Below are positions 1-64,000 of a stretch of 64,000 nucleotides of DNA, one piece after another. How positions within the stretch are numbered: position 1 is the first letter of the stretch; the number at the start of each line of letters is the position of its first letter. The notes under the pieces are model-generated. The model saw only the letters and a program-made list of their open reading frames with translations, was not told the origin of the DNA and did no database searches. The DNA is taken from the NCBI RefSeq assembly GCF_002159555.1, contig NZ_NFIV01000006.1, forward strand, positions 1 to 64,000, read 5' to 3'. The DNA is from Muribaculum sp. An289 (lineage in GTDB: Bacteria > Bacteroidota > Bacteroidia > Bacteroidales > UBA932). Both the position numbers and the translations under genes were made by a program.

Positions 1-103
1 AATATTTTTACGGGAAAATCAAGATATTTTTCCAACAATCAGTGTTTTTCCGTTTTCACAAAAATTTCACATTGATTTAATTTTATAATTTTCCGTTTTA
101 TTA

Positions 104-111
104 TACCTTTG
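104..111 (+). promoter_or_regulatory. Bacteroidetes -7 box for the TonB receptor operon
   Basis: TACCTTTG matches the TAnnTTTG -7 consensus and lies 36 bases before the start codon in an AT-rich leader. No clear -33 TTG at ideal spacing is visible. Confidence 0.6.
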
Positions 112-147
112 TCCCACTAACATAATCTAATTAATTCAAAAGTTATT

Positions 148-3100
148 ATGAAACAAGCATTTAAGTGTTTTGCTGCGGCGATGATAGGCATTTTCGCCTC
201 GGTAGCCATGCATGCGCAGGTTACTACCGCTTCCTTTAGCGGCCGTGTCGCAGACGAGTCAGGACCGCTTCCGGGCGTTGCCGTAATCGCTGTCCATACC
301 CCTTCGGGTACGCAGTATAACGCCATTTCCGACAAGAACGGTAATTTCCGTCTTAACGGTGTTACCCCTGGCGGACCTTACACCATTACGGCCGAGATAC
401 TCGGCTACCGTACCGCGGAGACAGTTGGTCTTTATGCTCCGGTGGGTGAAAACGTTCTGGTGAATTTCGACATGGAGATAGAGGCTATCGGCCTTGAAGC
501 CGCCGTGACTTATGCCGATGCTATCAATTCGAACATGAATGTCGACAGGGCAGGTGCCGGTACTGCTGTAAGCGGGAGGACAATGGAAGCCCTTCCAACG
601 GTAAGCAGAAGCATGAACGATATCATGCGCCTCACTCCTCAGGCATCCGTTACATCCAACGGTCTTGCTGTCGGAGGCGGTAACTACCGTTCTTCATACG
701 TGACTGTCGACGGTGCTGCATTCAACAACGCTTTCGGTATCGGGTCCAACCTTCCTGCCGGCGGAGCTCCTATTTCCCTGGACGCCCTTGAGCAGATGTC
801 GGTGAACATCACTCCTTTCGATGTCAGCCAGTCCGGTTTTACGGGAGGTGCCATCAATGCGGTGACCAAGAGCGGTTCCAACGAATGGACATTCTCGCTG
901 TACAACTACTTTACCAATGACCAGTTGCAGGGAGACCGTGTCGGAGATATCCAATTGACGAACAGCCAGTCTCTCAACAATACCACCGGTGTGAGCATCG
1001 GAGGCCCTATCATCAAGAACAAACTCTTCTTCTTCGTCAACTTCGAGTATTCGGCCGACAATGTTCCGGGCTCGGACATGATTGCCAGCAAAGGCGATGG
1101 CAAAGTCGGCGAGAACTGGAAACCGGGAACGAATGTTGCCCGTCCTACCGCCACTTTCCTCGATGAAGTAAGGTCTTATCTGATGGATACCTACGGATAC
1201 GACCCTGGAAGGTATCAGGGATATTCGCTGAGCACTCCTGACTGGAAGCTGATGGCGCGTATCGACTGGAACATCAATAATGACCACAGGTTCAATATCC
1301 GTTTCAGCCACACTGACAACAAATATTCTTCCGACCCTTCTTCTTCGGTAAACCCTATAGTTCCTAACCCATACAACAGAAACGTATACGGACGTACTTC
1401 CGACTATGCGATGTATTTCGAGAGCTCAAGGTATTTCCAGGAGCAGAACTTCACTTCGCTCGCTGCCGAGCTTAACTCCCGTTTCCTCGACGGTATGGTG
1501 AACAATATGTTCCGTATCACATGGTCCCACCAGAACGAGCCACGCAGCTTCGTGGGAGACAACTTCCCTACCGTGGATATCCTTTATCCGGCGGATAACG
1601 GGGAAAGGGCGGTTCTGACTTCCTTCGGTCCCGATCCTTTCACTTACGGAAACCTTCGTGACGTGCAGACCGTAGTGGTTACGGATGAAGTAAGCATCGT
1701 CAAGGGAATCAACAATATCAAGGCCGGACTCCAGTTCGAGTGGAACGATACCAAGAACGGTTTCATGCAGGGCGGCCTCGGATATTACGTATATGATTCA
1801 TGGGAGAGTTTCGTTGCGGCAGGAAAACCTGTGGCATTCGCCATAACCCATTCCAACAGGGATGACCTACAGCAGGTTTATCCGAGCTTCCAGTACATGC
1901 AGGCTTCGGCATACGTTCAGGACGAGCTCAATTTTAACGACAGGTTCAAACTGACCGTCGGTCTCCGTTTCGAGATGCCTTTCTATCCTTCGATTGAAGG
2001 CAATACCAACAAGGAGTTCCTTATGCTGGCCAATACCCATCCGGAATCTTCGATATACGGGCTTTCGACTTCCGACATGCCAAAGGCACGTCTGAACGTT
2101 TCTCCGCGTGTCGGCTTCAACTGGGATATCCTCGGTGACCGTTCCCTCGTGCTCCGCGGAGGTACAGGTATCTTTACGGGACGTCTGCCATTCGTGTGGA
2201 TTGTATCCGCAGCCGGAAACAGCAACTGCCTCCAGGCCCAGTATGTGGACGCTACCGGAACAGGTGCCAATACGCCTAATTTCCATACCAATGTCAGCGA
2301 CATCCTCGAGGATATCTACAAAGGAGAGTTCAAATCCCAGGATCTGGCGGCTCCTGCAAATCCTACCATTCTTGACAAGAACCTCATAATGCCTACGACA
2401 TGGAAGACCTCCCTTGCATTGGACGGCCGTATCCCGGGAGGCATCGAGGCTTCTTTGGAAGGTATTTACAGCCACGAACTGACATCTGTCAATGTGAACC
2501 TGCTCGGTATGCAGAAGACCGAAGAGGGAATAACGCTTCCGGGCGAGCCGATGGCGCGCAACTATTGGGAGCTTGAGAACTTCACCAACTCGATGGGAAG
2601 CCTCGTGAACCCTTACTATATAACCAACAGCCCTGTAAACGGTTATTATTACTCTATAACCGCACAGCTCCAGAAGGACTTCGATTTCGGTCTGTCGTTG
2701 ATGGCGGCCTATACCCACAGCGGGTCGAAGACCGTGTCCGATGCTATCGGAGACCAGATTACTTCGGCTTACAATACTATGACATACAATGTGAACGGTT
2801 CCAATACGCCTGAACTCGGATATGCGACATACGTATCTCCTCACCGTTTCATTGCAAACATAAGTTACCGTATAAAGGAGGGCGACAAAGGTACCACTAC
2901 CTTCGGTCTCTTCTATGAAGGTTACAACCACATGTATGTAGGCAATTATTCTTATACCCGTTACTCCTACACCATGAATAATGTGACCGGAGACTATGGC
3001 GCGAACAACCTTATCTATATCCCTACGAGCGAAGAACTTGCCGGGATGCCGTTTGTCAGCGATGCCAACAGGGACGCATACGAAGAATTCATAGCTTCCG

Positions 3101-3423
3101 ACAGGTATCTCAGCCGTCACAGGGGCGAGTACTCCGAAAGGGGAGGCGCAATAGCTCCATGGCAGAGCCGTTTCAACTTCAAGTTCACCCAGGACATCCA
3201 CTTCAAGGTGGCCGGAAAGACCAACACCTTCCAGATAGGTTTCGATATCAACAATATTGCAAACCTTCTCAATCCGAATTGGGGCCTTACCGACAGGATG
3301 AGCGGTGACCAGGTTCTTACTTATTCGAAAGGGAAGTATGAATTCGAAGCTCCTACATGGGGCAAGGTTTCATCTACCTTCAGCACTTGGCAGATGTTGA
3401 TCAGCCTCCGTTACTTCTTTTAA
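148..3423 (+). CDS. Oar-like TonB-dependent outer-membrane receptor
   Basis: 1091 residues. An N-terminal signal peptide (about 1-23, ending in MHAQ) is followed by a carboxypeptidase regulatory-like beta-sandwich (about 27-110, with LPGVAV and GNFRLNGV), a plug region (about 135-250, with VTVDGAAFNNAFG and AINAVTKSGSNEW), and a long beta-barrel ending in the aromatic outer-membrane signature SLRYFF. This is the Oar-type layout: a very large receptor without a classical TonB box that I can point to. Such proteins use TonB/ExbBD energy to import a ligand or help export protein; the substrate cannot be read from sequence. It is followed after 26 bp by a lipoprotein gene and shares its terminator, so the two probably act together at the outer membrane, although no SusD is present. 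Confidence 0.9.
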   Translation: MKQAFKCFAAAMIGIFASVAMHAQVTTASFSGRVADESGPLPGVAVIAVHTPSGTQYNAISDKNGNFRLNGVTPGGPYTITAEILGYRTAETVGLYAPVGENVLVNFDMEIEAIGLEAAVTYADAINSNMNVDRAGAGTAVSGRTMEALPTVSRSMNDIMRLTPQASVTSNGLAVGGGNYRSSYVTVDGAAFNNAFGIGSNLPAGGAPISLDALEQMSVNITPFDVSQSGFTGGAINAVTKSGSNEWTFSLYNYFTNDQLQGDRVGDIQLTNSQSLNNTTGVSIGGPIIKNKLFFFVNFEYSADNVPGSDMIASKGDGKVGENWKPGTNVARPTATFLDEVRSYLMDTYGYDPGRYQGYSLSTPDWKLMARIDWNINNDHRFNIRFSHTDNKYSSDPSSSVNPIVPNPYNRNVYGRTSDYAMYFESSRYFQEQNFTSLAAELNSRFLDGMVNNMFRITWSHQNEPRSFVGDNFPTVDILYPADNGERAVLTSFGPDPFTYGNLRDVQTVVVTDEVSIVKGINNIKAGLQFEWNDTKNGFMQGGLGYYVYDSWESFVAAGKPVAFAITHSNRDDLQQVYPSFQYMQASAYVQDELNFNDRFKLTVGLRFEMPFYPSIEGNTNKEFLMLANTHPESSIYGLSTSDMPKARLNVSPRVGFNWDILGDRSLVLRGGTGIFTGRLPFVWIVSAAGNSNCLQAQYVDATGTGANTPNFHTNVSDILEDIYKGEFKSQDLAAPANPTILDKNLIMPTTWKTSLALDGRIPGGIEASLEGIYSHELTSVNVNLLGMQKTEEGITLPGEPMARNYWELENFTNSMGSLVNPYYITNSPVNGYYYSITAQLQKDFDFGLSLMAAYTHSGSKTVSDAIGDQITSAYNTMTYNVNGSNTPELGYATYVSPHRFIANISYRIKEGDKGTTTFGLFYEGYNHMYVGNYSYTRYSYTMNNVTGDYGANNLIYIPTSEELAGMPFVSDANRDAYEEFIASDRYLSRHRGEYSERGGAIAPWQSRFNFKFTQDIHFKVAGKTNTFQIGFDINNIANLLNPNWGLTDRMSGDQVLTYSKGKYEFEAPTWGKVSSTFSTWQMLISLRYFF

Positions 3424-3449
3424 TATAACCGCGTAAATAAACAATCGTT

Positions 3450-4235
3450 ATGAAAAATATTTTTAGAAATCTGGCTGTTGTTTCAAGCCTTATAGCGGCT
3501 CTCGCTTTCGTTTCGTGCCAGGAGAAAGTCGAGACTGGGGAAACCGCTTTCAGCATGGTAGATACCGAGATAAGCGAGGTGTTGCCAGCTTGGAAATCCA
3601 CAGGTTCGGCTACTTTCACATTGGACTGGCCTGTTGCCGGTGAGAAAATCGCGATTACATCCGATGCTTCCTGGCTGACCGACTTTAACGACCGCACTGC
3701 TTATGAGATTTCGGTTACGGCCCTTCTCAATGAGACCGGAGCTCCGCGTACCGCCAACGTACATGTGGCTTACATGGAGTTCACGGGGGACTTTACCGTG
3801 AGCCAGGAGGGCGCTTCCACCGATTTGTCCTATGGTGACTTCTTCCGCAGCGATTCCCTTTACATTTTGGGATATACCCAGTTTGCAAATGATTCGACAA
3901 AGGCTGTCCTGCCTGTGGACAATGTGATTTTCGGTAATGCCTCGTCTTATCGTTATGCCCTCTATGAGGGAAGCCTGGGCGCATCGGAACTTAGCGATGA
4001 AGATGCCATAGCCAAGCTGAATGCTGATGAGGCAGCCGTTGTGGACAAACCTTCGACCCTCTTTGTGCTCGACTTTGAAAAAGCCTATACCCTTATCGGT
4101 TTTGCCGTAGACCAGGAAAACAACAATTCCAAGGTTTATCGCGAATCCGTGAATTTCAAGATGGAAAATTCGGCAGAGCATGCCGATTTTGAGGGTTACG
4201 AGTCCATAGACAATATTAGCCAGGCTCATAATTAA
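3450..4235 (+). CDS. Lipoprotein with BACON-like domain
   Basis: 261 residues. The first 24 residues are a lipoprotein signal with lipobox FVSC, cleaved before Cys24. Residues about 40-125 have the look of a BACON/Ig-like fold: a buried SDASWL strand, then ISVTALLNETGAPRTANV and a closing FTVSQEG strand. The C-terminal half (about 130-261) shows no family I recognise; it reads like a secreted beta-rich domain. It lies 26 bp after the Oar-like receptor gene and before a strong terminator, so it is probably co-transcribed as a surface accessory to that receptor. The function is unassigned and the ligand is unknown. Confidence 0.75.
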   Translation: MKNIFRNLAVVSSLIAALAFVSCQEKVETGETAFSMVDTEISEVLPAWKSTGSATFTLDWPVAGEKIAITSDASWLTDFNDRTAYEISVTALLNETGAPRTANVHVAYMEFTGDFTVSQEGASTDLSYGDFFRSDSLYILGYTQFANDSTKAVLPVDNVIFGNASSYRYALYEGSLGASELSDEDAIAKLNADEAAVVDKPSTLFVLDFEKAYTLIGFAVDQENNNSKVYRESVNFKMENSAEHADFEGYESIDNISQAHN

Positions 4236-4311
4236 GCAAGCTTCGGGCAGCTTCTTCCGGCTTGCCGGCAAGTGTCTGGATTTGCCTGATAAAGCAGGAT
4301 TGCAAGTGCAG

Positions 4312-4344
4312 GAGGGCGGTTCAAAAACGGACCGCCCTCTTTTT
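4312..4344 (+). terminator. Rho-independent terminator of the TonB receptor/lipoprotein operon
   Basis: An 11-bp stem (GAGGGCGGT paired with ACCGCCCTC plus two inner pairs), a short A-rich loop and a TTTTT tail, 77 bp after the lipoprotein stop codon. Confidence 0.85.
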
Positions 4345-4421
4345 GCGCGCTACATTTGTGGCGAGGGCGTGATGACCCTTTCTGGAAGAGGACAAGGAAG
4401 GAAAACCGGATTCTGCCGGTA

Positions 4422-4597
4422 AATTTTCCACCCCATATCCATCCGGCTTCTTTTGAAATAATTGATAATCAGTGACTTATAGAAACATAGGCTGGCTTTG
4501 GGTGGTTTCTGAGGTACCCAAGCGCAGGAGCGATTTTGATAAAGAGTTGATTATTAATGTGTTGCAAAAATGATAGATGGACATGGGGTGAAAAATT
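4422..4597. repeat. Near-palindromic ~175-bp repeat, copy A
   Basis: First of three related copies in this window (others at about 21381 and 38676). Its ends are inverted repeats: TTTTCCACCCCATATCCATC on the left mirrors GATGGACATGGGGTGAAAA on the right. Inner segments (TTGATAATCAGTGACTTA; GGTACCC) are also shared with the other copies and pair across the centre. It has no coding potential and sits between convergent genes. It may be a MITE-like element or a long RNA hairpin. Confidence 0.75.
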
Positions 4598-4872
4598 TCC
4601 GAAAAATCCTCGTAATTCCGGCAAAATACGGTTCTCTGGCCGCCAGAAAAAGTTTCACCGCACCGGAGATGCAGGTCACCTGACCTTCCGGACAAAGTTT
4701 GGAGCGAGTTACATTTTGTTAAATCATTGATTGTCAATTATTTGTAAATATTTTACTCGCTCCGACCTTTGCGACAAGGACATAGTTGCGTTTATTCATG
4801 GTGGCGTTTATTCGTAGTTGCGTTTATCGTCGAGTAATCGCAAACAAATTTCCCTCCCTCTCCACGTAGAAA
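4598..4872. other. Intergenic DNA without a recognised gene
   Basis: AT-rich spacer between copy A of the palindromic repeat and the terminator of the peptide transporter. It has two short near-repeats (TTGCGTTTATTC and TTGCGTTTATCG around 4785-4830) and a TAnnTTTG-like segment near 4764, but no convincing open reading frame. Confidence 0.4.
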
Positions 4873-4907
4873 CAAAAAAAATCGCCCCGATCAAGGGCGA
4901 ATTTTTT
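4873..4907 (-). terminator. Terminator of the peptide transporter gene
   Basis: Hairpin TCGCCC/GGGCGA flanked on both sides by A/T runs, so it could stop transcripts from either strand. It lies 16 bp beyond the transporter stop codon. Confidence 0.8.
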
Positions 4908-4922
4908 TATCAGTGTTTTACC

Positions 4923-6605
4923 TTATTTCGTAGCGCTTTCAAGTCTCTTCATCATCGAGAATATGAAGACACATGATATTACGCAAAGTGCGATGAGGAT
5001 TGTCCAGAGTATCCACAATGGGAGTCCGCCCCAAAGTGTTCCGATAATCATTGTCATGTAGTTTCCGACAGCGGTAGCTCCGAACCAGAGTCCCATCATG
5101 GCTCCCTTGTACTTAGGAGGCGCAACTTTGGATACGAAAGATATGCCCATAGGGCTGAGGAAGAGCTCTGCGAATGTCAGGACAAGGTAAGTCGAAACGA
5201 GGACATTCGGTGAAACCCTGTAGTCCGTTGTCGTAGTGGCAAGGTCGTTAGGCACAGGAAGGCCGATGGAGCAGATTGCCATGATAAGGAATCCTACAGC
5301 CGCAATTGCCATACCGATACCGATTTTGCGCGGAGCAGAAGGTTCTTTGCCTTTCTTTGCCAGGGCGCCGAATACGGCCATCGATACAGGAGTGAGGGCC
5401 ACGACGAAGAACGGATTGAACTGCTGGAACATCTGAGGCAGCACATTTATCGAGCTTCCGTCCAGCTGGAAATATTTCCATACGAGGCCGCCGAGGGCGA
5501 GTACGGCAATAATGCCGGAAATAGCCTTGCTGGAGCCTTTTTCGGACTGGAATACGGAGAAGAGCGAGTATACGGCTACGATTATCAGCAGCAGGTTGAC
5601 AACGTTGAATTCCATGCTGGTTATGCCGCTTGCGGTCTGGGCCGTGTAGTCCCTTGCGAAGAAGGTGAGTGTAAGTCCGTTCTGGTGGAACGCCATCCAG
5701 AAGAATATCACAACGATGAATACGAGTACGAGTGCGGTGATACGGGACTTTGTCTGTGCAGGAGTAAGCTCGACGACTTCTTTATTCTCTGCCGAGAGCT
5801 GTTTTGCAGTGACGTCGGCATGTTTGAAGGTGCGTTTGAAGCATACGTAAATCAGCATGGATACAATCAGGGAAACGCAGGCTACTGCAAAACCCCAGTG
5901 GTATGCCCCTGCAAGGGTGTCGATGTAATGCTGGGAGAAAGTTCCGAGTTGTGCAGGATCGGAGAAGCCCTGTGCCTGTGCAAGCGACTGGAACTTTGCG
6001 AGTGCGTCCGGTGCCATAGTGGCGACACCGTTCATATTGTCAATGTACTGATGGGCGAGGGCCGGTATGTCCGAATTGTAGGTAAGCCCCTGTTTTCCCA
6101 TAAAGTAATCGGTTATCTTGGATGCCATCGTCGGAGCGAAGAGGGCACCGATGTTGATTGCCATGTAGAAGATGGAGAAGGCAGAGTCCCTCTTTGCCGA
6201 ATATTTCGGGTCATCGTAGAGGTTTCCGACCATTACTTGCAGGTTGCCTTTGAACAGTCCTGTTCCCAAGGCAATCATGACCAGGGCGGCTACCATGAGC
6301 ACTATGGCCCCGGTGCTGCTCCCCGTAGGTATGGCAAGGCAGGCGTATCCGGCAAACATCACGACGATGCCGGTGGTGACCATCTTGCCGTATCCGAATT
6401 TGTCAGCGAGCCAGCCTCCGAGTATAGGCAGGAAATAGACTAATGCGAGGAAGCCTGCGTAGATGTTGGATGTTACGGTTCCGGAGAATCCGAACTTTGC
6501 CTGCAGGAACAAGGTGAAAATCGCAAGCATCGTGTAGTAGCCGAAGCGTTCCCCGGTGTTGGCGAGGGCCAAAGCGTATAGCCCTTTAGGTTGTCCTTTG
6601 AACAT
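4923..6605 (-). CDS. POT-family proton-coupled di/tripeptide transporter
   Basis: 560 residues, the length expected for bacterial POT (PTR2) transporters with about 14 membrane helices. The first helix carries TGERFGYY, the counterpart of the ExxERFxYY proton-coupling motif, though its first Glu is replaced. The second PTR signature is seen as FSIFYMAINIGALFAP (about 144-160). Cytoplasmic-membrane uptake of di- and tripeptides driven by protons is the family function. The gene is single, divergent from the acyltransferase gene, and has its own terminator. The peptide diet fits the dipeptidase and M16 protease nearby, but that link is only contextual. Confidence 0.93.
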   Translation of the reverse strand: MFKGQPKGLYALALANTGERFGYYTMLAIFTLFLQAKFGFSGTVTSNIYAGFLALVYFLPILGGWLADKFGYGKMVTTGIVVMFAGYACLAIPTGSSTGAIVLMVAALVMIALGTGLFKGNLQVMVGNLYDDPKYSAKRDSAFSIFYMAINIGALFAPTMASKITDYFMGKQGLTYNSDIPALAHQYIDNMNGVATMAPDALAKFQSLAQAQGFSDPAQLGTFSQHYIDTLAGAYHWGFAVACVSLIVSMLIYVCFKRTFKHADVTAKQLSAENKEVVELTPAQTKSRITALVLVFIVVIFFWMAFHQNGLTLTFFARDYTAQTASGITSMEFNVVNLLLIIVAVYSLFSVFQSEKGSSKAISGIIAVLALGGLVWKYFQLDGSSINVLPQMFQQFNPFFVVALTPVSMAVFGALAKKGKEPSAPRKIGIGMAIAAVGFLIMAICSIGLPVPNDLATTTTDYRVSPNVLVSTYLVLTFAELFLSPMGISFVSKVAPPKYKGAMMGLWFGATAVGNYMTMIIGTLWGGLPLWILWTILIALCVISCVFIFSMMKRLESATK

Positions 6606-6674
6606 AAATCAGTTTTTTAGTTAAAATTGTTATAATTTGTTTAAACATTGTTGCAAACTGAAAGGAAGCGAGGG

Positions 6675-6705
6675 CAAAAATACGAATTTATTGTATCTTT
6701 GTCAA
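6675..6705. promoter_or_regulatory. Overlapping divergent promoters
   Basis: On the minus strand, a -7 box TATTTTTG (6682-6675) has a TTG at 6705-6703, spaced 20 bp, serving the peptide transporter. On the plus strand, TATCTTTG (6694-6701) lies only 7 bp before the ATG of the acyltransferase. The two promoters overlap, so polymerase binding may be mutually exclusive. Confidence 0.65.
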
Positions 6706-6708
6706 ATC

Positions 6709-7659
6709 ATGAGGAAAATTTGGCCAAATATGCTCTTTTCGCTGATGCACGGGCTCTCTTTTCTGCCTCTCGGCGTGCATTATTTCTTCGCCAGGGGAGT
6801 TTCGTGGCTTATCGGCAATGTGATAGGCTACAGGCGCGCCGTGCTTGAGGCGAACCTGAAGGCCGCCATGCCTTCTCTCGGAGAAAAGGGAAGGGCTGCG
6901 GTCATCAGGGAGTATTACCGTAACATAGCCGACCTGATAGCCGAATTCGTATGGTGCATAGGCAAGGACGGGAACACGCTCGAACGCAAAGGCTTTGTCC
7001 GTCTTGAGCAGGCCGGCATACTCGAAGGGTTGCATAAGAAGGGCCATGGGGTCATGTGCCTGTGCAGCCATTCGGGCAATTGGGAGATGCTTCCGGCGGC
7101 CGTCGATTTGTATGTTTCGCAGGGAGAGTTCCGCAAATCGGATTTCGCCACGACATACAAACGGCTGGTGAACGATTTTTGGGAGGAGGTCACAATCAAG
7201 GCGCGAACATACGGAAAGTGCTCGCCCTCACAGTTCATAGACAGTCGCTCTGTTTTGCGTTATATGATAAAACACAGGGATGAGGGCAAGATTTATCATT
7301 TCCTCGTGGACCAATACCCGTATGGGACAGGGACACCTTATTATATAGGGGAGTTTCTCGGGCTTCCGACCGACGTGATAATGGGCGCCGCCAATCTGGC
7401 CGAGCGTTTTTCCATGCCCGTGGTTTACCTGCATAACATCAGGGAGGCAAGGGGAAAATATGTGCTGAGGCCGGAAAAAATCTGTGACGATGCCTCTGAA
7501 ATGGGGGCGGAGGCGTTGATGAGACGCTATTTTGCCATTTTGGAGAAAGATGTCAGGGAGAACCCGTCCAATTGGCTGTGGAGCCATAAAAGATGGAAAA
7601 ACATAGAGGGCCTTTACCCTCCGGTAAAAATGAAAAAGAAGAAAAAGAAGAAAAAATGA
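6709..7659 (+). CDS. LpxL/HtrB-type lipid A acyltransferase-like protein
   Basis: 316 residues with the start placed at the ATG at 6709, because a -7 box ends 7 bp upstream, so an earlier start would lie before the transcript. The HSGNWE motif is the HxxxxD/E catalytic motif of the LpxL/LpxM acyltransferase superfamily, and FLVDQYPYGTG is the conserved acceptor-side block. The protein should sit on the inner face of the cytoplasmic membrane and add a secondary acyl chain to lipid A or a related lipid. The C-terminus is a run of lysines encoded by an A-rich tract that overlaps the next gene by 4 bp (ATGA), which indicates translational coupling. Confidence 0.85.
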   Translation: MRKIWPNMLFSLMHGLSFLPLGVHYFFARGVSWLIGNVIGYRRAVLEANLKAAMPSLGEKGRAAVIREYYRNIADLIAEFVWCIGKDGNTLERKGFVRLEQAGILEGLHKKGHGVMCLCSHSGNWEMLPAAVDLYVSQGEFRKSDFATTYKRLVNDFWEEVTIKARTYGKCSPSQFIDSRSVLRYMIKHRDEGKIYHFLVDQYPYGTGTPYYIGEFLGLPTDVIMGAANLAERFSMPVVYLHNIREARGKYVLRPEKICDDASEMGAEALMRRYFAILEKDVRENPSNWLWSHKRWKNIEGLYPPVKMKKKKKKKK

Positions 7660-8717
7660 AAAGAATGTACGGAAAAATAATCTTATCGGTAGCGGCGATT
7701 GCCCTGTCGGGCATTTGCGCAAGCGGGAAAACCCCTCCCGGAAAAATTTTTTACAACCTGCCGTCCACGACTGTCGTGATAGAGGCAGAGGCCGTCTGCG
7801 AGAATTTTCACGCCGGGCCTTATGCGGAATTCGCCCGGAAATATCTCGGTATCGATGCGCGTACCGAAGACAGCAGGTCGTATGTAGTCAAATCGTTGAG
7901 GATGACCCCTTTCGTCGAGGCCGATCCGTCTGCCGCCCATGTGCTGGACGTCGGACAGTATTCGATAGCCTCCCCGGATCTCCTGAAACTCACTTCCCAG
8001 GGGCTCGTTTCAATCCCTGGGGATTTCAGCGGACGTTCCGAAACCTGGCGTTTCCCGTCCTACATGGATTCCGGACGGTTTGACGGGACCGGAGCGGGGA
8101 GCAATTTTTCTTCCGAAACGGTTGAACTTTACACTTTGTCGGAAAACGACGGCGTGTACGAGCGCATATCCGTCCGCCAGAACCAGGTAGTTGCGAAAAG
8201 TGTCGAGCAGAAAGCCGCTGAAACCGCTTCCGCGATTTTCCGTTTGAGGGAAAAAAGGGAGCAGATTATTACCGGCGACACCGATGCCACCTTTGACGGG
8301 GAAGCCCTCGGTGCGGCTGTGGCGGAGATAACGAGGCTGGAAGAACAGTATATGACCCTCTTCCTCGGTTATACGGATTATTCGGTCCAGAAAATGAATT
8401 TCGATTTTACGCCGGTCCCCGACGAACAGGTGTATGTGGTATTCAGGATATCGGATGAAAACGGGTTAGTACCTGCCGACGACATGTCGGGAAGACCTGT
8501 GCTGGCCGTCCTTAAGAACGTAGAGAGGCTTTCGCAGGCCGAAGTGACCGAAACTGCCGAAAAGGGAAAACAGGTGGAGCCGTTGATATATTACAGGGTG
8601 CCGGCCGTTGCCGAGGTAGCCGTTTCGGACGGGACGAAGCTGCTTTCATGCAGCCGCGTGCAGTTCTACCAGCTCGGAACCACCTTGTCGATGCCGGTAA
8701 GGCTTGAAAAACGATGA
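7656..8717 (+). CDS. DUF4831 family secreted protein
   Basis: 353 residues. The start at 7656 overlaps the acyltransferase stop codon (ATGA); in-frame codons further upstream lie inside that gene. A signal peptide (about 1-24) is followed by KIFYNLPSTTVVIEAEAV and GPYAEFARKYLGI, the hallmark N-terminal block of the DUF4831 family of Bacteroidetes. The role of the family is unknown; the signal peptide places it outside the cytoplasmic membrane. Co-transcription with a lipid acyltransferase suggests a cell-envelope job, but this is inference. Confidence 0.8.
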   Translation: MKRMYGKIILSVAAIALSGICASGKTPPGKIFYNLPSTTVVIEAEAVCENFHAGPYAEFARKYLGIDARTEDSRSYVVKSLRMTPFVEADPSAAHVLDVGQYSIASPDLLKLTSQGLVSIPGDFSGRSETWRFPSYMDSGRFDGTGAGSNFSSETVELYTLSENDGVYERISVRQNQVVAKSVEQKAAETASAIFRLREKREQIITGDTDATFDGEALGAAVAEITRLEEQYMTLFLGYTDYSVQKMNFDFTPVPDEQVYVVFRISDENGLVPADDMSGRPVLAVLKNVERLSQAEVTETAEKGKQVEPLIYYRVPAVAEVAVSDGTKLLSCSRVQFYQLGTTLSMPVRLEKR

Positions 8718-8795
8718 ATTGCAACGGAGTTGTAATCACTGGAGTTTATTTTTGTAATTAAAACATGACGGAAGTCTATTAAAATTTATAAAATT

Positions 8796-10253
8796 ATGAC
8801 AATCAAAGATCTCAATCCACAGATAGTGTGGAAGAATTTTTATGCGATGACACAGATCCCGCGTCCTTCGAAGAAAGAAGGAAAGGCGGTGGAGTTCCTT
8901 TATAATTTCGGAAAGGGGCTCGGGCTCGAAACCTATAAGGACGAAATCGGCAATATCATAATCCGCAAGCCGGCTACTCCTGGGATGGAGAACCGCATGG
9001 GCGTGATACTTCAGGCTCACATGGACATGGTGCCTCAGAAAAATGCCGACAAGGTGCATGATTTCGAGAAAGACCCTATCGAGGCCTATGTCGACGGGGA
9101 ATGGGTGCGCGCAAACGGAACCACTCTCGGAGCCGACAACGGTATGGGCGTGGCCGTGGCTCTGTCTGTCCTCGAATCCAAAGACCTCGTACACGGCCCT
9201 GTGGAGGTCCTCATCACCATAGACGAGGAAACCGGAATGACAGGTGCTCGGGAACTGAAACCGGGGCTTCTGAAAGGGGACATCCTGATAAACCTCGATT
9301 CCGAGACGGAGGGGGAACTCTATGTCGGCTGTGCCGGCGGGCTTGACGTCGAGGCGGTAATGGATTATGAGGAATGTGCCGCACCGGCTTCCGGATACGT
9401 GCCGTTCAAACTGAATGTCAAAGGTTTCAAAGGCGGGCACTCCGGGATGGACATCATCCTCGGTAGGGCAAATGCCAACAAACTGATGGCAAGGGTGCTG
9501 CTTCCTCTGATGAGGGATATGGGGGCTCTGCTTTGCAGTGTCGAAGGCGGTACGCTCCGCAACGCCATCCCTCGCGAGGCATTTGCGGTGATTCTCGTAC
9601 CTTCGGCAAATGTGGAGGCTGTCAGGTCGAGTGTCGCAAAGGCGGCCCGAGAGATTAAGGAGGAATATTCCATAGCGGATCCGGACGGCGAAGTGTTCCT
9701 CGAAGATACCGCAGCACCGGCTGTCTATATCGAAGAAAAAGCCGCTCTAAGGTATATCAGGGCGGTACACTGTTGCCCTAACGGAGTGGAGAGGATGAGC
9801 GATGCGATGCCGGGCCTGGTTGAGACCTCCAACAACATGGCGGTAATCAGGACTGCCGGCGGCAAGGCTTCCGTCCTTACTCTGATGCGCAGTTCCGTTG
9901 ACAGCGCCAAGGATGCGTATGCCGAGGATATCAGATGCCTCTTCGAACTTGCCGGTGCAAGGATAACCTTCTCGGGCGGGTACAGCGGCTGGGCTCCTAA
10001 GATGGACTCCCCGATACTCGCTACCATGAAACACATCTACAAGGGGCTTTATGGCAATGAGCCGGCCGTCATGGCCATCCACGCCGGCCTCGAATGCGGA
10101 ATCCTCGGCGGCACTTATCCTAACTGGGACATGATTTCATGCGGCCCTACCATCAAGAGCCCTCATTCTCCGGACGAGAGGGTGAACATCGCCACCGTAG
10201 GTAAATGGTGGGATTTCATAAGGAAAGTCCTTGAAGAGATTCCTGTGAAATAA
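8796..10253 (+). CDS. pepD: Aminoacyl-histidine dipeptidase (Xaa-His dipeptidase, PepD)
   Basis: 485 residues, the normal PepD length (M20 clan, di-zinc). Metal-ligand blocks are visible in order: QAHMDMVPQ (about 80), GADNGMGVA (about 115), DEETGMTGA (about 147), NLDSETEGE (about 169), and the lid/dimer region GGHSGMDI (about 211). The enzyme hydrolyses carnosine-like and other dipeptides in the cytoplasm. No signal peptide is present. A possible -7 box (TATTTTTG, about 8746-8753) lies upstream. It is a single gene and probably processes peptides taken up by transporters such as the POT protein encoded nearby. Confidence 0.95.
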   Translation: MTIKDLNPQIVWKNFYAMTQIPRPSKKEGKAVEFLYNFGKGLGLETYKDEIGNIIIRKPATPGMENRMGVILQAHMDMVPQKNADKVHDFEKDPIEAYVDGEWVRANGTTLGADNGMGVAVALSVLESKDLVHGPVEVLITIDEETGMTGARELKPGLLKGDILINLDSETEGELYVGCAGGLDVEAVMDYEECAAPASGYVPFKLNVKGFKGGHSGMDIILGRANANKLMARVLLPLMRDMGALLCSVEGGTLRNAIPREAFAVILVPSANVEAVRSSVAKAAREIKEEYSIADPDGEVFLEDTAAPAVYIEEKAALRYIRAVHCCPNGVERMSDAMPGLVETSNNMAVIRTAGGKASVLTLMRSSVDSAKDAYAEDIRCLFELAGARITFSGGYSGWAPKMDSPILATMKHIYKGLYGNEPAVMAIHAGLECGILGGTYPNWDMISCGPTIKSPHSPDERVNIATVGKWWDFIRKVLEEIPVK

Positions 10254-10278
10254 TTTTTGTAAAAACGATTTTTATAAC

Positions 10279-10286
10279 TATCTTTG
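10279..10286 (+). promoter_or_regulatory. -7 box of the rpsF operon
   Basis: TATCTTTG, a full match to TAnnTTTG, followed directly by the leader hairpin at 10288-10320. Confidence 0.75.
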
Positions 10287-10287
10287 C

Positions 10288-10320
10288 AGCCCTTTTCGGT
10301 ATTTTGTTCCGGAAAGGGCT
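10288..10320 (+). promoter_or_regulatory. 5' leader hairpin of the S6-S18-L9 operon
   Basis: A 12-bp stem, AGCCCTTTTCGG against CCGGAAAGGGCT (one T-G pair), with a 9-base loop TATTTTGTT, 35 bp before rpsF. It lies at or a few bases after the expected transcript start and has no U-tract. Feedback by an S6:S18 complex on an rpsF leader hairpin is established in several bacteria; whether this stem is that motif is inference. Confidence 0.5.
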
Positions 10321-10355
10321 GAGTTTTATAGGTTTATTAATTAATTTAAAGAGAG

Positions 10356-10700
10356 ATGATCAAACAGTACGAAACCGTTTTCATTGCAACTCCCGTTTTG
10401 TCTGATGCCCAGATGAAGGAAGCGGTTGCCAAGTACACGTCCCTTATCACCGAAAACGGCGGTGAGGTGGTGTACCAGGAGGATTGGGGGCTTAGAAAGC
10501 TGGCATACCCGATTCAGAAAAAAACTACGGGATTCTATTATCTGATTGAATTCCGTGCAGAACCTAAATTTATAGACGTCCTTGAGACACAGTACCGTCG
10601 TGACGAAAGGATTATCAGGTTCCTTACTTTCGCCATGGACAAGCACGCCATAGCATACGCAGAGAAGAGAAGGGCCAACAAAGAGAAAAAGGAGGAATAG
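10356..10700 (+). CDS. rpsF: 30S ribosomal protein S6
   Basis: 114 residues, typical for S6. It opens with [17 protein letters not shown] and carries the conserved [19 protein letters not shown] and [12 protein letters not shown] blocks. S6 binds the central domain of 16S rRNA together with S18. The lysine/glutamate-rich tail is common in Bacteroidetes S6. First gene of the rpsF-rpsR-rplI operon, with a promoter and hairpin immediately upstream. Confidence 0.98.
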
Positions 10701-10703
10701 ATC

Positions 10704-10973
10704 ATGGCAGCAACAAACAATGAAATTCGTTATCTGAACCCTCCTACGGTCGAGGTCAGAAAGAAGAAATATTGCCGTTTCAAGAAAGCGGGCATAAAAT
10801 ACATCGATTACAAGGATGCGGAATTCCTGAAAAAATTCCTTAACGAGCAGGGAAAGATTCTTCCTCGCCGTCTTACCGGTACTTCTCTGAAATATCAGAA
10901 GAAAGTGTCCCAGGCGATAAAGAGGGCAAGACACCTTGCTTTGCTCCCTTATGTGACTGACCTTTTGAAATAG
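10704..10973 (+). CDS. rpsR: 30S ribosomal protein S18
   Basis: 89 residues. The signature RRKYCRFKK-like stretch appears as [18 protein letters not shown], with [28 protein letters not shown] at the C-terminal half, which is diagnostic of S18. It begins 3 bp after rpsF and pairs with S6 in the 30S platform. It has only one Cys, so it is the zinc-independent form. Confidence 0.98.
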
Positions 10974-10988
10974 TTGGAGGATAGAGAA

Positions 10989-11438
10989 ATGGTTGAGATT
11001 ATACTTAAACAGGACGTGGCCAACCTTGGCCTGAAAGACGACATAGTCGAAGTTAAAAACGGTTATGCGCTCAATTATCTTATCCCTCAGGGCTTTGCCA
11101 TAATGGCTACGCCGTCGGCAAAGAAGGTGCATGCGGAGAATCTCCGTCAGCGCGCGCACAAGGAAGCCAGGATCCGCCAGGATGCAGAGGCCCTTGCAGC
11201 CAGACTTGCCGAGCTCCAGCTCAGAATCGCTGCAAAGGCGAGCGAGAACGGCAAAATATTCGGTTCCGTAGGAAATATCCAGGTAGCTGAGGCGCTTGCA
11301 GCGGCAGGTGTCGAAGTGGACCGCAAGGATATCGAGCTTGAGCCGATTAAGGAGCTTGGAAGCTATGAGGCTACGGTAAAATGCTACCGTGACATCAAAG
11401 GTACAGTAAGATTCGAAGTTGTTGCCGAAGAAGAGTGA
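10989..11438 (+). CDS. rplI: 50S ribosomal protein L9
   Basis: 149 residues from the ATG at 10989. A TTG at 10974 is in frame, but GGAGG at 10976-10980 would then be coding; it is much better read as the ribosome binding site of the ATG. The conserved N-domain (VANLGLKDDIVEVKNGYALNYLIP) is followed by the long helix (about 45-75) and a C-domain. L9 bridges ribosomes at the base of the L1 stalk and binds 23S rRNA. Last gene of the operon, with a terminator downstream. Confidence 0.97.
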   Translation: MVEIILKQDVANLGLKDDIVEVKNGYALNYLIPQGFAIMATPSAKKVHAENLRQRAHKEARIRQDAEALAARLAELQLRIAAKASENGKIFGSVGNIQVAEALAAAGVEVDRKDIELEPIKELGSYEATVKCYRDIKGTVRFEVVAEEE

Positions 11439-11496
11439 TGACAATAGCTTAGAGAGGTTTTAATGGTTTCATAATTATCTCGTTTTGCGAGGTGCG

Positions 11497-11528
11497 AAAG
11501 TTGCCAATATGTTTTTGGCAACTTTTTT
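11497..11528 (+). terminator. Terminator of the rpsF-rpsR-rplI operon
   Basis: Stem AAGTTGCCAA/TTGGCAACTT with a 7-base loop and a run of six T. A second small hairpin (CTCG/CGAG) precedes it at about 11480. Confidence 0.85.
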
Positions 11529-11562
11529 GCTGTAGGGGCGTGCCGATAAAGGAATTTTGTTA

Positions 11563-11570
11563 TATATTTG
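11563..11570 (+). promoter_or_regulatory. -7 box of the M16 protease gene
   Basis: TATATTTG, a full consensus match, 46 bp before the chosen ATG at 11617. It argues against the earlier in-frame start at 11557. Confidence 0.6.
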
Positions 11571-11616
11571 TGTCTTTGTTGGAGAAAAAATTATAATTTC
11601 TAATATAAAAGTTAAA

Positions 11617-14472
11617 ATGAAAAGGATTTTTTTAGCATTGGCCGCAATTTTTGCCGTGTCCTTCGCGTTTTCCGCGAATGCCCAGCAATTGCTGCCTAAC
11701 GACACCACTGTCCGCGTAGGCAAGCTCGACAATGGTTTGACTTATTACATCAAACATAATGACAAGCCGGCACAGAGGGCTGAATTCTATTTGGCAACGC
11801 ATGTCGGTGCAATCCAGGAAACCCCTGACCAGGACGGTCTCGCGCACTTCCTCGAGCACATGTGCTTTAACGGTACCAAGAATTTCCCTGGAAAGGCTTT
11901 GCTGGACTATCTCCAGAGCATAGGGGCGAATTTCGGCTACAACATCAACGCAGCCACCGGAGTCGAGCAGACCACATATATGCTTAACAATATTCCTGTC
12001 GTGCGTGAGGGCATTATCGACACCTGCCTGATGGTTATCCATGACTATTCGCACTTCGTGACAAACGACCCGGCCGAAATCGATGCCGAAAGGGGAGTGA
12101 TAGTCGAAGAGCGCCGCAGCCGCAGGACGGCGGACTGGAGGATGCATGAAAAAGCCCTTCCTTATATGTACGGTGATTCGAAATATGCCACCTGCACCCT
12201 TATTGGTTCCGAGGAGAATCTTCTCAACTTCAAGCCTGAATCTCTCTGGAATTTTTATAAGACATGGTATCGCCCTGATCTTCAGGCGGTAATCGTTGTC
12301 GGTGATATAGATGTGGACGAAATCGAGCAGAAAATAAAGGATATGTGGGCTGACGTCCCTGCTCCTGAGACCCCTCTCGACAAGGTGATGCCTTCTATTC
12401 CGGCCAATCCGGAACCGCTTGTCGGCATCATTACCGACCCTGAGGCAACTTCTACGAATATTACCATCCTGAGCCGTTACGACGCTCTTCCTGCCGAATA
12501 CAATGCGTTTATGGAAGGTTTGATGGCAGACTTGGTAGAGAATCTGATTTACTACATGTTCTCGGAAAGGTACAACGATATAGCCATGCAGCCGAATGCT
12601 CCGTTCCTGAATGCATTTTCGGCAAATACTTCCCTTACCGAACTTTGCGATGCTTTCTATACATCGATTACATGCAAGGACGGAGATGCAATCAATGCTT
12701 TCAAGGCGGTGATGACGGAAATAGAAAAAGCAAGGAAATACGGCTTTACGGACGGCGAATTCGAGCGTGCGAAAGCCGAGATACTGGCTCATTATGAAAA
12801 GGCTGCCGAGAGCGCGGACAGCCGTCAGAATGCCGATTTCGTGGATTCGTACATCAACAATTTCTTCTTCCACTATCCATATATGGACCCTAAGGTCGAG
12901 TATGAGGTAGTGAATGCAATTTTGAGTTCGCTCAATGCCCAGGTCATAAGCCAGCTGGCTCCTGAAATGATTTCGGAAGAAAACCTTTCGATAATATACA
13001 AGGCCCCTGAAAGGGAAGGCCTCGTGCATCCTACTTCCGAGGATTTCCTCGCCGCAATGGCGGAGGTTAAGGCTTCGGACATCCAGCCTAACGAAGATAT
13101 CGTAATGAACGAGCCTCTTCTGGACGCTTCCGCTTTGAAGGGTTCGAAAGTCAAGAAGACTTCGGAAGGGATATTCGGAACTACCGTCTGGACATTGAAG
13201 AACGGTATCGATGTCATTGTAAGGCCTTCGTCCGAAAATAAGGACGAGATAATCATGAGGCTCGATGTGGACGGCGGTCTGTCCCTTGTTCCTGATGAGG
13301 AAACCGCTTCCATGGATGTTTACGGGCTGTATTCGGCAGAACAAGGAGTATCCAAATTCTCCAATTCGGATCTGAGCAAGATGCTGGCGGGCAAAAACGT
13401 ATCGGTAAGCGCAGGAATCAACACACGCAGCGCATCGATAAGCGGAAATTCGACAAAGAAGGATTTCGAGACCGCTTTGCAGCTGATGTATCTCTATGGT
13501 ACCGACCCTCGCTTCAATCAGGAAGAATACGATGCCGTTATCGGAAGGTACAGCCCGATGATTGCCAACATGGTCAACCAGCCTATGTTCAAGTTCCAGC
13601 AGAGGTTTACCGAGATTGCCTATGGCGGAAATCCTCGTGTACACACCATGACCCTTGACCTTCTTGAGAATGCCGACCTTTCAGTGATGGAGAAGAACTA
13701 CCGCAACATATTCGGCAATTTCAAGGGAGCGAAACTTTATATTTTCGGAGATGTGGATCTTGCAACCATCAAACCGTTGGTTGAGAAATACATTGGTTCC
13801 CTGCCTACGGCCAAGAAGCCTATAGAGACGATTGAAAGGGATATTAACATAGTTCCTGGCACTACCGAGGAATACTATGAAGTCGCTATGGAGACTCCGA
13901 TGGCAACGGCCGTGATGATTTGGAACAACGAGATTCCGTACAGCCCTAAGGAAAACATGGTAATGCGCTATCTCGAAAATTGCATGAACATCCTTTATAC
14001 GCAGACTATCAGGGAAGAGGAAGGCGGCACTTACGGTGTGGGCGTTTCCGGACTGCTTACTTTGGAACCGGAGGATATGTTCCTTCTCCAGATTCAGTGG
14101 CAGATGAACCCTGATATGGCCGAAAAACTTGTCTCCAAAGTTATGGACGGTCTGAAGGATATCGCCGCCAACGGTCCTACCGAGGAGCAGTTCAACATGT
14201 CGAAGGAAAACTTCCTTAAAGAGCTTTCCGAGGACAGGCTCAGCAACAGGTGGTGGATGAACCAGACCAGGTTTACTATGAAATACGGTTTTGACGAGGC
14301 CACTGACGAGGCCGGGCTGATTGAAAGTGTGACCCGCGAGGATGTGCGCAATCTCGCAGAGAAGATACTTTCCCAGCCTAATTTCATCGAACTCGTGATG
14401 ATTCCGGCGGCTGCTGCCGAGGCTGCGGCTCCTGAAACATCCGAGGCGGAAGCATTGCCTCAGGCTGCATAG
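11617..14472 (+). CDS. Secreted M16 family zinc protease (PqqL/pitrilysin-like)
   Basis: 951 residues from the ATG at 11617, which gives a clean signal peptide (1-22, cut after ANA). The M16 inverted zinc motif HxxEH is seen as HFLEH (residues 77-81) in DGLAHFLEHMCFNGT, and the third ligand lies in DAERGVIVEE (Glu158). The two-halves architecture follows: a second M16-like repeat begins near residue 500 (TVWTLKNGIDVIVRPSS) without the zinc motif. It has the length of periplasmic PqqL-type enzymes. It is probably a periplasmic or outer-membrane-facing oligopeptide-degrading protease. Alanine-rich tail (about 930-951). Monocistronic, with its own promoter and terminator. Confidence 0.92.
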   Translation: MKRIFLALAAIFAVSFAFSANAQQLLPNDTTVRVGKLDNGLTYYIKHNDKPAQRAEFYLATHVGAIQETPDQDGLAHFLEHMCFNGTKNFPGKALLDYLQSIGANFGYNINAATGVEQTTYMLNNIPVVREGIIDTCLMVIHDYSHFVTNDPAEIDAERGVIVEERRSRRTADWRMHEKALPYMYGDSKYATCTLIGSEENLLNFKPESLWNFYKTWYRPDLQAVIVVGDIDVDEIEQKIKDMWADVPAPETPLDKVMPSIPANPEPLVGIITDPEATSTNITILSRYDALPAEYNAFMEGLMADLVENLIYYMFSERYNDIAMQPNAPFLNAFSANTSLTELCDAFYTSITCKDGDAINAFKAVMTEIEKARKYGFTDGEFERAKAEILAHYEKAAESADSRQNADFVDSYINNFFFHYPYMDPKVEYEVVNAILSSLNAQVISQLAPEMISEENLSIIYKAPEREGLVHPTSEDFLAAMAEVKASDIQPNEDIVMNEPLLDASALKGSKVKKTSEGIFGTTVWTLKNGIDVIVRPSSENKDEIIMRLDVDGGLSLVPDEETASMDVYGLYSAEQGVSKFSNSDLSKMLAGKNVSVSAGINTRSASISGNSTKKDFETALQLMYLYGTDPRFNQEEYDAVIGRYSPMIANMVNQPMFKFQQRFTEIAYGGNPRVHTMTLDLLENADLSVMEKNYRNIFGNFKGAKLYIFGDVDLATIKPLVEKYIGSLPTAKKPIETIERDINIVPGTTEEYYEVAMETPMATAVMIWNNEIPYSPKENMVMRYLENCMNILYTQTIREEEGGTYGVGVSGLLTLEPEDMFLLQIQWQMNPDMAEKLVSKVMDGLKDIAANGPTEEQFNMSKENFLKELSEDRLSNRWWMNQTRFTMKYGFDEATDEAGLIESVTREDVRNLAEKILSQPNFIELVMIPAAAAEAAAPETSEAEALPQAA

Positions 14473-14515
14473 TTTCCGGCATATTTTTAAGGAGTATTGG
14501 GGAAAATATTGCAAA

Positions 14516-14541
14516 GGCGCGGGCTTGTCCCGCGCTTTTTT
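14516..14541 (+). terminator. Terminator after the M16 protease gene
   Basis: Perfect 7-bp GC stem GCGCGGG/CCCGCGC, loop CTTGT, then TTTTTT. Confidence 0.9.
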
Positions 14542-14575
14542 ATTGCCGCGGTTTTTCTACGTCGTTGAAAAGTAG

Positions 14576-14583
14576 TATCTTTG
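14576..14583 (+). promoter_or_regulatory. -7 box of ileS
   Basis: TATCTTTG ends 15 bp before the ATG at 14599, leaving a leader of only about 8-10 bases. Confidence 0.65.
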
Positions 14584-14598
14584 TGACTTGTTTTTAAA

Positions 14599-17500
14599 AT
14601 GTTTGGAAATATGAGGTTCAAGGAATACAAAGGGCTGGATCCTGTCGCGATAAATAACGAGATTCTGGAAAAATGGAACAGGGAAAAGTGTTTCGGGCAG
14701 TCGATGAAGGAGCGTGAAGGCGCGCCCCGTTTCATATTTTTCGAAGGGCCTCCTTCCGCCAACGGCATGCCGGGAATACATCATGTGATGGCACGCTCGA
14801 TAAAGGATGCCGTGTGCCGTTTCAAGACACAGAGCGGTTACAGGGTGGAGAGAAGGGCCGGCTGGGATACCCACGGGCTTCCTGTGGAGCTCGGCGTGGA
14901 AAAGAAGCTGGGTATCACCAAGGAGGATATCGGCTCAAAGATTTCCGTAGAAGAATACAACGATACCTGCCGCAAGGAGGTGATGAAATATACCGAGGAG
15001 TGGGAGTCCCTTACCCAAAGAATCGGCTATTGGGTGGATATGGACGACCCTTATATAACTTACGACAACCGTTATATCGAAACCCTCTGGTACCTGCTGA
15101 AGAAGATATATGAAAAGGGCCTTTTGTACAAAGGCTATTCGATACAGCCTTATTCTCCGGCTGCGGGAACAGGGCTCAGCACCCATGAGCTTAACCAGCC
15201 GGGCTGTTACCGCGATGTCAAGGATACCACGGCAGTCGTGCAGTTCGAGGTAATCAAGAATGAAAAGTCTCAGAAACTTTACGGCTGCGAGACTCTTCCG
15301 GTGTTCTTCATCGCGTGGACCACGACCCCGTGGACACTTCCTTCGAATACTGCCTTGTGTGTCGGCCCCGACATAGATTATGTCAGGGTGATGTCCTTCA
15401 ACCCATATAGCGGCGAACCGGGCATTTATGTAGTGGCCAAGGCTTTGGTTTCCTGTCATTTCAACCCTAAGGCGGCCGAAATCCCTCTCGAGGATTACAG
15501 GCCGGGGGACAAGCTCGTCCCGTACAAGGTGCTTGACGGAGTTTTCAAAGGGTCGGAGCTCGCCGGCATTTCGTACCATCAGCTGATACCGTGGGTGAAT
15601 CCGGGCGAAGGGGCCTTCAGGGTAATCTGCGGGGATTATGTCACTACTGACGAGGGGACTACCGGAATAGTACACATCGCTCCGACATTCGGTGCCGATG
15701 ACGACAGGGTCGCAAAGGCAAGCGGGATTCCTCCGATGCTGATGACGGACAGGAACGGGCAGAAACAGGCCATGGTAGACAGGAAAGGACGTTTTTACTG
15801 TGTCGAAGACCTGTCCGAAGATTTCGTGCGTTCGTCTGTGGACGATTCGTACAGGCAGTTTGCAGGGCGTTATGTGAAAAACGCATACGATTCTTCGCTT
15901 CCGGCCGATGCCCCTACGCTCGATGTGGATTTGTGTGTCATGCTGAAGCAGCAGGGGAAGGCGTTCAAGATAGAAAAACATGTGCATACCTATCCTCATT
16001 GCTGGCGTACCGACAAGCCGGTCCTGTATTATCCTCTTGATTCATGGTTCATAAGGACCACGGCCGTGAGGGACGAGATGATAAAGCTGAACAACACCAT
16101 TGTATGGAAGCCCGAATCCACCGGCTCGGGACGTTTCGGAAAATGGCTGGAAAACATCCAGGACTGGAATCTGTCGAGGAGCCGTTATTGGGGCACGCCG
16201 CTTCCGGTATGGCGCAGCGAGGACGGGAAGGAAGAAAAATGCATAGGTTCCGTCAGGGAACTTTACGATGAGATAGAAAAATCCGTAGCGGCCGGATATA
16301 TGGAGTCCAATCCGTTAAAGGACAGAGGATTCAATCCGGATGATATGTCGCTTGAAAATTATAACAGGATAGATCTCCACCGTCCGTATGTGGACAATAT
16401 TTTCCTCGTTTCCGCTTCCGGCAAGAAAATGAAACGCGAAAGCGATCTGATAGACGTGTGGTTCGATTCTGGCGCGATGCCATACGCTCAGGAAGGCCTG
16501 AGGAATCTCGGAAAGGACTCTTTCGGGGCGACGGCGGATTTTATAGCGGAAGGAGTGGACCAGACGAGGGGATGGTTCTATACCCTTCATGCGATACATA
16601 CCATGGTAAGCGGCACGCCTGCCTTCAAGTGCGTGATTTCCAACGGACTTGTCCTTGACAAGGAGGGCAACAAGATGAGCAAGAGGCTCGGCAATGCGGT
16701 CGATCCGTTTGCGGTGCTCGACAAATACGGCGCCGATGCCCTGCGCTGGTACATGCTGACCAATTCGCAGCCGTGGGACAATCTGAAATTCGATGAGGCG
16801 GGAGTGGATGAAGTGCGCAGGAAATTTTTCGGTACCCTGTACAATACGTATTCTTTCTTCGCCCTCTATGCCAATGTGGATTCGTTCGACCCTTCGGTGC
16901 CGCAGGTCCCGGTAGCTTCGCGTGCGGAGACGGACAGATGGATTATCTCTCTGATGAACACCCTTATAAAGGATGTCAGGGCGGCATACGAGGATTATGA
17001 CATAACGGCGGCAGGCCGGATGATTCAGGATTTCGTATGCGACCATCTGAGCAACTGGTATGTGCGCCTGAACAGGAAACGTTTCTGGGGAGGGGAGATG
17101 GACGATGACAAGTTAGCGGCTTACCAGACATTGTATTCCGCGCTGACGACGGTTGCGGTACTTGCCGCCCCGATTGCCCCGTTCTTTATGGAAAGGCTTT
17201 ATCTCGATTTGAAGCCGGAGGCAAAATCCGTGCATTTCACTCTGATGCCGGAGCCGGATGCTTCTCTCATCGATACGGAACTGGAGGAAAGGATGGCCCT
17301 TGCCCAGAGGGCTTCTTCGATGATACTGGCGTTGAGGCGCAAGGTGAACATCAAGGTGCGCCAGCCTCTGGCGAAAATAGTCGTGCCTATCATAGACCCG
17401 AAGATGCAGGAGCGTTTCGAGAAGGTCAGGGACATAGTATTGGGAGAGGTGAATGTGAAGGAGGTAGAGTTCATTACCGATACGGCAGGGCTGATTACGA

Positions 17501-18048
17501 AGAAAATCAAGCCTAATTTCAAGACACTCGGAAAACGTTACGGCAAGCAGATGAAGGAGATTGCGGCGTTCATGGCCGGCCTTTCGCAGCAGGACATAGC
17601 CGCTATCGAGTCGGCAGGCCTTTCCGGCGGGACGTATACGCTTGCCTTGGCTTCAGGGGATGCGGTCCTTGAACCGGGGGACTATGAAGTCACCTCCGAG
17701 GACATGCCGGGATGGCTCGTCGCTTCCGAAGGTACCCTGACGATAGCCCTCGACATAACCATTACTGACGGGTTGCGCCGTGAGGGGACGGCCCGCGAAT
17801 TGATAAACCGTATCCAGAACCTCCGGAAAGACAGCGGTTTCGAGGTTACGGACAAGATAAATGTCTTAATAGACGGAGGAAAATATGCGGCTGAGATTTC
17901 GGACTCGCTCGCGGATTTTTCCGACTATATATGTGCTCAGACACTCGCTTTGTCCATATCGGCGGTTTCAGGGCTTGACGGAGCGGCAGAAACCGAATGG
18001 GGCGAAGGTTTTATTAAGATAAAAGTAACAAAGGTCAAAAACATTTAA
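14599..18048 (+). CDS. ileS: Isoleucyl-tRNA synthetase, IleRS2 type with GXHH signature
   Basis: 1149 residues; M5 (14611) is an alternative start. Class I aminoacyl-tRNA synthetase charging tRNA-Ile. The GWDTHGLPVE block, the CP1 editing domain (about 190-400), KMSKR in EGNKMSKRLGN, and a long anticodon-binding C-terminus fit IleRS2 (eukaryote-like) rather than the common bacterial IleRS1; no C-terminal zinc-finger cysteine set is seen. The normal HxGH catalytic motif reads G59-I60-H61-H62 (PGIHHVMAR), the swapped GXHH form described for IleRS2 enzymes with extreme mupirocin resistance. Followed after 11 bp by the DksA-like gene and then lspA, probably as one transcript. Confidence 0.97.
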   Translation: MFGNMRFKEYKGLDPVAINNEILEKWNREKCFGQSMKEREGAPRFIFFEGPPSANGMPGIHHVMARSIKDAVCRFKTQSGYRVERRAGWDTHGLPVELGVEKKLGITKEDIGSKISVEEYNDTCRKEVMKYTEEWESLTQRIGYWVDMDDPYITYDNRYIETLWYLLKKIYEKGLLYKGYSIQPYSPAAGTGLSTHELNQPGCYRDVKDTTAVVQFEVIKNEKSQKLYGCETLPVFFIAWTTTPWTLPSNTALCVGPDIDYVRVMSFNPYSGEPGIYVVAKALVSCHFNPKAAEIPLEDYRPGDKLVPYKVLDGVFKGSELAGISYHQLIPWVNPGEGAFRVICGDYVTTDEGTTGIVHIAPTFGADDDRVAKASGIPPMLMTDRNGQKQAMVDRKGRFYCVEDLSEDFVRSSVDDSYRQFAGRYVKNAYDSSLPADAPTLDVDLCVMLKQQGKAFKIEKHVHTYPHCWRTDKPVLYYPLDSWFIRTTAVRDEMIKLNNTIVWKPESTGSGRFGKWLENIQDWNLSRSRYWGTPLPVWRSEDGKEEKCIGSVRELYDEIEKSVAAGYMESNPLKDRGFNPDDMSLENYNRIDLHRPYVDNIFLVSASGKKMKRESDLIDVWFDSGAMPYAQEGLRNLGKDSFGATADFIAEGVDQTRGWFYTLHAIHTMVSGTPAFKCVISNGLVLDKEGNKMSKRLGNAVDPFAVLDKYGADALRWYMLTNSQPWDNLKFDEAGVDEVRRKFFGTLYNTYSFFALYANVDSFDPSVPQVPVASRAETDRWIISLMNTLIKDVRAAYEDYDITAAGRMIQDFVCDHLSNWYVRLNRKRFWGGEMDDDKLAAYQTLYSALTTVAVLAAPIAPFFMERLYLDLKPEAKSVHFTLMPEPDASLIDTELEERMALAQRASSMILALRRKVNIKVRQPLAKIVVPIIDPKMQERFEKVRDIVLGEVNVKEVEFITDTAGLITKKIKPNFKTLGKRYGKQMKEIAAFMAGLSQQDIAAIESAGLSGGTYTLALASGDAVLEPGDYEVTSEDMPGWLVASEGTLTIALDITITDGLRREGTARELINRIQNLRKDSGFEVTDKINVLIDGGKYAAEISDSLADFSDYICAQTLALSISAVSGLDGAAETEWGEGFIKIKVTKVKNI

Positions 18049-18059
18049 AGATTTTTACT

Positions 18060-18467
18060 ATGGCAGCTAATGAGACAAATGGTAATGCGCCTGCACCGGA
18101 AAAAGTCAGGTACAGTGATGAGGAACTCCAGGAGTTCAAAACCATCATCCTCGATATGCTGAAGAGCGCTCGTGAGGATTATGAGTCTCTCAGGGCTTCG
18201 GTAACCAACAGTAACGGAGTGGAAGATACTTCCCCTACTTTCAAAATCATGGAAGAGGGGGCGTCGTCCCTTACGAAAGAAGAGGCGAGCAGGCTTGCCC
18301 AGAGGCAATACAAGTTCATACAGAATCTTGAAGCCGCGCTTGTAAGGATTGAAAACAAGACATACGGTATATGCCGCGAGACGGGGAAACTCATTCCTAA
18401 GGAGCGTTTAAGGCTCGTCCCTCATGCTACCTTGTGCGTGGAAGCCAAGGAAAAAATGAACAAATAA
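18060..18467 (+). CDS. TraR/DksA-family zinc-finger-like regulator
   Basis: 135 residues. Residues about 18-100 form the expected charged coiled-coil-like region, and the C-terminal TYGICRETGKLIPKERL followed by VPHATLCVEAK matches the DksA/TraR C4 finger. Only two of the four cysteines remain (positions after GI and TL), so zinc binding by the classic CxxC/CxxC set is doubtful; this degenerate form is common in Bacteroidetes. Family members bind the RNA polymerase secondary channel and alter initiation. The gene lies between ileS and lspA with short spacers, the context also seen in relatives. Confidence 0.85.
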   Translation: MAANETNGNAPAPEKVRYSDEELQEFKTIILDMLKSAREDYESLRASVTNSNGVEDTSPTFKIMEEGASSLTKEEASRLAQRQYKFIQNLEAALVRIENKTYGICRETGKLIPKERLRLVPHATLCVEAKEKMNK

Positions 18468-18475
18468 GGCTTTGG

Positions 18476-19081
18476 ATGGGTGCTAAAGGTATTTCGCGCG
18501 GGACGTGGATTCCTCTCCTTGTAATCTTGTTGCTCGTCATTGACCAGATAATCAAAGTCGTGGTCAAGACGAACATGTCGATAGGCGAGAGCATCGATGT
18601 TTTCGGCGACTGGTTCAAAATCTGTTATGTCGAGAACGAGGGATTCGCTTTCGGAATGAAACTCGGCGGAGTGGCCGGAAAATATGTCCTTACCACTTTC
18701 CGTCTTGTCATTGCCGGAGCCCTTATCTGGTGGATTTCACATCTGGTGAAGTCGGACAGGAATCCCGTGGAAGGGCATCGTCCGGTGCCTACGGGAGTGC
18801 TTGTAGGACTGTCGATGATTCTTGCGGGAGCCGTGGGAAATATCATCGACTGCCTTTTCTACGGAGTGATTTGGGGAGAGGCGCCGTTCATGCTCGGAAG
18901 GGTGGTGGACATGTTCTATTTTCCTATCATAGACACGACTTTCCCGCAATGGCTGCCGGTAATCGGAGGCCATCCTTTCAGGTTTTTCACGGCCATATTC
19001 AATTTTGCCGACAGCTGTGTGACCTGCGGAGCATTGTACCTGATATTCTTCCAGTACAGTTATTTTGCCGGAAGGAAGTGA
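18476..19081 (+). CDS. lspA: Lipoprotein signal peptidase (signal peptidase II)
   Basis: 201 residues from the ATG at 18476, 9 bp after the upstream stop; the earlier in-frame start would overlap the DksA-like gene. Four membrane helices are evident. The catalytic aspartates are in GNIIDCLFYG and FNFADSCVT, and NEGFAFGM is the conserved first block. It cleaves prolipoprotein signals in the cytoplasmic membrane, which suits the many lipoproteins in this window. The loop between helices 3 and 4 is longer than in E. coli LspA, as usual in Bacteroidetes. Confidence 0.96.
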   Translation: MGAKGISRGTWIPLLVILLLVIDQIIKVVVKTNMSIGESIDVFGDWFKICYVENEGFAFGMKLGGVAGKYVLTTFRLVIAGALIWWISHLVKSDRNPVEGHRPVPTGVLVGLSMILAGAVGNIIDCLFYGVIWGEAPFMLGRVVDMFYFPIIDTTFPQWLPVIGGHPFRFFTAIFNFADSCVTCGALYLIFFQYSYFAGRK

Positions 19082-19121
19082 CGGTTTCGGACGACAACGG
19101 TTTCGGACAATGAAGAAAAAT

Positions 19122-19176
19122 GACATGTGAAGTGATTGCGGCTTTTAAACTGCTTCTCATTTCACATGCCTTTTTT
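19122..19176. terminator. Long bidirectional hairpin between lspA and the BIG2 lipoprotein gene
   Basis: CATGTGAAGTGA and TCATTTCACATG form an imperfect long stem followed on the plus strand by TTTTTT. It separates convergent genes. The bases just before it contain a small direct repeat (ACGGTTTCGGAC, 19081-19106). Confidence 0.65.
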
Positions 19177-19200
19177 ACAATTTCCCTGTAACTCCGTCTT

Positions 19201-20565
19201 CTATTCGGAAACAGGCCGTATGGAAAGCCCGAAGTAGCGGCCGACTAAGTCTATGCGGTGGCCGAAACTGCTGAAACTCAGATAAGAAGACATCGTAGTG
19301 CTATATTCGTCAGGATTGGAGGTCCAATAATAACCGTAACGTTCCGTATCGTAGGACGTCTTGCTGTTGATGTAACCCGAAGCCGGCATGAAGATGGATT
19401 GTCCGCTCGGTCCGGTGAAGTTGTAACCAGCCTCTCCTTCAAGTTCCGTCCACTCCCATTCGCATTCGTCTATAAGTTCCTGCATTTCCGCCTTTGTAGG
19501 CATTCTCCAGGTGCCTCCCCAGTTTGCGGCAGCGGCATCATATTCCGGATTGCCGGATATGTCCGATATCGTCTTTTCGAAAGTCGTATTGTTTGCCATA
19601 CTGTATTCTTCTTTAGGCTCGGTTTCGCCCCATGCGAAATAATCTCCATATTCCCATGGGTTTTCAGCGCCTATGTTGCAGGTGGCCCATTTTACGCTGA
19701 GCCCGAGGTCTACCGAATCGTGCCCTTTGCTTACCGTCACCATGCATGTGGCTGTTTTGCCTCCATCGTCGGTGGTTACCGTGATAGTCGTCTCGCCTGC
19801 CGACACGGCCGTAACAAGGCCTGTCCCGTCTACGGTGGCTATGCCCGTATCGGCTGATGACCATTTGATTCCTTTGTCTGTAGCATCTTCAGGCAGGACA
19901 GTCTCCGTCAGCGTATGGGTTTCCCCTTCATTGAGCCTGAGTTCCGTAGGTTCGAGGGTTACGGATTCTACCGGAATGCCTGTCACCGAAATCCGGCTGG
20001 AAGCGGCCTTTCCGTCTACCATGGCAGTAATCTCCGCAGTCCCGATTGCAACTCCGGTAACCACGCCTTCTGAATCCACAGTTGCCACGCCGGTGTCGGA
20101 AGAAGCCCATTCGATGCTTTCATATTCCGCATCCTCCGGCTCGACCCTTACAGTGAGCTCCAATGTCTCCCCGATTTGCACTTCGGCTTCCGTAGGTTCG
20201 ACAATCACATTTTCCACACTCGTCCCGGGCACTGTTCCCTGCCCGTCCGTTACCGTGACCGTGCATGTGGCCGAAATGTCACCGCAGCCTGCCGTGATTT
20301 CGGCTTTCCCCGCCGAAAGCGCCGTCACTTCGCCGTCCTCCACTACGGCGACCTGTTCATCGGAACTGCTCCATACGAGTTCGTAATTCGCATTTTCCGG
20401 GGTCGCCGACACTTCGAGCAGGACTACGTCCCCGACATTGAGTTCCACTTCCGCTTTCCCGAAAGCCAGGCTTTCAAGTTCCGGTTTTACCGGCTCGTCC
20501 GGTTTGCACCCTGCCAGGCAAAGGGCAAGCATGGCCGACGAGGCAATGAAAAATGATGATTTCAT
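19201..20565 (-). CDS. Lipoprotein with three BIG2 domains and a C-terminal FISUMP-like domain
   Basis: 454 residues. Lipobox LAGC gives a lipid-anchored Cys20. Three bacterial Ig-like (BIG2) repeats follow: about 31-107, 116-195 and 199-280, each with the WSSSD/WASSDTGVATV core and an ITV-type end. From about 288 the sequence VDLGLSVKWATCNIGA, YGDYFAWGETEP and TWRMPTKAEMQELI marks the Fibrobacter-paralogous/DUF1566-like domain widespread on surfaces of gut Bacteroidetes. It is probably surface exposed and adhesive or glycan-binding; the ligand is unknown. Single gene with an unusual repeat-rich leader (20590-20770). Confidence 0.88.
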   Translation of the reverse strand: MKSSFFIASSAMLALCLAGCKPDEPVKPELESLAFGKAEVELNVGDVVLLEVSATPENANYELVWSSSDEQVAVVEDGEVTALSAGKAEITAGCGDISATCTVTVTDGQGTVPGTSVENVIVEPTEAEVQIGETLELTVRVEPEDAEYESIEWASSDTGVATVDSEGVVTGVAIGTAEITAMVDGKAASSRISVTGIPVESVTLEPTELRLNEGETHTLTETVLPEDATDKGIKWSSADTGIATVDGTGLVTAVSAGETTITVTTDDGGKTATCMVTVSKGHDSVDLGLSVKWATCNIGAENPWEYGDYFAWGETEPKEEYSMANNTTFEKTISDISGNPEYDAAAANWGGTWRMPTKAEMQELIDECEWEWTELEGEAGYNFTGPSGQSIFMPASGYINSKTSYDTERYGYYWTSNPDEYSTTMSSYLSFSSFGHRIDLVGRYFGLSIRPVSE

Positions 20566-20593
20566 AAAAGTTTGAGTTTTTTGTTCCCCGGCA

Positions 20594-20765
20594 GCCTTAG
20601 GACGTTATACATTAAACATCTTCTGAAAAAGAAAGGCGGGCCGTCATTTACGTATAACGGGCGTTTGGCGATGCCTTCCGGAGTGAATGGCGGCCCGCCC
20701 CTTTTGGAGGGGAGAGCCGACGTGTCCCGTATAACTTGAAATTTGGCGATTTCTTCGGAAGGACA
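20594..20765. repeat. Inverted and direct repeats in the leader of the BIG2 lipoprotein gene
   Basis: AGGCGGGCCGTCATT (from 20634) mirrors GAATGGCGGCCCGCC (to about 20700), making a large stem-loop. Two imperfect ~34-bp direct repeats containing GTATAAC, TTTGGCGAT and CTTC-CGGA cover about 20658-20694 and 20728-20762. A third GTTATAC block lies near 20609. The role is unknown; it could be protein-binding sites or an RNA structure. Confidence 0.5.
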
Positions 20766-20799
20766 CCTTTCTTATGATTCCCGATATTTCAATCTGCTT

Positions 20800-20829
20800 G
20801 TTTACGCTGTGGCAGTTTACGCTGTGACA
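20800..20829. repeat. Two tandem 15-bp units
   Basis: GTTTACGCTGTGGCA is followed at once by GTTTACGCTGTGACA. This is an exact-period duplication in the spacer before the tRNA. Confidence 0.6.
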
Positions 20830-20928
20830 AATTTAATAAATGGCATTGAAATTCCAAACGGATCCGGGGAAAACGGGTATGCTTTAGTCCGGTTTTAGGC
20901 CGGATTCCGCTCGGTACCTTAAAGTATT

Positions 20929-20959
20929 TTTGTAGTTTGAAAAAATAATGTTACCTTTG
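20929..20959 (+). promoter_or_regulatory. Promoter of tRNA-Ser(UGA)
   Basis: -33 TTTG (20929-20932), 19-bp spacer, -7 TACCTTTG (20952-20959): a nearly ideal Bacteroidetes promoter. Confidence 0.8.
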
Positions 20960-21018
20960 CACTCCAATTTTGGAACAGCATGTTCCGATAAGGTTTGATT
21001 AGTTTTGTTGGAATCACA

Positions 21019-21103
21019 GGAGAGGTGGTAGAGTGGTCGATTACGGCAGTCTTGAAAACTGTTGAGCTGAAAGGCTCCGGGGGTTCGAATCCCTCCCTCT
21101 CCG
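21019..21103 (+). tRNA. tRNA-Ser (anticodon UGA)
   Basis: 85 bases. Acceptor GGAGAGG pairs with CCTCTCC, the anticodon stem CAGT/ACTG encloses CTTGAAA (anticodon TGA), a long variable arm is present and the T-loop reads GGTTCGAATCC. CCA is not encoded. Confidence 0.96.
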
Positions 21104-21109
21104 CAATGA

Positions 21110-21146
21110 TAACGGCTGCATTCCGTAGGAATGCGGCTTTTTTTTG
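21110..21146 (+). terminator. Terminator of tRNA-Ser(UGA)
   Basis: Stem GCTGCATTCC/GGAATGCGGC with loop GTA and eight T. The same hairpin, slightly changed, follows tRNA-Ser(GGA) at 38036-38072. Confidence 0.9.
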
Positions 21147-21380
21147 TGCATGTGCTCCGCAAGCTTGCTTGCAAGCGGGCATGCAGGGAAAAGCGGACCG
21201 GCGGATAATTTTGCACAACCGGGAACAGGTCAATTTTGGTTATATCTATGTAATTCATTGATTTGCAATATTTTATGAGAGTATAGTAAATTATCCTTGT
21301 TCAGAGCGGCATTCACGTGGACTTCGCTGGGAAAAGGGATGGAAGTGGGATGAGGAGGGAAAATAGGAATTTGTCATGTC

Positions 21381-21555
21381 ATTTTCCACCCTACAGCCAT
21401 CAGACTTCTTTTGTAATGATTGATAATCAATAACTTACAAAAACGCAGGCTGGCTATGGGTGCCTCAGAAAGTACCCAAGTACAGATGTGGTTTTTATAA
21501 ATTACTTATTATCAACTCTTTACAAGAATAATGGATGGCTATGGGGTAGAAAAAG
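21381..21555. repeat. Near-palindromic ~175-bp repeat, copy B
   Basis: Left end ATTTTCCACCCTACAGCCAT and right end ATGGCTATGGGGTAGAAAA are inverted repeats (17 of 21 positions). The two halves align as reverse complements for about 85 bp (TTGATAATCAATAACTTA against TAAATTACTTATTATCAA). Similarity to copy C also covers about 35 bp upstream of the left end (21345-21380). Confidence 0.8.
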
Positions 21556-21632
21556 TTGATTTTGTTCGGGTCACGGGCGAGAAATGAATCCACGGAAGAT
21601 TCCGACCGGAATTATCCGCTGGTCCAAAATCA

Positions 21633-21671
21633 GCACCCGATTTTACACCCAAAAATGTAAAGCCGGGTGTT
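21633..21671 (+). terminator. Terminator-like hairpin, twin of the one at 29587
   Basis: CACCCG...TTTTACA paired with TGTAAAG..CGGGTG, then six T. The sequence is almost identical over about 38 bp to the hairpin that follows tRNA-Ser(CGA). Confidence 0.6.
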
Positions 21672-21688
21672 TTTTATATTAGTTCAGA

Positions 21689-21784
21689 GCACACCCCGAC
21701 TTAACCCAAATGTATTGATATGTACTGATAATCAGTTAATTAATGCTGTTGTAAAAGTTTCTGACTGTGGATTTCGGGGTGTTC
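21689..21784. repeat. Inverted repeat enclosing ~75 bp
   Basis: GCACACCCCGA at 21689-21699 mirrors TCGGGGTGTTC at 21774-21784 (10 of 11). The interior is AT-rich and holds TGATAATCAGTTAATTAA. Its meaning is unknown; no gene is visible from here to 22082 apart from short spurious frames. Confidence 0.45.
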
Positions 21785-21883
21785 AAAACCCTTCAGAATC
21801 CACAGCCGTTTTTGGGAATTTGTCTTATTACTTATTGATTTACAGTGAATTATGCGAGGGATGGCTGAATCGGACCGTGCGCC

Positions 21884-22000
21884 TGGATTGTCTTCAAACC
21901 CTTCGTTCGGTCTTCATGCCCTTCGTCCGGTCTTCATGCCCTTCGTCTGGATTGTCTTCATGCCTTTCGCCGTGGATTATATTCTCAAACCCTTTCGCAA
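21884..22000. repeat. Imperfect tandem repeat upstream of the recombinase gene
   Basis: Five units of about 20-27 bp with the consensus GGTCTTCATGCCCTTCGTC; the two middle units are almost identical. It lies 80-200 bp before the recombinase start, where operator or accessory binding sites could lie. Confidence 0.55.
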
Positions 22001-22081
22001 ATGTAGATTCGGGCAGGAAATTCTAAACTGTTTCTTAAATTTTCTGAAAAAATCAGACACCAATTTTTAAACAAAAAAATT

Positions 22082-23281
22082 ATGACAACGGTTAAAGTAA
22101 AATTCCGCCCGTCGACAGTTGTAAACCGTCCCGGCAGCATCATTTATCTCGTAACTCGCCACAGGGTCGTGCGCCAAATCACGAGCGATTGCAAGGTTTT
22201 CCCGGAAGAATGGGACGAAAGGCAATCGAAGGTAGTACTTGCCCATAAGGAACGCACTAATGCGATCCTGTCCGTGGCACACAGGCTTAGCAATGACATG
22301 GAGCATCTCAATGAGGTGATTGACAGACTGAACCACACTGAAACGGATTTTACCACGGATGATGTGGTGAGGTGTTTTTATGAGTCGGACACTAATCCGT
22401 CCCTTTTCAGGTTCATGGAAGATGTGATAACCCATCTCAAGCATCTTGGGCGGGAGAGGACGTCAGAGACCTATACTACTGCGCTCAGAAGTTTCATGCA
22501 TTTCAGAAACGGCGAAGATGTGTATCTGAATGAAATGGACTCGGAACTTATCATGGAGTACCAGGCCTATCTCAAGTCCCGGCATGTGTCCCTGAACACG
22601 ATTTCTTTCTATAACAGGATTCTCCGGGCTGTATACAACAGAGCCGTGGAAAAGGATCTGGCGGTACAGCGTTATCCTTTCAGGCATGTGTACACCGGGG
22701 TCTGCAAGACCGTGAAGCGTGCCATCCCCCTGGAGGCTATAAGGAGGATTAAGGAGCTCAGCCTGCCGCCTGATTCATCGCTGGACTTTGCGAGGAACAT
22801 GTTCCTGTTTTCATTCTATACCAGGGGAATGTCTTTCGTCGACATGGCCTATGCCAGGAAAACGGATCTTAAGAACGGGGTACTTTCGTATTGCCGGAGG
22901 AAGACCGGCCAGCGCCTGTACATCAGATGGGAAAAATGCATGCAGGATATCGTCGGAAAATATGCGGAAAACAATACGGAGTACCTGCTGCCGATTATTA
23001 AGAGGCCCGGTAATGAGCGGCGGCAGTACAGGAACACCCTGCGGCTTGTAAACAACAATCTGAAGATGGTGGCAATCATGGCGGACATTCAGATAAATCT
23101 TACGATGTATGTCAGCCGGCATTCATGGGCCAGCATAGCCCGCAGCCAGAATATCCCCTTGTCCATAATAAGCGAGGGAATGGGCCATGATTCGGAAACC
23201 ACGACACAGATTTATCTCGCCTCTCTGGACAACGCTTCCATCGACAATGCTAACGGACTGATTTTGAAAAAACTGCATTGA
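22082..23281 (+). CDS. Tyrosine recombinase, probable promoter invertase
   Basis: 399 residues, the length of Bacteroidales phage-integrase/Tsr-like recombinases. An N-terminal arm domain (1-90, beginning with a beta-type stretch and VFPEEWDERQ) and a SAM-like core-binding domain (about 105-195) precede the catalytic domain: Arg in FYTRGMSF, Lys in RRKTGQ, YVSRHSWAS (HxxR box with Tyr in the His place, as often in this family), GHDSETTTQIY with the nucleophilic Tyr. It ends 22 bp before paired recombinase-type sites and an invertible-looking promoter segment, so local inversion controlling the downstream fimbrial operon is the likely task. No other mobile-element genes accompany it. Confidence 0.9.
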   Translation: MTTVKVKFRPSTVVNRPGSIIYLVTRHRVVRQITSDCKVFPEEWDERQSKVVLAHKERTNAILSVAHRLSNDMEHLNEVIDRLNHTETDFTTDDVVRCFYESDTNPSLFRFMEDVITHLKHLGRERTSETYTTALRSFMHFRNGEDVYLNEMDSELIMEYQAYLKSRHVSLNTISFYNRILRAVYNRAVEKDLAVQRYPFRHVYTGVCKTVKRAIPLEAIRRIKELSLPPDSSLDFARNMFLFSFYTRGMSFVDMAYARKTDLKNGVLSYCRRKTGQRLYIRWEKCMQDIVGKYAENNTEYLLPIIKRPGNERRQYRNTLRLVNNNLKMVAIMADIQINLTMYVSRHSWASIARSQNIPLSIISEGMGHDSETTTQIYLASLDNASIDNANGLILKKLH

Positions 23282-23299
23282 ATGTGGGCGGCGCGATAT

Positions 23300-23316
23300 C
23301 TTTTACCAAGAGAAGG
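23300..23316 (+). repeat. Left outer recombinase-type site
   Basis: CTTTTACCAAGAGAAGG carries the 7-bp core TTACCAA (23303-23309) and the right arm GAGAAGG; its left arm is degenerate. It is spaced 21 bp (two helical turns) from the next site. Confidence 0.6.
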
Positions 23317-23340
23317 TCCCCTCTTACCAAGAGAAAGGCA
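23317..23340 (+). repeat. Left inner recombinase site (inverted repeat, IR-L)
   Basis: CTCTTACCAAGAGA (23321-23334) is the exact reverse complement of 23495-23508. Arms TCCCCTC and GAGAAAGG flank the asymmetric core TTACCAA (23324-23330). Confidence 0.75.
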
Positions 23341-23498
23341 GAAAAAAGAAGAGTGTTGATAATCAGTAATTTTATATTCAGACTGTTATGCAAATATGCC
23401 GTTTCGCAGAACAGTTTGAATTTTTTTTGAATTTTTTTTGAACGAAATTTTTGGTTTTTTAGTTTTTATATAATACTTTTGCGCGGTAAATCCCTCTC
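23331..23498. mobile_element. Probable invertible promoter segment (~168 bp)
   Basis: Bounded by the same 7-bp core in opposite orientations, TTACCAA on the left and TTGGTAA on the right, within longer inverted arms, which is the geometry needed for inversion by a tyrosine recombinase. The recombinase gene is adjacent and a promoter inside points outward to the fimbrial operon. The segment is very AT-rich with two TTTGAATTTTT units near 23415-23436. In the flipped state this promoter would face the recombinase gene. Confidence 0.75.
23450..23481 (+). promoter_or_regulatory. Fimbrial operon promoter inside the invertible segment (ON orientation)
   Basis: -33 TTTG (23450-23453), 20-bp spacer, -7 TACTTTTG (23474-23481). 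It reads across the right inverted repeat into the gene at 23531. Confidence 0.8.
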
Positions 23499-23516
23499 TT
23501 GGTAAGAGAGGGATTT
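23488..23516. repeat. Right recombinase site (IR-R), also a perfect hairpin
   Basis: Arms AAATCCCTCTC and GAGAGGGATTT are perfect inverted repeats around the 7-bp core TTGGTAA (23499-23505), an ideal tyrosine-recombinase core layout. In the present orientation it lies at the very 5' end of the operon mRNA and would fold as a 13-bp stem with loop GGT. Confidence 0.75.
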
Positions 23517-23530
23517 AATAGGAATAGGAG

Positions 23531-24805
23531 ATGCGTATTAAGATTTTCATGTTGTCCGTGTTCATTTTGTTTGGATGCGGACAGGCGTTCAGTCAGGAAA
23601 TCCGTAAGGAAATTTTCTTGGATTTCCGTATCAACAAAGGAACACTGGACACGACATACATGGACAATGCCGAGCGTTTGTCCGAGGTAATATCGTTTTT
23701 GGAGGAATTCAAAAGCGATTCGGCCTTTGATATGATAGAGGTTTCGTTCTGCGGCTCCGCTTCGCCGGAGGGAACCATCGCCATCAACAGGAGGTTGTCC
23801 GGGGAGCGCAGCAAGGCTCTGGAAGAATATGTCCGCAGCCATATTTCTTTGCCGGACAGTATCATAGTCAGGTGCAAGGACGTTTTCGCATGGGACCGTC
23901 TGATACGGCTGGTGGAAGAATCCGACATGCAGGACAAAGACGAGGTGCTGAACATATTGCTCAATGTGCCCGAATACACCTATAATAATAACGGCGCCAT
24001 AACGGACAGCCGCAAGAAGCATTTGATGGATTTGCAGGGAGGCCGTGCATGGCAATATATGCTGAAGCATTTCTATCCGCATATCCGTAATGCCAGTGTC
24101 GTATTCATTATCAAAAAGGAGCCGCCTGTAGAGAAACCGGAAGGGCTTCAGGCGATGGAGACCCTTGAGGAGCAGAGACCGGCCTTCCTTGCCGGCGCAA
24201 TCCAGCAGAGGCCTCAGGTAGCGCAGGGACCCGAAAAGCCTTTCTACATGGCAGTAAAGACGAACATGCTTTACGATGTGGCTGCCGTCCCTAATGTCGG
24301 AGTGGAGTTCTACCTTGGAAAGAACTGGTCCATAACCGGCAACTGGATGTACGGCTGGTGGAACTCCGACAGGCATCACAGGTTCTGGCGTATTTACGGC
24401 GGCGAGCTCGGTGTACGCAAGTGGTTCGGCAAAAAGGCTGATGAAAAGCCTCTTACAGGCCATCATCTCGGTGTTTACGGACAGGTGTTCACGTACGACT
24501 TCGAATGGGGCGGCAAAGGATATATGGGAGGTGCGCCTGGCAAAATGCTGTGGGACACGCCTAATTATGCGGTAGGTATCGAATACGGCTACTCGCTTCC
24601 GATAGCCCGGAGGCTCAATATAGATTTTACTATAGGTTTAGGCTACTGGGGAGGAAGATATTACGTCTACACACCTCATGACGGCCATTATGTGTGGGAG
24701 GCGACGAAGAACCGCCACTGGTTCGGTCCGACAAAGGCGGAAATCTCTCTCGTATGGCTGCTCGGCCGCGGCAATGTCAACAACATGAAGGGAGGCGCGA
24801 AATGA
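23531..24805 (+). CDS. OmpA-like/DUF3575 outer-membrane protein of a fimbrial operon
   Basis: 424 residues with a signal peptide (1-21, ending AFS). The N-terminal half (about 25-110) resembles an OmpA-like fold: FRINKGTLDTTYMDN, then FCGSASPEG and NRRLSGERSKALEEY. From about 240 the sequence KPFYMAVKTNMLYDVAAVPNVGVEFYLGKNWSITGNWMYGWW is the DUF3575 barrel signature, ending in alternating aromatic strands. Proteins of this type head fimbrial operons of Bacteroidales and may help anchor or assemble the fimbria in the outer membrane; this role is inferred. First gene after the invertible promoter; it overlaps the next gene by 4 bp (ATGA). Confidence 0.85.
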   Translation: MRIKIFMLSVFILFGCGQAFSQEIRKEIFLDFRINKGTLDTTYMDNAERLSEVISFLEEFKSDSAFDMIEVSFCGSASPEGTIAINRRLSGERSKALEEYVRSHISLPDSIIVRCKDVFAWDRLIRLVEESDMQDKDEVLNILLNVPEYTYNNNGAITDSRKKHLMDLQGGRAWQYMLKHFYPHIRNASVVFIIKKEPPVEKPEGLQAMETLEEQRPAFLAGAIQQRPQVAQGPEKPFYMAVKTNMLYDVAAVPNVGVEFYLGKNWSITGNWMYGWWNSDRHHRFWRIYGGELGVRKWFGKKADEKPLTGHHLGVYGQVFTYDFEWGGKGYMGGAPGKMLWDTPNYAVGIEYGYSLPIARRLNIDFTIGLGYWGGRYYVYTPHDGHYVWEATKNRHWFGPTKAEISLVWLLGRGNVNNMKGGAK

Positions 24806-25848
24806 GAAAATCGATGAAAATACTATTGGTGGCCGCGCTTGCGGGAACGCCAGCCCTGCTTTCTTCCTGCGTGCATAAGGAATTGTGCTTCGATCATGAG
24901 CCTCACGCCCCTAAATCCGAGGTGACCATAGAGGCCGAGTACGAAAGGGAATGGCAGTATACCTACGAAGGCGGTACGGATTGGGAGGCCTATTCCGGCT
25001 GGAGGCAGGATTTCGGAATGACTTACGATTCGCTGCGCCCGGAGATTCCGAGCGGCCTGCGTGTGGTAGTATATAACTCCGATGGTACGAACAACATGCT
25101 TAACATTGCCCCCGAAGGCGAAACCGTAAGGATGATACCAGGGGAACATTCGATGTTGTTCTATAATAATGATACCGAATACATAGTCTTCGATGACATG
25201 CAGTCTTTCGTTTCGGCACGCGCTACGACGAGGACACGTACCCGCTCGTCCTACATGGGCAATCCGTTTGCGGAGGAGGAATATAATGAAAATACCGTAA
25301 ATGCCCCTGATATGCTTTACGGCAATTATGAGGAGTCATATGTCGCCGAGCTTACGATGGAACCCGACATAATGCCTGTCACCATGCATCCGTTGGTATT
25401 CACATATCTCGTGCGCTACGAGTTCAGCCACGGTCTGGAGTATGTGGCCCTGGCGCGCGGAGCGCTGTCCGGCATGGCGGAATCGGTCTGGCTGAACAGC
25501 GGGCATACCTCCGAAGAACCGGCTACCATATTGTACGACTGTACGATTGAGGATTTCGGGACACAGGCTCTTGTACGTTCATTCGGAGTTCCGGATTTTC
25601 CTAACGAGCATTATTCGGTGAAGGCTCCGCATACCTACGCCCTGAACCTGGAAGTAAGGCTCAGAAACGGCAATATCAAGTCCTTCGATTTCGATGTCAC
25701 GGATCAGGTGGCTTTGCAGCCTCAGGGAGGTGTCATCATAGTGGACGGCATCGAGATATCGGATGAAGAAGGCTGGTCGGGCGGTTCTGGTTTCGACGTG
25801 GATATCGATGACTGGGGCGAATACGAAGACGTAGAGATACCGTTTTAA
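24802..25848 (+). CDS. DUF5119 lipoprotein, Mfa2/FimB-like fimbrial anchor candidate
   Basis: 348 residues. The start at 24802 (ATGA overlap) is preferred over an in-frame codon at 24694, which lies inside the preceding gene. Lipobox LSSC anchors the protein at Cys22. The run PSGLRVVVYNSDG, IAPEGETVRMIPGEHSMLFYNNDTEYIVF and the long beta-rich remainder match DUF5119, a family placed in fimbrial operons and resembling Mfa2/FimB anchors. An acidic tail (DVDIDDWGEYEDVEIPF) echoes the DWGEFGDD end of the fimbrillin that follows. It probably terminates or anchors the fimbria at the outer membrane. Confidence 0.8.
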   Translation: MRKSMKILLVAALAGTPALLSSCVHKELCFDHEPHAPKSEVTIEAEYEREWQYTYEGGTDWEAYSGWRQDFGMTYDSLRPEIPSGLRVVVYNSDGTNNMLNIAPEGETVRMIPGEHSMLFYNNDTEYIVFDDMQSFVSARATTRTRTRSSYMGNPFAEEEYNENTVNAPDMLYGNYEESYVAELTMEPDIMPVTMHPLVFTYLVRYEFSHGLEYVALARGALSGMAESVWLNSGHTSEEPATILYDCTIEDFGTQALVRSFGVPDFPNEHYSVKAPHTYALNLEVRLRNGNIKSFDFDVTDQVALQPQGGVIIVDGIEISDEEGWSGGSGFDVDIDDWGEYEDVEIPF

Positions 25849-25927
25849 TAACCGGAAAAATACGAATAAAGGAAAACAGGACAATTAATTTTATTACTCA
25901 TATTTTTAACCTTTTAATTTTTTTAAG

Positions 25928-26944
25928 ATGAAAAAAATCTTTTTTATTGGTTTGGCTGCCGTAGCCGTGTTGGCAAGTTGCAGCAAGGACGAGACAATTG
26001 AAGTGGCCGGCAAGCAGGCTATTTCATTCGACAGTTTCGTGAATCTCAGCACAAAAGGTGCTGCTGACGACCTTACTTCCGAGACTTTCCGTTCCTTCCA
26101 GGTTTGGGGTCTGATGGAGAAAGACGGCCAGACAGGTACTCCGTTCGTAGGAACTGAAGTAAAAAGCGCAGACGGTAATTCTTGGAGTTATGACACTCCT
26201 GTATACTGGGAAAACGGTTACAAGTACAGTTTCGTAGCTGTCGCTCCATCCAATAGCGAAGCATGGACACTGAACGCTCCTGAAACTGTAGGTACTTGGG
26301 GATCAATCAACTTTACAAACGGTGAAGGTACTACCGATTTGATTTATGACGTTGACGGTACATACGCTGTTTCTCCTGTAGAACTTTCAGAGAACCAGTG
26401 CCCTGCGGCTATCAGCTTTACGTTCAACCACCTGTTGTCACGCGTAAGGTTTACATTCACCAACTCAATGGCCGATAACTCTACACTCAACGTTACGGAT
26501 GTGAAGGTACTCAATGCGAACAACAAGGCTGTTGCAACTCTTGGTGAAACGGCTACCTGGGCTTTGGCTGGTGACAATGCCGTGACCGAACTTGCTTTCG
26601 GCAATGTAATCCTGGATGAGGAAGCTGTGAATTTTGCTTCTGGCGAGACCAAGGCGACAGATCACAAGTATATGATTCCTGTGATGTCAGAGGGTCAGAC
26701 ATATCAGCTTTCCTTCAAAATCACCCGTGTTCACAGTGGAGTTACCGATGAGTACAATCATATCGTAAATCTTCCGGCTGTTACATGGGAAGCAGGCAGC
26801 AGCTACTCCTTCAACGCAACCATCAGTGCTGCTAACGTAAACCCTGACACTCAGCTCTGCCCTATCGAGTTCAAAGCAAGTGTTGAGGATTGGGGAGAAT
26901 TCGGTGATGATATCAAAATTCCTGATTCCGAGGATGGCGAATAA
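25928..26944 (+). CDS. Fimbrillin family major subunit (Mfa1/FimA-like)
   Basis: 338 residues. Lipobox LASC puts the lipid at Cys19, as in type V fimbrial precursors that mature by Rgp-type proteolysis. After KQAISFDSFVNLSTKGAADDL comes the two-domain fimbrillin fold: VYWENGYKYSFVAVAP (first domain), ISFTFNHLLSRVRFTFTN (second-domain opening) and WEAGSSYSFNATISA near the end, then a conserved acidic VEDWGEFGDD strand, the probable donor strand. The AT content and T-ending codons are higher than in flanking genes, suggesting transfer or high expression. It is probably the main fibre component of the phase-variable fimbria. Confidence 0.88.
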   Translation: MKKIFFIGLAAVAVLASCSKDETIEVAGKQAISFDSFVNLSTKGAADDLTSETFRSFQVWGLMEKDGQTGTPFVGTEVKSADGNSWSYDTPVYWENGYKYSFVAVAPSNSEAWTLNAPETVGTWGSINFTNGEGTTDLIYDVDGTYAVSPVELSENQCPAAISFTFNHLLSRVRFTFTNSMADNSTLNVTDVKVLNANNKAVATLGETATWALAGDNAVTELAFGNVILDEEAVNFASGETKATDHKYMIPVMSEGQTYQLSFKITRVHSGVTDEYNHIVNLPAVTWEAGSSYSFNATISAANVNPDTQLCPIEFKASVEDWGEFGDDIKIPDSEDGE

Positions 26945-26998
26945 TACATGTTCCGGAATGTAAATTCCAGAATACCATTAAAAAACCACAAATAATAG

Positions 26999-27028
26999 GG
27001 TATAAGGGGTTGAATGTCCCCTTATACC
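26999..27028 (+). promoter_or_regulatory. Intercistronic hairpin between fimbrillin and tip-like gene
   Basis: Perfect 11-bp stem GGTATAAGGGG/CCCCTTATACC with an 8-base loop and no T-tract. It could stabilise the fimbrillin mRNA end or lower expression of the next gene. Confidence 0.6.
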
Positions 27029-27089
27029 TGCAAATGGCAGAAGATGCGTTTTTGCCTCATTTTCAGTTGAATTCAAAATTCGAAAGAAT

Positions 27090-29213
27090 ATGAAAGGGTT
27101 TAAAGGTTTTCATCGTTTTCCGATATCGGGCATGGCCGCGGTACTGTTTTCATGCCTGCTCGTGTTGTCGTGCAGCGATGATATTATCGAAAGCAGCAAG
27201 GACAGGGTCGGGAAGCACAGCGACAATATCTGTTTCGGGATTTCCCCGGCTGATGAGGACTGGACGAAAGCCTCTGCCGGTACAGGGGCGGCCAGTGTGA
27301 AGGATACGGAGTATTATGTCCTGCGTGCGGAAAACAGTTCCGATACGCTTTGCCTCCGTGCAACGGTTACTGATGGAATATCGGTATCGGCTTTCGGGAA
27401 TGATGCTCCGGAGACACGTTCGGCTCAGGTCGTTTCACTTGAGACTTACGGCTCTTTCAGGGTGCAGGCGCATTGTACCGATGCCGGCGTGCCTGTCGGT
27501 GTTTTCTATATGGACGATGTGGCGGACAATCTGAACGCGGGTGTCTGGAGTACCCGGAATGTGTACTATTGGCCGGGTGAGGACCGTACTCTGCGTTTCT
27601 TCGCTTGGGCTCCTGTCGATGCGGCCTTTACTTCCGTTCCCGAATCCCCGGAAAATACCGTGCTGGGCTATGAAGTTCCGCAGGCTGTGGCCGACCAGAA
27701 GGATGTGGTTGTGGCCGTGACTTCCGATATACCCGGAAACAGCAATACCGAAGTGCCTCTTGGTTTCAGGCATATTTGCAGCGCAATCAGATTCGAATTC
27801 GGCCGCGAGATGCAGCCAGGGACTATAAAGAGCGTGGAATTAAAGAATGTAAAATATGCGGGGTCTTACGATATGGCCTCGGATACATGGGCTCTGAATG
27901 ACGGCGTAGCCTCTTTCAAGCAGGATTTGGGGCTTCCCACTACCGGCAATGAGCCCGACGACAGCCCTCTTACCAAGCCTGAAGGCACTTTCATGATGGT
28001 TCCTCAGACCCTGCCTGACGGTGCCGAAGTCGAGGTGGTTTTCGTTGACGGCGTGACCGGCCAGGAGCGCGAACCGATGACGGTTTCCATTGCGGGCTCC
28101 CGCTGGCCCCAGGGCATGACCGTAACCTACAAACTCTCCATTACGCCGGAGTATGACCTTGAATTTACTTCGGAGCCGGAAATCCAGGATGCTCACTATG
28201 TGATTTATCCTATCAATATCAAGGCCGGTAATATACCGGGTGGCTGGACTCTGACTTCTACAGACCCTTCGGTAACCCTCCGTACTGAACATACAGTCCT
28301 TACCCGTCGTGGTTTTTGGATTGAGCGCGACAGGGGAGGGGCCTCCATAAGCAGTACTGCCGTAGGCGACAATATTACCGTATTGGCTTTTCTTGAGGAG
28401 AACGTGGGCGAGACTACCCGTGAAGTCAATCTCGAACTTCGTCCTACGAACATGCCGAATGCCATTCCTCGTATATTCACAATCTCCCAACTCTGCCCGA
28501 GCTGGAACGGTGACCTCGGCTGCGAGCGAATCGAGGACGCCGACTATCCTTGGGGATTCATGTGGCCGGATGGAATGAAGATAACTTATAATATGCGTAA
28601 TGCAGGCTTGCTTGATTTAATAAAGAATGCACTTCTTAATGCATACCTCTCATGGTTTACGGATTATAACAATTTTGTTACAAAAGAAACCTGGGCACTG
28701 TCTATTACATCAGTCACTATTAATTTCGACGCAGTCCCTCAGGTGCTTGTAGCTACAAGTGAAGATGATGGGAAGAGAAATACGGATGAACTCTATAACT
28801 TCAATGGAATAAGCGATGTGGCTACGCTGATGAGTATCCTTGAAGATTGGGGCGGGACGACAACCGATGTCCTGCCTTTGAATCCTGAAGAATTCGCCGC
28901 CCGTGCCTGTGTTATGAAGAATAAGTTTGGTGTAACGATAGAATCAAGTGGACTAGGGAGTGAAACAATAGAGGTGCCGGTTCTTGCTGAAGAAGACCTT
29001 GTTTGGTATCTCCCTTCAAAAAACGAGGCGTCGAGGATGCAGGATACAGGCGAATATGCTTTGGACGGTATCTATTGGACTTCTACAAATTATGTTGCTG
29101 AAGATGAGCATAATGAGAATGCATATATATATACTGCCGGAGGGTCGACTTCAGTCGAAAAACGTAATGTATACCATCATGTCCGCGCGGTACGTAAAAA
29201 GCCTATTCCTTAA
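27090..29213 (+). CDS. Large fimbrillin-like tip protein with C-terminal FISUMP-like domain
   Basis: 707 residues. The signal ends in lipobox VLSC (Cys28). The N-terminal half (about 45-350) follows the fimbrillin plan: a YYWPGEDRTLRFFAWAP strand, GFRHICSAIRFEFG, then MTVTYKLSI. A middle beta-rich region (about 360-480) precedes a C-terminal block, LVWYLPSKNEAS, YWTSTNY and VRAVRK, that resembles FISUMP/DUF1566-type domains. It is about twice the length of the major subunit and last in the operon, which fits a tip or adhesin subunit (FimE/Mfa5-like); this is inferred. From about 28590 the DNA turns AT-rich, suggesting a C-terminal swap. Confidence 0.78.
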   Translation: MKGFKGFHRFPISGMAAVLFSCLLVLSCSDDIIESSKDRVGKHSDNICFGISPADEDWTKASAGTGAASVKDTEYYVLRAENSSDTLCLRATVTDGISVSAFGNDAPETRSAQVVSLETYGSFRVQAHCTDAGVPVGVFYMDDVADNLNAGVWSTRNVYYWPGEDRTLRFFAWAPVDAAFTSVPESPENTVLGYEVPQAVADQKDVVVAVTSDIPGNSNTEVPLGFRHICSAIRFEFGREMQPGTIKSVELKNVKYAGSYDMASDTWALNDGVASFKQDLGLPTTGNEPDDSPLTKPEGTFMMVPQTLPDGAEVEVVFVDGVTGQEREPMTVSIAGSRWPQGMTVTYKLSITPEYDLEFTSEPEIQDAHYVIYPINIKAGNIPGGWTLTSTDPSVTLRTEHTVLTRRGFWIERDRGGASISSTAVGDNITVLAFLEENVGETTREVNLELRPTNMPNAIPRIFTISQLCPSWNGDLGCERIEDADYPWGFMWPDGMKITYNMRNAGLLDLIKNALLNAYLSWFTDYNNFVTKETWALSITSVTINFDAVPQVLVATSEDDGKRNTDELYNFNGISDVATLMSILEDWGGTTTDVLPLNPEEFAARACVMKNKFGVTIESSGLGSETIEVPVLAEEDLVWYLPSKNEASRMQDTGEYALDGIYWTSTNYVAEDEHNENAYIYTAGGSTSVEKRNVYHHVRAVRKKPIP

Positions 29214-29250
29214 AATTGGCAGTAATGCACTGATATTCAATTTATAGAAA

Positions 29251-29299
29251 GGAGCCGGCCCGTGTAGTCGCAACAGACTCGTGACCGGCTCCGTTTTTT
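29251..29299 (+). terminator. Terminator of the fimbrial operon
   Basis: Stem GGAGCCGG/CCGGCTCC enclosing a 26-base loop, then GTTTTTT, 38 bp after the last stop codon. Confidence 0.85.
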
Positions 29300-29430
29300 G
29301 CCAATCCGGAACCGGTCCATGCGGTATCCATTGCAACTGCCTGGCGAGATTCAGTCCGACCGGGAAACGGCTTAATCGGTTTTTATGGCAATTATCTTTT
29401 GATAAATGGACATTATTTGATAATTAGTCG

Positions 29431-29438
29431 TATATTTG
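29431..29438 (+). promoter_or_regulatory. -7 box of tRNA-Ser(CGA)
   Basis: TATATTTG, a full consensus match, 28 bp before the tRNA. Confidence 0.7.
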
Positions 29439-29465
29439 CGCCTTGAAAACAAGGCTGCTTGTCAA

Positions 29466-29552
29466 GGAGAGATGCCGGAGTGGTCGATCGGGCCGCACTC
29501 GAAATGCGGTGAACGGGTAACTGTTCCCAGGGTTCGAATCCCTGTCTCTCCG
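29466..29552 (+). tRNA. tRNA-Ser (anticodon CGA)
   Basis: 87 bases. Acceptor GGAGAGA/TCTCTCC, anticodon arm CCGCA-CTCGAAA-TGCGG with anticodon CGA, long variable arm, T-loop GGTTCGAATCC. CCA is not encoded. Its 3' end contains CCTGTCTCTCCGC (29541-29553), the kind of sequence used as the integration core by NBU-type elements. Confidence 0.96.
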
Positions 29553-29586
29553 CAATGAATCTTGAGAATCAGGGATTTGCAAATTC

Positions 29587-29625
29587 AACACCCGATTTTA
29601 CACCCAAAATGTAAAGTCGGGTGTT
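29587..29625 (+). terminator. Terminator-like hairpin after tRNA-Ser(CGA)
   Basis: AACACCCGA and TTTTACA pair with TGTAAAG and TCGGGTGTT; a T-rich tail follows. It is a near-identical twin of the hairpin at 21633. Confidence 0.75.
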
Positions 29626-29687
29626 TGATTTATACCGGGCAGTGCCATGACAGTTCCGGCATCCTTTTGCATCTGGCGCGTTTTTTT

Positions 29688-29695
29688 TAATTTTG
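29688..29695 (+). promoter_or_regulatory. -7 box of lysO
   Basis: TAATTTTG, 16 bp before the first candidate ATG (29712). Confidence 0.55.
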
Positions 29696-29711
29696 CGGCC
29701 GGATTTTATGA

Positions 29712-30713
29712 ATGCAGGGGCAGATGTTCGTTCCGATAACCATAATGCTGATTGCCGCTGTTGCAGGTTTCCTGTTGCGGAAGGTGGAAGCTGTGCATCG
29801 TTGCGGTAGCGCCATAAAATATATGGTGTGGTTTCTCTTGTTCGTGCTCGGGCTTTCGGCCGGCATGAATGACGACATAGTGTATGGCTTTGCGCAGGTA
29901 GGCTTAGTGGCCTTCATCTTTGCTTTCTTCGGTACGGCAGGGGCGATGATTGCCGCCTGGGCGGTCTACAGGCTGTTTTTCAAAAGCCGTGAGACTGAAG
30001 GCTCAAGCGGGGGAGAGCGGGCCAAGGGAGGCCTGAAAGGCAGTTTCGTGATAATAGTCTTTTTTGCGGCAGGCCTGGCGGCTGGAATCCTGAAGTTTTT
30101 TCCTGAGTCTTTCCCGGTCGGGGAAGTGTCTAAATGGGCTCTGTATCTGCTGCTGTTCTTTGTAGGCCTCAGCGTAGGAAGCGACAGCCGTTTTTCCGAG
30201 ATAATCAGAACCATGCGCCCGAAACTGCTACTTATCCCGCTTGCCACCATTGTCGGGACACTCTCGTTTTCCGCCCTGGCGGCATGGCTGATAGGCCTGT
30301 CGGGCATGGCTGCTGGCATGCCCTGTGGTATGCCCGCTTGCGTGACCGGTGGCCTGTCCGTGCCGGACGGCCTGGCGGTAGGCAGCGGTTTTACTTATTA
30401 TTCGCTGTCCTCCGTCCTGATTACCCAGCTGAAGGCACCGTTGGTCGGGGCCGCTGCCGCCGCCTGGCTCGGTACGGTAGCCCTGCTTACCAATTTGTTC
30501 AAGGAAATAGCCGTTCTTGTCGGTGCCCCTCTGATGACAAGGCTTGCCGGCCCGTTCGCTCCGATTTGCGTGGGCGGCGCGGCCTCGATGGACGTTTTGC
30601 TTCCTTCGATAACCTCGGCCAGTGGCAGACAGTGGGCTTTCGTGGCAGTCCTGCACGGCGCAGTCATTGATTTCTGCGTGCCGTTTTTCGTGTCGTTTTT
30701 TTGTGCGGTGTGA
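29712..30713 (+). CDS. lysO: LysO family lysine exporter
   Basis: 333 residues; the ATG at 29724 is an alternative start. It has two copies of the LysO/DUF340 arrangement: an N-terminal part with KYMVWFLLFVLGLSAGMND, then WALYLLLFFVGLSVGSD and the conserved GSGFTYYSLSSVLIT and CVGGAASMDVLLPSI blocks. Around ten membrane helices are visible. LysO (YbjE) exports lysine and its toxic analogue thialysine from the cytoplasm. An unusual Gly/Met/Cys-rich stretch (about 197-215, GMAAGMPCGMPACVTGG) is inserted before VPDGLAVGSG and is encoded by repetitive DNA. Single gene; no lysine riboswitch seen. Confidence 0.88.
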   Translation: MQGQMFVPITIMLIAAVAGFLLRKVEAVHRCGSAIKYMVWFLLFVLGLSAGMNDDIVYGFAQVGLVAFIFAFFGTAGAMIAAWAVYRLFFKSRETEGSSGGERAKGGLKGSFVIIVFFAAGLAAGILKFFPESFPVGEVSKWALYLLLFFVGLSVGSDSRFSEIIRTMRPKLLLIPLATIVGTLSFSALAAWLIGLSGMAAGMPCGMPACVTGGLSVPDGLAVGSGFTYYSLSSVLITQLKAPLVGAAAAAWLGTVALLTNLFKEIAVLVGAPLMTRLAGPFAPICVGGAASMDVLLPSITSASGRQWAFVAVLHGAVIDFCVPFFVSFFCAV

Positions 30714-30798
30714 TTACCACCGAGCACACGGATGCCCGTCAGAATGCGTTGTGGGGCTGATTGATGTGCGCGGTAGTACTATCGAGCACAATTTTTAC

Positions 30799-30806
30799 TA
30801 CTTTTG
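30799..30806 (+). promoter_or_regulatory. -7 box of the ABC importer operon
   Basis: TACTTTTG, 20 bp before the chosen ATG (30827). It supports that start over the codon at 30761. Confidence 0.65.
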
Positions 30807-30826
30807 CCGTAAATTTTTATGAAAAT

Positions 30827-31978
30827 ATGTTTAAGAAAATAATATTTTTCCTTGCCGCCGTTGCCGCTACCGTTGTTGTAGGTGCCCTCGTCTCTTGTGC
30901 CGGGGGAAGCGGCCTGTCGCAGTGGAACGAAACCGTCTATGTCCCTGAATATGCCAGAGGCTTCAGAATATCCGCGGCTGAGGGGAAGGAAAGCGTGATA
31001 ATCACTACTTTCACCCCGTGGCAGGGTGCCGGAGGGGAAACGCGGTCGCTTTTCATAGCGCGCAATGGAGAGAAGGCCCCGGAAGGTTTCAAAGGACAGG
31101 TGCTTGAGGGCGATGCGGAAAGGATAGTCTGTCTGTCTTCCTCATACATTGCCATGCTCGATGCCCTCGGGGAGGTCGGCAGGGTGAGTGCGGTTTCGGG
31201 AATGGATTTCATAACCAATCCGTATATACAGGCCAACAGGGACAGGATAACGGATGTAGGTTATGACGGCAACACCGATTATGAAATGCTTCTTGCATCG
31301 GCTCCCGACATAGTGCTTCTGTACGGGATTACCGGAGCGAGCGGAATGGAAGGAAAACTGAAAGAGTTGGGCATTCCGTTCATGTACATAGGGGAATATA
31401 TGGAGGAATCCCCTCTCGGAAAGGCCGAATGGTGCATCCCTGTGGCTGAAATAATCGGTTGCAGGGAGAAAGGCATCGAAGTGTTCAACCGTATTCCGAA
31501 GCGGTATGACAGCCTGAAGGCCGTTGCCTCCGAAACGGCATACAGGCCTAAGGTCATGGTGAACATACCTTACGGGGACGCATGGATAATGTCCCCTCCG
31601 AAAAGCTATGTAGGCAGGCTGATAACTGATGCCGGTGCGGATTACATTTATCCCGGAGATACGACCGAGGTTTCACGCACGATAGATATCGAGGAGGCCT
31701 ACAGGCTTGTAAACGAGTGCGATTATTGGATAAACACCGGTCGCGTGGCTTCCAAGGCCGCCCTGTTGGCGGAACTTCCCAAGTTTGCGGATGTGCCGTG
31801 CATTAAGGAAGGCCGGGTTTACAACAACAACCTCAGGCTCAATGAACATGGTGGCGATGACTTCTGGGAGTCCGGGATAATGCATCCGGACATTATCCTT
31901 GAAGACCTGATAAACATCTTCCATCCGGGCTTGCTTGCGCAGTCGGGTCCGTTGTATTATTATCGGAAAATCGAATAG
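30827..31978 (+). CDS. BtuF/FecB-like ABC importer substrate-binding lipoprotein
   Basis: 383 residues from the ATG at 30827, which gives a lipoprotein signal with lipobox LVSC (Cys23). The class III binding-protein fold is seen in RIVCLSSSYIAMLDALGEVGRVSAV, the hinge-helix region (about 200-245), and the second lobe with the WIMSPPKSYVGRLITDAGADYIYPG block. Family members bring ferric siderophores, haem or cobalamin to a FecCD/BtuC permease; the ligand cannot be decided from sequence. First gene of a three-gene operon. The 13-bp unit GGAAAATCGAATA is repeated three times across its stop codon. Confidence 0.87.
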   Translation: MFKKIIFFLAAVAATVVVGALVSCAGGSGLSQWNETVYVPEYARGFRISAAEGKESVIITTFTPWQGAGGETRSLFIARNGEKAPEGFKGQVLEGDAERIVCLSSSYIAMLDALGEVGRVSAVSGMDFITNPYIQANRDRITDVGYDGNTDYEMLLASAPDIVLLYGITGASGMEGKLKELGIPFMYIGEYMEESPLGKAEWCIPVAEIIGCREKGIEVFNRIPKRYDSLKAVASETAYRPKVMVNIPYGDAWIMSPPKSYVGRLITDAGADYIYPGDTTEVSRTIDIEEAYRLVNECDYWINTGRVASKAALLAELPKFADVPCIKEGRVYNNNLRLNEHGGDDFWESGIMHPDIILEDLINIFHPGLLAQSGPLYYYRKIE

Positions 31979-32004
31979 GAAAATCGAATAGGAAAATTTG
32001 AATA
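31965..32004. repeat. 13-bp triple tandem repeat across a stop codon
   Basis: GGAAAATCGAATA, GGAAAATCGAATA and GGAAAATTTGAATA are consecutive. The first contains the end and stop codon of the binding-protein gene. Confidence 0.75.
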
Positions 32005-32012
32005 AGATAAGC

Positions 32013-33017
32013 ATGTCCGCAAGGGTAAAAATACTTTTCGTAGTCTTTTCGCTGCTGACACTCGCACTTTTCATTGCCGACCTCATGTTCGGGAGTGTAA
32101 AGGTAAGCCCGGCAGAGATTGCGGCAGTTTTGACCGGAGGAGGGGACGGGTCTGTCAACGAGCGTATAATCATCGACATCCGTCTTGTCAAGGCCATAGT
32201 GGCCGTGATTGCCGGGGCCGCACTTTCGGTGAGCGGACTTCAGATGCAGACACTTTTCCAGAATCCCCTTGCCGGACCCTCCGTTTTGGGCGTGACTTCT
32301 GGGGCGAGCCTCGGCGCAGCCCTGCTCATCATAGGCCTGCCAGTGGCGGGAGGCATGTCTCCGGTGCTTTCTTCTTTCGGAGTTGCCGGTGCGGCGTGGC
32401 TCGGTGCGGCCGCCGTCATGGCGGTAATAGTCGCCGTCAGCCGCAGAATCAAGGACATAATGGTGATACTGATTCTCGGAATGATGTTTTCTTCGGGAGT
32501 CAGCGCCATAGTGCAGGTGTTGCAGTATGTCAGCAATGAATCCGCTCTGAAGTCGTTCGTGATATGGACGATGGGGGCATTGGGGGATGTCACTTACACG
32601 CAGCTGGCCTTGCTCGCCCCTGTCTTTCTTGCGGGCATGGTATTGGCCGTGGCGGCAGTCAAGCCTCTCAACCTCCTTTTGTTGGGGGAGAAGTATGCGC
32701 GGACGATGGGATTGAATGTAAAACGTAGCAGGACAATGGTTTTCCTGTCCACGACACTTCTTGCCGGGTCGGTCACAGCCTTTTGCGGCCCGATAGGTTT
32801 TATCGGACTTGCGGTGCCGCACGTGGCGAGATATGTTTTCTCGTCTTCGGATCACCGTATCCTCGTCCCTGCCACGACACTTGTAGGCGCGGCGGCCATG
32901 CTTGTCTGCGACCTCATATCGAAAACCATGAATTTTCCTGTGAATACGATAACTTCCCTGCTCGGGATTCCGATAGTCGTGTGGGTGGTTGTGAGGAATA
33001 AAAATATTTTCAGATGA
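32013..33017 (+). CDS. FecCD/BtuC-family ABC transporter permease
   Basis: 334 residues from ATG at 32013; an in-frame TTG at 31998 would add five residues. Roughly ten membrane helices. The family blocks RLVKAIVAVIAGAALSVSGLQMQTLFQNPLA, LGVTSGASLG and CGPIGFIGLAVPHVAR are all present, as is the ATPase-coupling region near 215-240 (LLLLGEKYARTMGLNV). It forms the membrane channel for the siderophore/haem/cobalamin-type importer. The gene overlaps the ATPase gene by 4 bp (ATGA). Confidence 0.93.
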   Translation: MSARVKILFVVFSLLTLALFIADLMFGSVKVSPAEIAAVLTGGGDGSVNERIIIDIRLVKAIVAVIAGAALSVSGLQMQTLFQNPLAGPSVLGVTSGASLGAALLIIGLPVAGGMSPVLSSFGVAGAAWLGAAAVMAVIVAVSRRIKDIMVILILGMMFSSGVSAIVQVLQYVSNESALKSFVIWTMGALGDVTYTQLALLAPVFLAGMVLAVAAVKPLNLLLLGEKYARTMGLNVKRSRTMVFLSTTLLAGSVTAFCGPIGFIGLAVPHVARYVFSSSDHRILVPATTLVGAAAMLVCDLISKTMNFPVNTITSLLGIPIVVWVVVRNKNIFR

Positions 33018-33733
33018 TACGGTTCGAGTCGCTTTCGATAGGTTACGGGGACAGGCTGCTTGTCCGTGATGCGTGTGCGGAGATACCCGACGGTTCCTTT
33101 ACGGCCCTGCTCGGGCGCAACGGTTCCGGCAAGAGCACTTTGCTTTCGGCCATCTGCGGTGCGAAAAGGGATTATTCCGGTAAAATATATGCGGACTCCG
33201 TGGATGTGGGGAGTGTTCCACAGTACAGGCTGGCATCGGCGGTAAGTTATGTCTCCACCGAGCGTGTCAGGGTTCCCGGCATGACCTGTCTTGAGCTCGT
33301 GTCTCTCGGCAGAGCCCCGTATACAGGCTGGGACGGCAGGCTTTCCGATAAGGACAGGGAGATTGTCCTGCATGCCCTCGAATTGACGGGAATGGAGGGA
33401 TTCGCGCACAGGCGGATGGAAAGGATGTCCGACGGGGAGTGCCAGCGTGTCATGATAGCGAGGGCCCTTGCGCAGGATACGCCGGTGATTCTTTTGGATG
33501 AGCCGACATCTTTTCTCGATTATCCAAACCGCCGGGATTTGTGCTCGCTGCTTGCCGGCCTTGCCCATGATGAGGGCAAGACAGTGCTCTGCTCTACCCA
33601 TGAGCTCGAGATTGCGCTCGGGATGTGCGATTTTGCCATGCTTCTCGATGGGGGAAGGCTGGAGTTCATGTCTGTGGCCGCTATGGTTGAAAGCGGAAGG
33701 ATAGGGGAGGTCTTCGGTTATGGGAAGCCGTAG
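33014..33733 (+). CDS. FecE/BtuD-type ABC transporter ATP-binding protein
   Basis: 239 residues. Walker A GRNGSGKST, a signature loop with an unusual SDGECQR in place of SGGxxQR, Walker B VILLDEPTS, and an H-loop in CSTHELE. It is the energy-coupling subunit of the importer made with the two preceding genes. Overlap with the permease gene points to translational coupling. No transcription terminator is obvious after it; a new promoter for the zinc exporter lies about 85 bp downstream. Confidence 0.93.
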   Translation: MIRFESLSIGYGDRLLVRDACAEIPDGSFTALLGRNGSGKSTLLSAICGAKRDYSGKIYADSVDVGSVPQYRLASAVSYVSTERVRVPGMTCLELVSLGRAPYTGWDGRLSDKDREIVLHALELTGMEGFAHRRMERMSDGECQRVMIARALAQDTPVILLDEPTSFLDYPNRRDLCSLLAGLAHDEGKTVLCSTHELEIALGMCDFAMLLDGGRLEFMSVAAMVESGRIGEVFGYGKP

Positions 33734-33817
33734 CCAGGTTTTCGAATTGGCAGTTCGGTTTCCGAATCCGTGGCGTCCTTTCTCGAATTTGCAATACGTT
33801 TGCAAATCCAAATGGTT

Positions 33818-33825
33818 TAACTTTG
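33818..33825 (+). promoter_or_regulatory. -7 box of the zinc exporter/Fur operon
   Basis: TAACTTTG, 55 bp before the ATG at 33881. CAAAT/ATTTGCAA inverted sequence (33786-33808) just upstream could be an operator. Confidence 0.5.
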
Positions 33826-33880
33826 CATCCGAAAGGCCGCTTCACGGCCCGTTGAAGGTTTTTAAAATTAAAAAAAAATT

Positions 33881-34795
33881 ATGGAAAATCATCCGCATGA
33901 GCATGTCCATGAGATAAAGTCCCTGGATTCGATATTCATAATATCGATAGTCCTGAACCTTCTTTTCGTGGCAATAGAAGCCCTGGTGGGTTTCACGCAG
34001 AATTCGCTCGGCCTGCTTTCGGATGCCGGGCACAATCTCGGTGATGTATTCAGCCTGCTTTTGGCCCTTGTGGCCTTCAAGCTGGCCAGGGTGCATTCCT
34101 CCGAAAAATATACCTACGGTTATAAAAAGAGTACCGTCTTGATATCCCTGCTGAATGCAATCATACTGCTTGTGGCCGTAGGGGCCATAGTCGTGGAGAG
34201 CATACATAAATTCACCCATCCGGAGGCTGTCAACGGAGCCGCCGTCTCATGGACCGCCGGAGCCGGCATCGTGGTAAACGGCCTTACGGCGTGGCTTCTG
34301 ATGAAGAGCCAGAAGAAGGATTTGAATGTGAAAGGGGCTTTTCTGCACATGGCGGCCGATACCCTTGTGTCTGTCGGCGTTGTCATTTCGGGCCTTGTAA
34401 TGATGTTTACCGGATTTTACCTGATAGACCCTGTCATAAGCATCATCATAGCGGCGGTGATTCTTGTCTCTACGTGGAAACTGCTTTCGCAGAGCGTAAG
34501 GCTGTCGCTTGACGGCATTCCAGAGTCGGTGGATATGGATGTGGTAAGACAGGCCATTGTCTCCGACAAGGATGTCGCGGGCATGCACCATGTCCATGTA
34601 TGGGCCATCAGTACTACGGAAATAGCTCTTACCGCGCATATAGTCTTACGTCCGGGAACCGACATGGAAGCGGTAAAGGAGCGGGTGAAAAGCCGTCTTT
34701 CCGGATTGGGCATCGCGCATGCCACTCTGGAAGTCGAGTTCGAAGGGACTCCATGCCATGACATGCACTGCGATTGTTGCGGTGGCAACCGGTGA
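33881..34795 (+). CDS. Cation diffusion facilitator (CzcD/ZitB-like zinc exporter)
   Basis: 304 residues. A His-rich N-terminus (ENHPHEHVHE) precedes six membrane helices with the metal-site signatures SDAGHNLGD (helix 2) and HMAADTLVS (helix 5). The cytoplasmic C-terminal domain (about 205-295) has HHVHVWAIST and ends in CHDMHCDCC, extra metal ligands. It exports zinc and perhaps related divalent metals in exchange for protons. It is followed by a Fur-family regulator gene, which fits metal-responsive control of the pair. Confidence 0.94.
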   Translation: MENHPHEHVHEIKSLDSIFIISIVLNLLFVAIEALVGFTQNSLGLLSDAGHNLGDVFSLLLALVAFKLARVHSSEKYTYGYKKSTVLISLLNAIILLVAVGAIVVESIHKFTHPEAVNGAAVSWTAGAGIVVNGLTAWLLMKSQKKDLNVKGAFLHMAADTLVSVGVVISGLVMMFTGFYLIDPVISIIIAAVILVSTWKLLSQSVRLSLDGIPESVDMDVVRQAIVSDKDVAGMHHVHVWAISTTEIALTAHIVLRPGTDMEAVKERVKSRLSGLGIAHATLEVEFEGTPCHDMHCDCCGGNR

Positions 34796-34847
34796 CGGTA
34801 CCGTATGAAAACGGATTGAGTAAGGATGAAATCATGTCAGAAAAGGA

Positions 34848-35273
34848 ATGGAAATTATGTCAGAAAGAGTCGTAAAAAAATTGAAGAGCCGCGATATAAA
34901 GTCTACGCCAAACCGTCTGCTGGTTCTGGAAGCGGTCATGTCGTCTTCGTCCCCTGTTTCACTCGCCGACCTCGAAGCGATACTCGGGACGGTGGACAAA
35001 TCCAGCATTTTCCGTACTTTAAACCTCTTTCTCGCCCATCATCTGGTGCATGTCATAGATGATGGAAGCGGGTCGCTGAAGTACGAGGTCTGTACTGGTG
35101 AGGACGAATGTTCCGTGGATGACATGCATGTCCATTTTTTCTGTGAAAAATGCCATAAGACAATCTGTCTGTCCTCTATTCCGATTCCTCCGGTAGAGCT
35201 TCCCGAAGGTTTCGTGACGGTTTCGGCCAATTATATAGTCAAGGGGTTGTGTAAGGATTGTTCGAAAAAATAA
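34848..35273 (+). CDS. Fur family metal-responsive transcriptional regulator
   Basis: 141 residues; ATG codons at 34848 and 34857 are both possible, and the leader has a near-duplicate of this start region (GAAATCATGTCAGAAA at 34826-34841). Winged-helix domain (about 5-80) with TPNRLLVLEAV and DKSSIFRTLNLF. The C-terminal domain has HVHFFCEKCHKTICL and GLCKDC, giving the two CxxC pairs of a structural zinc site, and a VHF metal-ligand strand. Placed 52 bp after a zinc exporter gene, so a Zur-like role is likely, though Fur cannot be excluded. Confidence 0.88.
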   Translation: MEIMSERVVKKLKSRDIKSTPNRLLVLEAVMSSSSPVSLADLEAILGTVDKSSIFRTLNLFLAHHLVHVIDDGSGSLKYEVCTGEDECSVDDMHVHFFCEKCHKTICLSSIPIPPVELPEGFVTVSANYIVKGLCKDCSKK

Positions 35274-35275
35274 GG

Positions 35276-35396
35276 CGGTGTGTAAGAATTGCAAACTGCT
35301 GCGTTATTATCGGGATTCGGGCTAAGTCATTTACGGAAGTAAACTCCTGTCGCCCTCACCCTCAATGCCTTGCATTTTATCAATTCTTACACACCG
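35276..35396. repeat. Perfect 16-bp inverted repeat flanking 89 bp
   Basis: CGGTGTGTAAGAATTG (35276-35291) and CAATTCTTACACACCG (35381-35396) are exact reverse complements. The left arm begins 2 bp after the fur stop codon. The inner 89 bp hold a small TTTAC/GTAAA hairpin and no gene. Confidence 0.75.
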
Positions 35397-35401
35397 AAAG
35401 A

Positions 35402-35431
35402 GACTGCGCCAAAATTCATTTTGACACAGTC
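35402..35431. terminator. Bidirectional terminator between the fur-like and hdeD-like genes
   Basis: GACTGCGCCAAAAT pairs with ATTTTGACACAGTC; T/C-rich on both sides. It lies between convergent genes. Confidence 0.65.
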
Positions 35432-35461
35432 CCTTGTTTTCATTCCATGTCCTTCCTGTCT

Positions 35462-36058
35462 TTATTCTACGTCCTTGTAGTGGAAATAATTGTGTATCTT
35501 CCTGAGTCTCAGTGATACGGCAATCATTATCGCTCCCGAGGCGATAAGGGCGCAACCCGTGAGTACGATTACTGTCGCGACACCTATTGTCGACGGCATC
35601 AGGAGTATCAGAAGGGCGAAGAGCATGAGCAGTATGCCTCCAGCAATGGCCCAGCCCGAGCCTTTTACCTTGAATGTATTAAGGTCGGCTCCGAATCCGA
35701 TGGCCATGAGGCTGTGGTAAAGGGTCCAGATTCCGAGGATGACCGGCAGCAGGACGAGGGTGATTTGCGGGTAAACGCACAGGAAGATACCGAGTATCAG
35801 GTCCAGGATTCCCCCGACAATCGCATAACCTCTCATCATGAAATAATTCCGGCTGCTTAATGAAACGGCCAGCTCGGTAACTCCGTTTACGAGCATCAGT
35901 ATGCCGAACATGATGCTCAGCGTGATGTAGCTTTCGGCCGGAAAGCAGAATACCACAATGCCTGCCGCTATTGTAAGTATTCCGGAAATCAGCAGAAGCC
36001 ACCAGTGACGGATGGCTTTCCCGGCTTTTCCCATAAGGTTTTCAATAAAATTTTCCAT
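35462..36058 (-). CDS. HdeD-like DUF308 membrane protein
   Basis: 198 residues with six membrane helices in three hairpins, the DUF308/HdeD layout. Family pieces: HWWLLLISGILTIAAGIVVFCFP, MFGILMLVNGVTEL, and AIAGGILLMLFALLILLMP. HdeD of enteric bacteria takes part in acid resistance at high cell density; the role in Bacteroidales is not known. It is convergent with the fur-like gene and divergent from the MFS gene. The C-terminus (HNYFHYKDVE) is charged and cytoplasmic. Confidence 0.82.
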   Translation of the reverse strand: MENFIENLMGKAGKAIRHWWLLLISGILTIAAGIVVFCFPAESYITLSIMFGILMLVNGVTELAVSLSSRNYFMMRGYAIVGGILDLILGIFLCVYPQITLVLLPVILGIWTLYHSLMAIGFGADLNTFKVKGSGWAIAGGILLMLFALLILLMPSTIGVATVIVLTGCALIASGAIMIAVSLRLRKIHNYFHYKDVE

Positions 36059-36143
36059 CTCCGATTTGATTTTTATTTGAAACTTTTTATGTGGTGTCTG
36101 TAAAATCCGACAGCCAAAGAAAATTTTATCGCAAATTATGTGC

Positions 36144-36151
36144 TAATTTTG
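36144..36151 (+). promoter_or_regulatory. -7 box of the MFS transporter gene
   Basis: TAATTTTG, 26 bp before the ATG at 36178; an upstream in-frame start at 36091 would precede this promoter. Confidence 0.6.
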
Positions 36152-36177
36152 CGCGTTTTTTTGAAAATGGATTTTGT

Positions 36178-37365
36178 ATGGGGGTACGGTTGTGTGCTGC
36201 GGGAAATCCCGCGCGGGATTGGCTGCCGGTGTTGGGTCTTACCTTTGCGGCCTTTATTTTCAATACTTCCGAGTTTGTGCCGATAGGCCTGCTTAGCGGG
36301 ATTGCGGAGGATTTTTCCATAACCGAGTCCAAGGCGGGCATGCTGATTACCGCCTATGCGTGGGTCGTGGCGGCCGCTTCGCTGCCTCTGATGGTGGCTG
36401 CATCCGGAATCGGGGCACGGAAGCTCATGCTCTGTGTCGTGGGGTGCTTCATGCTGGGGCAGGCAATGTCCGCATTGTCTTCCGGCTATTGGATGCTTAT
36501 GGCCTCGCGTGTAGTGGTGGCCTGTTCGCATGCGATTTTCTGGTCCATAGTGACTCCGCTCGCTGTCAGGATAGCCCCGCCCGGGCATGATTCAAAGGCT
36601 TTGGGCATGATTGTGTCCGGAAGTTCCGTAGCCATGATTGTCGGCCTGCCTTTGGGCAGGACCGTGGGAATATATCTCGGCTGGCGCATGACTTTTGCGG
36701 CGATAGCCCTGATTGCCGCCGCCGTCCTGGTTCTGCTTGCCGTTTTGCTTCCCAGACTTTCCGGTTCGCAGGGGTTTTCCTGGAAACAGGTGCCGTCCCT
36801 TTTTAAGTCCGTTTCATTGCGCAACATATACCTGCTGACCGTCCTTGCGGTGACCGCCCATTTTACAGGATACAGCTATATAGAGCCGTTCCTTGCGGGT
36901 ACGGCCGGTTTCGGGGAGGCTTGGATAACCGTGGTGCTGATGCTTTTCGGGCTTATGGGCATTGCCGGCAGTGTCCTGTTTGCCCGTTATTACGCTTCCC
37001 GGCCTTCGTTCTTCATGGGCTATGCCGTTATGGGCATCTGTGTTTTCCTGCTTTTGCTCGGTGCGGCTTCGTACGATGCCGTGTCGATGATTGCCCTTTG
37101 CCTCTTCTGGGGGCTGGCCATATCGTTCCTCAACCTTGTCTTCCAGTCGGAAGTAATCCGGTGTTCCCCTTCCAGCGGGGCGGCCGTGGCCATGTCGATT
37201 TATTCCGGGATATACAATGTGGGCATAGGCGCCGGGGCCTTGATAGGAGGACTTGTATGCTCGCATTTCTCGGTTTCAGCAATAGGATATGCAGGCGGGC
37301 TCATAGGTGTCCTGGCTTCGCTGGTTTTCCTTTTTGTATGCCCGCCTGCAAGGCGACACTGCTGA
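36178..37365 (+). CDS. SotB/YdeA-like sugar efflux MFS transporter
   Basis: 395 residues from ATG at 36178. Twelve membrane helices. FNTSEFVPIGLL and DFSITESKAGMLITAYAWVVA in helices 1-2 match the SotB/AraJ (DHA1-type) efflux branch, and SRVVVACSHAIFWSIVTPLAVR is the conserved helix 4 block. Members export arabinose, IPTG, other sugars or drugs; the substrate here is unknown. Single gene next to hdeD-like and mscL genes. A Cys-rich end (CPPARRHC) is unremarkable. Confidence 0.88.
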   Translation: MGVRLCAAGNPARDWLPVLGLTFAAFIFNTSEFVPIGLLSGIAEDFSITESKAGMLITAYAWVVAAASLPLMVAASGIGARKLMLCVVGCFMLGQAMSALSSGYWMLMASRVVVACSHAIFWSIVTPLAVRIAPPGHDSKALGMIVSGSSVAMIVGLPLGRTVGIYLGWRMTFAAIALIAAAVLVLLAVLLPRLSGSQGFSWKQVPSLFKSVSLRNIYLLTVLAVTAHFTGYSYIEPFLAGTAGFGEAWITVVLMLFGLMGIAGSVLFARYYASRPSFFMGYAVMGICVFLLLLGAASYDAVSMIALCLFWGLAISFLNLVFQSEVIRCSPSSGAAVAMSIYSGIYNVGIGAGALIGGLVCSHFSVSAIGYAGGLIGVLASLVFLFVCPPARRHC

Positions 37366-37400
37366 CCTGCCGTGCAGGCCGGCCGTTATTTTCTTTGCTG

Positions 37401-37880
37401 TTATTTTTTCTCTTTCAGGAGATCGCGGATTTCTTCGAGCAGCTTCACATCGTCCGGTTCAGGTGCAGGAGCCGGTGCCGGCTTCTCCTCGGCTTTCTTT
37501 TTCGTGAGCTGGTTGATGAATTTGATTGCCGCGAAAATAACGATTGCGATTATCAGGAAATCCACTGTCACCTGGATGAAGTTGCCCCAGTTCAGTGTCA
37601 CGGCAGGGCTTATTACGGCTCCGCTTGCATCGGTGACGGCTTGTTTCATGGTCCATTTCAGGTCGCTGAAATTGAGTCCGCCGATGAGCAGCCCTATCGG
37701 GGGCATTACCACATCGGATACCAATGAAGTTACGATTTTTCCGAATGCGCCGCCGATGATCACACCGACAGCCATTTCGATTACGTTTTCGTCTGTTTCC
37801 CGAAAATCACGCGGAAAAACAGGCGATGTTCCAATGAAAAATCCTGCGATTTTCCAGTGAAAATCCGGCAAAAAAATCAA
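37401..37880 (-). CDS. mscL: MscL mechanosensitive channel with abnormal N-terminus
   Basis: Open frame of 159 codons. From [35 protein letters not shown] onward it is a clear MscL: TM1, a periplasmic loop with [11 protein letters not shown]2 ([18 protein letters not shown]) and a C-terminal helix after a proline/alanine linker. The usual start, a short amphipathic helix ending in RGNV, is missing; the frame instead reads [12 protein letters not shown] and its only upstream initiator is a TTG at 37880. The first ATG is inside TM1. Either a divergent N-terminus translated from a rare start or a 5'-truncated gene. MscL opens under osmotic down-shock. Confidence 0.75.
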
Positions 37881-37895
37881 AACAATTTTTTAAAG

Positions 37896-37927
37896 TTGAA
37901 AAAATACAAAAACTCTCCGTATATTTG
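37896..37927 (+). promoter_or_regulatory. Promoter of tRNA-Ser(GGA)
   Basis: -33 TTG (37896-37898), 21-bp spacer, -7 TATATTTG (37920-37927). It lies in the region that would normally hold the mscL promoter on the other strand. Confidence 0.75.
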
Positions 37928-37939
37928 CACTCCCATTCA

Positions 37940-38027
37940 GGAGAGATGCTCGAGTGGCTTAAGAGGCACGCCTGGAAAGCGTGTATACGACAAAATCGTA
38001 TCTCGGGTTCGAATCCCGATCTCTCCG
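37940..38027 (+). tRNA. tRNA-Ser (anticodon GGA)
   Basis: 88 bases. Acceptor GGAGAGA/TCTCTCC, anticodon arm CACGC-CTGGAAA-GCGTG with anticodon GGA, long variable arm, T-loop GGTTCGAATCC. CCA is not encoded. Confidence 0.96.
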
Positions 38028-38035
38028 CAACGAAA

Positions 38036-38072
38036 AAACGGCTGCATTCCTTTGGAATGCGGCTTTTTTTTG
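38036..38072 (+). terminator. Terminator of tRNA-Ser(GGA)
   Basis: GCTGCATTCC/GGAATGCGGC with a short loop and eight T; close copy of the tRNA-Ser(UGA) terminator. Confidence 0.9.
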
Positions 38073-38074
38073 CA

Positions 38075-38646
38075 CCTCCGGCTTCAAGCTCGCTTGCAAA
38101 GCCGGAGGTGCAAAAAAAAGCCATGATATGCTCCGCATATCAGCCGTTTTGTCCCAGCCGTTCCTCCTTGTTGCAAGGGCCCCGCGGCGAGCGGTAGGGG
38201 AATGCGCAGCCCTCCCGGGCGAGCACAATCCCGATGAGGGAGCGCGGCGGGTCCTCCGGCTTCAAGCTCGCTTGCAAAGCCGAAGGCGCGGAAAAGCCAC
38301 GATATGCTCCGCATATCAGCCGTTTTGTCCCAGCCGTTCCTCCTTGTTGCAAGGGCCCCGCGGCGAGCGATACGGGAATGCGCAGCCCTTCAGGGCGAGC
38401 ACAATCCCGATGGGGGAGCGTGGCAGGTCTTTCGGCTTCAAGCTCGCTTGCAAAGCCGAAGGCGCGGAAAAGCCATGATATGCTCCGCATATCAGCCGTT
38501 TTGTCCCAGCCGTTCCTCCTTGTTGCAAGGGCCCCGCGGCGAGCGGTAGGGGAATGCGCAGCCCTCCCGGGCGAGCACAATCCCGATGAGGGAGCGCGGC
38601 GGGTCTTTCGGCTTCAAGCTCGCTTGCAAAGCCGAAGGCGCGGAAT
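38075..38646. repeat. Tandem array of 176-178-bp units (3.2 copies)
   Basis: Units begin at 38075, 38253, 38429 and 38605 (partial). Each has a hairpin CGGCTTCAAGCTCGCTTGCAAAGCCG-like block (split by a few bases), a GATATGC/GCATATC hairpin, a GTTTTGTCCCAGCCG block and a GCAAGGGCCCCGCGGCGAGCG block. Copies differ by a few substitutions. Open frames across the array exist in several phases because the unit is not stop-rich, but I judge them non-genuine. Confidence 0.9.
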
Positions 38647-38675
38647 GAGGAGGAAAAATGGGAATTTGTCGTATT

Positions 38676-38850
38676 ATTTTTCACCCCACAGCCATTTGGC
38701 TTCTTTTGGAATAATTGATAATCAATGACTTACAAAAACGCAGGCTGTCTTTGGGTGCCTCAGAAAGTACCCAAGCGCAGATGTGATTTTTATAAATTGT
38801 TTATTATCAGCACTTTATAAGAATAGTGGCTGGCTATGGGGTGGAAAAAA
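38676..38850. repeat. Near-palindromic ~175-bp repeat, copy C
   Basis: Left end ATTTTTCACCCCACAGCCAT, right end TGGCTATGGGGTGGAAAAA. The interior TTGATAATCAATGACTTAC and GGGTGCCTCAGAAAGTACCC is almost identical to copy B. It directly follows the tandem array and, like copy B, has an upstream GAGGAGGAAAAATGGGAATT segment. Confidence 0.8.
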
Positions 38851-38899
38851 GTGTCCCGTCCGTTCCACTTCGCTGCATGTCCTTACATACAGCCGCTCT

Positions 38900-40108
38900 C
38901 TATTTTTCTCCGGAGACAATTACCCCCTCGCTCATCCATGTTTTTATGGCTCCGTCCTCTTCATAAATCAGGACGGCTTCGATGCCCGGGTGATTCTGCA
39001 CGTAAGCGATGCTTTCCTCCACTCCCACCACCATCATGTAGGTAGCAAGTGCGTCGGCGAGGGCGGTACATTTCCCGATTCCGGCATCCGTGGCTTTTCC
39101 GGTGCCATCAGCCATTCCGGTACTGTCAGTAACTTCGGTGCCGTCAGTAATTCCAGGGCCGTCCGCCAGAGCCAGAATGGCTTCAGCCGAAGCGTTGTCC
39201 GAAATCACGGTTGCACTCAGCAGGTTGTGTTCTACGGGCAGGCCTGTTTTCGGATTGACGGTGTGCGAATATTTTTTTCCGTCCTTGATGTAGAATTTTC
39301 TGTAATTCCCGGAAGTTACGACTCCTGTCCCGTTTTCCGAGACGGGTATCTCTATGACGGTCTGGAGTTTTTCTCCCGCTACCATGTTTCCGTCTATGGG
39401 CGCATCGATGCCTATGGTCCATTCCTTTCCCGACGGATTCACGCCCCGGCAGAAGATTTCGCCTCCGACGTTTACGAGCATGTCGGTTATGCCTTCCCCG
39501 GCAAGATATCCGGCAATGATGTCACAGGTGTAGCCCTGGGCTATCGCGTTGAAATTGAGCGTTACCCTCGGGTCGGTCTTTACGAGGCGGCCGTCCCGGA
39601 ATATGATTTTATCCATTCCGGTAAAATCCATTATCGAATCTATGTCTGCCATGTCCGGGAATGTCCCCTCTTTGAAGCCGAAACCCCAGGCATCGAAAAG
39701 TGCTCCGGAAGATACATCGAAATATCCTCCGCATTCACGGTAGATTCTTTCCGACAATGCGAATATGTCTGTAAGTATCGGATTCCGGCCGGGCACTTCG
39801 CTGCCGGACATCCCGCTGCCGGCCACTCCGCTGTCAGATGTGTGGCAAGGTCCCTCATTGTTCCCGTTGAAATTTCCGTTGAACATGGACAGTGCGGAAG
39901 AAGGGTTGTAGCCCGAGATGGAGTTGTCTATGTCGGCAAGTATCCGTTCCACGCCCTCCTGCAATTCCTTGCATTTTTTCAGGTCGCTCCGCAGGGTAAT
40001 CCTGTATGTGCCTCCCTGGGCGTATCCTTCAATGTTGTAGTAGTCCTCGTTTCCCCCGCAGGAGACTGTTATGGCCAAAATTGCCAGGAATGCAAATATA
40101 TTCTTCAT
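38900..40108 (-). CDS. apbE: ApbE-like FAD:protein FMN transferase lipoprotein
   Basis: 402 residues, longer than the usual ~340. Lipobox TVSC anchors it at Cys17 on the periplasmic side. GYAQGGTYRIT opens the ApbE fold; LNFNAIAQGYTCDIIAGYL, VNVGGEIFCRG, and YSHTVNPKTGLPV are flavin and magnesium-binding blocks. It transfers FMN from FAD to threonine of electron-transport subunits such as NqrB/RnfG. Two low-complexity insertions stand out: HTSDSGVAGSGMSGSEVPGR near residue 90, and a Gly/Asp/Thr repeat (about 317-345) between SDNASAEAILALA and ADALATYMMVVG, which splits the usual SAMLADALST motif. Confidence 0.93.
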   Translation of the reverse strand: MKNIFAFLAILAITVSCGGNEDYYNIEGYAQGGTYRITLRSDLKKCKELQEGVERILADIDNSISGYNPSSALSMFNGNFNGNNEGPCHTSDSGVAGSGMSGSEVPGRNPILTDIFALSERIYRECGGYFDVSSGALFDAWGFGFKEGTFPDMADIDSIMDFTGMDKIIFRDGRLVKTDPRVTLNFNAIAQGYTCDIIAGYLAGEGITDMLVNVGGEIFCRGVNPSGKEWTIGIDAPIDGNMVAGEKLQTVIEIPVSENGTGVVTSGNYRKFYIKDGKKYSHTVNPKTGLPVEHNLLSATVISDNASAEAILALADGPGITDGTEVTDSTGMADGTGKATDAGIGKCTALADALATYMMVVGVEESIAYVQNHPGIEAVLIYEEDGAIKTWMSEGVIVSGEK

Positions 40109-40109
40109 T

Positions 40110-40151
40110 TACAAAGTCTTTATATCGTATTACAAAGTTTTTATATCGTAC
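40110..40151 (-). promoter_or_regulatory. Two tandem 21-bp units in the apbE leader
   Basis: TACAAAGTCTTTATATCGTAT and TACAAAGTTTTTATATCGTAC-type units are adjacent, starting just before the start codon. On the apbE strand each carries an ACTTTG resembling the end of a -7 box, so a promoter may have been duplicated. The rest of the 40152-40289 spacer shows no gene. Confidence 0.45.
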
Positions 40152-40289
40152 GGAGGCATGATTTTCGTATGCGATGGCCTGCATGAAAACTGAAAACAGC
40201 CGTGCCGTACATCCATGAACAAACAAATATACGGTTTTTTTTGTGCGGAACGGAATTTTTTAGAACTTTGCATTGTATTGGCCGGACAG

Positions 40290-40381
40290 TGCCCGGGGAT
40301 GTCGAACAGGACAGGTGCCCGGGGATGTTGGACCGGACGGGTGTCCGGGGGATGTCGGAACGGCGGATGCCCGGCGACGGA
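40290..40381. repeat. 26-bp tandem repeat (3.5 copies)
   Basis: Units start at 40290, 40316, 40342 and 40368, exactly 26 bp apart, each opening with TGYCCGGGG-ATGT. It lies in the leader of the FISUMP lipoprotein gene. Confidence 0.8.
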
Positions 40382-40414
40382 TATATGAACTAAGGACAAG
40401 GATTTTACAAAGAG

Positions 40415-41401
40415 ATGAATCTGAGACATATTATTATATTTTTGCTTTCCCTGTCGGTCCTGGCGGGGTGCAAGAAGGATGACCTGTCGGATGTAGACCT
40501 CATGATGGAGGGCGACCCGATAATAGACATAGACGATTATGTGGCTATTGGCTCGGAGTGGGCCCTCGAAGCCGGCGGGGTTACCGAGCCTGAAGAAGGT
40601 CTCGGATATTTCTGGACATTGAAAGGCATTGTGGACGAGAACGATACTACGGATGTGTTCCGTTTCAAATTCGGAGACGAGACAGGAAAATACAGGCTGA
40701 GGTGCACGGCGTTCTGCGAGGGATATTACGACAATCCGACTACGAAATATGTGAATGTCATCGATACGCTGTTCAATACCTCGCTTTATATAGGCGAGAT
40801 TCCAGGCATGCAGGTATTTATCGACCCAAGGGACGGAAGGGAATACAGGTATGTGACGGTAGGCGGGACCGATTGGTTCATTACAAACCTTGCATACAAG
40901 GGCGCCGGACTGTCATATCTTGAAAATTCCGTAATGTGGTCGGTCTTAGGAGGTTATTATACTTATGATGAAATCATGTCTTCGGAATATGAAGGAGGGG
41001 CGATTTGCCCTGAGGGCTGGCATGTTCCGACAGAGGAGGATTGGGCCACCCTGGCGCTGTCGTTCACTTCGGAAACCGGCGGAGAGGATTCCGGCAAGGA
41101 ATATTTCGGAGTTTCTTCAGCCCTGATGGCCGATGCGCTTTTCTGCGGGGAGAAAATCTGGGAATATTCTCCGGATTGCGAACCGGGCAATGAAAGCGGT
41201 TTCAGCGCACTTCCGGGTGGCTATCATAGCATGGGCGAATTCATAGGATTCAGTGAATATGCGGTCTTCTGGTCTGCTGATGCGTATGAAAACGGAGGAC
41301 TGTACCATTATATTTATTATACCGATTCCGACTTGAAAATCAGTTACGGCACCGGCGATTTCCGTGCTAATGTAAGGTGTGTCAGGAACAGCGGCAACTG
41401 A
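40415..41401 (+). CDS. FISUMP-domain lipoprotein
   Basis: 328 residues. Lipobox LAGC anchors the protein at Cys19. Residues about 25-115 form an Ig-like/PKD-like segment (YFWTLKGI, KYRLRCTAF). From about 130 the FISUMP (Fibrobacter major paralogous) domain is clear: VFIDPRDGREYRYVTVGGTDWFITNLAYKG, ICPEGWHVPTEEDW, and FSALPGGY, FWSADAYE, VRCVRN at the end. Probably exposed on the outer surface; function unknown. It is divergent from apbE, and its leader carries the 26-bp repeat. Confidence 0.88.
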   Translation: MNLRHIIIFLLSLSVLAGCKKDDLSDVDLMMEGDPIIDIDDYVAIGSEWALEAGGVTEPEEGLGYFWTLKGIVDENDTTDVFRFKFGDETGKYRLRCTAFCEGYYDNPTTKYVNVIDTLFNTSLYIGEIPGMQVFIDPRDGREYRYVTVGGTDWFITNLAYKGAGLSYLENSVMWSVLGGYYTYDEIMSSEYEGGAICPEGWHVPTEEDWATLALSFTSETGGEDSGKEYFGVSSALMADALFCGEKIWEYSPDCEPGNESGFSALPGGYHSMGEFIGFSEYAVFWSADAYENGGLYHYIYYTDSDLKISYGTGDFRANVRCVRNSGN

Positions 41402-41436
41402 TGATGTCCCGACGGATTCCGACGGACAGGATAAAA

Positions 41437-41485
41437 TGATTGGAAATTTTAATGATTGAAAAATTTTAGTGATTGAAAATTTTTA
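41437..41485. repeat. Three TGATTGAAAATTTT units before lemA
   Basis: Imperfect units of 16-17 bp (starts 41437, 41453, 41470) in the short spacer, probably produced by slippage. Confidence 0.5.
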
Positions 41486-41501
41486 AAAAATAAGAAGGAA
41501 C

Positions 41502-42089
41502 ATGAAAAAGGCTCTTCCGTGGATTATTGTGGCGGTCATCGTACTTGCCGTCTTTTTGTGGGTGAAAAATTCGTACAATTCGATTGTTACGGCCGATGAG
41601 GCTACGTCGAGCGCGTGGTCGCAGGTTGAAAACGTATATCAGCGCAGGTCCGACCTGATTCCTAACCTTGTGGCTACGGTCAAAGGGTATGCGGAATATG
41701 AAGGCAGCACGCTTCAGGAAGTTGTAGAGGCAAGGGCGAAGGCGACCCAGGTTACCGTAGACCCGAACAGGCTCGATGCTGCAAGCATAGAGCAGTTCCA
41801 GGAATCCCAGACGGCCCTCGGTTCCGCTCTCGGACGTCTGATGGTGGTAGTGGAAAAGTATCCCGACCTGAAGGCGAACCAGAATTTTCTCGACCTTCAG
41901 GCACAGCTCGAAGGTACTGAGAACCGCATAACCGTGGAACGCAAGAAGTTCAATGAGGTGGTGCAGTCCTACAATACGATGATAAGGCGTTTCCCGAGCA
42001 ATATCATAGCCAATATCTTCGGATTTGAAGAGAAGGGTTATTTCAAGGCGGTGGAAGGCGCGGAAGTCGCTCCTCAGGTTGAATTTTAA
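41502..42089 (+). CDS. lemA: LemA family protein
   Basis: 195 residues with one N-terminal membrane helix (about 4-21) and a long helical bundle outside. The family core WSQVENVYQRRSDLIPNLVATVKGYAEYE, then LMVVVEKYPDLKANQNFLDLQAQLEGTENRI and YNTMIRRFPSN, is fully conserved. The biochemical role of LemA is unknown. As in many bacteria it is followed by TPM-domain genes, and the three form a tight operon (12-bp gap, then an overlap). Confidence 0.95.
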   Translation: MKKALPWIIVAVIVLAVFLWVKNSYNSIVTADEATSSAWSQVENVYQRRSDLIPNLVATVKGYAEYEGSTLQEVVEARAKATQVTVDPNRLDAASIEQFQESQTALGSALGRLMVVVEKYPDLKANQNFLDLQAQLEGTENRITVERKKFNEVVQSYNTMIRRFPSNIIANIFGFEEKGYFKAVEGAEVAPQVEF

Positions 42090-42100
42090 TCTTCCACGAG

Positions 42101-42538
42101 ATGTCGGCTGCCGGATTTCTGACAAAGGAACAGTGCGATAGCATAGTCGAGGCCATAAAGAAGGCCGAGCTGAATACTTCCGGTGAAATACGGGTGCATA
42201 TCGAGTCCGTATGCAAGGGAGACCCTTATGAGCGTGCTGTCGAGGTATTCGGAAAACTGAAAATGTACCGGACGGCTGCCCGTAACGGCGTGCTGATATA
42301 TCTGGCGATAAAGTCCCATAAGGTTGCAATCGTGGGTGACACCGGCATCGATGCCGTCGTCCCGAAAGGTTTCTGGGATGATACTTACCGCTTTATGGCC
42401 GAAAGGTTCAGGGCGGGAGATTTTACCGGCGGCCTTGTAGGGGCAATAATCTCGACAGGGGACAATCTCAAGGAATTTTTCCCTTACCGTAGTAACGATA
42501 TAAATGAACAGAGCGATGAGGTTTCTTTCGGGAAGTAG
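42101..42538 (+). CDS. TPM-domain protein
   Basis: 145 residues, no signal peptide. The TPM (TLP18.3/Psb32/MOLO-1) fold is seen in GEIRVHIESVCKG, RNGVLIYLAIKSHKVAIVGDTGIDAVVPKGFWDD and the AGDFTGGLVGAI helix. Plant relatives take part in photosystem repair and have weak phosphatase activity; bacterial roles are unclear. It lies 11 bp after lemA and overlaps the next TPM gene by 35 bp. Confidence 0.85.
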   Translation: MSAAGFLTKEQCDSIVEAIKKAELNTSGEIRVHIESVCKGDPYERAVEVFGKLKMYRTAARNGVLIYLAIKSHKVAIVGDTGIDAVVPKGFWDDTYRFMAERFRAGDFTGGLVGAIISTGDNLKEFFPYRSNDINEQSDEVSFGK

Positions 42539-43328
42539 GCAGGGAAGCCGTATTGTTGCCGTGGCGGCCGCCATATTGGTGATGGCCGCGGTTTTCCCGT
42601 TGTATGCACAGATTCCGGCCCGTCCTGAGCCCCAGCGGTTAGTGAACGATTTCGCTTCTGTCCTGTCGCCCGAGCAGAGGAATACTCTAGAGAAGGCGCT
42701 CGTGGCCTTCAATGACAGTACTTCCAATCAGATAGCCGTCCTTTTCGTAAACAACCTGGGAGGTCTGGACATAGCTTCGTATGCGATAGAAGTCGGTGAG
42801 GAGTGGGGTGTCGGCAGTGCGGAATACGACAATGGGATAGTGGTGGTCGTCAAACCCAAGACCGGGAACGGGAGGGGGGAGGCCTTCATTTCCATAGGCT
42901 ACGGGCTTGAAGGGGCGATTCCAGATGCGGCGGCACGCAGAATCGTCGATAATGCGATGATTCCGCATTTCAGGGAAAACGATTATTACGGCGGGGTTTG
43001 CGAAGCCGTAACCATTCTGATGAAGCTGGCATCCGGTGAGATATCGGTTTCGGACATTGACAGGGATGGCGATGATTCCGGAGCGGGCATCATCGGGGCT
43101 CTTGTCTTCCTGATACTGATGATTGTCATTTTCGGAGGGGCGTTTTCCTCCAGACGGCACGGCGGAGGTTCCGATACCTTTACAGGAGGAGGACGTTCTT
43201 CGGGAGGACCGATTTTCTTCGGCGGCTTCGGAGGTTTCGGAGGCGGTTCCGGTGGCTTCGGTTCAGGCGGTTTCGGAGGCTTCGGCGGAGGCAGCTTCGG
43301 AGGTGGAGGTGCCGGCGGAAGCTGGTGA
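42504..43328 (+). CDS. YgcG-like TPM-domain membrane protein with Gly-rich tail
   Basis: 274 residues. A signal/anchor (about 18-36) leads into the TPM domain (about 43-165): RLVNDFASVLSPEQRNTLEKAL, SNQIAVLFVNNLGG, NGIVVVVKPKTG and IGYGLEGAIPDA. A membrane helix (about 190-212) and a Gly/Phe/Ser-rich tail ending AGGSW follow, the standard YgcG layout. The domain faces the periplasm. Other starts within 42504-42516 are possible. The last 66 bp overlap the 3' end of the convergent phoH gene. Confidence 0.88.
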   Translation: MNRAMRFLSGSRQGSRIVAVAAAILVMAAVFPLYAQIPARPEPQRLVNDFASVLSPEQRNTLEKALVAFNDSTSNQIAVLFVNNLGGLDIASYAIEVGEEWGVGSAEYDNGIVVVVKPKTGNGRGEAFISIGYGLEGAIPDAAARRIVDNAMIPHFRENDYYGGVCEAVTILMKLASGEISVSDIDRDGDDSGAGIIGALVFLILMIVIFGGAFSSRRHGGGSDTFTGGGRSSGGPIFFGGFGGFGGGSGGFGSGGFGGFGGGSFGGGGAGGSW

Positions 43329-44300
43329 TTCGCCCAAAGCCGATGATTCGGTGGCACCGTGTTTTTCGAAGGCCTTGACGATTTTCGCTACGAGCGGATG
43401 TCTTACGATATCCCTGTGGTCGAATCTGATTATGCTGACTCCCTTGATTTTTTCAACAAGCCCGACTCCTTTGAGAAGCCCTGATGAGTCTTTTTGAGGG
43501 AGGTCTATTTGTGTGGCGTCTCCGGTTACGATGAACTTTGCATCGTTCCCCATTCTTGTGAGAAACATTTTGAGCTGCCCGAGGCTGGTGTTCTGAGCCT
43601 CGTCGAGAATCACACAGGCCCTGTCGAGGGTGCGTCCCCTCATGTAGGCGAGGGGGGCTATTTCAATCGTGCCGTCTTCGATGAATTCCTGAAGGCGCTT
43701 TGCGGGTATGATGTCTTTGAGGGCATCGTAAAGCGGAAGCAGGTAAGGGTCGAGTTTTTCTTTCAGGTCTCCCGGGAGGAAGCCGAGCCTTTCACCGGCC
43801 TCCACTGCGGGCCTGGTGAGTACGATGCGCCTGATTTCCCTGTTTTTCAGCGCCCTTACGGCAAGGGCTATGGCAACGTAGGTCTTTCCCGTACCTGCCG
43901 GGCCGAGGGCGAAAATCAAGTCGTTGGCATAGAATGCTTCCACCATTTTTATCTGGTTCGGAGTCCTTGCCTTTATGGCTTTGCCGTCATTGCCGTATAC
44001 TATTACGGAGTCCGCCGGAAGTATCTCCGGTTTGCCTCCTCCCTCCGGAGAATCGAGGTATTCTTCCGCATCATAGGCAGTGAGGCTCCGTTTTACAAGC
44101 CGTTTTTCAATCAGATGCCGGATTGCACCCTCAAAACCGGAAATGTCTTCGGCTTTTCCGTCGAGCATGATTTCATCGCCCCGGGCGACTACTTTGAGCT
44201 CCGGAAAATATGAGCATACGGTTTCGAGTATTTTGTTGTTCGCCCCGTATATTTCCACTGGGTCGATTTCTTTCAGAATGATTTTTTTTGTTTCGGCCAT
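43263..44300 (-). CDS. PhoH-like ATPase (YbeZ type)
   Basis: 345 residues. An N-terminal KH-like part (about 1-110), then Walker A GPAGTGKT, the VLTRPAVEAGERLGFLPGDLKEK block, Walker B VILDEAQN and the sensor region GDATQIDLPQ. PhoH/YbeZ ATPases work with YbeY in RNA and ribosome quality control. The Ser/Ala/Glu tail (about 318-345) is unusual and is coded antisense to the Gly-rich tail of the TPM protein, so the two tails constrain each other. Confidence 0.95.
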   Translation of the reverse strand: MAETKKIILKEIDPVEIYGANNKILETVCSYFPELKVVARGDEIMLDGKAEDISGFEGAIRHLIEKRLVKRSLTAYDAEEYLDSPEGGGKPEILPADSVIVYGNDGKAIKARTPNQIKMVEAFYANDLIFALGPAGTGKTYVAIALAVRALKNREIRRIVLTRPAVEAGERLGFLPGDLKEKLDPYLLPLYDALKDIIPAKRLQEFIEDGTIEIAPLAYMRGRTLDRACVILDEAQNTSLGQLKMFLTRMGNDAKFIVTGDATQIDLPQKDSSGLLKGVGLVEKIKGVSIIRFDHRDIVRHPLVAKIVKAFEKHGATESSALGESPASAGTSTSEAASAEASETA

Positions 44301-44324
44301 TTATTTTCCGTGTTGTTTGTTTCC

Positions 44325-45470
44325 TTATAATTTTAATAAAATGTTTTCCGCCGTTCCCGCCGTTTTCTCCGCTTTCTTGCGTGCCGACATCATCCTGTCG
44401 TAATCATGGGTGTTGAGCCACTCGTCGCGCTTTCCCTCCATTTCGTCGATGATTACGGTAGTGAAGCCTTTTTCCTTGAAGCCGGCGCGGCTGCTCCACA
44501 GATATTCGAGCGAAACCGATTTTATTGCCGCTTCATGCCCGTGCCTCCTGACAATCCTGACTGTGGCGGCAAGCCCTATCTGCGTGCCGCTCAGGGACAT
44601 GTTGGAGATATAGTTCCCGAGCGAATATATGACAGGCTTGCCGTCGATCAGAGAGCAGTCCTGCGGAGTGTGAGGGTGCGTGCCTATGATTGCGTCGGCC
44701 CCGTTTTTCATGAGCCAGGAGGCGAGCCTTTCCTGATGCCGGTCATGCACCGGACTGTATTCCGTACCCCAATGGGGCAGGGCTATTATTATGTCCGCAG
44801 AGTCGGATGCGGCCCTTTCCAATGCAGCCTTGAGTTCGAGGGTGTCCGTATCGTTCACCCTGTACGGAGCAGGTACCGGAATCCCGTTCGTGCCGTATGT
44901 GAAATTCAGCAAGGCTATCCTGATGCCGTTTTTTTCTATGATTAGCGGATATGCTTTCTCCTGTGCCTCCCGGTCTCTGTACACCCCGGTGTTCAACGTC
45001 CCGTATTCTGCGTTCAGTTTCCGGAAACTGTCCAATGTGGATTTTATTCCTTTGGCTCCCTTGTCGCATATATGGTTGTTGGCAGACAGCATTATGTCTA
45101 TCCCCTGCGATGCGGCTTCTTCAAGTATCCCGTAAGGGGCGGAAAAACACGGATAACCGGTATAAGGTTCCACGCCTACGGGAAATTCCATGTTGGCCAC
45201 AGTGAGGTCGGAACCGGAAACAAGGCCGCCGATGTTGTCGAAATATCCGCTGAAATCATATCCGCCGTCCCTGTATGCGGACTCTATCTGGGCTTCGTGC
45301 ATCATCACGTCCCCGAGGAATGTGATGTCTACGGTGTCCGGACGGGCGTGGTCTATCTGTACGAAAGGCCTGATGCTGTCGCAGTGCTGTACTTCCGGCT
45401 TGTAAGACAGGGTGCAAGGAGGATGGAAGGGAAGCAGGGACAGCAATAGGAACAATCCGGCAATCATCAT
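44325..45470 (-). CDS. CapA/PGA_cap family metallophosphatase-like protein
   Basis: 381 residues from the ATG at 45470, which overlaps the upstream stop (ATGA); codons further upstream fall inside that gene. A signal peptide (1-22) precedes the CapA fold: ITFLGDVMMHEAQIE, NMEFPVG, MLSANNHICDKGAKGI, LPHWGTEYS and GTHPHTPQ, the metal-site residues of the calcineurin-like superfamily. The founding member CapA belongs to poly-gamma-glutamate capsule export; isolated copies without CapBC, as here, have unknown roles. Translationally coupled to the DUF389 gene. Confidence 0.88.
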   Translation of the reverse strand: MMIAGLFLLLSLLPFHPPCTLSYKPEVQHCDSIRPFVQIDHARPDTVDITFLGDVMMHEAQIESAYRDGGYDFSGYFDNIGGLVSGSDLTVANMEFPVGVEPYTGYPCFSAPYGILEEAASQGIDIMLSANNHICDKGAKGIKSTLDSFRKLNAEYGTLNTGVYRDREAQEKAYPLIIEKNGIRIALLNFTYGTNGIPVPAPYRVNDTDTLELKAALERAASDSADIIIALPHWGTEYSPVHDRHQERLASWLMKNGADAIIGTHPHTPQDCSLIDGKPVIYSLGNYISNMSLSGTQIGLAATVRIVRRHGHEAAIKSVSLEYLWSSRAGFKEKGFTTVIIDEMEGKRDEWLNTHDYDRMMSARKKAEKTAGTAENILLKL

Positions 45471-46840
45471 TTCGAATCCTTCTCCTTTATGCCGTCGATA
45501 ACGTTCCTGTCGACTTTCATGACATACAGGTTCTCCTCGTTCAGTCTGACGGACAGCCATTCGCGCAGCCGTTCCATATTGGGCGCACTGTCGTTTCCAC
45601 AGCTTATGAGAACGTATGTTCTGTCTTCAGTAGTGTAGTCGTCCCCCATGTCTACGCTCGCGCCTTTCAGTATGGCGAGCGAAGTGATGCCGGGTATCTG
45701 TGTGGCGATTTCCCTTGCAATCTGCCCGTATGGGATTTCGCTGTCTTCGACCTTCCGCAATTCGGCCTCCAGTTCCGCAATCAGATTTTCGCGTTTCTGG
45801 ATTTCGTCATTGGTTATGTCGTAAAGGCTTTTCAGGAACTCTTCGTTCATGTCGTTCCCGCCGGCGCTGCCCGTGCTTTCGGTTATGACAAGCTGGTCCC
45901 GCCCGATTCCGAATCCAGCCGCCCTTTCATACAGGCTTTCCTTCTTTTCGGTAGTGAGCGGCGGTCCGGCCATGAAAATTTCGAGTTTTGAGCCTTTGTG
46001 GTGTTCTATGTTGTGATTGTAGATATAGTTGTCGCCTATCGATACGGTTTCCTTGAGAAAATCGTCGGCAGCTATGTCGAAATTGTTCTGCCTGATGACC
46101 GAAACCGCGGAAAGCACGCTCGGTACGATGAGTATCACCACGACGGCACTTATCAGGCGTTTGGTGCGTTTCATCGACCTCGGGTCAGCGAATTTTACCG
46201 ATGGGAATTTCATGTATCTTACGGAAAAATACGTGGCGAGGATTATGAAGGCGCAGTTGATGAAAAACAGGTAGGAGGCTCCTATGAAATACAGCACTTT
46301 GCCACTTGCTATCCCGTATCCGGCAGTACAGAGCGGAGGCATGAGGGCCGTGGCTATCGCTACCCCGGACATTACCGTCCCCTTTTCGCGGCGCGATATT
46401 TCAAAGATGCCGGCGAATCCTCCGAAAAGCGCTATGAGCACGTCGTATATTGTCGGGTTGGTCCTCGCCAGAAGTTCCGTCGGCTTGTCCAGGTCCAGAG
46501 GGGAAATGAGGAAATACAGGCAGGATGCGATGACACTTATTACAATCATTATCACGAGATTCTTCAGCGAATCCCTGATCAGCGCCGTGTCGTTGGTGCC
46601 GAGGCCGAGACCCAATCCGAAAATAGGCCCCATGAGCGGGGATATGAGCATTGCTCCTATGATTACCGGAATGGAGTTCACGTTGAGGCCTACGGATGCG
46701 ATAATGATGGAAAATACGAGAATCCAGACGTTCGGGCCGCGGAAATTGATGTTGCCCTTGATGTTGGAGACCGCAGCCGGAATGTCCGTGTGATCCGAAA
46801 TGTTCGTCAATCTCTGGATATATGCCTTGAACCTGTTCAC
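45467..46840 (-). CDS. DUF389 family membrane protein
   Basis: 457 residues if translation starts at the GTG at 46840. No ATG is in frame between the promoter (46867-46874) and the conserved region, so GTG or another rare codon is needed. About six membrane helices carry the DUF389 signature FRGPNVWILVFSIIIASVGLNVNSIPVIIGAMLISPLMGP and GVAIATALMPPLCTAGYGI. The C-terminal cytoplasmic part (about 260-457) has a predicted coiled coil near DEIQKRENLIAELEAELRKVE. Role unknown; coupled to the CapA-like gene. Confidence 0.85.
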   Translation of the reverse strand: MNRFKAYIQRLTNISDHTDIPAAVSNIKGNINFRGPNVWILVFSIIIASVGLNVNSIPVIIGAMLISPLMGPIFGLGLGLGTNDTALIRDSLKNLVIMIVISVIASCLYFLISPLDLDKPTELLARTNPTIYDVLIALFGGFAGIFEISRREKGTVMSGVAIATALMPPLCTAGYGIASGKVLYFIGASYLFFINCAFIILATYFSVRYMKFPSVKFADPRSMKRTKRLISAVVVILIVPSVLSAVSVIRQNNFDIAADDFLKETVSIGDNYIYNHNIEHHKGSKLEIFMAGPPLTTEKKESLYERAAGFGIGRDQLVITESTGSAGGNDMNEEFLKSLYDITNDEIQKRENLIAELEAELRKVEDSEIPYGQIAREIATQIPGITSLAILKGASVDMGDDYTTEDRTYVLISCGNDSAPNMERLREWLSVRLNEENLYVMKVDRNVIDGIKEKDSK

Positions 46841-46866
46841 TTTTCCCTTTTGTGCATTAATATCCC

Positions 46867-46914
46867 CAAAGATAAATGATTTTTTTGAAAAGAACGTAAA
46901 TATGGCTACTTTTG
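46867..46914. promoter_or_regulatory. Divergent promoter pair
   Basis: Minus strand -7 TATCTTTG (46874-46867) for the DUF389 gene. Plus strand -33 TTTG (46884-46887), 19-bp spacer, -7 TACTTTTG (46907-46914) for the lipoprotein gene at 46926. Confidence 0.75.
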
Positions 46915-46925
46915 CGGAACCGTAA

Positions 46926-47498
46926 ATGCAATGGATGAAAACGACATCTACCATAATCTTCAAGGCGTTGTTTGCCGCCGGAGCGCTCCTGCTTCTGTCG
47001 GGATGCGACTTTTTCCGTGTCCTTGCCGGAAGGCCGACCGGGGATGAACTCGGCGAACTGTCGGCTAAGCGCGAGGCCGCCCTTGAACGGCTCGAAGCCG
47101 AAAGGCTCGCTCAGCAGGACGATTCGGTCAGGCGTGCCGGGCTGGCGGAAGCGTGGGTGTCGGATTCGGTATGTGTCCGTGAGGCGATGGAGTCCGGACG
47201 AGCCGTCTTCAAGCGGATTTCCGATTTGAAGGTGCGCCCTTCCGAGGTTCCCGACTGCCGTTTCTGCCTGATGATGGGATATTTCAACAACAGGGCCAAT
47301 GCGGAAAGGCTGTTTGCGAGGATATCCTCTGACGGACACTCCCCGATGCTCGTGCCTTTTGAAAGCGGCGCTACCGGCGTGGCCCTTTTCCCGTCTTCGA
47401 GTGCCGCGGAAATCCTCGGGAAAATCGATGAGGTGAGGGGAAAGGACTATTTTCCCCCTGATTTCTGGATAGTATGGAATACTCAAAAATACAATTAA
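46926..47498 (+). CDS. SPOR-like lipoprotein
   Basis: 190 residues from 46926, or 187 from 46935. The transcript is expected to start only about 6 bases before 46926. Lipobox LSGC gives a lipid at about Cys27. A charged helical segment (about 40-75) follows, and the C-terminal part (about 110-185) with FCLMMGYFNNRANAERLFARIS, GHSPMLVPFESGATGVALFP and a final WIVWN resembles a SPOR domain, which binds denuded peptidoglycan at the septum. The match is by pattern only. Followed after 18 bp by gcvT. Confidence 0.65.
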   Translation: MQWMKTTSTIIFKALFAAGALLLLSGCDFFRVLAGRPTGDELGELSAKREAALERLEAERLAQQDDSVRRAGLAEAWVSDSVCVREAMESGRAVFKRISDLKVRPSEVPDCRFCLMMGYFNNRANAERLFARISSDGHSPMLVPFESGATGVALFPSSSAAEILGKIDEVRGKDYFPPDFWIVWNTQKYN

Positions 47499-47516
47499 TT
47501 ATAAAAATAACTCAAA

Positions 47517-48623
47517 ATGAAGACAACAGTATTTACTGAAAAACACATTTCGCTCGGCGCGAAAATGGTTCCTTTCGCAGGGTACAATATGCCGGTCGAA
47601 TATGAAGGAATCATTCCGGAGCACAAGACGGTGCGCGAGAAAGTCGGCGTTTTCGATGTGTCCCACATGGGGGAAATCTTTGTGGAAGGACCGAATGCGC
47701 TCGCTTTCCTGCAATATCTTACATCCAACGATGTGTCCGCATTGTATCCCGGAAAGGCCCAGTATTCATGTTTTCCTAACGGGAAAGGCGGAATCGTGGA
47801 CGATGTAATCGTTTATTGCTTCAACAATGAAAAATTCATGCTTGTCGTGAATGCGGCGAATGTGGAAAAGGACTGGAACCACCTCTGCTCTTTCAGCGAA
47901 AGGTTCGGTCTGACTCCTGGAAAGGAGCTCAGGAACGCTTCCGATGAAATCTGCCAGCTTGCTATACAGGGTCCTAAGGCCATGGAGGTGATGCAGAAGC
48001 TCTGCAAGGAGAACATCATGGATATGGAATACTACACTTTCAAGGTATTGGAAGTAGCCGGTATTCCTGACGTAATCCTGTCCACCACCGGTTATACCGG
48101 TTCGGGCGGATGCGAGGTCTATGCCCTCAACGCTTACGGCATGCAGCTTTGGGACGCCATATTCAAGGCCGGGGAACCTGAAGGAATCAAGCCTATAGGA
48201 CTCGGTGCCAGGGATACCCTCAGGCTCGAAATGGGTTTCTGCCTCTACGGCAACGATATAGACGATACGACTTCCCCTATAGAGGCTTCTCTCGGATGGA
48301 TAACCAAATTTGCCGACACGAAAGGCGATTTCCTCGACAGGGAACTTCTTCTGGCACAGAAGGAAGCGCCTGTAGTGCGCCGTCTCGTAGGTTTCGAGCT
48401 CGTTGACAAAGGAATAGCCCGTCACGGTTATCCTGTATGCAATGCCGAGGGCAAGGAAATAGGGCACGTGACTTCCGGTAGCATGGCTCCGTATCTCAAC
48501 AAGGCAATAGGAATGGCGTACGTTGCGGCTCCTCTCCACAAGCAGGGCTCCGAGATTTTCATAAATGTAAGGGGACGGATGCTGAAAGCCGTAGTGGTAA
48601 GGCCTCCTTTCTATAAGAAATAA
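47517..48623 (+). CDS. gcvT: Aminomethyltransferase, glycine cleavage T protein
   Basis: 368 residues, the standard length. [35 protein letters not shown] (catalytic Asp region), [14 protein letters not shown] and [19 protein letters not shown] are all family blocks. It takes the aminomethyl group from the H protein and makes methylene-tetrahydrofolate and ammonia. No gcvH or gcvP is beside it, as is usual in Bacteroidetes, where the genes are scattered. No glycine riboswitch fits in the 18-bp spacer. Confidence 0.97.
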
Positions 48624-48703
48624 GGATGAAAAAGATGGGGACAGGGCGGTTTCTGAAACTGGCCTGCATTTTGAAGCGTGGAAAACGGATAATTTAGTTT
48701 GTC

Positions 48704-50023
48704 ATGCTTGAAAATACGTTAAGAATATTCATGGTGGGTGCGGCCACGGCTGCACTCACTGTTTTTTCTCTGTCCGCACAGGATTTCAATATCGACGGGG
48801 CTCTGAGGAAACATGTCGTCTACCTTTCTTCCGACTCTTTGCACGGGAGGGCTTCCGGGTCCGAGTACGAAAAGGCCGCAGCGGCATACGTGTGGAATGC
48901 TTTCGAGAGTTCCGGCCTTGAAATGCAGGACGGTGTAGAAGGGGACGAGTTTTCGTTGGATCTTCCCGACGGACGGCTCGTTTCGCGAAATATAGTCGGA
49001 ATCGTTCCAGGATACGACCCGGAACTGAAGGACCGTTATATAGTAATAGGTGCCCATCTGGACAACATCGGCGAGAATGTGCTGACTGTTGACGGGAAGG
49101 AGGTGCGGCAGATTTATCCGGGAGCGGATGACAACGCTTCCGGGGTCGCCATGCTTGTGGAACTGGCCCGTATCGTCTCCGAAAATGATTTCATGTTCAG
49201 GCGCAGCCTGGTTTTCGTCGCTTTCGGGGCCTCCGAGCAGATGCATGCCGGAGCCTGGTATTTTCTCAATATGTCTTTTCCCGACAAGGACAGGATAGAC
49301 CTTATGGTGAATCTCGACATGCTTGGCATGGGGGCGCGGGACGGAAACGGATTTTATGTCTATGCGGCATCCAACAGCGATGTGGAAGCATTCATCGAGG
49401 ACCAGTCCCGGAAGCTGAAGCCGCTGCATCCCGAATTGATAACCCAGGATTTCTATACTGGGGACCACCGGGTTTTCCTGCATGACGGAATCCCGTCCGT
49501 GCTGTTCACTACCGGTCCGCATCCCGAGTACAATACGGTGCGCGATACGGAGAACCTCATAGATTACAGGACAATGTCCTATGCTTCGGACTATATTTAC
49601 GATTTCGTGCTTTCGGCTGCCAACAGGGAAAAACCGTTCAGGTTCAACCTTCCCGACAGCGATGAGAGGGTGTACAGGATGTCCGACTGCGATGTGCCGC
49701 CCAAATTTTTCAACAATACCGATTTGGCGAAATTCATGAACGAATGGGTATATGCTTATCTCAAATACCCTTCGGAGGCTGTCGACAAAGGCATACAGGG
49801 CGTTGTCACAATCAGTTTCATCATAGAGAAAAACGGGGAGCTTACCAATGTCACGGTCGAAAAGGGAGTGGACCCTCTGCTGGACGATGAGGCCGTGAAG
49901 GTCGTGTCCGTGTCCCCTAAATGGAAGGCCGGTACTATAAAAGGGACGAAGGTACGCACGAAGATTACTATTCCGGTGGAATTCAGACTCAGTAAAGGAA
50001 ACGAGGGGCGCTTCGGTTTTTGA
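48704..50023 (+). CDS. M28 metallopeptidase fused to a TonB C-terminal domain
   Basis: 439 residues; signal peptide about 1-25 (ending LSAQ). The M28 di-zinc core is complete: GAHLDNIG, PGADDNASGVA, a Glu in FGASEQMHAGA, NLDMLGMG, and a late His in TGDHRVFLHDGIP. From about 350 a TonB C-terminal (energy-transducing) domain follows: FMNEWVYAYLKYPSEAVDKGIQGVVTISFIIEKNGELTNVTVEKGVDPLLDDEAVKVV, ending IPVEFRL. A secreted aminopeptidase joined to a TonB-CTD is unusual; the CTD may dock to outer-membrane receptors or act as a binding module. No membrane anchor links it to ExbBD. Confidence 0.88.
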   Translation: MLENTLRIFMVGAATAALTVFSLSAQDFNIDGALRKHVVYLSSDSLHGRASGSEYEKAAAAYVWNAFESSGLEMQDGVEGDEFSLDLPDGRLVSRNIVGIVPGYDPELKDRYIVIGAHLDNIGENVLTVDGKEVRQIYPGADDNASGVAMLVELARIVSENDFMFRRSLVFVAFGASEQMHAGAWYFLNMSFPDKDRIDLMVNLDMLGMGARDGNGFYVYAASNSDVEAFIEDQSRKLKPLHPELITQDFYTGDHRVFLHDGIPSVLFTTGPHPEYNTVRDTENLIDYRTMSYASDYIYDFVLSAANREKPFRFNLPDSDERVYRMSDCDVPPKFFNNTDLAKFMNEWVYAYLKYPSEAVDKGIQGVVTISFIIEKNGELTNVTVEKGVDPLLDDEAVKVVSVSPKWKAGTIKGTKVRTKITIPVEFRLSKGNEGRFGF

Positions 50024-50044
50024 AAAACTGTTTGATTTTTTTGC

Positions 50045-50052
50045 TACATTTG
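50045..50052 (+). promoter_or_regulatory. -7 box of leuS
   Basis: TACATTTG with a TTG about 22 bp upstream (50020-50022); ATG at 50080. Confidence 0.65.
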
Positions 50053-50079
50053 CGGCCGAAACCCTTACATCTTACGTAA

Positions 50080-52842
50080 ATGGAGTACAATTTTAAGGAA
50101 ATCGAACGCAAATGGCAGTCATATTGGGCGGAGCACGGAACCTTCAAGGTGAAGGAAGATGCCTCGAAGCCCAAATTCTATGTGTTGGATATGTTCCCGT
50201 ACCCTTCCGGGGCGGGCCTGCATGTCGGACACCCCTTGGGATACATAGCAAGCGATATCTATAGCCGTTACAAACGTTTGCGCGGCTTCAATGTCCTGCA
50301 CCCGATGGGTTATGACGCATTCGGGCTTCCGGCTGAACAATATGCCATACAGACGGGACAGCATCCGGCCCTGACTACCGTGCGCAACATAGAGCGTTAC
50401 CGCAGCCAGCTGGACAGGATAGGATTTTCCTACGACTGGTCGCGCGAGATACGTACATGCGACCCCGAATACTACAAATGGACCCAGTGGGCCTTCCTTA
50501 AAATGTTTTCACACTGGTATGACAAGGGGGCGGGCCGCGCACGTCCGATTTCCGAACTCGAACATATCTTCGAAACCGAAGGGAATGCCGGTGTAGATGC
50601 CGCCTGCGGCCGTGTAGAGATTTTTACGGCAGAGCAATGGCGCGGATTTTCGGAGAAGGAACGTGCGGACATACTGATGGAATACAGGATAGCCTATCAG
50701 GGCGAGACATCGGTGAACTGGTGTCCGGGCCTGTGTACGGTGCTTGCCAATGATGAGGTGAAGGACGGATATTCCGTGAGGGGAGGTTTCCCTGTGGAGC
50801 AGAGGAAGATGAAGCAGTGGCAGCTGAGGGTTTCGGCCTATGCCGAAAGGCTTTTGGACGACCTCGATTCCTTGGAGTGGACGGATTCGCTCAAGGACAT
50901 GCAGCGCAACTGGATAGGGCGCAGCAAGGGTGCTGAACTCGTTTTCCGTGTTTCCAACGGCGTACAGGAATATGACATGGTCATTTTTACCACCCGGGCG
51001 GATACCGTTTTCGGTGTTACCTTCATGGTCCTTGCGCCTGAAAGCGATTGGGTGCAGTTGCTGACTACGCCTGAAAACAAGGCCGCGGTGTCGGAGTATC
51101 TGGATGCCGTAAAGAAAAGGACTGAGAGGGAGAGGATTTCCGAGACGAGGAAGGTTACCGGCGTTTTCACCGGGTCCTATGCGATAAATCCGCTTACCGG
51201 GGAGAAGGTGCCCGTGTGGGTGTCGGACTATGTGCTTGCAGGATACGGGACGGGGGCCATCATGGCCGTTCCGGCGCATGACAGCAGGGATTATGCCTTC
51301 GCAAAGGCTTTCGGGCTTCCGGTAGTACCTCTGATAGAGGGCTGCGATGTGTCGGAGTCCAGTTTCGATGCCAAGGAAGGAAAGATGTGCAATTCCGGTT
51401 TTCTGAACGGCATGGATGTCAAGGATGCAATCCCGGCGGCCATCGAATATGTGGAAAAACACGGAATAGGCAAGGCGAAGGTCAATTACCGTCTGCGTGA
51501 TGCCATATTTTCACGTCAGAGATACTGGGGAGAGCCTTTCCCGATTTATTTCAAGGACGGGATTGCAACTCCTTTGCCTGAGGACAGGCTTCCTCTGGAA
51601 CTTCCCGAAATAGACAGTTTCCGTCCTACCGAGACCGGTGAACCGCCTTTGGGAAGGGCAAAGGACTGGACTTATGAAGGTTATCCGCTCGAACTGAGCA
51701 CTATGCCCGGTTTTGCAGGTAGCAGCGCATATTATCTCAGATACATGGACCCGCACAACGGGGATGCGTTGGTAAGCCGTGAGGCGGATGAATACTGGCG
51801 TAACGTTGATTTGTACATAGGCGGGACGGAACATGCTACGGGCCATCTGATTTATTCGAGGTTCTGGAACAAGTTCCTGTACGATTTGGGATATGTCTGC
51901 GAGAAGGAGCCGTTCAGGAAGCTTGTGAACCAGGGAATGATCCAGGGACGCTCGAATTTCGTCTACAGGATAAAGGGCACGAATACTTTCGTATCCTACA
52001 ATCTGAAAGATTCGTATGACACTACCGAAATCCATGTGGATGTCAATATCGTAAGGAACGACAGGCTCGATACGGAGGCTTTCAGGCACTGGATGCCGGA
52101 TTTTGCCGATGCGGAGTTCATTCTCGAAAACGGCGAGTATATATGCGGCCATGCGATAGAGAAGATGAGCAAGTCCATGTACAATGTCGTAAATCCGGAT
52201 GTGGTCTGCGATACGTACGGGGCGGACACACTCCGTCTGTATGAGATGTTCCTCGGTCCTCTGGAGCAGTCCAAGCCATGGGATACCAAGGGAATAGACG
52301 GTGTCCACAGATTCCTGAAGAAACTTTGGAGGCTTTTCTTCGACGGTGATGCCCTGGCCGTGACCGATGAGGCCCCTTCGGCTGCCGAGCTCAAGGCCCT
52401 GCACCGGCTGATAGGCAAGGTGCAGTCGGACATCGAAGCATTTTCCTTCAATACCTCGGTCAGCGCCTTCATGATAGCCCTGAACGAATTATCCGAGCTG
52501 AAATGCCGCAAGAGGAGCATTCTGGAACCTTTCATCATCGTCCTGTCTCCTTTTGCCCCTCATATTTCGGAGGAACTCTGGAGCTGTCTCGGACATGGTG
52601 AAAGCATCTCGTTCGCGCAGTTCCCGGAGTATGTGGAAAAATATACTGTAGAGAACAATGTGACTTATCCGGTGTCTTTCAACGGAAAACGCAGATTCGA
52701 GATATCCCTTGCCAAGGGATTGCCGAAGGAAGAGGTGGAGGAAGCCGTCAAGGCCAGCGCCGATTTCGCCAAATATCTCGGAGATGCCAGTGTCAAGAAA
52801 ATAATAGTTGTTCCGGACAAGATAGTGAACATAGTCTGCTGA
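50080..52842 (+). CDS. leuS: Leucyl-tRNA synthetase
   Basis: 920 residues. Class I synthetase with HVGH in [16 protein letters not shown] and KMSKS in [10 protein letters not shown]. The CP1 editing domain spans roughly 280-470 ([30 protein letters not shown]). An insertion at about 155-205 (after [19 protein letters not shown]) is typical of Bacteroidetes enzymes. It attaches leucine to tRNA-Leu. No T-box or other leader is visible. The two YitT genes follow after 30 bp and may share the transcript. Confidence 0.97.
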
Positions 52843-52872
52843 TGTGGAAAAATTAAAATTATTGTAAATAAG

Positions 52873-53790
52873 ATGAAACAGTCTAAAATCCTGAAAACTC
52901 TCTTTGAGTATTTTGTGATTACCCTTGGCATTGCCATGTATACTTTTGCGTGGCAGGCATTCATGATTCCGAAAGGTTTTTTCAGTGGCGGCGTTACGGG
53001 TATAGCGACGGTGCTGAATTTCGCTACCGGAGGCGATGGGGTGACGGGCGGCATACCTATCCCGGCTACCTATCTGGTGCTTAACATCCTTTTGTTAGGC
53101 GTGGGATTTTTCGTACTTGGGACAAAATTCGGTTTCAAGACGATTTATGCAATCATCATGGCCTCCATATTCCTTAAAGTCTTTGAAGGCGTTTGGGTTA
53201 GCCCTATACAGGAGGATTTTCTCAATGCGCTGATAGGGGGTGCGATAAGCGGTGCGGGCATAGCCCTGACCTTCCTGGTTGGAGGCAGCACCGGAGGAAC
53301 GGATATCGTGGCCCTGGTCATAAGGAAATATTTCAACATAACCGAAGGCAAGGTATACCTGATAGTGGAGTTGCTCATCATATCTTCCATAATACTTGTT
53401 CCGGGGAAGGGACTCCAGGAAATGGTTTACGGTTACCTTACGATAATCGCATTCTCTACGGCTCTGGATTACATCATGGTCGGTTCGAGGTCTACTGTAC
53501 AGATACTCGTGTTTTCAAAGCGTGCCGATGAAATCGCGGACATGCTGCTCGGAATGGGCAGGGGTGTCACGGCGGTACCTTCGGTAGGCTGGTATTCCAA
53601 GCAGGACGGCAAGGTGCTGATAGTAGTGGTCAAGAAAAACCAGATGCCCGAGATAACACGTAAGGTAAAGGAACTGGACGAGCATGTGTTCATTTCCGTA
53701 TGTTCGGCTACGGAAGTGTTCGGCCAGGGTTTCGAAGAAGTCAAGACAGGAGTTAAGAAAATATGGAAAAAAGCAGACAAAAAATCCTGA
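52873..53790 (+). CDS. YitT family membrane protein (first copy)
   Basis: 305 residues: about five to six membrane helices (KGFFSGGVTGIATVLNF, FLVGGSTGGTDIVALVIRKY are the family repeats) and a C-terminal DUF2179 domain (about 215-290, with GRGVTAVPSVGWYSKQDGKVLIVVVKK). The family function is unsettled. It overlaps the second YitT gene by 28 bp, which is a different frame, so the pair is translationally linked. Confidence 0.92.
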   Translation: MKQSKILKTLFEYFVITLGIAMYTFAWQAFMIPKGFFSGGVTGIATVLNFATGGDGVTGGIPIPATYLVLNILLLGVGFFVLGTKFGFKTIYAIIMASIFLKVFEGVWVSPIQEDFLNALIGGAISGAGIALTFLVGGSTGGTDIVALVIRKYFNITEGKVYLIVELLIISSIILVPGKGLQEMVYGYLTIIAFSTALDYIMVGSRSTVQILVFSKRADEIADMLLGMGRGVTAVPSVGWYSKQDGKVLIVVVKKNQMPEITRKVKELDEHVFISVCSATEVFGQGFEEVKTGVKKIWKKADKKS

Positions 53791-54707
53791 AAGGTGTAAA
53801 AGAATACCTTCTGATAGCTTTAGGCCTGTTGGTCTATGTGCTCGGCTGGACGGTCTTCCTCATTCCTAACAACCTTGTCGGCGGAGGGGTTTCCGGTATA
53901 GGTGCGGTAATCCAGTATGCTACAGGCGGACTTATCAAAGTTTCGTATACGTTCTTCGTAGTCAATTTCGTCCTGCTTGCCATTGCTCTGAAAGTCCTCG
54001 GACCGAGTTTCGGTGTAAAGACGGTCTATGCGGTTATCATCACGACACTGATGTTCCAGTTCTTTCCGGAAATCATCCCGTCGGAAATCATAGACCTGAT
54101 AGGCAAGTCGAACGGAAAACTCGTGGCTACGGTAATCGGCGGCGTGATGTCCGGCTTCGGTATAGGGCTTGCCATTTCGCAGGGCGGAAGTACGGCAGGT
54201 ACGGACATAGTCGCGCTTATGGTTGCAAAATACCACAATATTTCTACTGGCAAGATGATTCTTGCGATAGATGTGTTCATCGTCCTGTCATCGTTGATTG
54301 TCCCTATGACGAACTCCGAGGGAAATCCTATGACCTGGGGCGAAAAGATAGCCGTTGTGACCTACGGTTTCGTACTGATAGCATGTTGCAGCTATACGGT
54401 GGATTTGTACCTGTCCGGTTCCAAACAGTCGGTGCAGATATTCATCTTCTCTAAAAAATACGATGAAATCGCCGACAGGATTTCGGAAAATATGCACCGC
54501 GGGGTTTCCGTGATGGATGCGGAGGGATGGTATACCAAGACAAACAACAAAGTCCTCATGGTGATGGCACGCAAGGCGGAACTCAATACGATACTGCGTA
54601 TGATCAAATCGATAGATCCGGAGGCTTTCCTTTCCGCCGGAACTGTTATGGGTGTATACGGAAAGGGCTTCGACAAGATAAAGGTCAAGGCAAACAAGGA
54701 AGAATAA
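53763..54707 (+). CDS. YitT family membrane protein (second copy)
   Basis: 314 residues with the same plan as its neighbour: NNLVGGGVSGIGAVIQYATGG, ISQGGSTAGTDIVALMVAKYHNISTGK, and a DUF2179 end with HRGVSVMDAEGWYTKTNNKVLMVMARK. The two are clearly paralogous but well diverged, so the duplication is old; they may form a heteromer. Ends at a strong terminator. Confidence 0.92.
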   Translation: MEKSRQKILKGVKEYLLIALGLLVYVLGWTVFLIPNNLVGGGVSGIGAVIQYATGGLIKVSYTFFVVNFVLLAIALKVLGPSFGVKTVYAVIITTLMFQFFPEIIPSEIIDLIGKSNGKLVATVIGGVMSGFGIGLAISQGGSTAGTDIVALMVAKYHNISTGKMILAIDVFIVLSSLIVPMTNSEGNPMTWGEKIAVVTYGFVLIACCSYTVDLYLSGSKQSVQIFIFSKKYDEIADRISENMHRGVSVMDAEGWYTKTNNKVLMVMARKAELNTILRMIKSIDPEAFLSAGTVMGVYGKGFDKIKVKANKEE

Positions 54708-54726
54708 TAGGGTTACGAAAAAAAAA

Positions 54727-54773
54727 CGGAGCCGCTTATAGCCATAATGGCTTGTGCGGCTCCGGTTTTTTTT
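54727..54773 (+). terminator. Terminator of the leuS-yitT region
   Basis: CGGAGCCGC/GCGGCTCCG stem with a 20-base loop and eight T. It is followed by two CCGGTTATGCCGG units (54797-54826) before the nagB stop. Confidence 0.9.
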
Positions 54774-54831
54774 GTCATGCAGGGCCTTGGCTTCGGCCCG
54801 GTTATGCCGGTCCGGTTATGCCGGCCCGGGA

Positions 54832-55620
54832 CTATTTGCCGGACTCTATGTCCTTGAAGTACCTGTATGTGTTCACTTTCAGTTCCCCTACGGCAGGTTC
54901 GTCGCACACCAGTATGCCGTGCGGGTGTATCTGTAGGGCTGAAACCGTCCATACGTGGTTGTACTGTCCTTCTACAGCATGCTGTACGGCAACGGCCTTT
55001 TTGTGGCCGAGGGCGAGTATCAGCACTTCACGGGCATCCATTATAGTGCCCACCCCTACGGTAAGGGCCTGCTTCGGCACGGCCGTGATGTCCCCTCCGA
55101 AGAATCTCGAATTTACGATGATTGTGTCCTGTGTCAGCGTTTTCACCCTTGTGCGGGAGTTCAATGACGAGAACGGTTCGTTGAAGGCTATGTGTCCGTC
55201 TTCGCCGATTCCGCCCATGAACAGGTCGATGCCTCCGGCCCTGACGATTTTTTCTTCATAGCGGGCGCATTCTTCCGCAAGGTCCTTTGCATTTCCGTCG
55301 AGTATGTTGATGTTTTCGGCCGGTATGTCGATATGGTCGAAGAAATACCTGTGCATGAATGAATGGTAGCTTTCCGGATGGCTTTCGGGAAGGCCTACGT
55401 ATTCATCCATATTGAAGGTAATCACATTCCTGAATGAGACGGCCCCTTCCTTGTGCATGCGTATCAGTTCTTCGTATGTCCCTATAGGGGTCGAGCCGGT
55501 AGGAAGTCCGAGGACGAAGGGTGCATCTGTCGTTGCCGCTTTTTCCTTGATTCTCTTTACGATGTGCGAAGCCGCCCATACGGCGACTTCTTTCTGGTCG
55601 TTCTTGATGATTAGTCTCAT
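54832..55620 (-). CDS. nagB: Glucosamine-6-phosphate deaminase
   Basis: 262 residues, normal length. [15 protein letters not shown] binds phosphate, NMDEYVGLP holds the first catalytic Asp, and [13 protein letters not shown] holds the Asp-His-Glu set. All active-site residues are intact. It turns glucosamine-6-phosphate into fructose-6-phosphate and ammonia in the cytoplasm. It starts 12 bp after the NagB/PIG-L fusion gene, so both belong to one amino-sugar operon. Confidence 0.97.
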
Positions 55621-55632
55621 ATACTGGTTTTT

Positions 55633-57558
55633 TTAAAACATTTTAACAAATACTTCCAGGGCCTGGTATTCGGCCATACCCAATTTGTCGTACAGCCGGG
55701 CCGTGTTCTGTGTCCGTTCTTCGGCCCTTTGCCAGAACTCCCTGTTGTCGCTTCCCGGGAATGGCACTATGTCTTTCTGCGAAAGGTGCCTGTAGATGGC
55801 GTATCTCTTTTTGAGCATTTCATCCGGAGAGAGCGGAACGGCCATGTCCACCATTCCCAAATCCCATTCCATCCATGCCCCGCGGTAAAGCCACATGTGG
55901 CATTCTTTAAGCCATTCGTCGTCCTTTACTATGTTCAAGGCAGCAAGGACGGCTTCTATACATATCCTGTGTGTCCCGTGAGGGTCAGCCAGGTCTCCGG
56001 CGGCGTATATCTGATGCGGCTTGATTTCCCGCAGGATGTTGACTATTATCTCAATGTCGGCATCGGTAAGTGCGCCCTTCTTTATGCTTCCCGTTTCATA
56101 GAACGGCAGGTTCAGGAAATGCACATGGCTTTCGTCAAGGCCGAATGACCTTACGGCGGCCTTGGCTTCCGCACGTCTGATTCCGGCCTTCAGGTCGAGG
56201 AGCGCCCGCGGCTCGGAATCCCCCTTTTTCTTTGAGGCGATTATGTTTTTCACTTCGTCGTACCTGTCGCCGAGGCCGATTTCCCTTACGGTGTCAAGGT
56301 GCTGGAGCACTACGTCGTCCGTAACGGCGAGGTCTCCCGAGGTCTCGTATGCTACGTGTACGTTGTGCTTGTGTTCCACGAGCCTGATGAATGTGCCTCC
56401 CATGGATATCACGTCATCGTCCGGATGCGGCGAGAAAATGAGTACCGTTTTCGGGAATGGGGTGGACGGTACGGGCCTGAAAGGGTCGTTGACGTTCGGT
56501 TTGCCTCCCGGCCAGCCTGTTATTGTGTGCTGGAGGTCGTTGAATACGTCTATGTTGATTTTGTCGTAAGGGCCTTTGGCTTCAAGCAAATCCCCCAGGG
56601 AATGCTCGATGTAGTCGTTGTGCGTGAGTTTGAGTATCGGTTTCTGCACTTCGCCGCAGAGCCAGACTACTGCCCTGCGCATGAATTTCGGAGTCCAGTC
56701 GCATTTCCCGACAAGCCACGGTGTGGCGATGCGTGTCAGTTTTCCGGCGGCGTTTTCATCGACAACTACTTCTATGTTGTCGTGCCGCTGGAGCAGGGTG
56801 GCAGGTTTCTGGTTGGTGGCATCGCCTTCCACAATGCTTTTAGTTATGTCGGTCTTTTCTTCGCCCCAGGCCATCAGTATGATTCTCTGCGAGCGGAGTA
56901 TGGTCTCTATGCCCATGGTTATGGCCATGTCCGGTGTCCGGTCCATGCCGGAAAAGAAAATGGACTGTGTCTTTTTGGTATTGTGCGACAGCTGTACGAG
57001 CCTTGTCCTCGATTTCTCGTAGGCGCCGGGCTCGTTGAAGCCTATCTGGCCGTTCTGCCCTGTACCCATGAGCATCAAATCGATATTGCAGGACTTGTCG
57101 AATCGTTCGCAGTATTTCGTCACATCGCCCGGCCTGATGCCGCCGTCCGGTATATGGATGTTTTCCGGTTTGATGTTCACCAGGTTCAGGAACTCATACC
57201 TTATATAGTAGTTGCGGCATTGCATAGATTCTTTCTGTATCGGATAAAACTCGTCCAGAGAATATACGACAACGTTTCTGAAATCGATTTCCCCTCTTTC
57301 ATAGCGGTTTACAAGTTCCCTGTAAAGGCCTATGGGGGTCTTGCCGGTACTGAGGCCCAAAACGAAAGGCCTGGAACCTTTGTACTCGTTTTCGTGTGCC
57401 TTTATGGATTCGCAGACGATGTCGGCCACGTAAAGCATCGCCGATTGCTCGTGTTCGAAGATTGTCACCGGGATTTTCTCATATCTGTGAAGCAGGTCTT
57501 CGGGAATGTCCTTTGTGATAAGTCCTCCGTCCTTGGGCAGTGAATATTTGTCGTTCAT
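55633..57558 (-). CDS. NagB-like/PIG-L deacetylase fusion protein
   Basis: 641 residues from ATG at 57558; the frame continues upstream only into a repeat element. Residues about 30-290 are a NagB fold with GLSTGKTPIG and SLDEFYP, but the catalytic DGH is changed to N169-G-Q171 in GTGQNGQIGFNEPG. Residues about 370-610 are a PIG-L (LmbE-like) zinc deacetylase with HPDDD (378-382) and a downstream DPHGTH, so this half looks active. The protein may deacetylate an amino-sugar derivative while the NagB half binds a sugar phosphate without deaminating it. Such fusions are widespread in Bacteroidetes and are often labelled NagB. Confidence 0.88.
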   Translation of the reverse strand: MNDKYSLPKDGGLITKDIPEDLLHRYEKIPVTIFEHEQSAMLYVADIVCESIKAHENEYKGSRPFVLGLSTGKTPIGLYRELVNRYERGEIDFRNVVVYSLDEFYPIQKESMQCRNYYIRYEFLNLVNIKPENIHIPDGGIRPGDVTKYCERFDKSCNIDLMLMGTGQNGQIGFNEPGAYEKSRTRLVQLSHNTKKTQSIFFSGMDRTPDMAITMGIETILRSQRIILMAWGEEKTDITKSIVEGDATNQKPATLLQRHDNIEVVVDENAAGKLTRIATPWLVGKCDWTPKFMRRAVVWLCGEVQKPILKLTHNDYIEHSLGDLLEAKGPYDKINIDVFNDLQHTITGWPGGKPNVNDPFRPVPSTPFPKTVLIFSPHPDDDVISMGGTFIRLVEHKHNVHVAYETSGDLAVTDDVVLQHLDTVREIGLGDRYDEVKNIIASKKKGDSEPRALLDLKAGIRRAEAKAAVRSFGLDESHVHFLNLPFYETGSIKKGALTDADIEIIVNILREIKPHQIYAAGDLADPHGTHRICIEAVLAALNIVKDDEWLKECHMWLYRGAWMEWDLGMVDMAVPLSPDEMLKKRYAIYRHLSQKDIVPFPGSDNREFWQRAEERTQNTARLYDKLGMAEYQALEVFVKMF

Positions 57559-57701
57559 TTCGGTTGTCTGAATGTTAGATTCTTTATGTGCAAAGATAAA
57601 GATAATTGCCGTTTTTTTACCACAAAGGCCTGTGAATATTGACAAGATTATGTAATTCGGATTCGGCGCCCTTTCTTCTGTATGAATATCGGATAACTTT
57701 G

Positions 57702-57864
57702 AGAAGCTGTTTAAAATTTTTTCAAAAGTTCTTTGAGGCATCATTCCGGCATCTTTCTGCCGTTTTTATCACACAATAGCGCTGCTATTCTCCTCAAAAA
57801 ACGACAAAAACCTGCACAAAAGCATGTCTCAAACATTCTGAGAAAAAAATTTTAAACAGCTTCT
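57702..57864. repeat. 163-bp element with 22-bp terminal inverted repeats
   Basis: AGAAGCTGTTTAAAATTTTT at the left mirrors AAAATTTTAAACAGCTTCT at the right. A second inner pair (TTTGAGGCAT/ATGTCTCAAA) also mirrors. The interior (CACACAATAGCGCTGCTATT and surroundings) is non-coding. It looks like a MITE or the remains of an insertion sequence. It fills most of the 57559-57898 spacer between divergent genes. Confidence 0.75.
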
Positions 57865-57898
57865 GAATCGCAGGACTGTAAATTGAATTTTGGGAGAT

Positions 57899-59056
57899 AT
57901 GGGAAGATTGTCCTTTTGTTTTGTTGTTTTATCTTTGTTGGCAGTGGGGCTTGCCGTATCCGTCTGGGACCTTGTGGATTATATCCGGACGGGAAACATA
58001 AGCGGCGTGGACAGGAAGCCCGTGCTGTTTTGGCCGGTGCATCTGTGTTTTACCGTTTTCATGGGATTCAATCTGTTTGTGGATGACCCTGTGACAGGTT
58101 TCGCCCTGCTGGCTTTGCAGTCGTCCTGTATGGTCCCCATGGCTTTGATGCCGAGGTGGTCCGACAGGGAAAGCCTTTTATATAAGTTCATTACAGGATT
58201 GTCTTTCGCCTTTACGGCATCGGTGGTCTTCTGGTCTTTGTTCCGGCTGATGGGGCATGGGAAAGGGGAGCTTATGACCGTATGGAAACTCTATTATTGC
58301 TGGATTACGATATCTTCTTTCGTATCATATATGCACGCTTCCCTGAAAGGGATGTCCGCGCTGTGCAGGGAAGGCATGGCCCTTCTCTACGCCCGGGAGC
58401 TTGTCTTCGTTTCGGCATTCTTCCTGAATCTTGCGGTGATGACTGTGTCCGGGCTTATGGGAGGCGGGGCGGTTTCCTCCCTGTCCGTATCGGTGTTTTC
58501 GTTGTTGTCGGTGGCTTATCTTCATCTGGCATATATACGCAGTGACGACCTGTATCTGATGAGGCATGTCAAGATGGCGGTGTCGTCCTCCCTGCCGGTG
58601 TCTTTGCTGGATGTGACGGCGCAAGATGCGGTGCGGTCCGGGGACGGTTGTGAAGACGGGGGCTGTCAGAGGCAGTACGATGCCTCGCTAAAGGACAGGT
58701 TCGAGGAATATTTCAAGTCCCAGAAGCCTTTTCTGAATCCCGAGCTGTCGCTCAACGATATGGCAGTGGCATTGTGTACAAACAAGACTTATCTGTCGAG
58801 AATGCTCAATAACGGTCTCGGGATGAATTTCAGCCAGGTCGTGAATAAATACCGCGTGGCCTATTGCATGGAACTCTTCGTCAAGAACCCTTATCTCAAA
58901 CTGGCTGATCTTTCGGATGCTGCGGGTTTCAGGTCCCTTTCGACCTTTTCGCTTGCCTTCAGGCTGAATACCGGGGAGGCTCCAGGCGATTGGTGCCGCA
59001 GGACCCGTTCCAAGTTGAGGCAGTCCGTCAAGGACCCTGTGATTGTTGAGGGATGA
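57899..59056 (+). CDS. Membrane-bound AraC-family transcriptional regulator
   Basis: 385 residues from ATG at 57899; a TTG at 57890 is less likely. Six or seven membrane helices fill residues 1-215. The C-terminal AraC DNA-binding domain (about 275-375) has FLNPELSLNDMAVALCTNKTYLSRMLNNGLGMNFSQVVNKYRV and DAAGFRSLSTFSLAFR. This layout, with a membrane sensor joined to AraC HTHs, is common in Bacteroidetes. The signal and targets are unknown; no likely partner lies beside it. Its end overlaps the leader of ettA. Confidence 0.87.
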   Translation: MGRLSFCFVVLSLLAVGLAVSVWDLVDYIRTGNISGVDRKPVLFWPVHLCFTVFMGFNLFVDDPVTGFALLALQSSCMVPMALMPRWSDRESLLYKFITGLSFAFTASVVFWSLFRLMGHGKGELMTVWKLYYCWITISSFVSYMHASLKGMSALCREGMALLYARELVFVSAFFLNLAVMTVSGLMGGGAVSSLSVSVFSLLSVAYLHLAYIRSDDLYLMRHVKMAVSSSLPVSLLDVTAQDAVRSGDGCEDGGCQRQYDASLKDRFEEYFKSQKPFLNPELSLNDMAVALCTNKTYLSRMLNNGLGMNFSQVVNKYRVAYCMELFVKNPYLKLADLSDAAGFRSLSTFSLAFRLNTGEAPGDWCRRTRSKLRQSVKDPVIVEG

Positions 59057-59090
59057 GCGGGGAGAAGCGGTGCGGCATCGAAAAATGTGT

Positions 59091-59098
59091 TATCTTTG
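59091..59098 (+). promoter_or_regulatory. -7 box of ettA
   Basis: TATCTTTG, 25 bp before ATG 59124. It shows that the long N-terminal extension of the frame (from 59043) is not translated from this promoter. Confidence 0.7.
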
Positions 59099-59123
59099 TC
59101 CGATTCTGATAAAAAATGTTTTT

Positions 59124-60800
59124 ATGGCAGACGAGAAAATAATCTTTTCGATGAACGGTGTCGGGAAAATTCTCCCGCATAACAATAAGGTCATATTGAA
59201 AGACATATACCTGTCTTTCTTTTATGGAGCGAAAATAGGCATCATCGGTCTCAACGGAAGCGGAAAATCGACTCTGATGAAGATAATCGCCGGTGTGGAG
59301 AAATCCTACCAGGGAGAGGTCGTATGGGCCCCTGGATATACGGTGGGGTATCTGGAGCAGGAACCCGTCATGGATGATTCGAAAACCGTGATGGAAACCG
59401 TCCGTGAAGGGGCGGGGGAGGCGGCGGCCCTGCTTGCGGAATACGAAGCGGTCAATCTGCGTTTTTCCGAGCCGATGTCCGATGAGGAGATGAACAAGCT
59501 GATAGAGTACCAGGGAGAGCTTACTGACAAGATAGACCATTGCGGCGGCTGGGATTTGGATTCGAAACTTGAGAGGGCTATGGATGCCCTGCAATGTCCT
59601 GCACCGGATGCCTTGGTAGGGACTCTTTCCGGAGGAGAGCGAAGAAGGGTGGCCCTGTGCCGTCTCCTTATAAGCGAGCCGGACGTGCTTCTGCTCGATG
59701 AGCCGACCAACCATCTCGATACGGAAAGCATACAATGGCTGGAGGCCCATTTGCAGCAGTACAAGGGGACTGTCATTGCCGTTACGCATGACCGTTATTT
59801 CCTTGACAATGTGGCCGGCTGGATACTGGAGCTCGACAGGGGAGAGGGCATACCGTGGAAAGGCAACTATTCGTCATGGCTGGAGCAGAAGGCTTCCAGG
59901 CTTGCGATGGAGGAGAAACAGGAGAGCAAGCGGAGAAAGACCCTCGAACGCGAGCTTGAATGGGTGAGGATGGCCCCTAAGGCAAGGCATGCCAAGTCCA
60001 AGGCGAGGTTGGGCGCATACGACAAACTGTTGAACGAGGACGGGAAGGCGAAAGAGGAGAGGCTCGAAATATATATTCCCAACGGGCCGCGCCTTGGAGA
60101 CAAGGTCATCGAGGCCCACGGGGTTTCCAAGGCATACGGGGACAGGCTTCTTTTCGAAAATCTCGATTTTTCGCTTCCTCCGGCAGGGATAGTGGGCGTA
60201 ATCGGCCCTAACGGGGCCGGGAAGACGACCCTTTTCCGTATGATAATGGGTATCGAGAAACCCGACAGCGGCCATTTCGAGATAGGTGAGACTGTCAGGC
60301 TCGCCTACGTGGACCAGCAGCATAAGAGCATAGACCCCGACAAGACGGTTTTTGAAACCATTTCAGACGGGCGGGATTTCATAAAATTGGGGAATCGCGA
60401 AGTGAACGCACGCGCCTATGTTTCGCGCTTCAATTTTTCGGGAGCCGACCAGGAAAAACTCTGCGGGGTGCTTTCCGGAGGTGAGAGGAACAGGCTCCAT
60501 CTCGCGCTTACCCTGAAGGACGAAGGGAACGTGCTTTTGCTCGACGAGCCGACCAACGACGTGGATGTCAATACGATAAGGGCTCTCGAAGACGGTCTGG
60601 AGAACTTCGCCGGCTGTGCCGTCGTGATTTCGCACGACAGGTGGTTCCTCGACAGGATTGCCACTCATATCCTTGCATTTGAAGGCGATTCCTCGGTGTA
60701 TTTCTTCGAGGGAAGTTATTCGGAGTATGAGGAAAACAGGAAGGCGCGTATGGGCAATGAAGATCCCAAACGTTTCAGATACAAGAAACTGAAGGATTAG
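59124..60800 (+). CDS. ettA: Energy-dependent translational throttle protein EttA (ABC-F ATPase)
   Basis: 558 residues from 59124. Two ABC domains: Walker A GLNGSGKST and GPNGAGKTT, signatures LSGGERRRVAL and LSGGERNRLHL, Walker B LLLDEPTNHLD and LLLDEPTNDVD. The linker (about 240-330, KRRKTLERELEWVRMAPKARHAKSKARL) is the P-site tRNA interaction motif, and the EttA-type arm lies in the first domain. It binds the ribosomal E site and gates translation according to ATP level. No membrane part. Convergent with uup; the two stops are 12 bp apart with no terminator between. Confidence 0.95.
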   Translation: MADEKIIFSMNGVGKILPHNNKVILKDIYLSFFYGAKIGIIGLNGSGKSTLMKIIAGVEKSYQGEVVWAPGYTVGYLEQEPVMDDSKTVMETVREGAGEAAALLAEYEAVNLRFSEPMSDEEMNKLIEYQGELTDKIDHCGGWDLDSKLERAMDALQCPAPDALVGTLSGGERRRVALCRLLISEPDVLLLDEPTNHLDTESIQWLEAHLQQYKGTVIAVTHDRYFLDNVAGWILELDRGEGIPWKGNYSSWLEQKASRLAMEEKQESKRRKTLERELEWVRMAPKARHAKSKARLGAYDKLLNEDGKAKEERLEIYIPNGPRLGDKVIEAHGVSKAYGDRLLFENLDFSLPPAGIVGVIGPNGAGKTTLFRMIMGIEKPDSGHFEIGETVRLAYVDQQHKSIDPDKTVFETISDGRDFIKLGNREVNARAYVSRFNFSGADQEKLCGVLSGGERNRLHLALTLKDEGNVLLLDEPTNDVDVNTIRALEDGLENFAGCAVVISHDRWFLDRIATHILAFEGDSSVYFFEGSYSEYEENRKARMGNEDPKRFRYKKLKD

Positions 60801-60812
60801 CGGGGCTGGCGG

Positions 60813-62594
60813 TCAGCAGGAAAGTTCCAGCCAGCGTTCTTCCTTCGTTTCCAGTTCGGAGATTATCCCGGATATCCTTTCGGACATCCGGGTGATTTCT
60901 TCATATCCGTAGCTGTTCGAAGACAGTTTTTCTTCGATTTCCTTCTTTTCCGCCGTCAAGGCCTCGATTTCCTTTTCGAGTTTTTCCAGCTCCCTCTGCT
61001 CTTTGTACGAGAGCCTGTCCTTTTCGCGTTTTTTCTCCTTGTTTTCCTTCCATTCTTTTTTGGAGGCGCTGTCTCCCTTGGCTTTCTCGGGCTGTTTTCC
61101 TGTTTTGCCGTATTCCCTGATGAATTCCCGGTATTCGCTGTATGTGCCGACAAAGTCTTTAATGACCCCGTCCCCGCAGAAAATGAAGAGATGATCGGCC
61201 AGCCTGTCAAGGAAATGCCTGTCGTGGGACACGATGATGAGTGTCCCCTTGAAGTCCGAGAGATATTCTTCGAGTACGTTCAGCGTAACGATGTCCAAAT
61301 CGTTGGTGGGCTCGTCGAGGATGAGCAGGTTGGGGCTTTTCATGAGTATGTCCAGAAGGTACAGCCTTCTGAGTTCTCCTCCGGAAAGTGTCCCGAGCTT
61401 CGAATTGAACATGCTGTGCGGAAACAGGAAGCGGTTGAGCATCGATGTGTCGTTGAGCGTTTCCAGTACTGTCTTGTCGGGGTCGAAATCGGTGTCCCTC
61501 ATTCCGCCCTGCCTGTAATATCCTATTTTGAGCGATTCGCCGCGTTCGATTGTTCCCGATGCCGGTCGGATTTCGCCTGTGAGCAGTTGGAGAAACGTGC
61601 TTTTCCCGACTCCGTTGCCTCCTACGATGCCGACTTTCTCGTATCGGGAAAAATTGTAGGTGAAGCCGTCGATGAGTTTTTTGTCTCCGTATCCGAAAGA
61701 AACGTTCCTGCAATTGAATATTTTGGTGCCGAGCCTCGAACTTTCGAGTCCTTCCATGTCGATGCTCCGGTCCTGTACGGTGGCGGCAGCCCTCTCCTTG
61801 AGGTCGTGAAAGGCGTTGATTCTGTATCTGGCCTTTCCGGTGCGGGCCTGCGGGGTGCTTCTCATCCATTCGAGTTCCCGTCTGAAAATGTTGCGGACCT
61901 TGTCGGTCTCGGCCCTCTGGTTGTTCAGCCTCTCTTCCCTTTTTTCAAGATACTGGGCATAGTTCCCGCGGTAAAGGTACAGCGAGCCACCGTCGAGTTC
62001 GAGGATGGTGTTGCATACTTTGTCGAGAAAATACCTGTCGTGGGTGACCATGAGCAGGGTGGACCTCGACCGCGAGAGATAGTTTTCCAAAGTCTCTATC
62101 GCTTCGATGTCAAGATGGTTGGTAGGTTCGTCGAGTATGAGGAAATCCGGTTCTTCGGCAAGCAGCGCGGCTATGGCGGCCCTTTTTATTTCCCCTCCGG
62201 AGAGGTCCTTCATCTTTTTTCCCGTGTCGGTCAGACGGAAGGAAGTGAGGTTGCTGACGAGTTTTCTTTCATATTCCCATTTCTGTTCCTCGCTGTGCCA
62301 GATTTTCCTGGCCTCCTCCCTTCCGATGATTTCCTCCATTATGGTCTTTTCCGGGTCGTATGCAAACTCCTGTTCCAGGAAAGAAATCCGTATGTCTTTC
62401 AGGAAGATTATTTTTCCTCCGGAATCGGAACTGTCCGCCCCTGCGAGGATTTTCAGCAGGGAACTTTTACCGCATCCGTTAGGTCCGACAAGGGCCATTT
62501 TGTCCCCCTCGTTTATGTTGAAGGATATGTTATCGAACAGCGTTTTGGGCCCGTATGATTTGCTTATGTTCTCGACTTGCAGGTAGCTCGGCAT
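60813..62594 (-). CDS. uup: Uup-type ABC-F ATPase
   Basis: 593 residues. Two ABC domains: Walker A GPNGCGKSS and GGNGVGKST, signatures LSGGEIKRAAI and LSGGELRRLYL, DEPTNHLD and DEPTNDLD. A linker with RRELEWMRSTPQARTGKARYR joins them. A charged tail (about 490-593, KKEWKENKEKKREKDRL and onward) forms the coiled-coil Uup C-terminal domain. Uup acts on ribosomes and helps resolve branched DNA intermediates. It lies 12 bp after trkA on the same strand, so both may be co-transcribed. Confidence 0.93.
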   Translation of the reverse strand: MPSYLQVENISKSYGPKTLFDNISFNINEGDKMALVGPNGCGKSSLLKILAGADSSDSGGKIIFLKDIRISFLEQEFAYDPEKTIMEEIIGREEARKIWHSEEQKWEYERKLVSNLTSFRLTDTGKKMKDLSGGEIKRAAIAALLAEEPDFLILDEPTNHLDIEAIETLENYLSRSRSTLLMVTHDRYFLDKVCNTILELDGGSLYLYRGNYAQYLEKREERLNNQRAETDKVRNIFRRELEWMRSTPQARTGKARYRINAFHDLKERAAATVQDRSIDMEGLESSRLGTKIFNCRNVSFGYGDKKLIDGFTYNFSRYEKVGIVGGNGVGKSTFLQLLTGEIRPASGTIERGESLKIGYYRQGGMRDTDFDPDKTVLETLNDTSMLNRFLFPHSMFNSKLGTLSGGELRRLYLLDILMKSPNLLILDEPTNDLDIVTLNVLEEYLSDFKGTLIIVSHDRHFLDRLADHLFIFCGDGVIKDFVGTYSEYREFIREYGKTGKQPEKAKGDSASKKEWKENKEKKREKDRLSYKEQRELEKLEKEIEALTAEKKEIEEKLSSNSYGYEEITRMSERISGIISELETKEERWLELSC

Positions 62595-62606
62595 ATCGTT
62601 CCGGTG

Positions 62607-63962
62607 TTAATTGAAAAATTTGTCTACTTCCTTTACAGCGTGCGGCAGGGCAAAAACGGCGACTTTGTCGTAAGGCATTATCCGGGTGCTCCCGACGGCG
62701 ATGATGCTTTCCTTGCCTCTTACGAGCCCTCCGATAATCGCATCCTTGGGAAAATCGAGTTCCTTCAGCGGCGCCGTGGTTATTTTCGACTCCGGATTGA
62801 CGATGTATTCTATCACTTCGGCTTCCGTCCCGCTCAGGTATTTGACATTCCTTACCTTGCTGCTGAGCGTGAGTTTGAAGATACGTCCGGCGGTTATGAG
62901 TTTTTTGTTGATTACCGCGTCCACGCCCATTCCCTTGGCAAGCTGGATGTATTCGATGTTCTCCACTTCGGCTATGGTCTTCGGCACTCCGAAGCGTTTC
63001 GCTATCATGCAGGCAAGGATGTTGGTCTCGGTATTGCTGGTGACGGCCACGAATGAATCGTAGTCCTTGATTCCTTCTTCGATAAGAAAATCCGAATTAC
63101 GGCCGTCTCCGTTGACTACCAGGATGTTGTCGAATTTTTCCGACAATTCGGTGCAACGGTCTTTCTTTAGTTCTATCAGTTTGATGTTCGAAGTCGTCCT
63201 GGCCGCGCTCGCCGCAACGAATTCTCCTATTTTCCCTCCTCCGAGAATCATCATGCTGTTGATTTTTATGTTGGGTTTCCCCGTGTAGCGCATCAGCTCG
63301 TTCACTCCCTCTTTCTTGGTTATCATGAATATGAGGTCGTTCATCTTGAGCTTGGTGTCGGTGTGGGGGATGATTGTCTTGCCGTTTCTGGAGATGGCGA
63401 CAACGCGGAAAGGAAGGTCTTTGTAGGTTCCGGAAAAATCGGAGGGGCGTTTTCCTATGAGGGAGGCTCCGTCGTCGAGTTTGAATACCATCATCTGGAG
63501 TTTTCCCTGTGCGAAGTCCATGAATTCGGTGGAAGCCGTGTGCTTCATCAGCTCGCTTATTTCTTCGGCGGCTACCTTTTCGGGGTAGAATAGCAAATCT
63601 ATGCCGAGGGAAGTGAAGAGCAGGCGGTTTTCGGCCTTCATGTATTCTTCGTTGTTTATCCTCGCCGCGACCTTTTTCGCCCCGAGGTTTTTAGCCAGCA
63701 GTGCGCTCACTATGTTTACGTCCTGCAGGGCCGCCGGGCTTACGGCTATGAACAGGTCGGCTTTCCCCGCTCCGGCTTCTTTCAGTTTTTCTATGGATGA
63801 GGGGTCGCCTTCGACCGTAAGTACGTCCGTAGTCCCGGCAAGCGCTTCCAGCCTTTCCGGATTGCTGTCGAGCACGGTTATGTTGTTGGTTTCGGAACTT
63901 GAACTAAGCATCTTTGCCAGATGGCTGCCGACCTCTCCGGCTCCGGCTATGACTATTCTCAT
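62607..63962 (-). CDS. trkA: Trk potassium uptake regulatory protein TrkA
   Basis: 451 residues from ATG at 63962; the TTG at 63983 lies too close to the promoter. Two tandem RCK units: the first Rossmann fold with GAGEVGSHLA (NAD-binding) and its TrkA-C part with FKLDDGASLIGKRPSDF, the second with GGGKIGEFVAA and KLTLSSKVRNVKYLSG. It is the cytoplasmic NAD/ATP-gated ring that controls the TrkH/TrkG channel. trkH is usually adjacent and may lie beyond the window, or elsewhere. Confidence 0.95.
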   Translation of the reverse strand: MRIVIAGAGEVGSHLAKMLSSSSETNNITVLDSNPERLEALAGTTDVLTVEGDPSSIEKLKEAGAGKADLFIAVSPAALQDVNIVSALLAKNLGAKKVAARINNEEYMKAENRLLFTSLGIDLLFYPEKVAAEEISELMKHTASTEFMDFAQGKLQMMVFKLDDGASLIGKRPSDFSGTYKDLPFRVVAISRNGKTIIPHTDTKLKMNDLIFMITKKEGVNELMRYTGKPNIKINSMMILGGGKIGEFVAASAARTTSNIKLIELKKDRCTELSEKFDNILVVNGDGRNSDFLIEEGIKDYDSFVAVTSNTETNILACMIAKRFGVPKTIAEVENIEYIQLAKGMGVDAVINKKLITAGRIFKLTLSSKVRNVKYLSGTEAEVIEYIVNPESKITTAPLKELDFPKDAIIGGLVRGKESIIAVGSTRIMPYDKVAVFALPHAVKEVDKFFN

Positions 63963-63991
63963 CGGTACAAATTTTATTTTCAATCAATTTT

Positions 63992-63999
63992 CAAAGATA
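63992..63999 (-). promoter_or_regulatory. -7 box of the trkA-uup transcript
   Basis: TATCTTTG on the minus strand, 29 bp before the trkA ATG. Confidence 0.65.
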
Positions 64000-64000
64000 A

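Follow-up and report, generated by a model that had tools for sequence, protein, structure and literature searches.

A type V (Mfa/FimA-like) fimbrial operon of Muribaculum sp. An289 is very probably controlled by a local inverton, in which a neighboring tyrosine recombinase would flip a short segment carrying the promoter. This reading was obtained from the sequence of the window, a stretch of 64,000 nucleotides (contig NZ_NFIV01000006.1, positions 1 to 64,000), and from comparison with related loci. The features of the locus are as follows.

22082-23281, + strand: tyrosine recombinase of 399 aa, probable local invertase (Pfam and catalytic residues)
23300-23312, + strand: extra copy of the left site, CTTTTACCAAGAG, with one mismatch and the spacer ACC of the left site
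23321-23333, + strand: putative left recombination site CTCTT-ACC-AAGAG (CTCTTACCAAGAG)
23334-23495, + strand: candidate invertible segment with the promoter, 162 bp between the 13-bp sites, ON as assembled
23450-23453, + strand: -33 element TTTG
23474-23481, + strand: -7 element TACTTTTG; its first base is 22 nt from the edge of the right site
23487-23517, + strand: hairpin enclosing the right site, with a perfect 14-bp stem and a 3-nt loop, close to where the transcript is predicted to start
23496-23508, - strand: putative right recombination site, spacer GGT, reverse complement of the left site
23531-24805, + strand: DUF3575 protein, first gene of the operon (PF12099, 1.3e-38)
24802-25848, + strand: DUF5119 lipoprotein-like protein (PF17145, 8.3e-36)
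25928-26944, + strand: fimbrillin-like protein of 338 aa (PF13149 Mfa_like_1, 1.4e-22)
27090-29213, + strand: fimbrillin-like protein of 707 aa with a long C-terminal extension (PF13149 Mfa_like_1, 1e-18, residues 141-365)

Organization of the locus

Pfam matches of the recombinase comprised a SAM-like domain (PF13102, 1e-19), Phage_integrase (PF00589, 2.6e-6) and a borderline Arm-DNA-bind_5 domain, and its only sequence match in the PDB was a XerC-like recombinase. R248, K274, R346, H369 and Y378 were invariant in 81 of 81 aligned recombinases and Y343 was conserved in 80 of 81, in an alignment drawn from relatives that include the best 80 of 263 recombinase matches; their catalytic role is assigned by what is established for the family. 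By its domains and residues, the product is an intact tyrosine recombinase.

With two PF13149 proteins, a DUF5119 protein and a DUF3575 protein, the genes at 23531-29213 constitute a predicted operon of the type V fimbriae-like (Mfa/FimA-like) kind. The earlier note had called the locus a phase-variable fimbrial operon of four genes. The fimbrial label and the gene content agree with the Pfam results, and phase variation itself is predicted from the sequence; the end at 26944 had to be moved, as the fourth gene is 27090-29213. The DUF5119 gene likely starts at ATG 24802 rather than at GTG 24694. Judging from gene order and length, which permit a guess, the 338-aa protein is probably a stalk or anchor pilin and the 707-aa protein probably a tip pilin. 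On the minus strand, at 19201-20565, a lipoprotein-like gene encodes three group-2 bacterial Ig-like (Big_2) domains.

The promoter elements, recognized from the sequence and the Bacteroidetes consensus quoted in PMC8748976, are separated by 20 nt and face the ORF that begins at 23531. They stand where the earlier note had placed a Bacteroidetes promoter, between the sites and facing the fimbrial operon, and the fit is a textbook one.

Putative recombination sites and predicted inversion

Two 7-bp cores in opposite orientation, TTACCAA (23324-23330) and TTGGTAA (23499-23505), had been reported within longer arms. These coordinates are exact, and so is the distance of 168 bp between the cores; a third copy at 23300-23312, direct to the first left site and 21 bp upstream of it, had been overlooked, which brings the site copies to three. 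The longer arms extend over 17 bp (23318-23334 and 23495-23511) and are 94% complementary. Since the sites are themselves palindromes of the form CTCTT-NNN-AAGAG, their direction comes from the 3-bp spacer alone. At 23321-23508, inverted sites with a matching crossover flank the promoter. A pattern search of the whole genome found no further occurrence of the exact 13-mer and no second paired copy of the core of 23321-23333; the sole other site within one mismatch was single, unpaired and on a different contig. This rarity, and the recurrence of inverted pairs with matched spacers in related loci (see below), put the arrangement beyond chance.

In the proposed switch, the recombinase would bind both sites (23321-23333 and 23496-23508) through their palindromic arms and carry out strand exchange across the TTNNNAA core. 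The spacers of the two sites are oppositely directed, so the outcome would be inversion of the 162-bp segment. The An289 assembly contains one orientation, ON, in which the promoter at 23450-23481 would read into the operon. In the OFF orientation it would face left, in antisense to the gene of the recombinase, and leave the operon without a recognizable promoter. We infer that the recombinase acts on these sites, that the segment flips in living An289 cells and that fimbriae follow.

Site pairs and spacers in related loci

Related loci were compared in a set of 82, made up of the best 80 of 263 recombinase relatives from a contig scan and two copies in the An289 genome. An inverted pair of CTCTT-NNN-AAGAG-like sites followed the recombinase in 53 of these, a list partly selected for matching, as it allowed at most 2 arm mismatches and at most 1 difference between sites. 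The distance between the two sites was 165-216 bp in 51 of the 53 loci and 429 and 419 bp in the other two. Of the 29 loci that lacked a pair, nine did so because the contig ends less than 200 bp after the gene. In most of dozens of loci, about 20-40 bp separate the recombinase stop from the left site.

A further test required exact arms and ignored the spacer. It gave 48 pairs in 43 loci, and the spacers were reverse-complementary within the locus in 48 of 48, although these are not 48 independent events, since loci are related and some contain tandem copies. The spacer varies between loci, with 18 different left spacers among the 48 pairs. The expected number of matches is 0.75 if spacers are uniform, and about 9% would match if they were drawn from pooled spacer frequencies. 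A spacer-blind pattern search of whole genomes yielded 21 distinct pairs, 20 with matched inverted spacers, and the reversed control pattern had no match in the same search. The one exception is locus L129 (G030:C27:16319-16521), where the spacers are direct (left AAT, right reads ATT) although the flanks are inverted. Strand exchange by tyrosine recombinases needs matching inverted spacers, and the 48 of 48 therefore fits recombination sites. The pairing of invertase and sites, an inference of the earlier note, gains strong support from arms conserved across Bacteroidales, spacers that co-vary and segments flipped between species.

Tandem left copies with identical spacers were present in five other loci, and L065 has a 22-bp extra copy that is absent from its near-identical relatives L092 and L073. 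Another, conserved motif, TGTTKAGCAAAA, was found in relatives (L009-L088), both within the segment and some 20 nt upstream of the left site. Flipped loci, L019 and L053 among them, show it in mirror image; the motif moves with the segment. It occurred 86 times against 5 expected; as the motif was picked after reading some loci, this enrichment is descriptive, and the constancy of position carries more weight. TGTTKAGCAAAA may be an arm-type site or a site for an accessory protein. At the An289 locus it is absent at -20, where the extra site copy 23300-23312 stands.

Orientation of the segment among species

A TAnnTTTG box lay 20-26 nt from exactly one segment edge in 40 of the 53 loci, against a chance expectation of 0.5 loci. 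By this box, 7 loci were called ON (facing the downstream genes), 33 OFF (facing the recombinase) and none both. The ON loci are the An289 locus at 22082, L011, L019, L045, L053, L077 and L078. OFF is also the commoner state of other invertible promoters (PMC4747536, PMC8748976), with which the present loci agree.

Local alignment of the segments with the sites removed, which is independent of the promoter call, gave 56 locus pairs in the same orientation and 31 in opposite orientation, the latter with scores up to 96 compared to a shuffle maximum of 34. Thirty of the 31 opposite pairs join an ON locus with an OFF locus or with a locus without a called box; in the exception, L052/L073, neither has a called box. 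L029 and L078 are a clear flipped example, with the spacer CGT in both.

The nearest relative of the An289 locus is L009, its sister in the tree at 100/96, which carries all four operon genes. The An289 segment fell below the threshold of the first alignment, and the following p-values come from a more permissive scoring. It matched the reverse complement of the L009 segment at p 0.0005 and the same orientation at p 0.18, which is one modest alignment; for the reverse complements of L085 and L010, the values were p<0.0005 and p 0.004. As L009 lacks a consensus -7 box, it is called OFF from the reversed modest alignment. Both orientations thus exist among relatives, between species, with one assembly per species. 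The search for flipped segments in other genomes, suggested in the earlier note, succeeded to this extent, including L009 on its modest alignment. That note had also counted against its reading a fixed orientation in all related genomes together with arms that are not conserved; what was observed is the reverse, conserved arms and segments flipped between species.

Alternative explanations

The segment may have been invertible formerly and now be locked ON, for example through an altered left region: An289 lacks TGTTKAGCAAAA at -20, which most relatives keep, and has an extra degenerate site at that position. We consider this unlikely in view of the perfect sites, the matched spacers and the intact recombinase with its catalytic residues. 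It is more improbable still that a real inverton is flipped mainly by a distant recombinase, a master invertase like Tsr19 or Tsr0667 of B. fragilis. Action at a distance is known (PMC4747536), about 15 matches to tyrosine recombinases occur in the An289 genome, and the product of a paralogous locus at C1:11973, with the same arms and the spacer TGG, is 55% identical to the 22082-23281 product. Against this, the close spacing of recombinase and sites is a fixed neighborhood in most of the loci, and the C1:11973 paralogue has a local site pair of its own.

It is hardly credible that the inverted repeats serve as an attenuator of transcription or as a recombinase operator instead of as recombination sites. 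The right site does form a strong hairpin close to the predicted start of transcription (z-score -4.65 for 23482-23600), and UTR repeats accompany lower expression at the Tsr19 EPS locus (PMC4747536), but this would leave unexplained the reverse-complementary spacers of every exact-arm pair and the flipped segments, in which the promoter always lies at a single edge. An attenuator-only reading was rejected on this spacer covariation and these flipped segments, while attenuation could exist alongside the inversion that we favor.

Relation to known systems

At fimS of E. coli, a tyrosine recombinase (FimB/FimE) flips a fimbrial promoter. That system has chaperone-usher pili, other repeats and other recombinases, and is an analogy only. 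For Bacteroidales, both the switching of surface proteins by local tyrosine invertases and the presence of fimbrillin genes next to invertons have been published (PMC12632263, PMC4747536, PMC11892184). In the Tsr-type systems of B. fragilis (Weinacht et al. 2004 via PMC12632263; Tsr19/BF2766, PMC4747536), a tyrosine recombinase gene adjoins an invertible promoter, as is proposed for An289. Surface structures are likewise under control at these loci, and the Tsr19 locus shares the extra repeat copies (PMC4747536); the likeness is one of arrangement. The phase-variable B. fragilis locus of 2004 includes an ORF matching a fimbrial N-terminus, according to PMC12632263. Tsr19 differs from the local model proposed here in having a distant promoter as a further target (PMC4747536). 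The Mpi capsule promoters of B. fragilis are invertible too, but through a serine recombinase acting globally (PMC4747536), whereas the product of 22082-23281 is a tyrosine recombinase.

In the hCom2 survey (PMC11892184), inverton groups 137, 112 and 122 show an enrichment of 'fimbrillin family protein' among the regulatable genes nearby, and site-specific integrases occur near group 137 and others. These invertons resemble the CTCTT-NNN-AAGAG locus in gene content. Local, fimbrillin-linked invertons of Bacteroidales are therefore a known kind, of which the An289 locus is a clear new example, and a well-anchored fimbrial phase switch is added from a little-studied genome. With a simple sequence rule (CTCTT-NNN-AAGAG, matched spacers and a -7 box 20-26 nt from one edge), an assembly by itself is enough to recognize such switches and to tell whether they are ON or OFF. 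The modularity described below, with the same recombinase and sites before BREX, restriction and helicase genes, is apparently less described.

Genes downstream of related switches

Among 48 downstream genes scanned, the module preceded DUF3575 proteins in 9 and SNF2/ResIII helicases in 9-10; other cargo included BrxC, type IIG restriction, DndD/PbeC-like, methyltransferase, SrfB, a kinase-FHA protein and a TonB receptor. The PADLOC helicase matches are partly generic, and only the specific identifications, BrxC (5e-241) and type IIG, are named with confidence. The module was observed before defense-type genes at L012:7017-10709, L034:6427-10236, L019:5299-7416, L024:6586-8046 and L029:6570-9818. 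The loci with BREX BrxC, type IIG, DndD/PbeC-like, methyltransferase and Snf2 helicase genes are candidates for phase-variable phage defense. The same module before defense genes suggests that adhesion and phage defense share a switch design in these bacteria.

As a tentative reading, which we hold to be possible and not the likelier case, these loci would form a modular, horizontally moving switch family with constant arms, one recombinase clade and a 3-bp spacer as the private address of each locus. If true, switches of fimbriae, BREX, restriction, kinase and receptor genes could coexist in a genome without cross-recombination. In the five genomes with at least two pairs, a sample too small for statistics, spacers differed between loci with one exception: in G030, whose family and genus comprise the same eight genomes, ATT is shared by locus C26 and by locus C27, the latter with AAT at the left and ATT at the right.

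The An289 genome contains a second recombinase-inverton-DUF3575 locus (G000:C1:11973-13408; L092, L115), in the OFF state and with the spacer TGG. Over 3 kb it is about 95.6% identical to L065 and L073, from Alistipes and Bacteroides MAGs, which suggests recent horizontal transfer.
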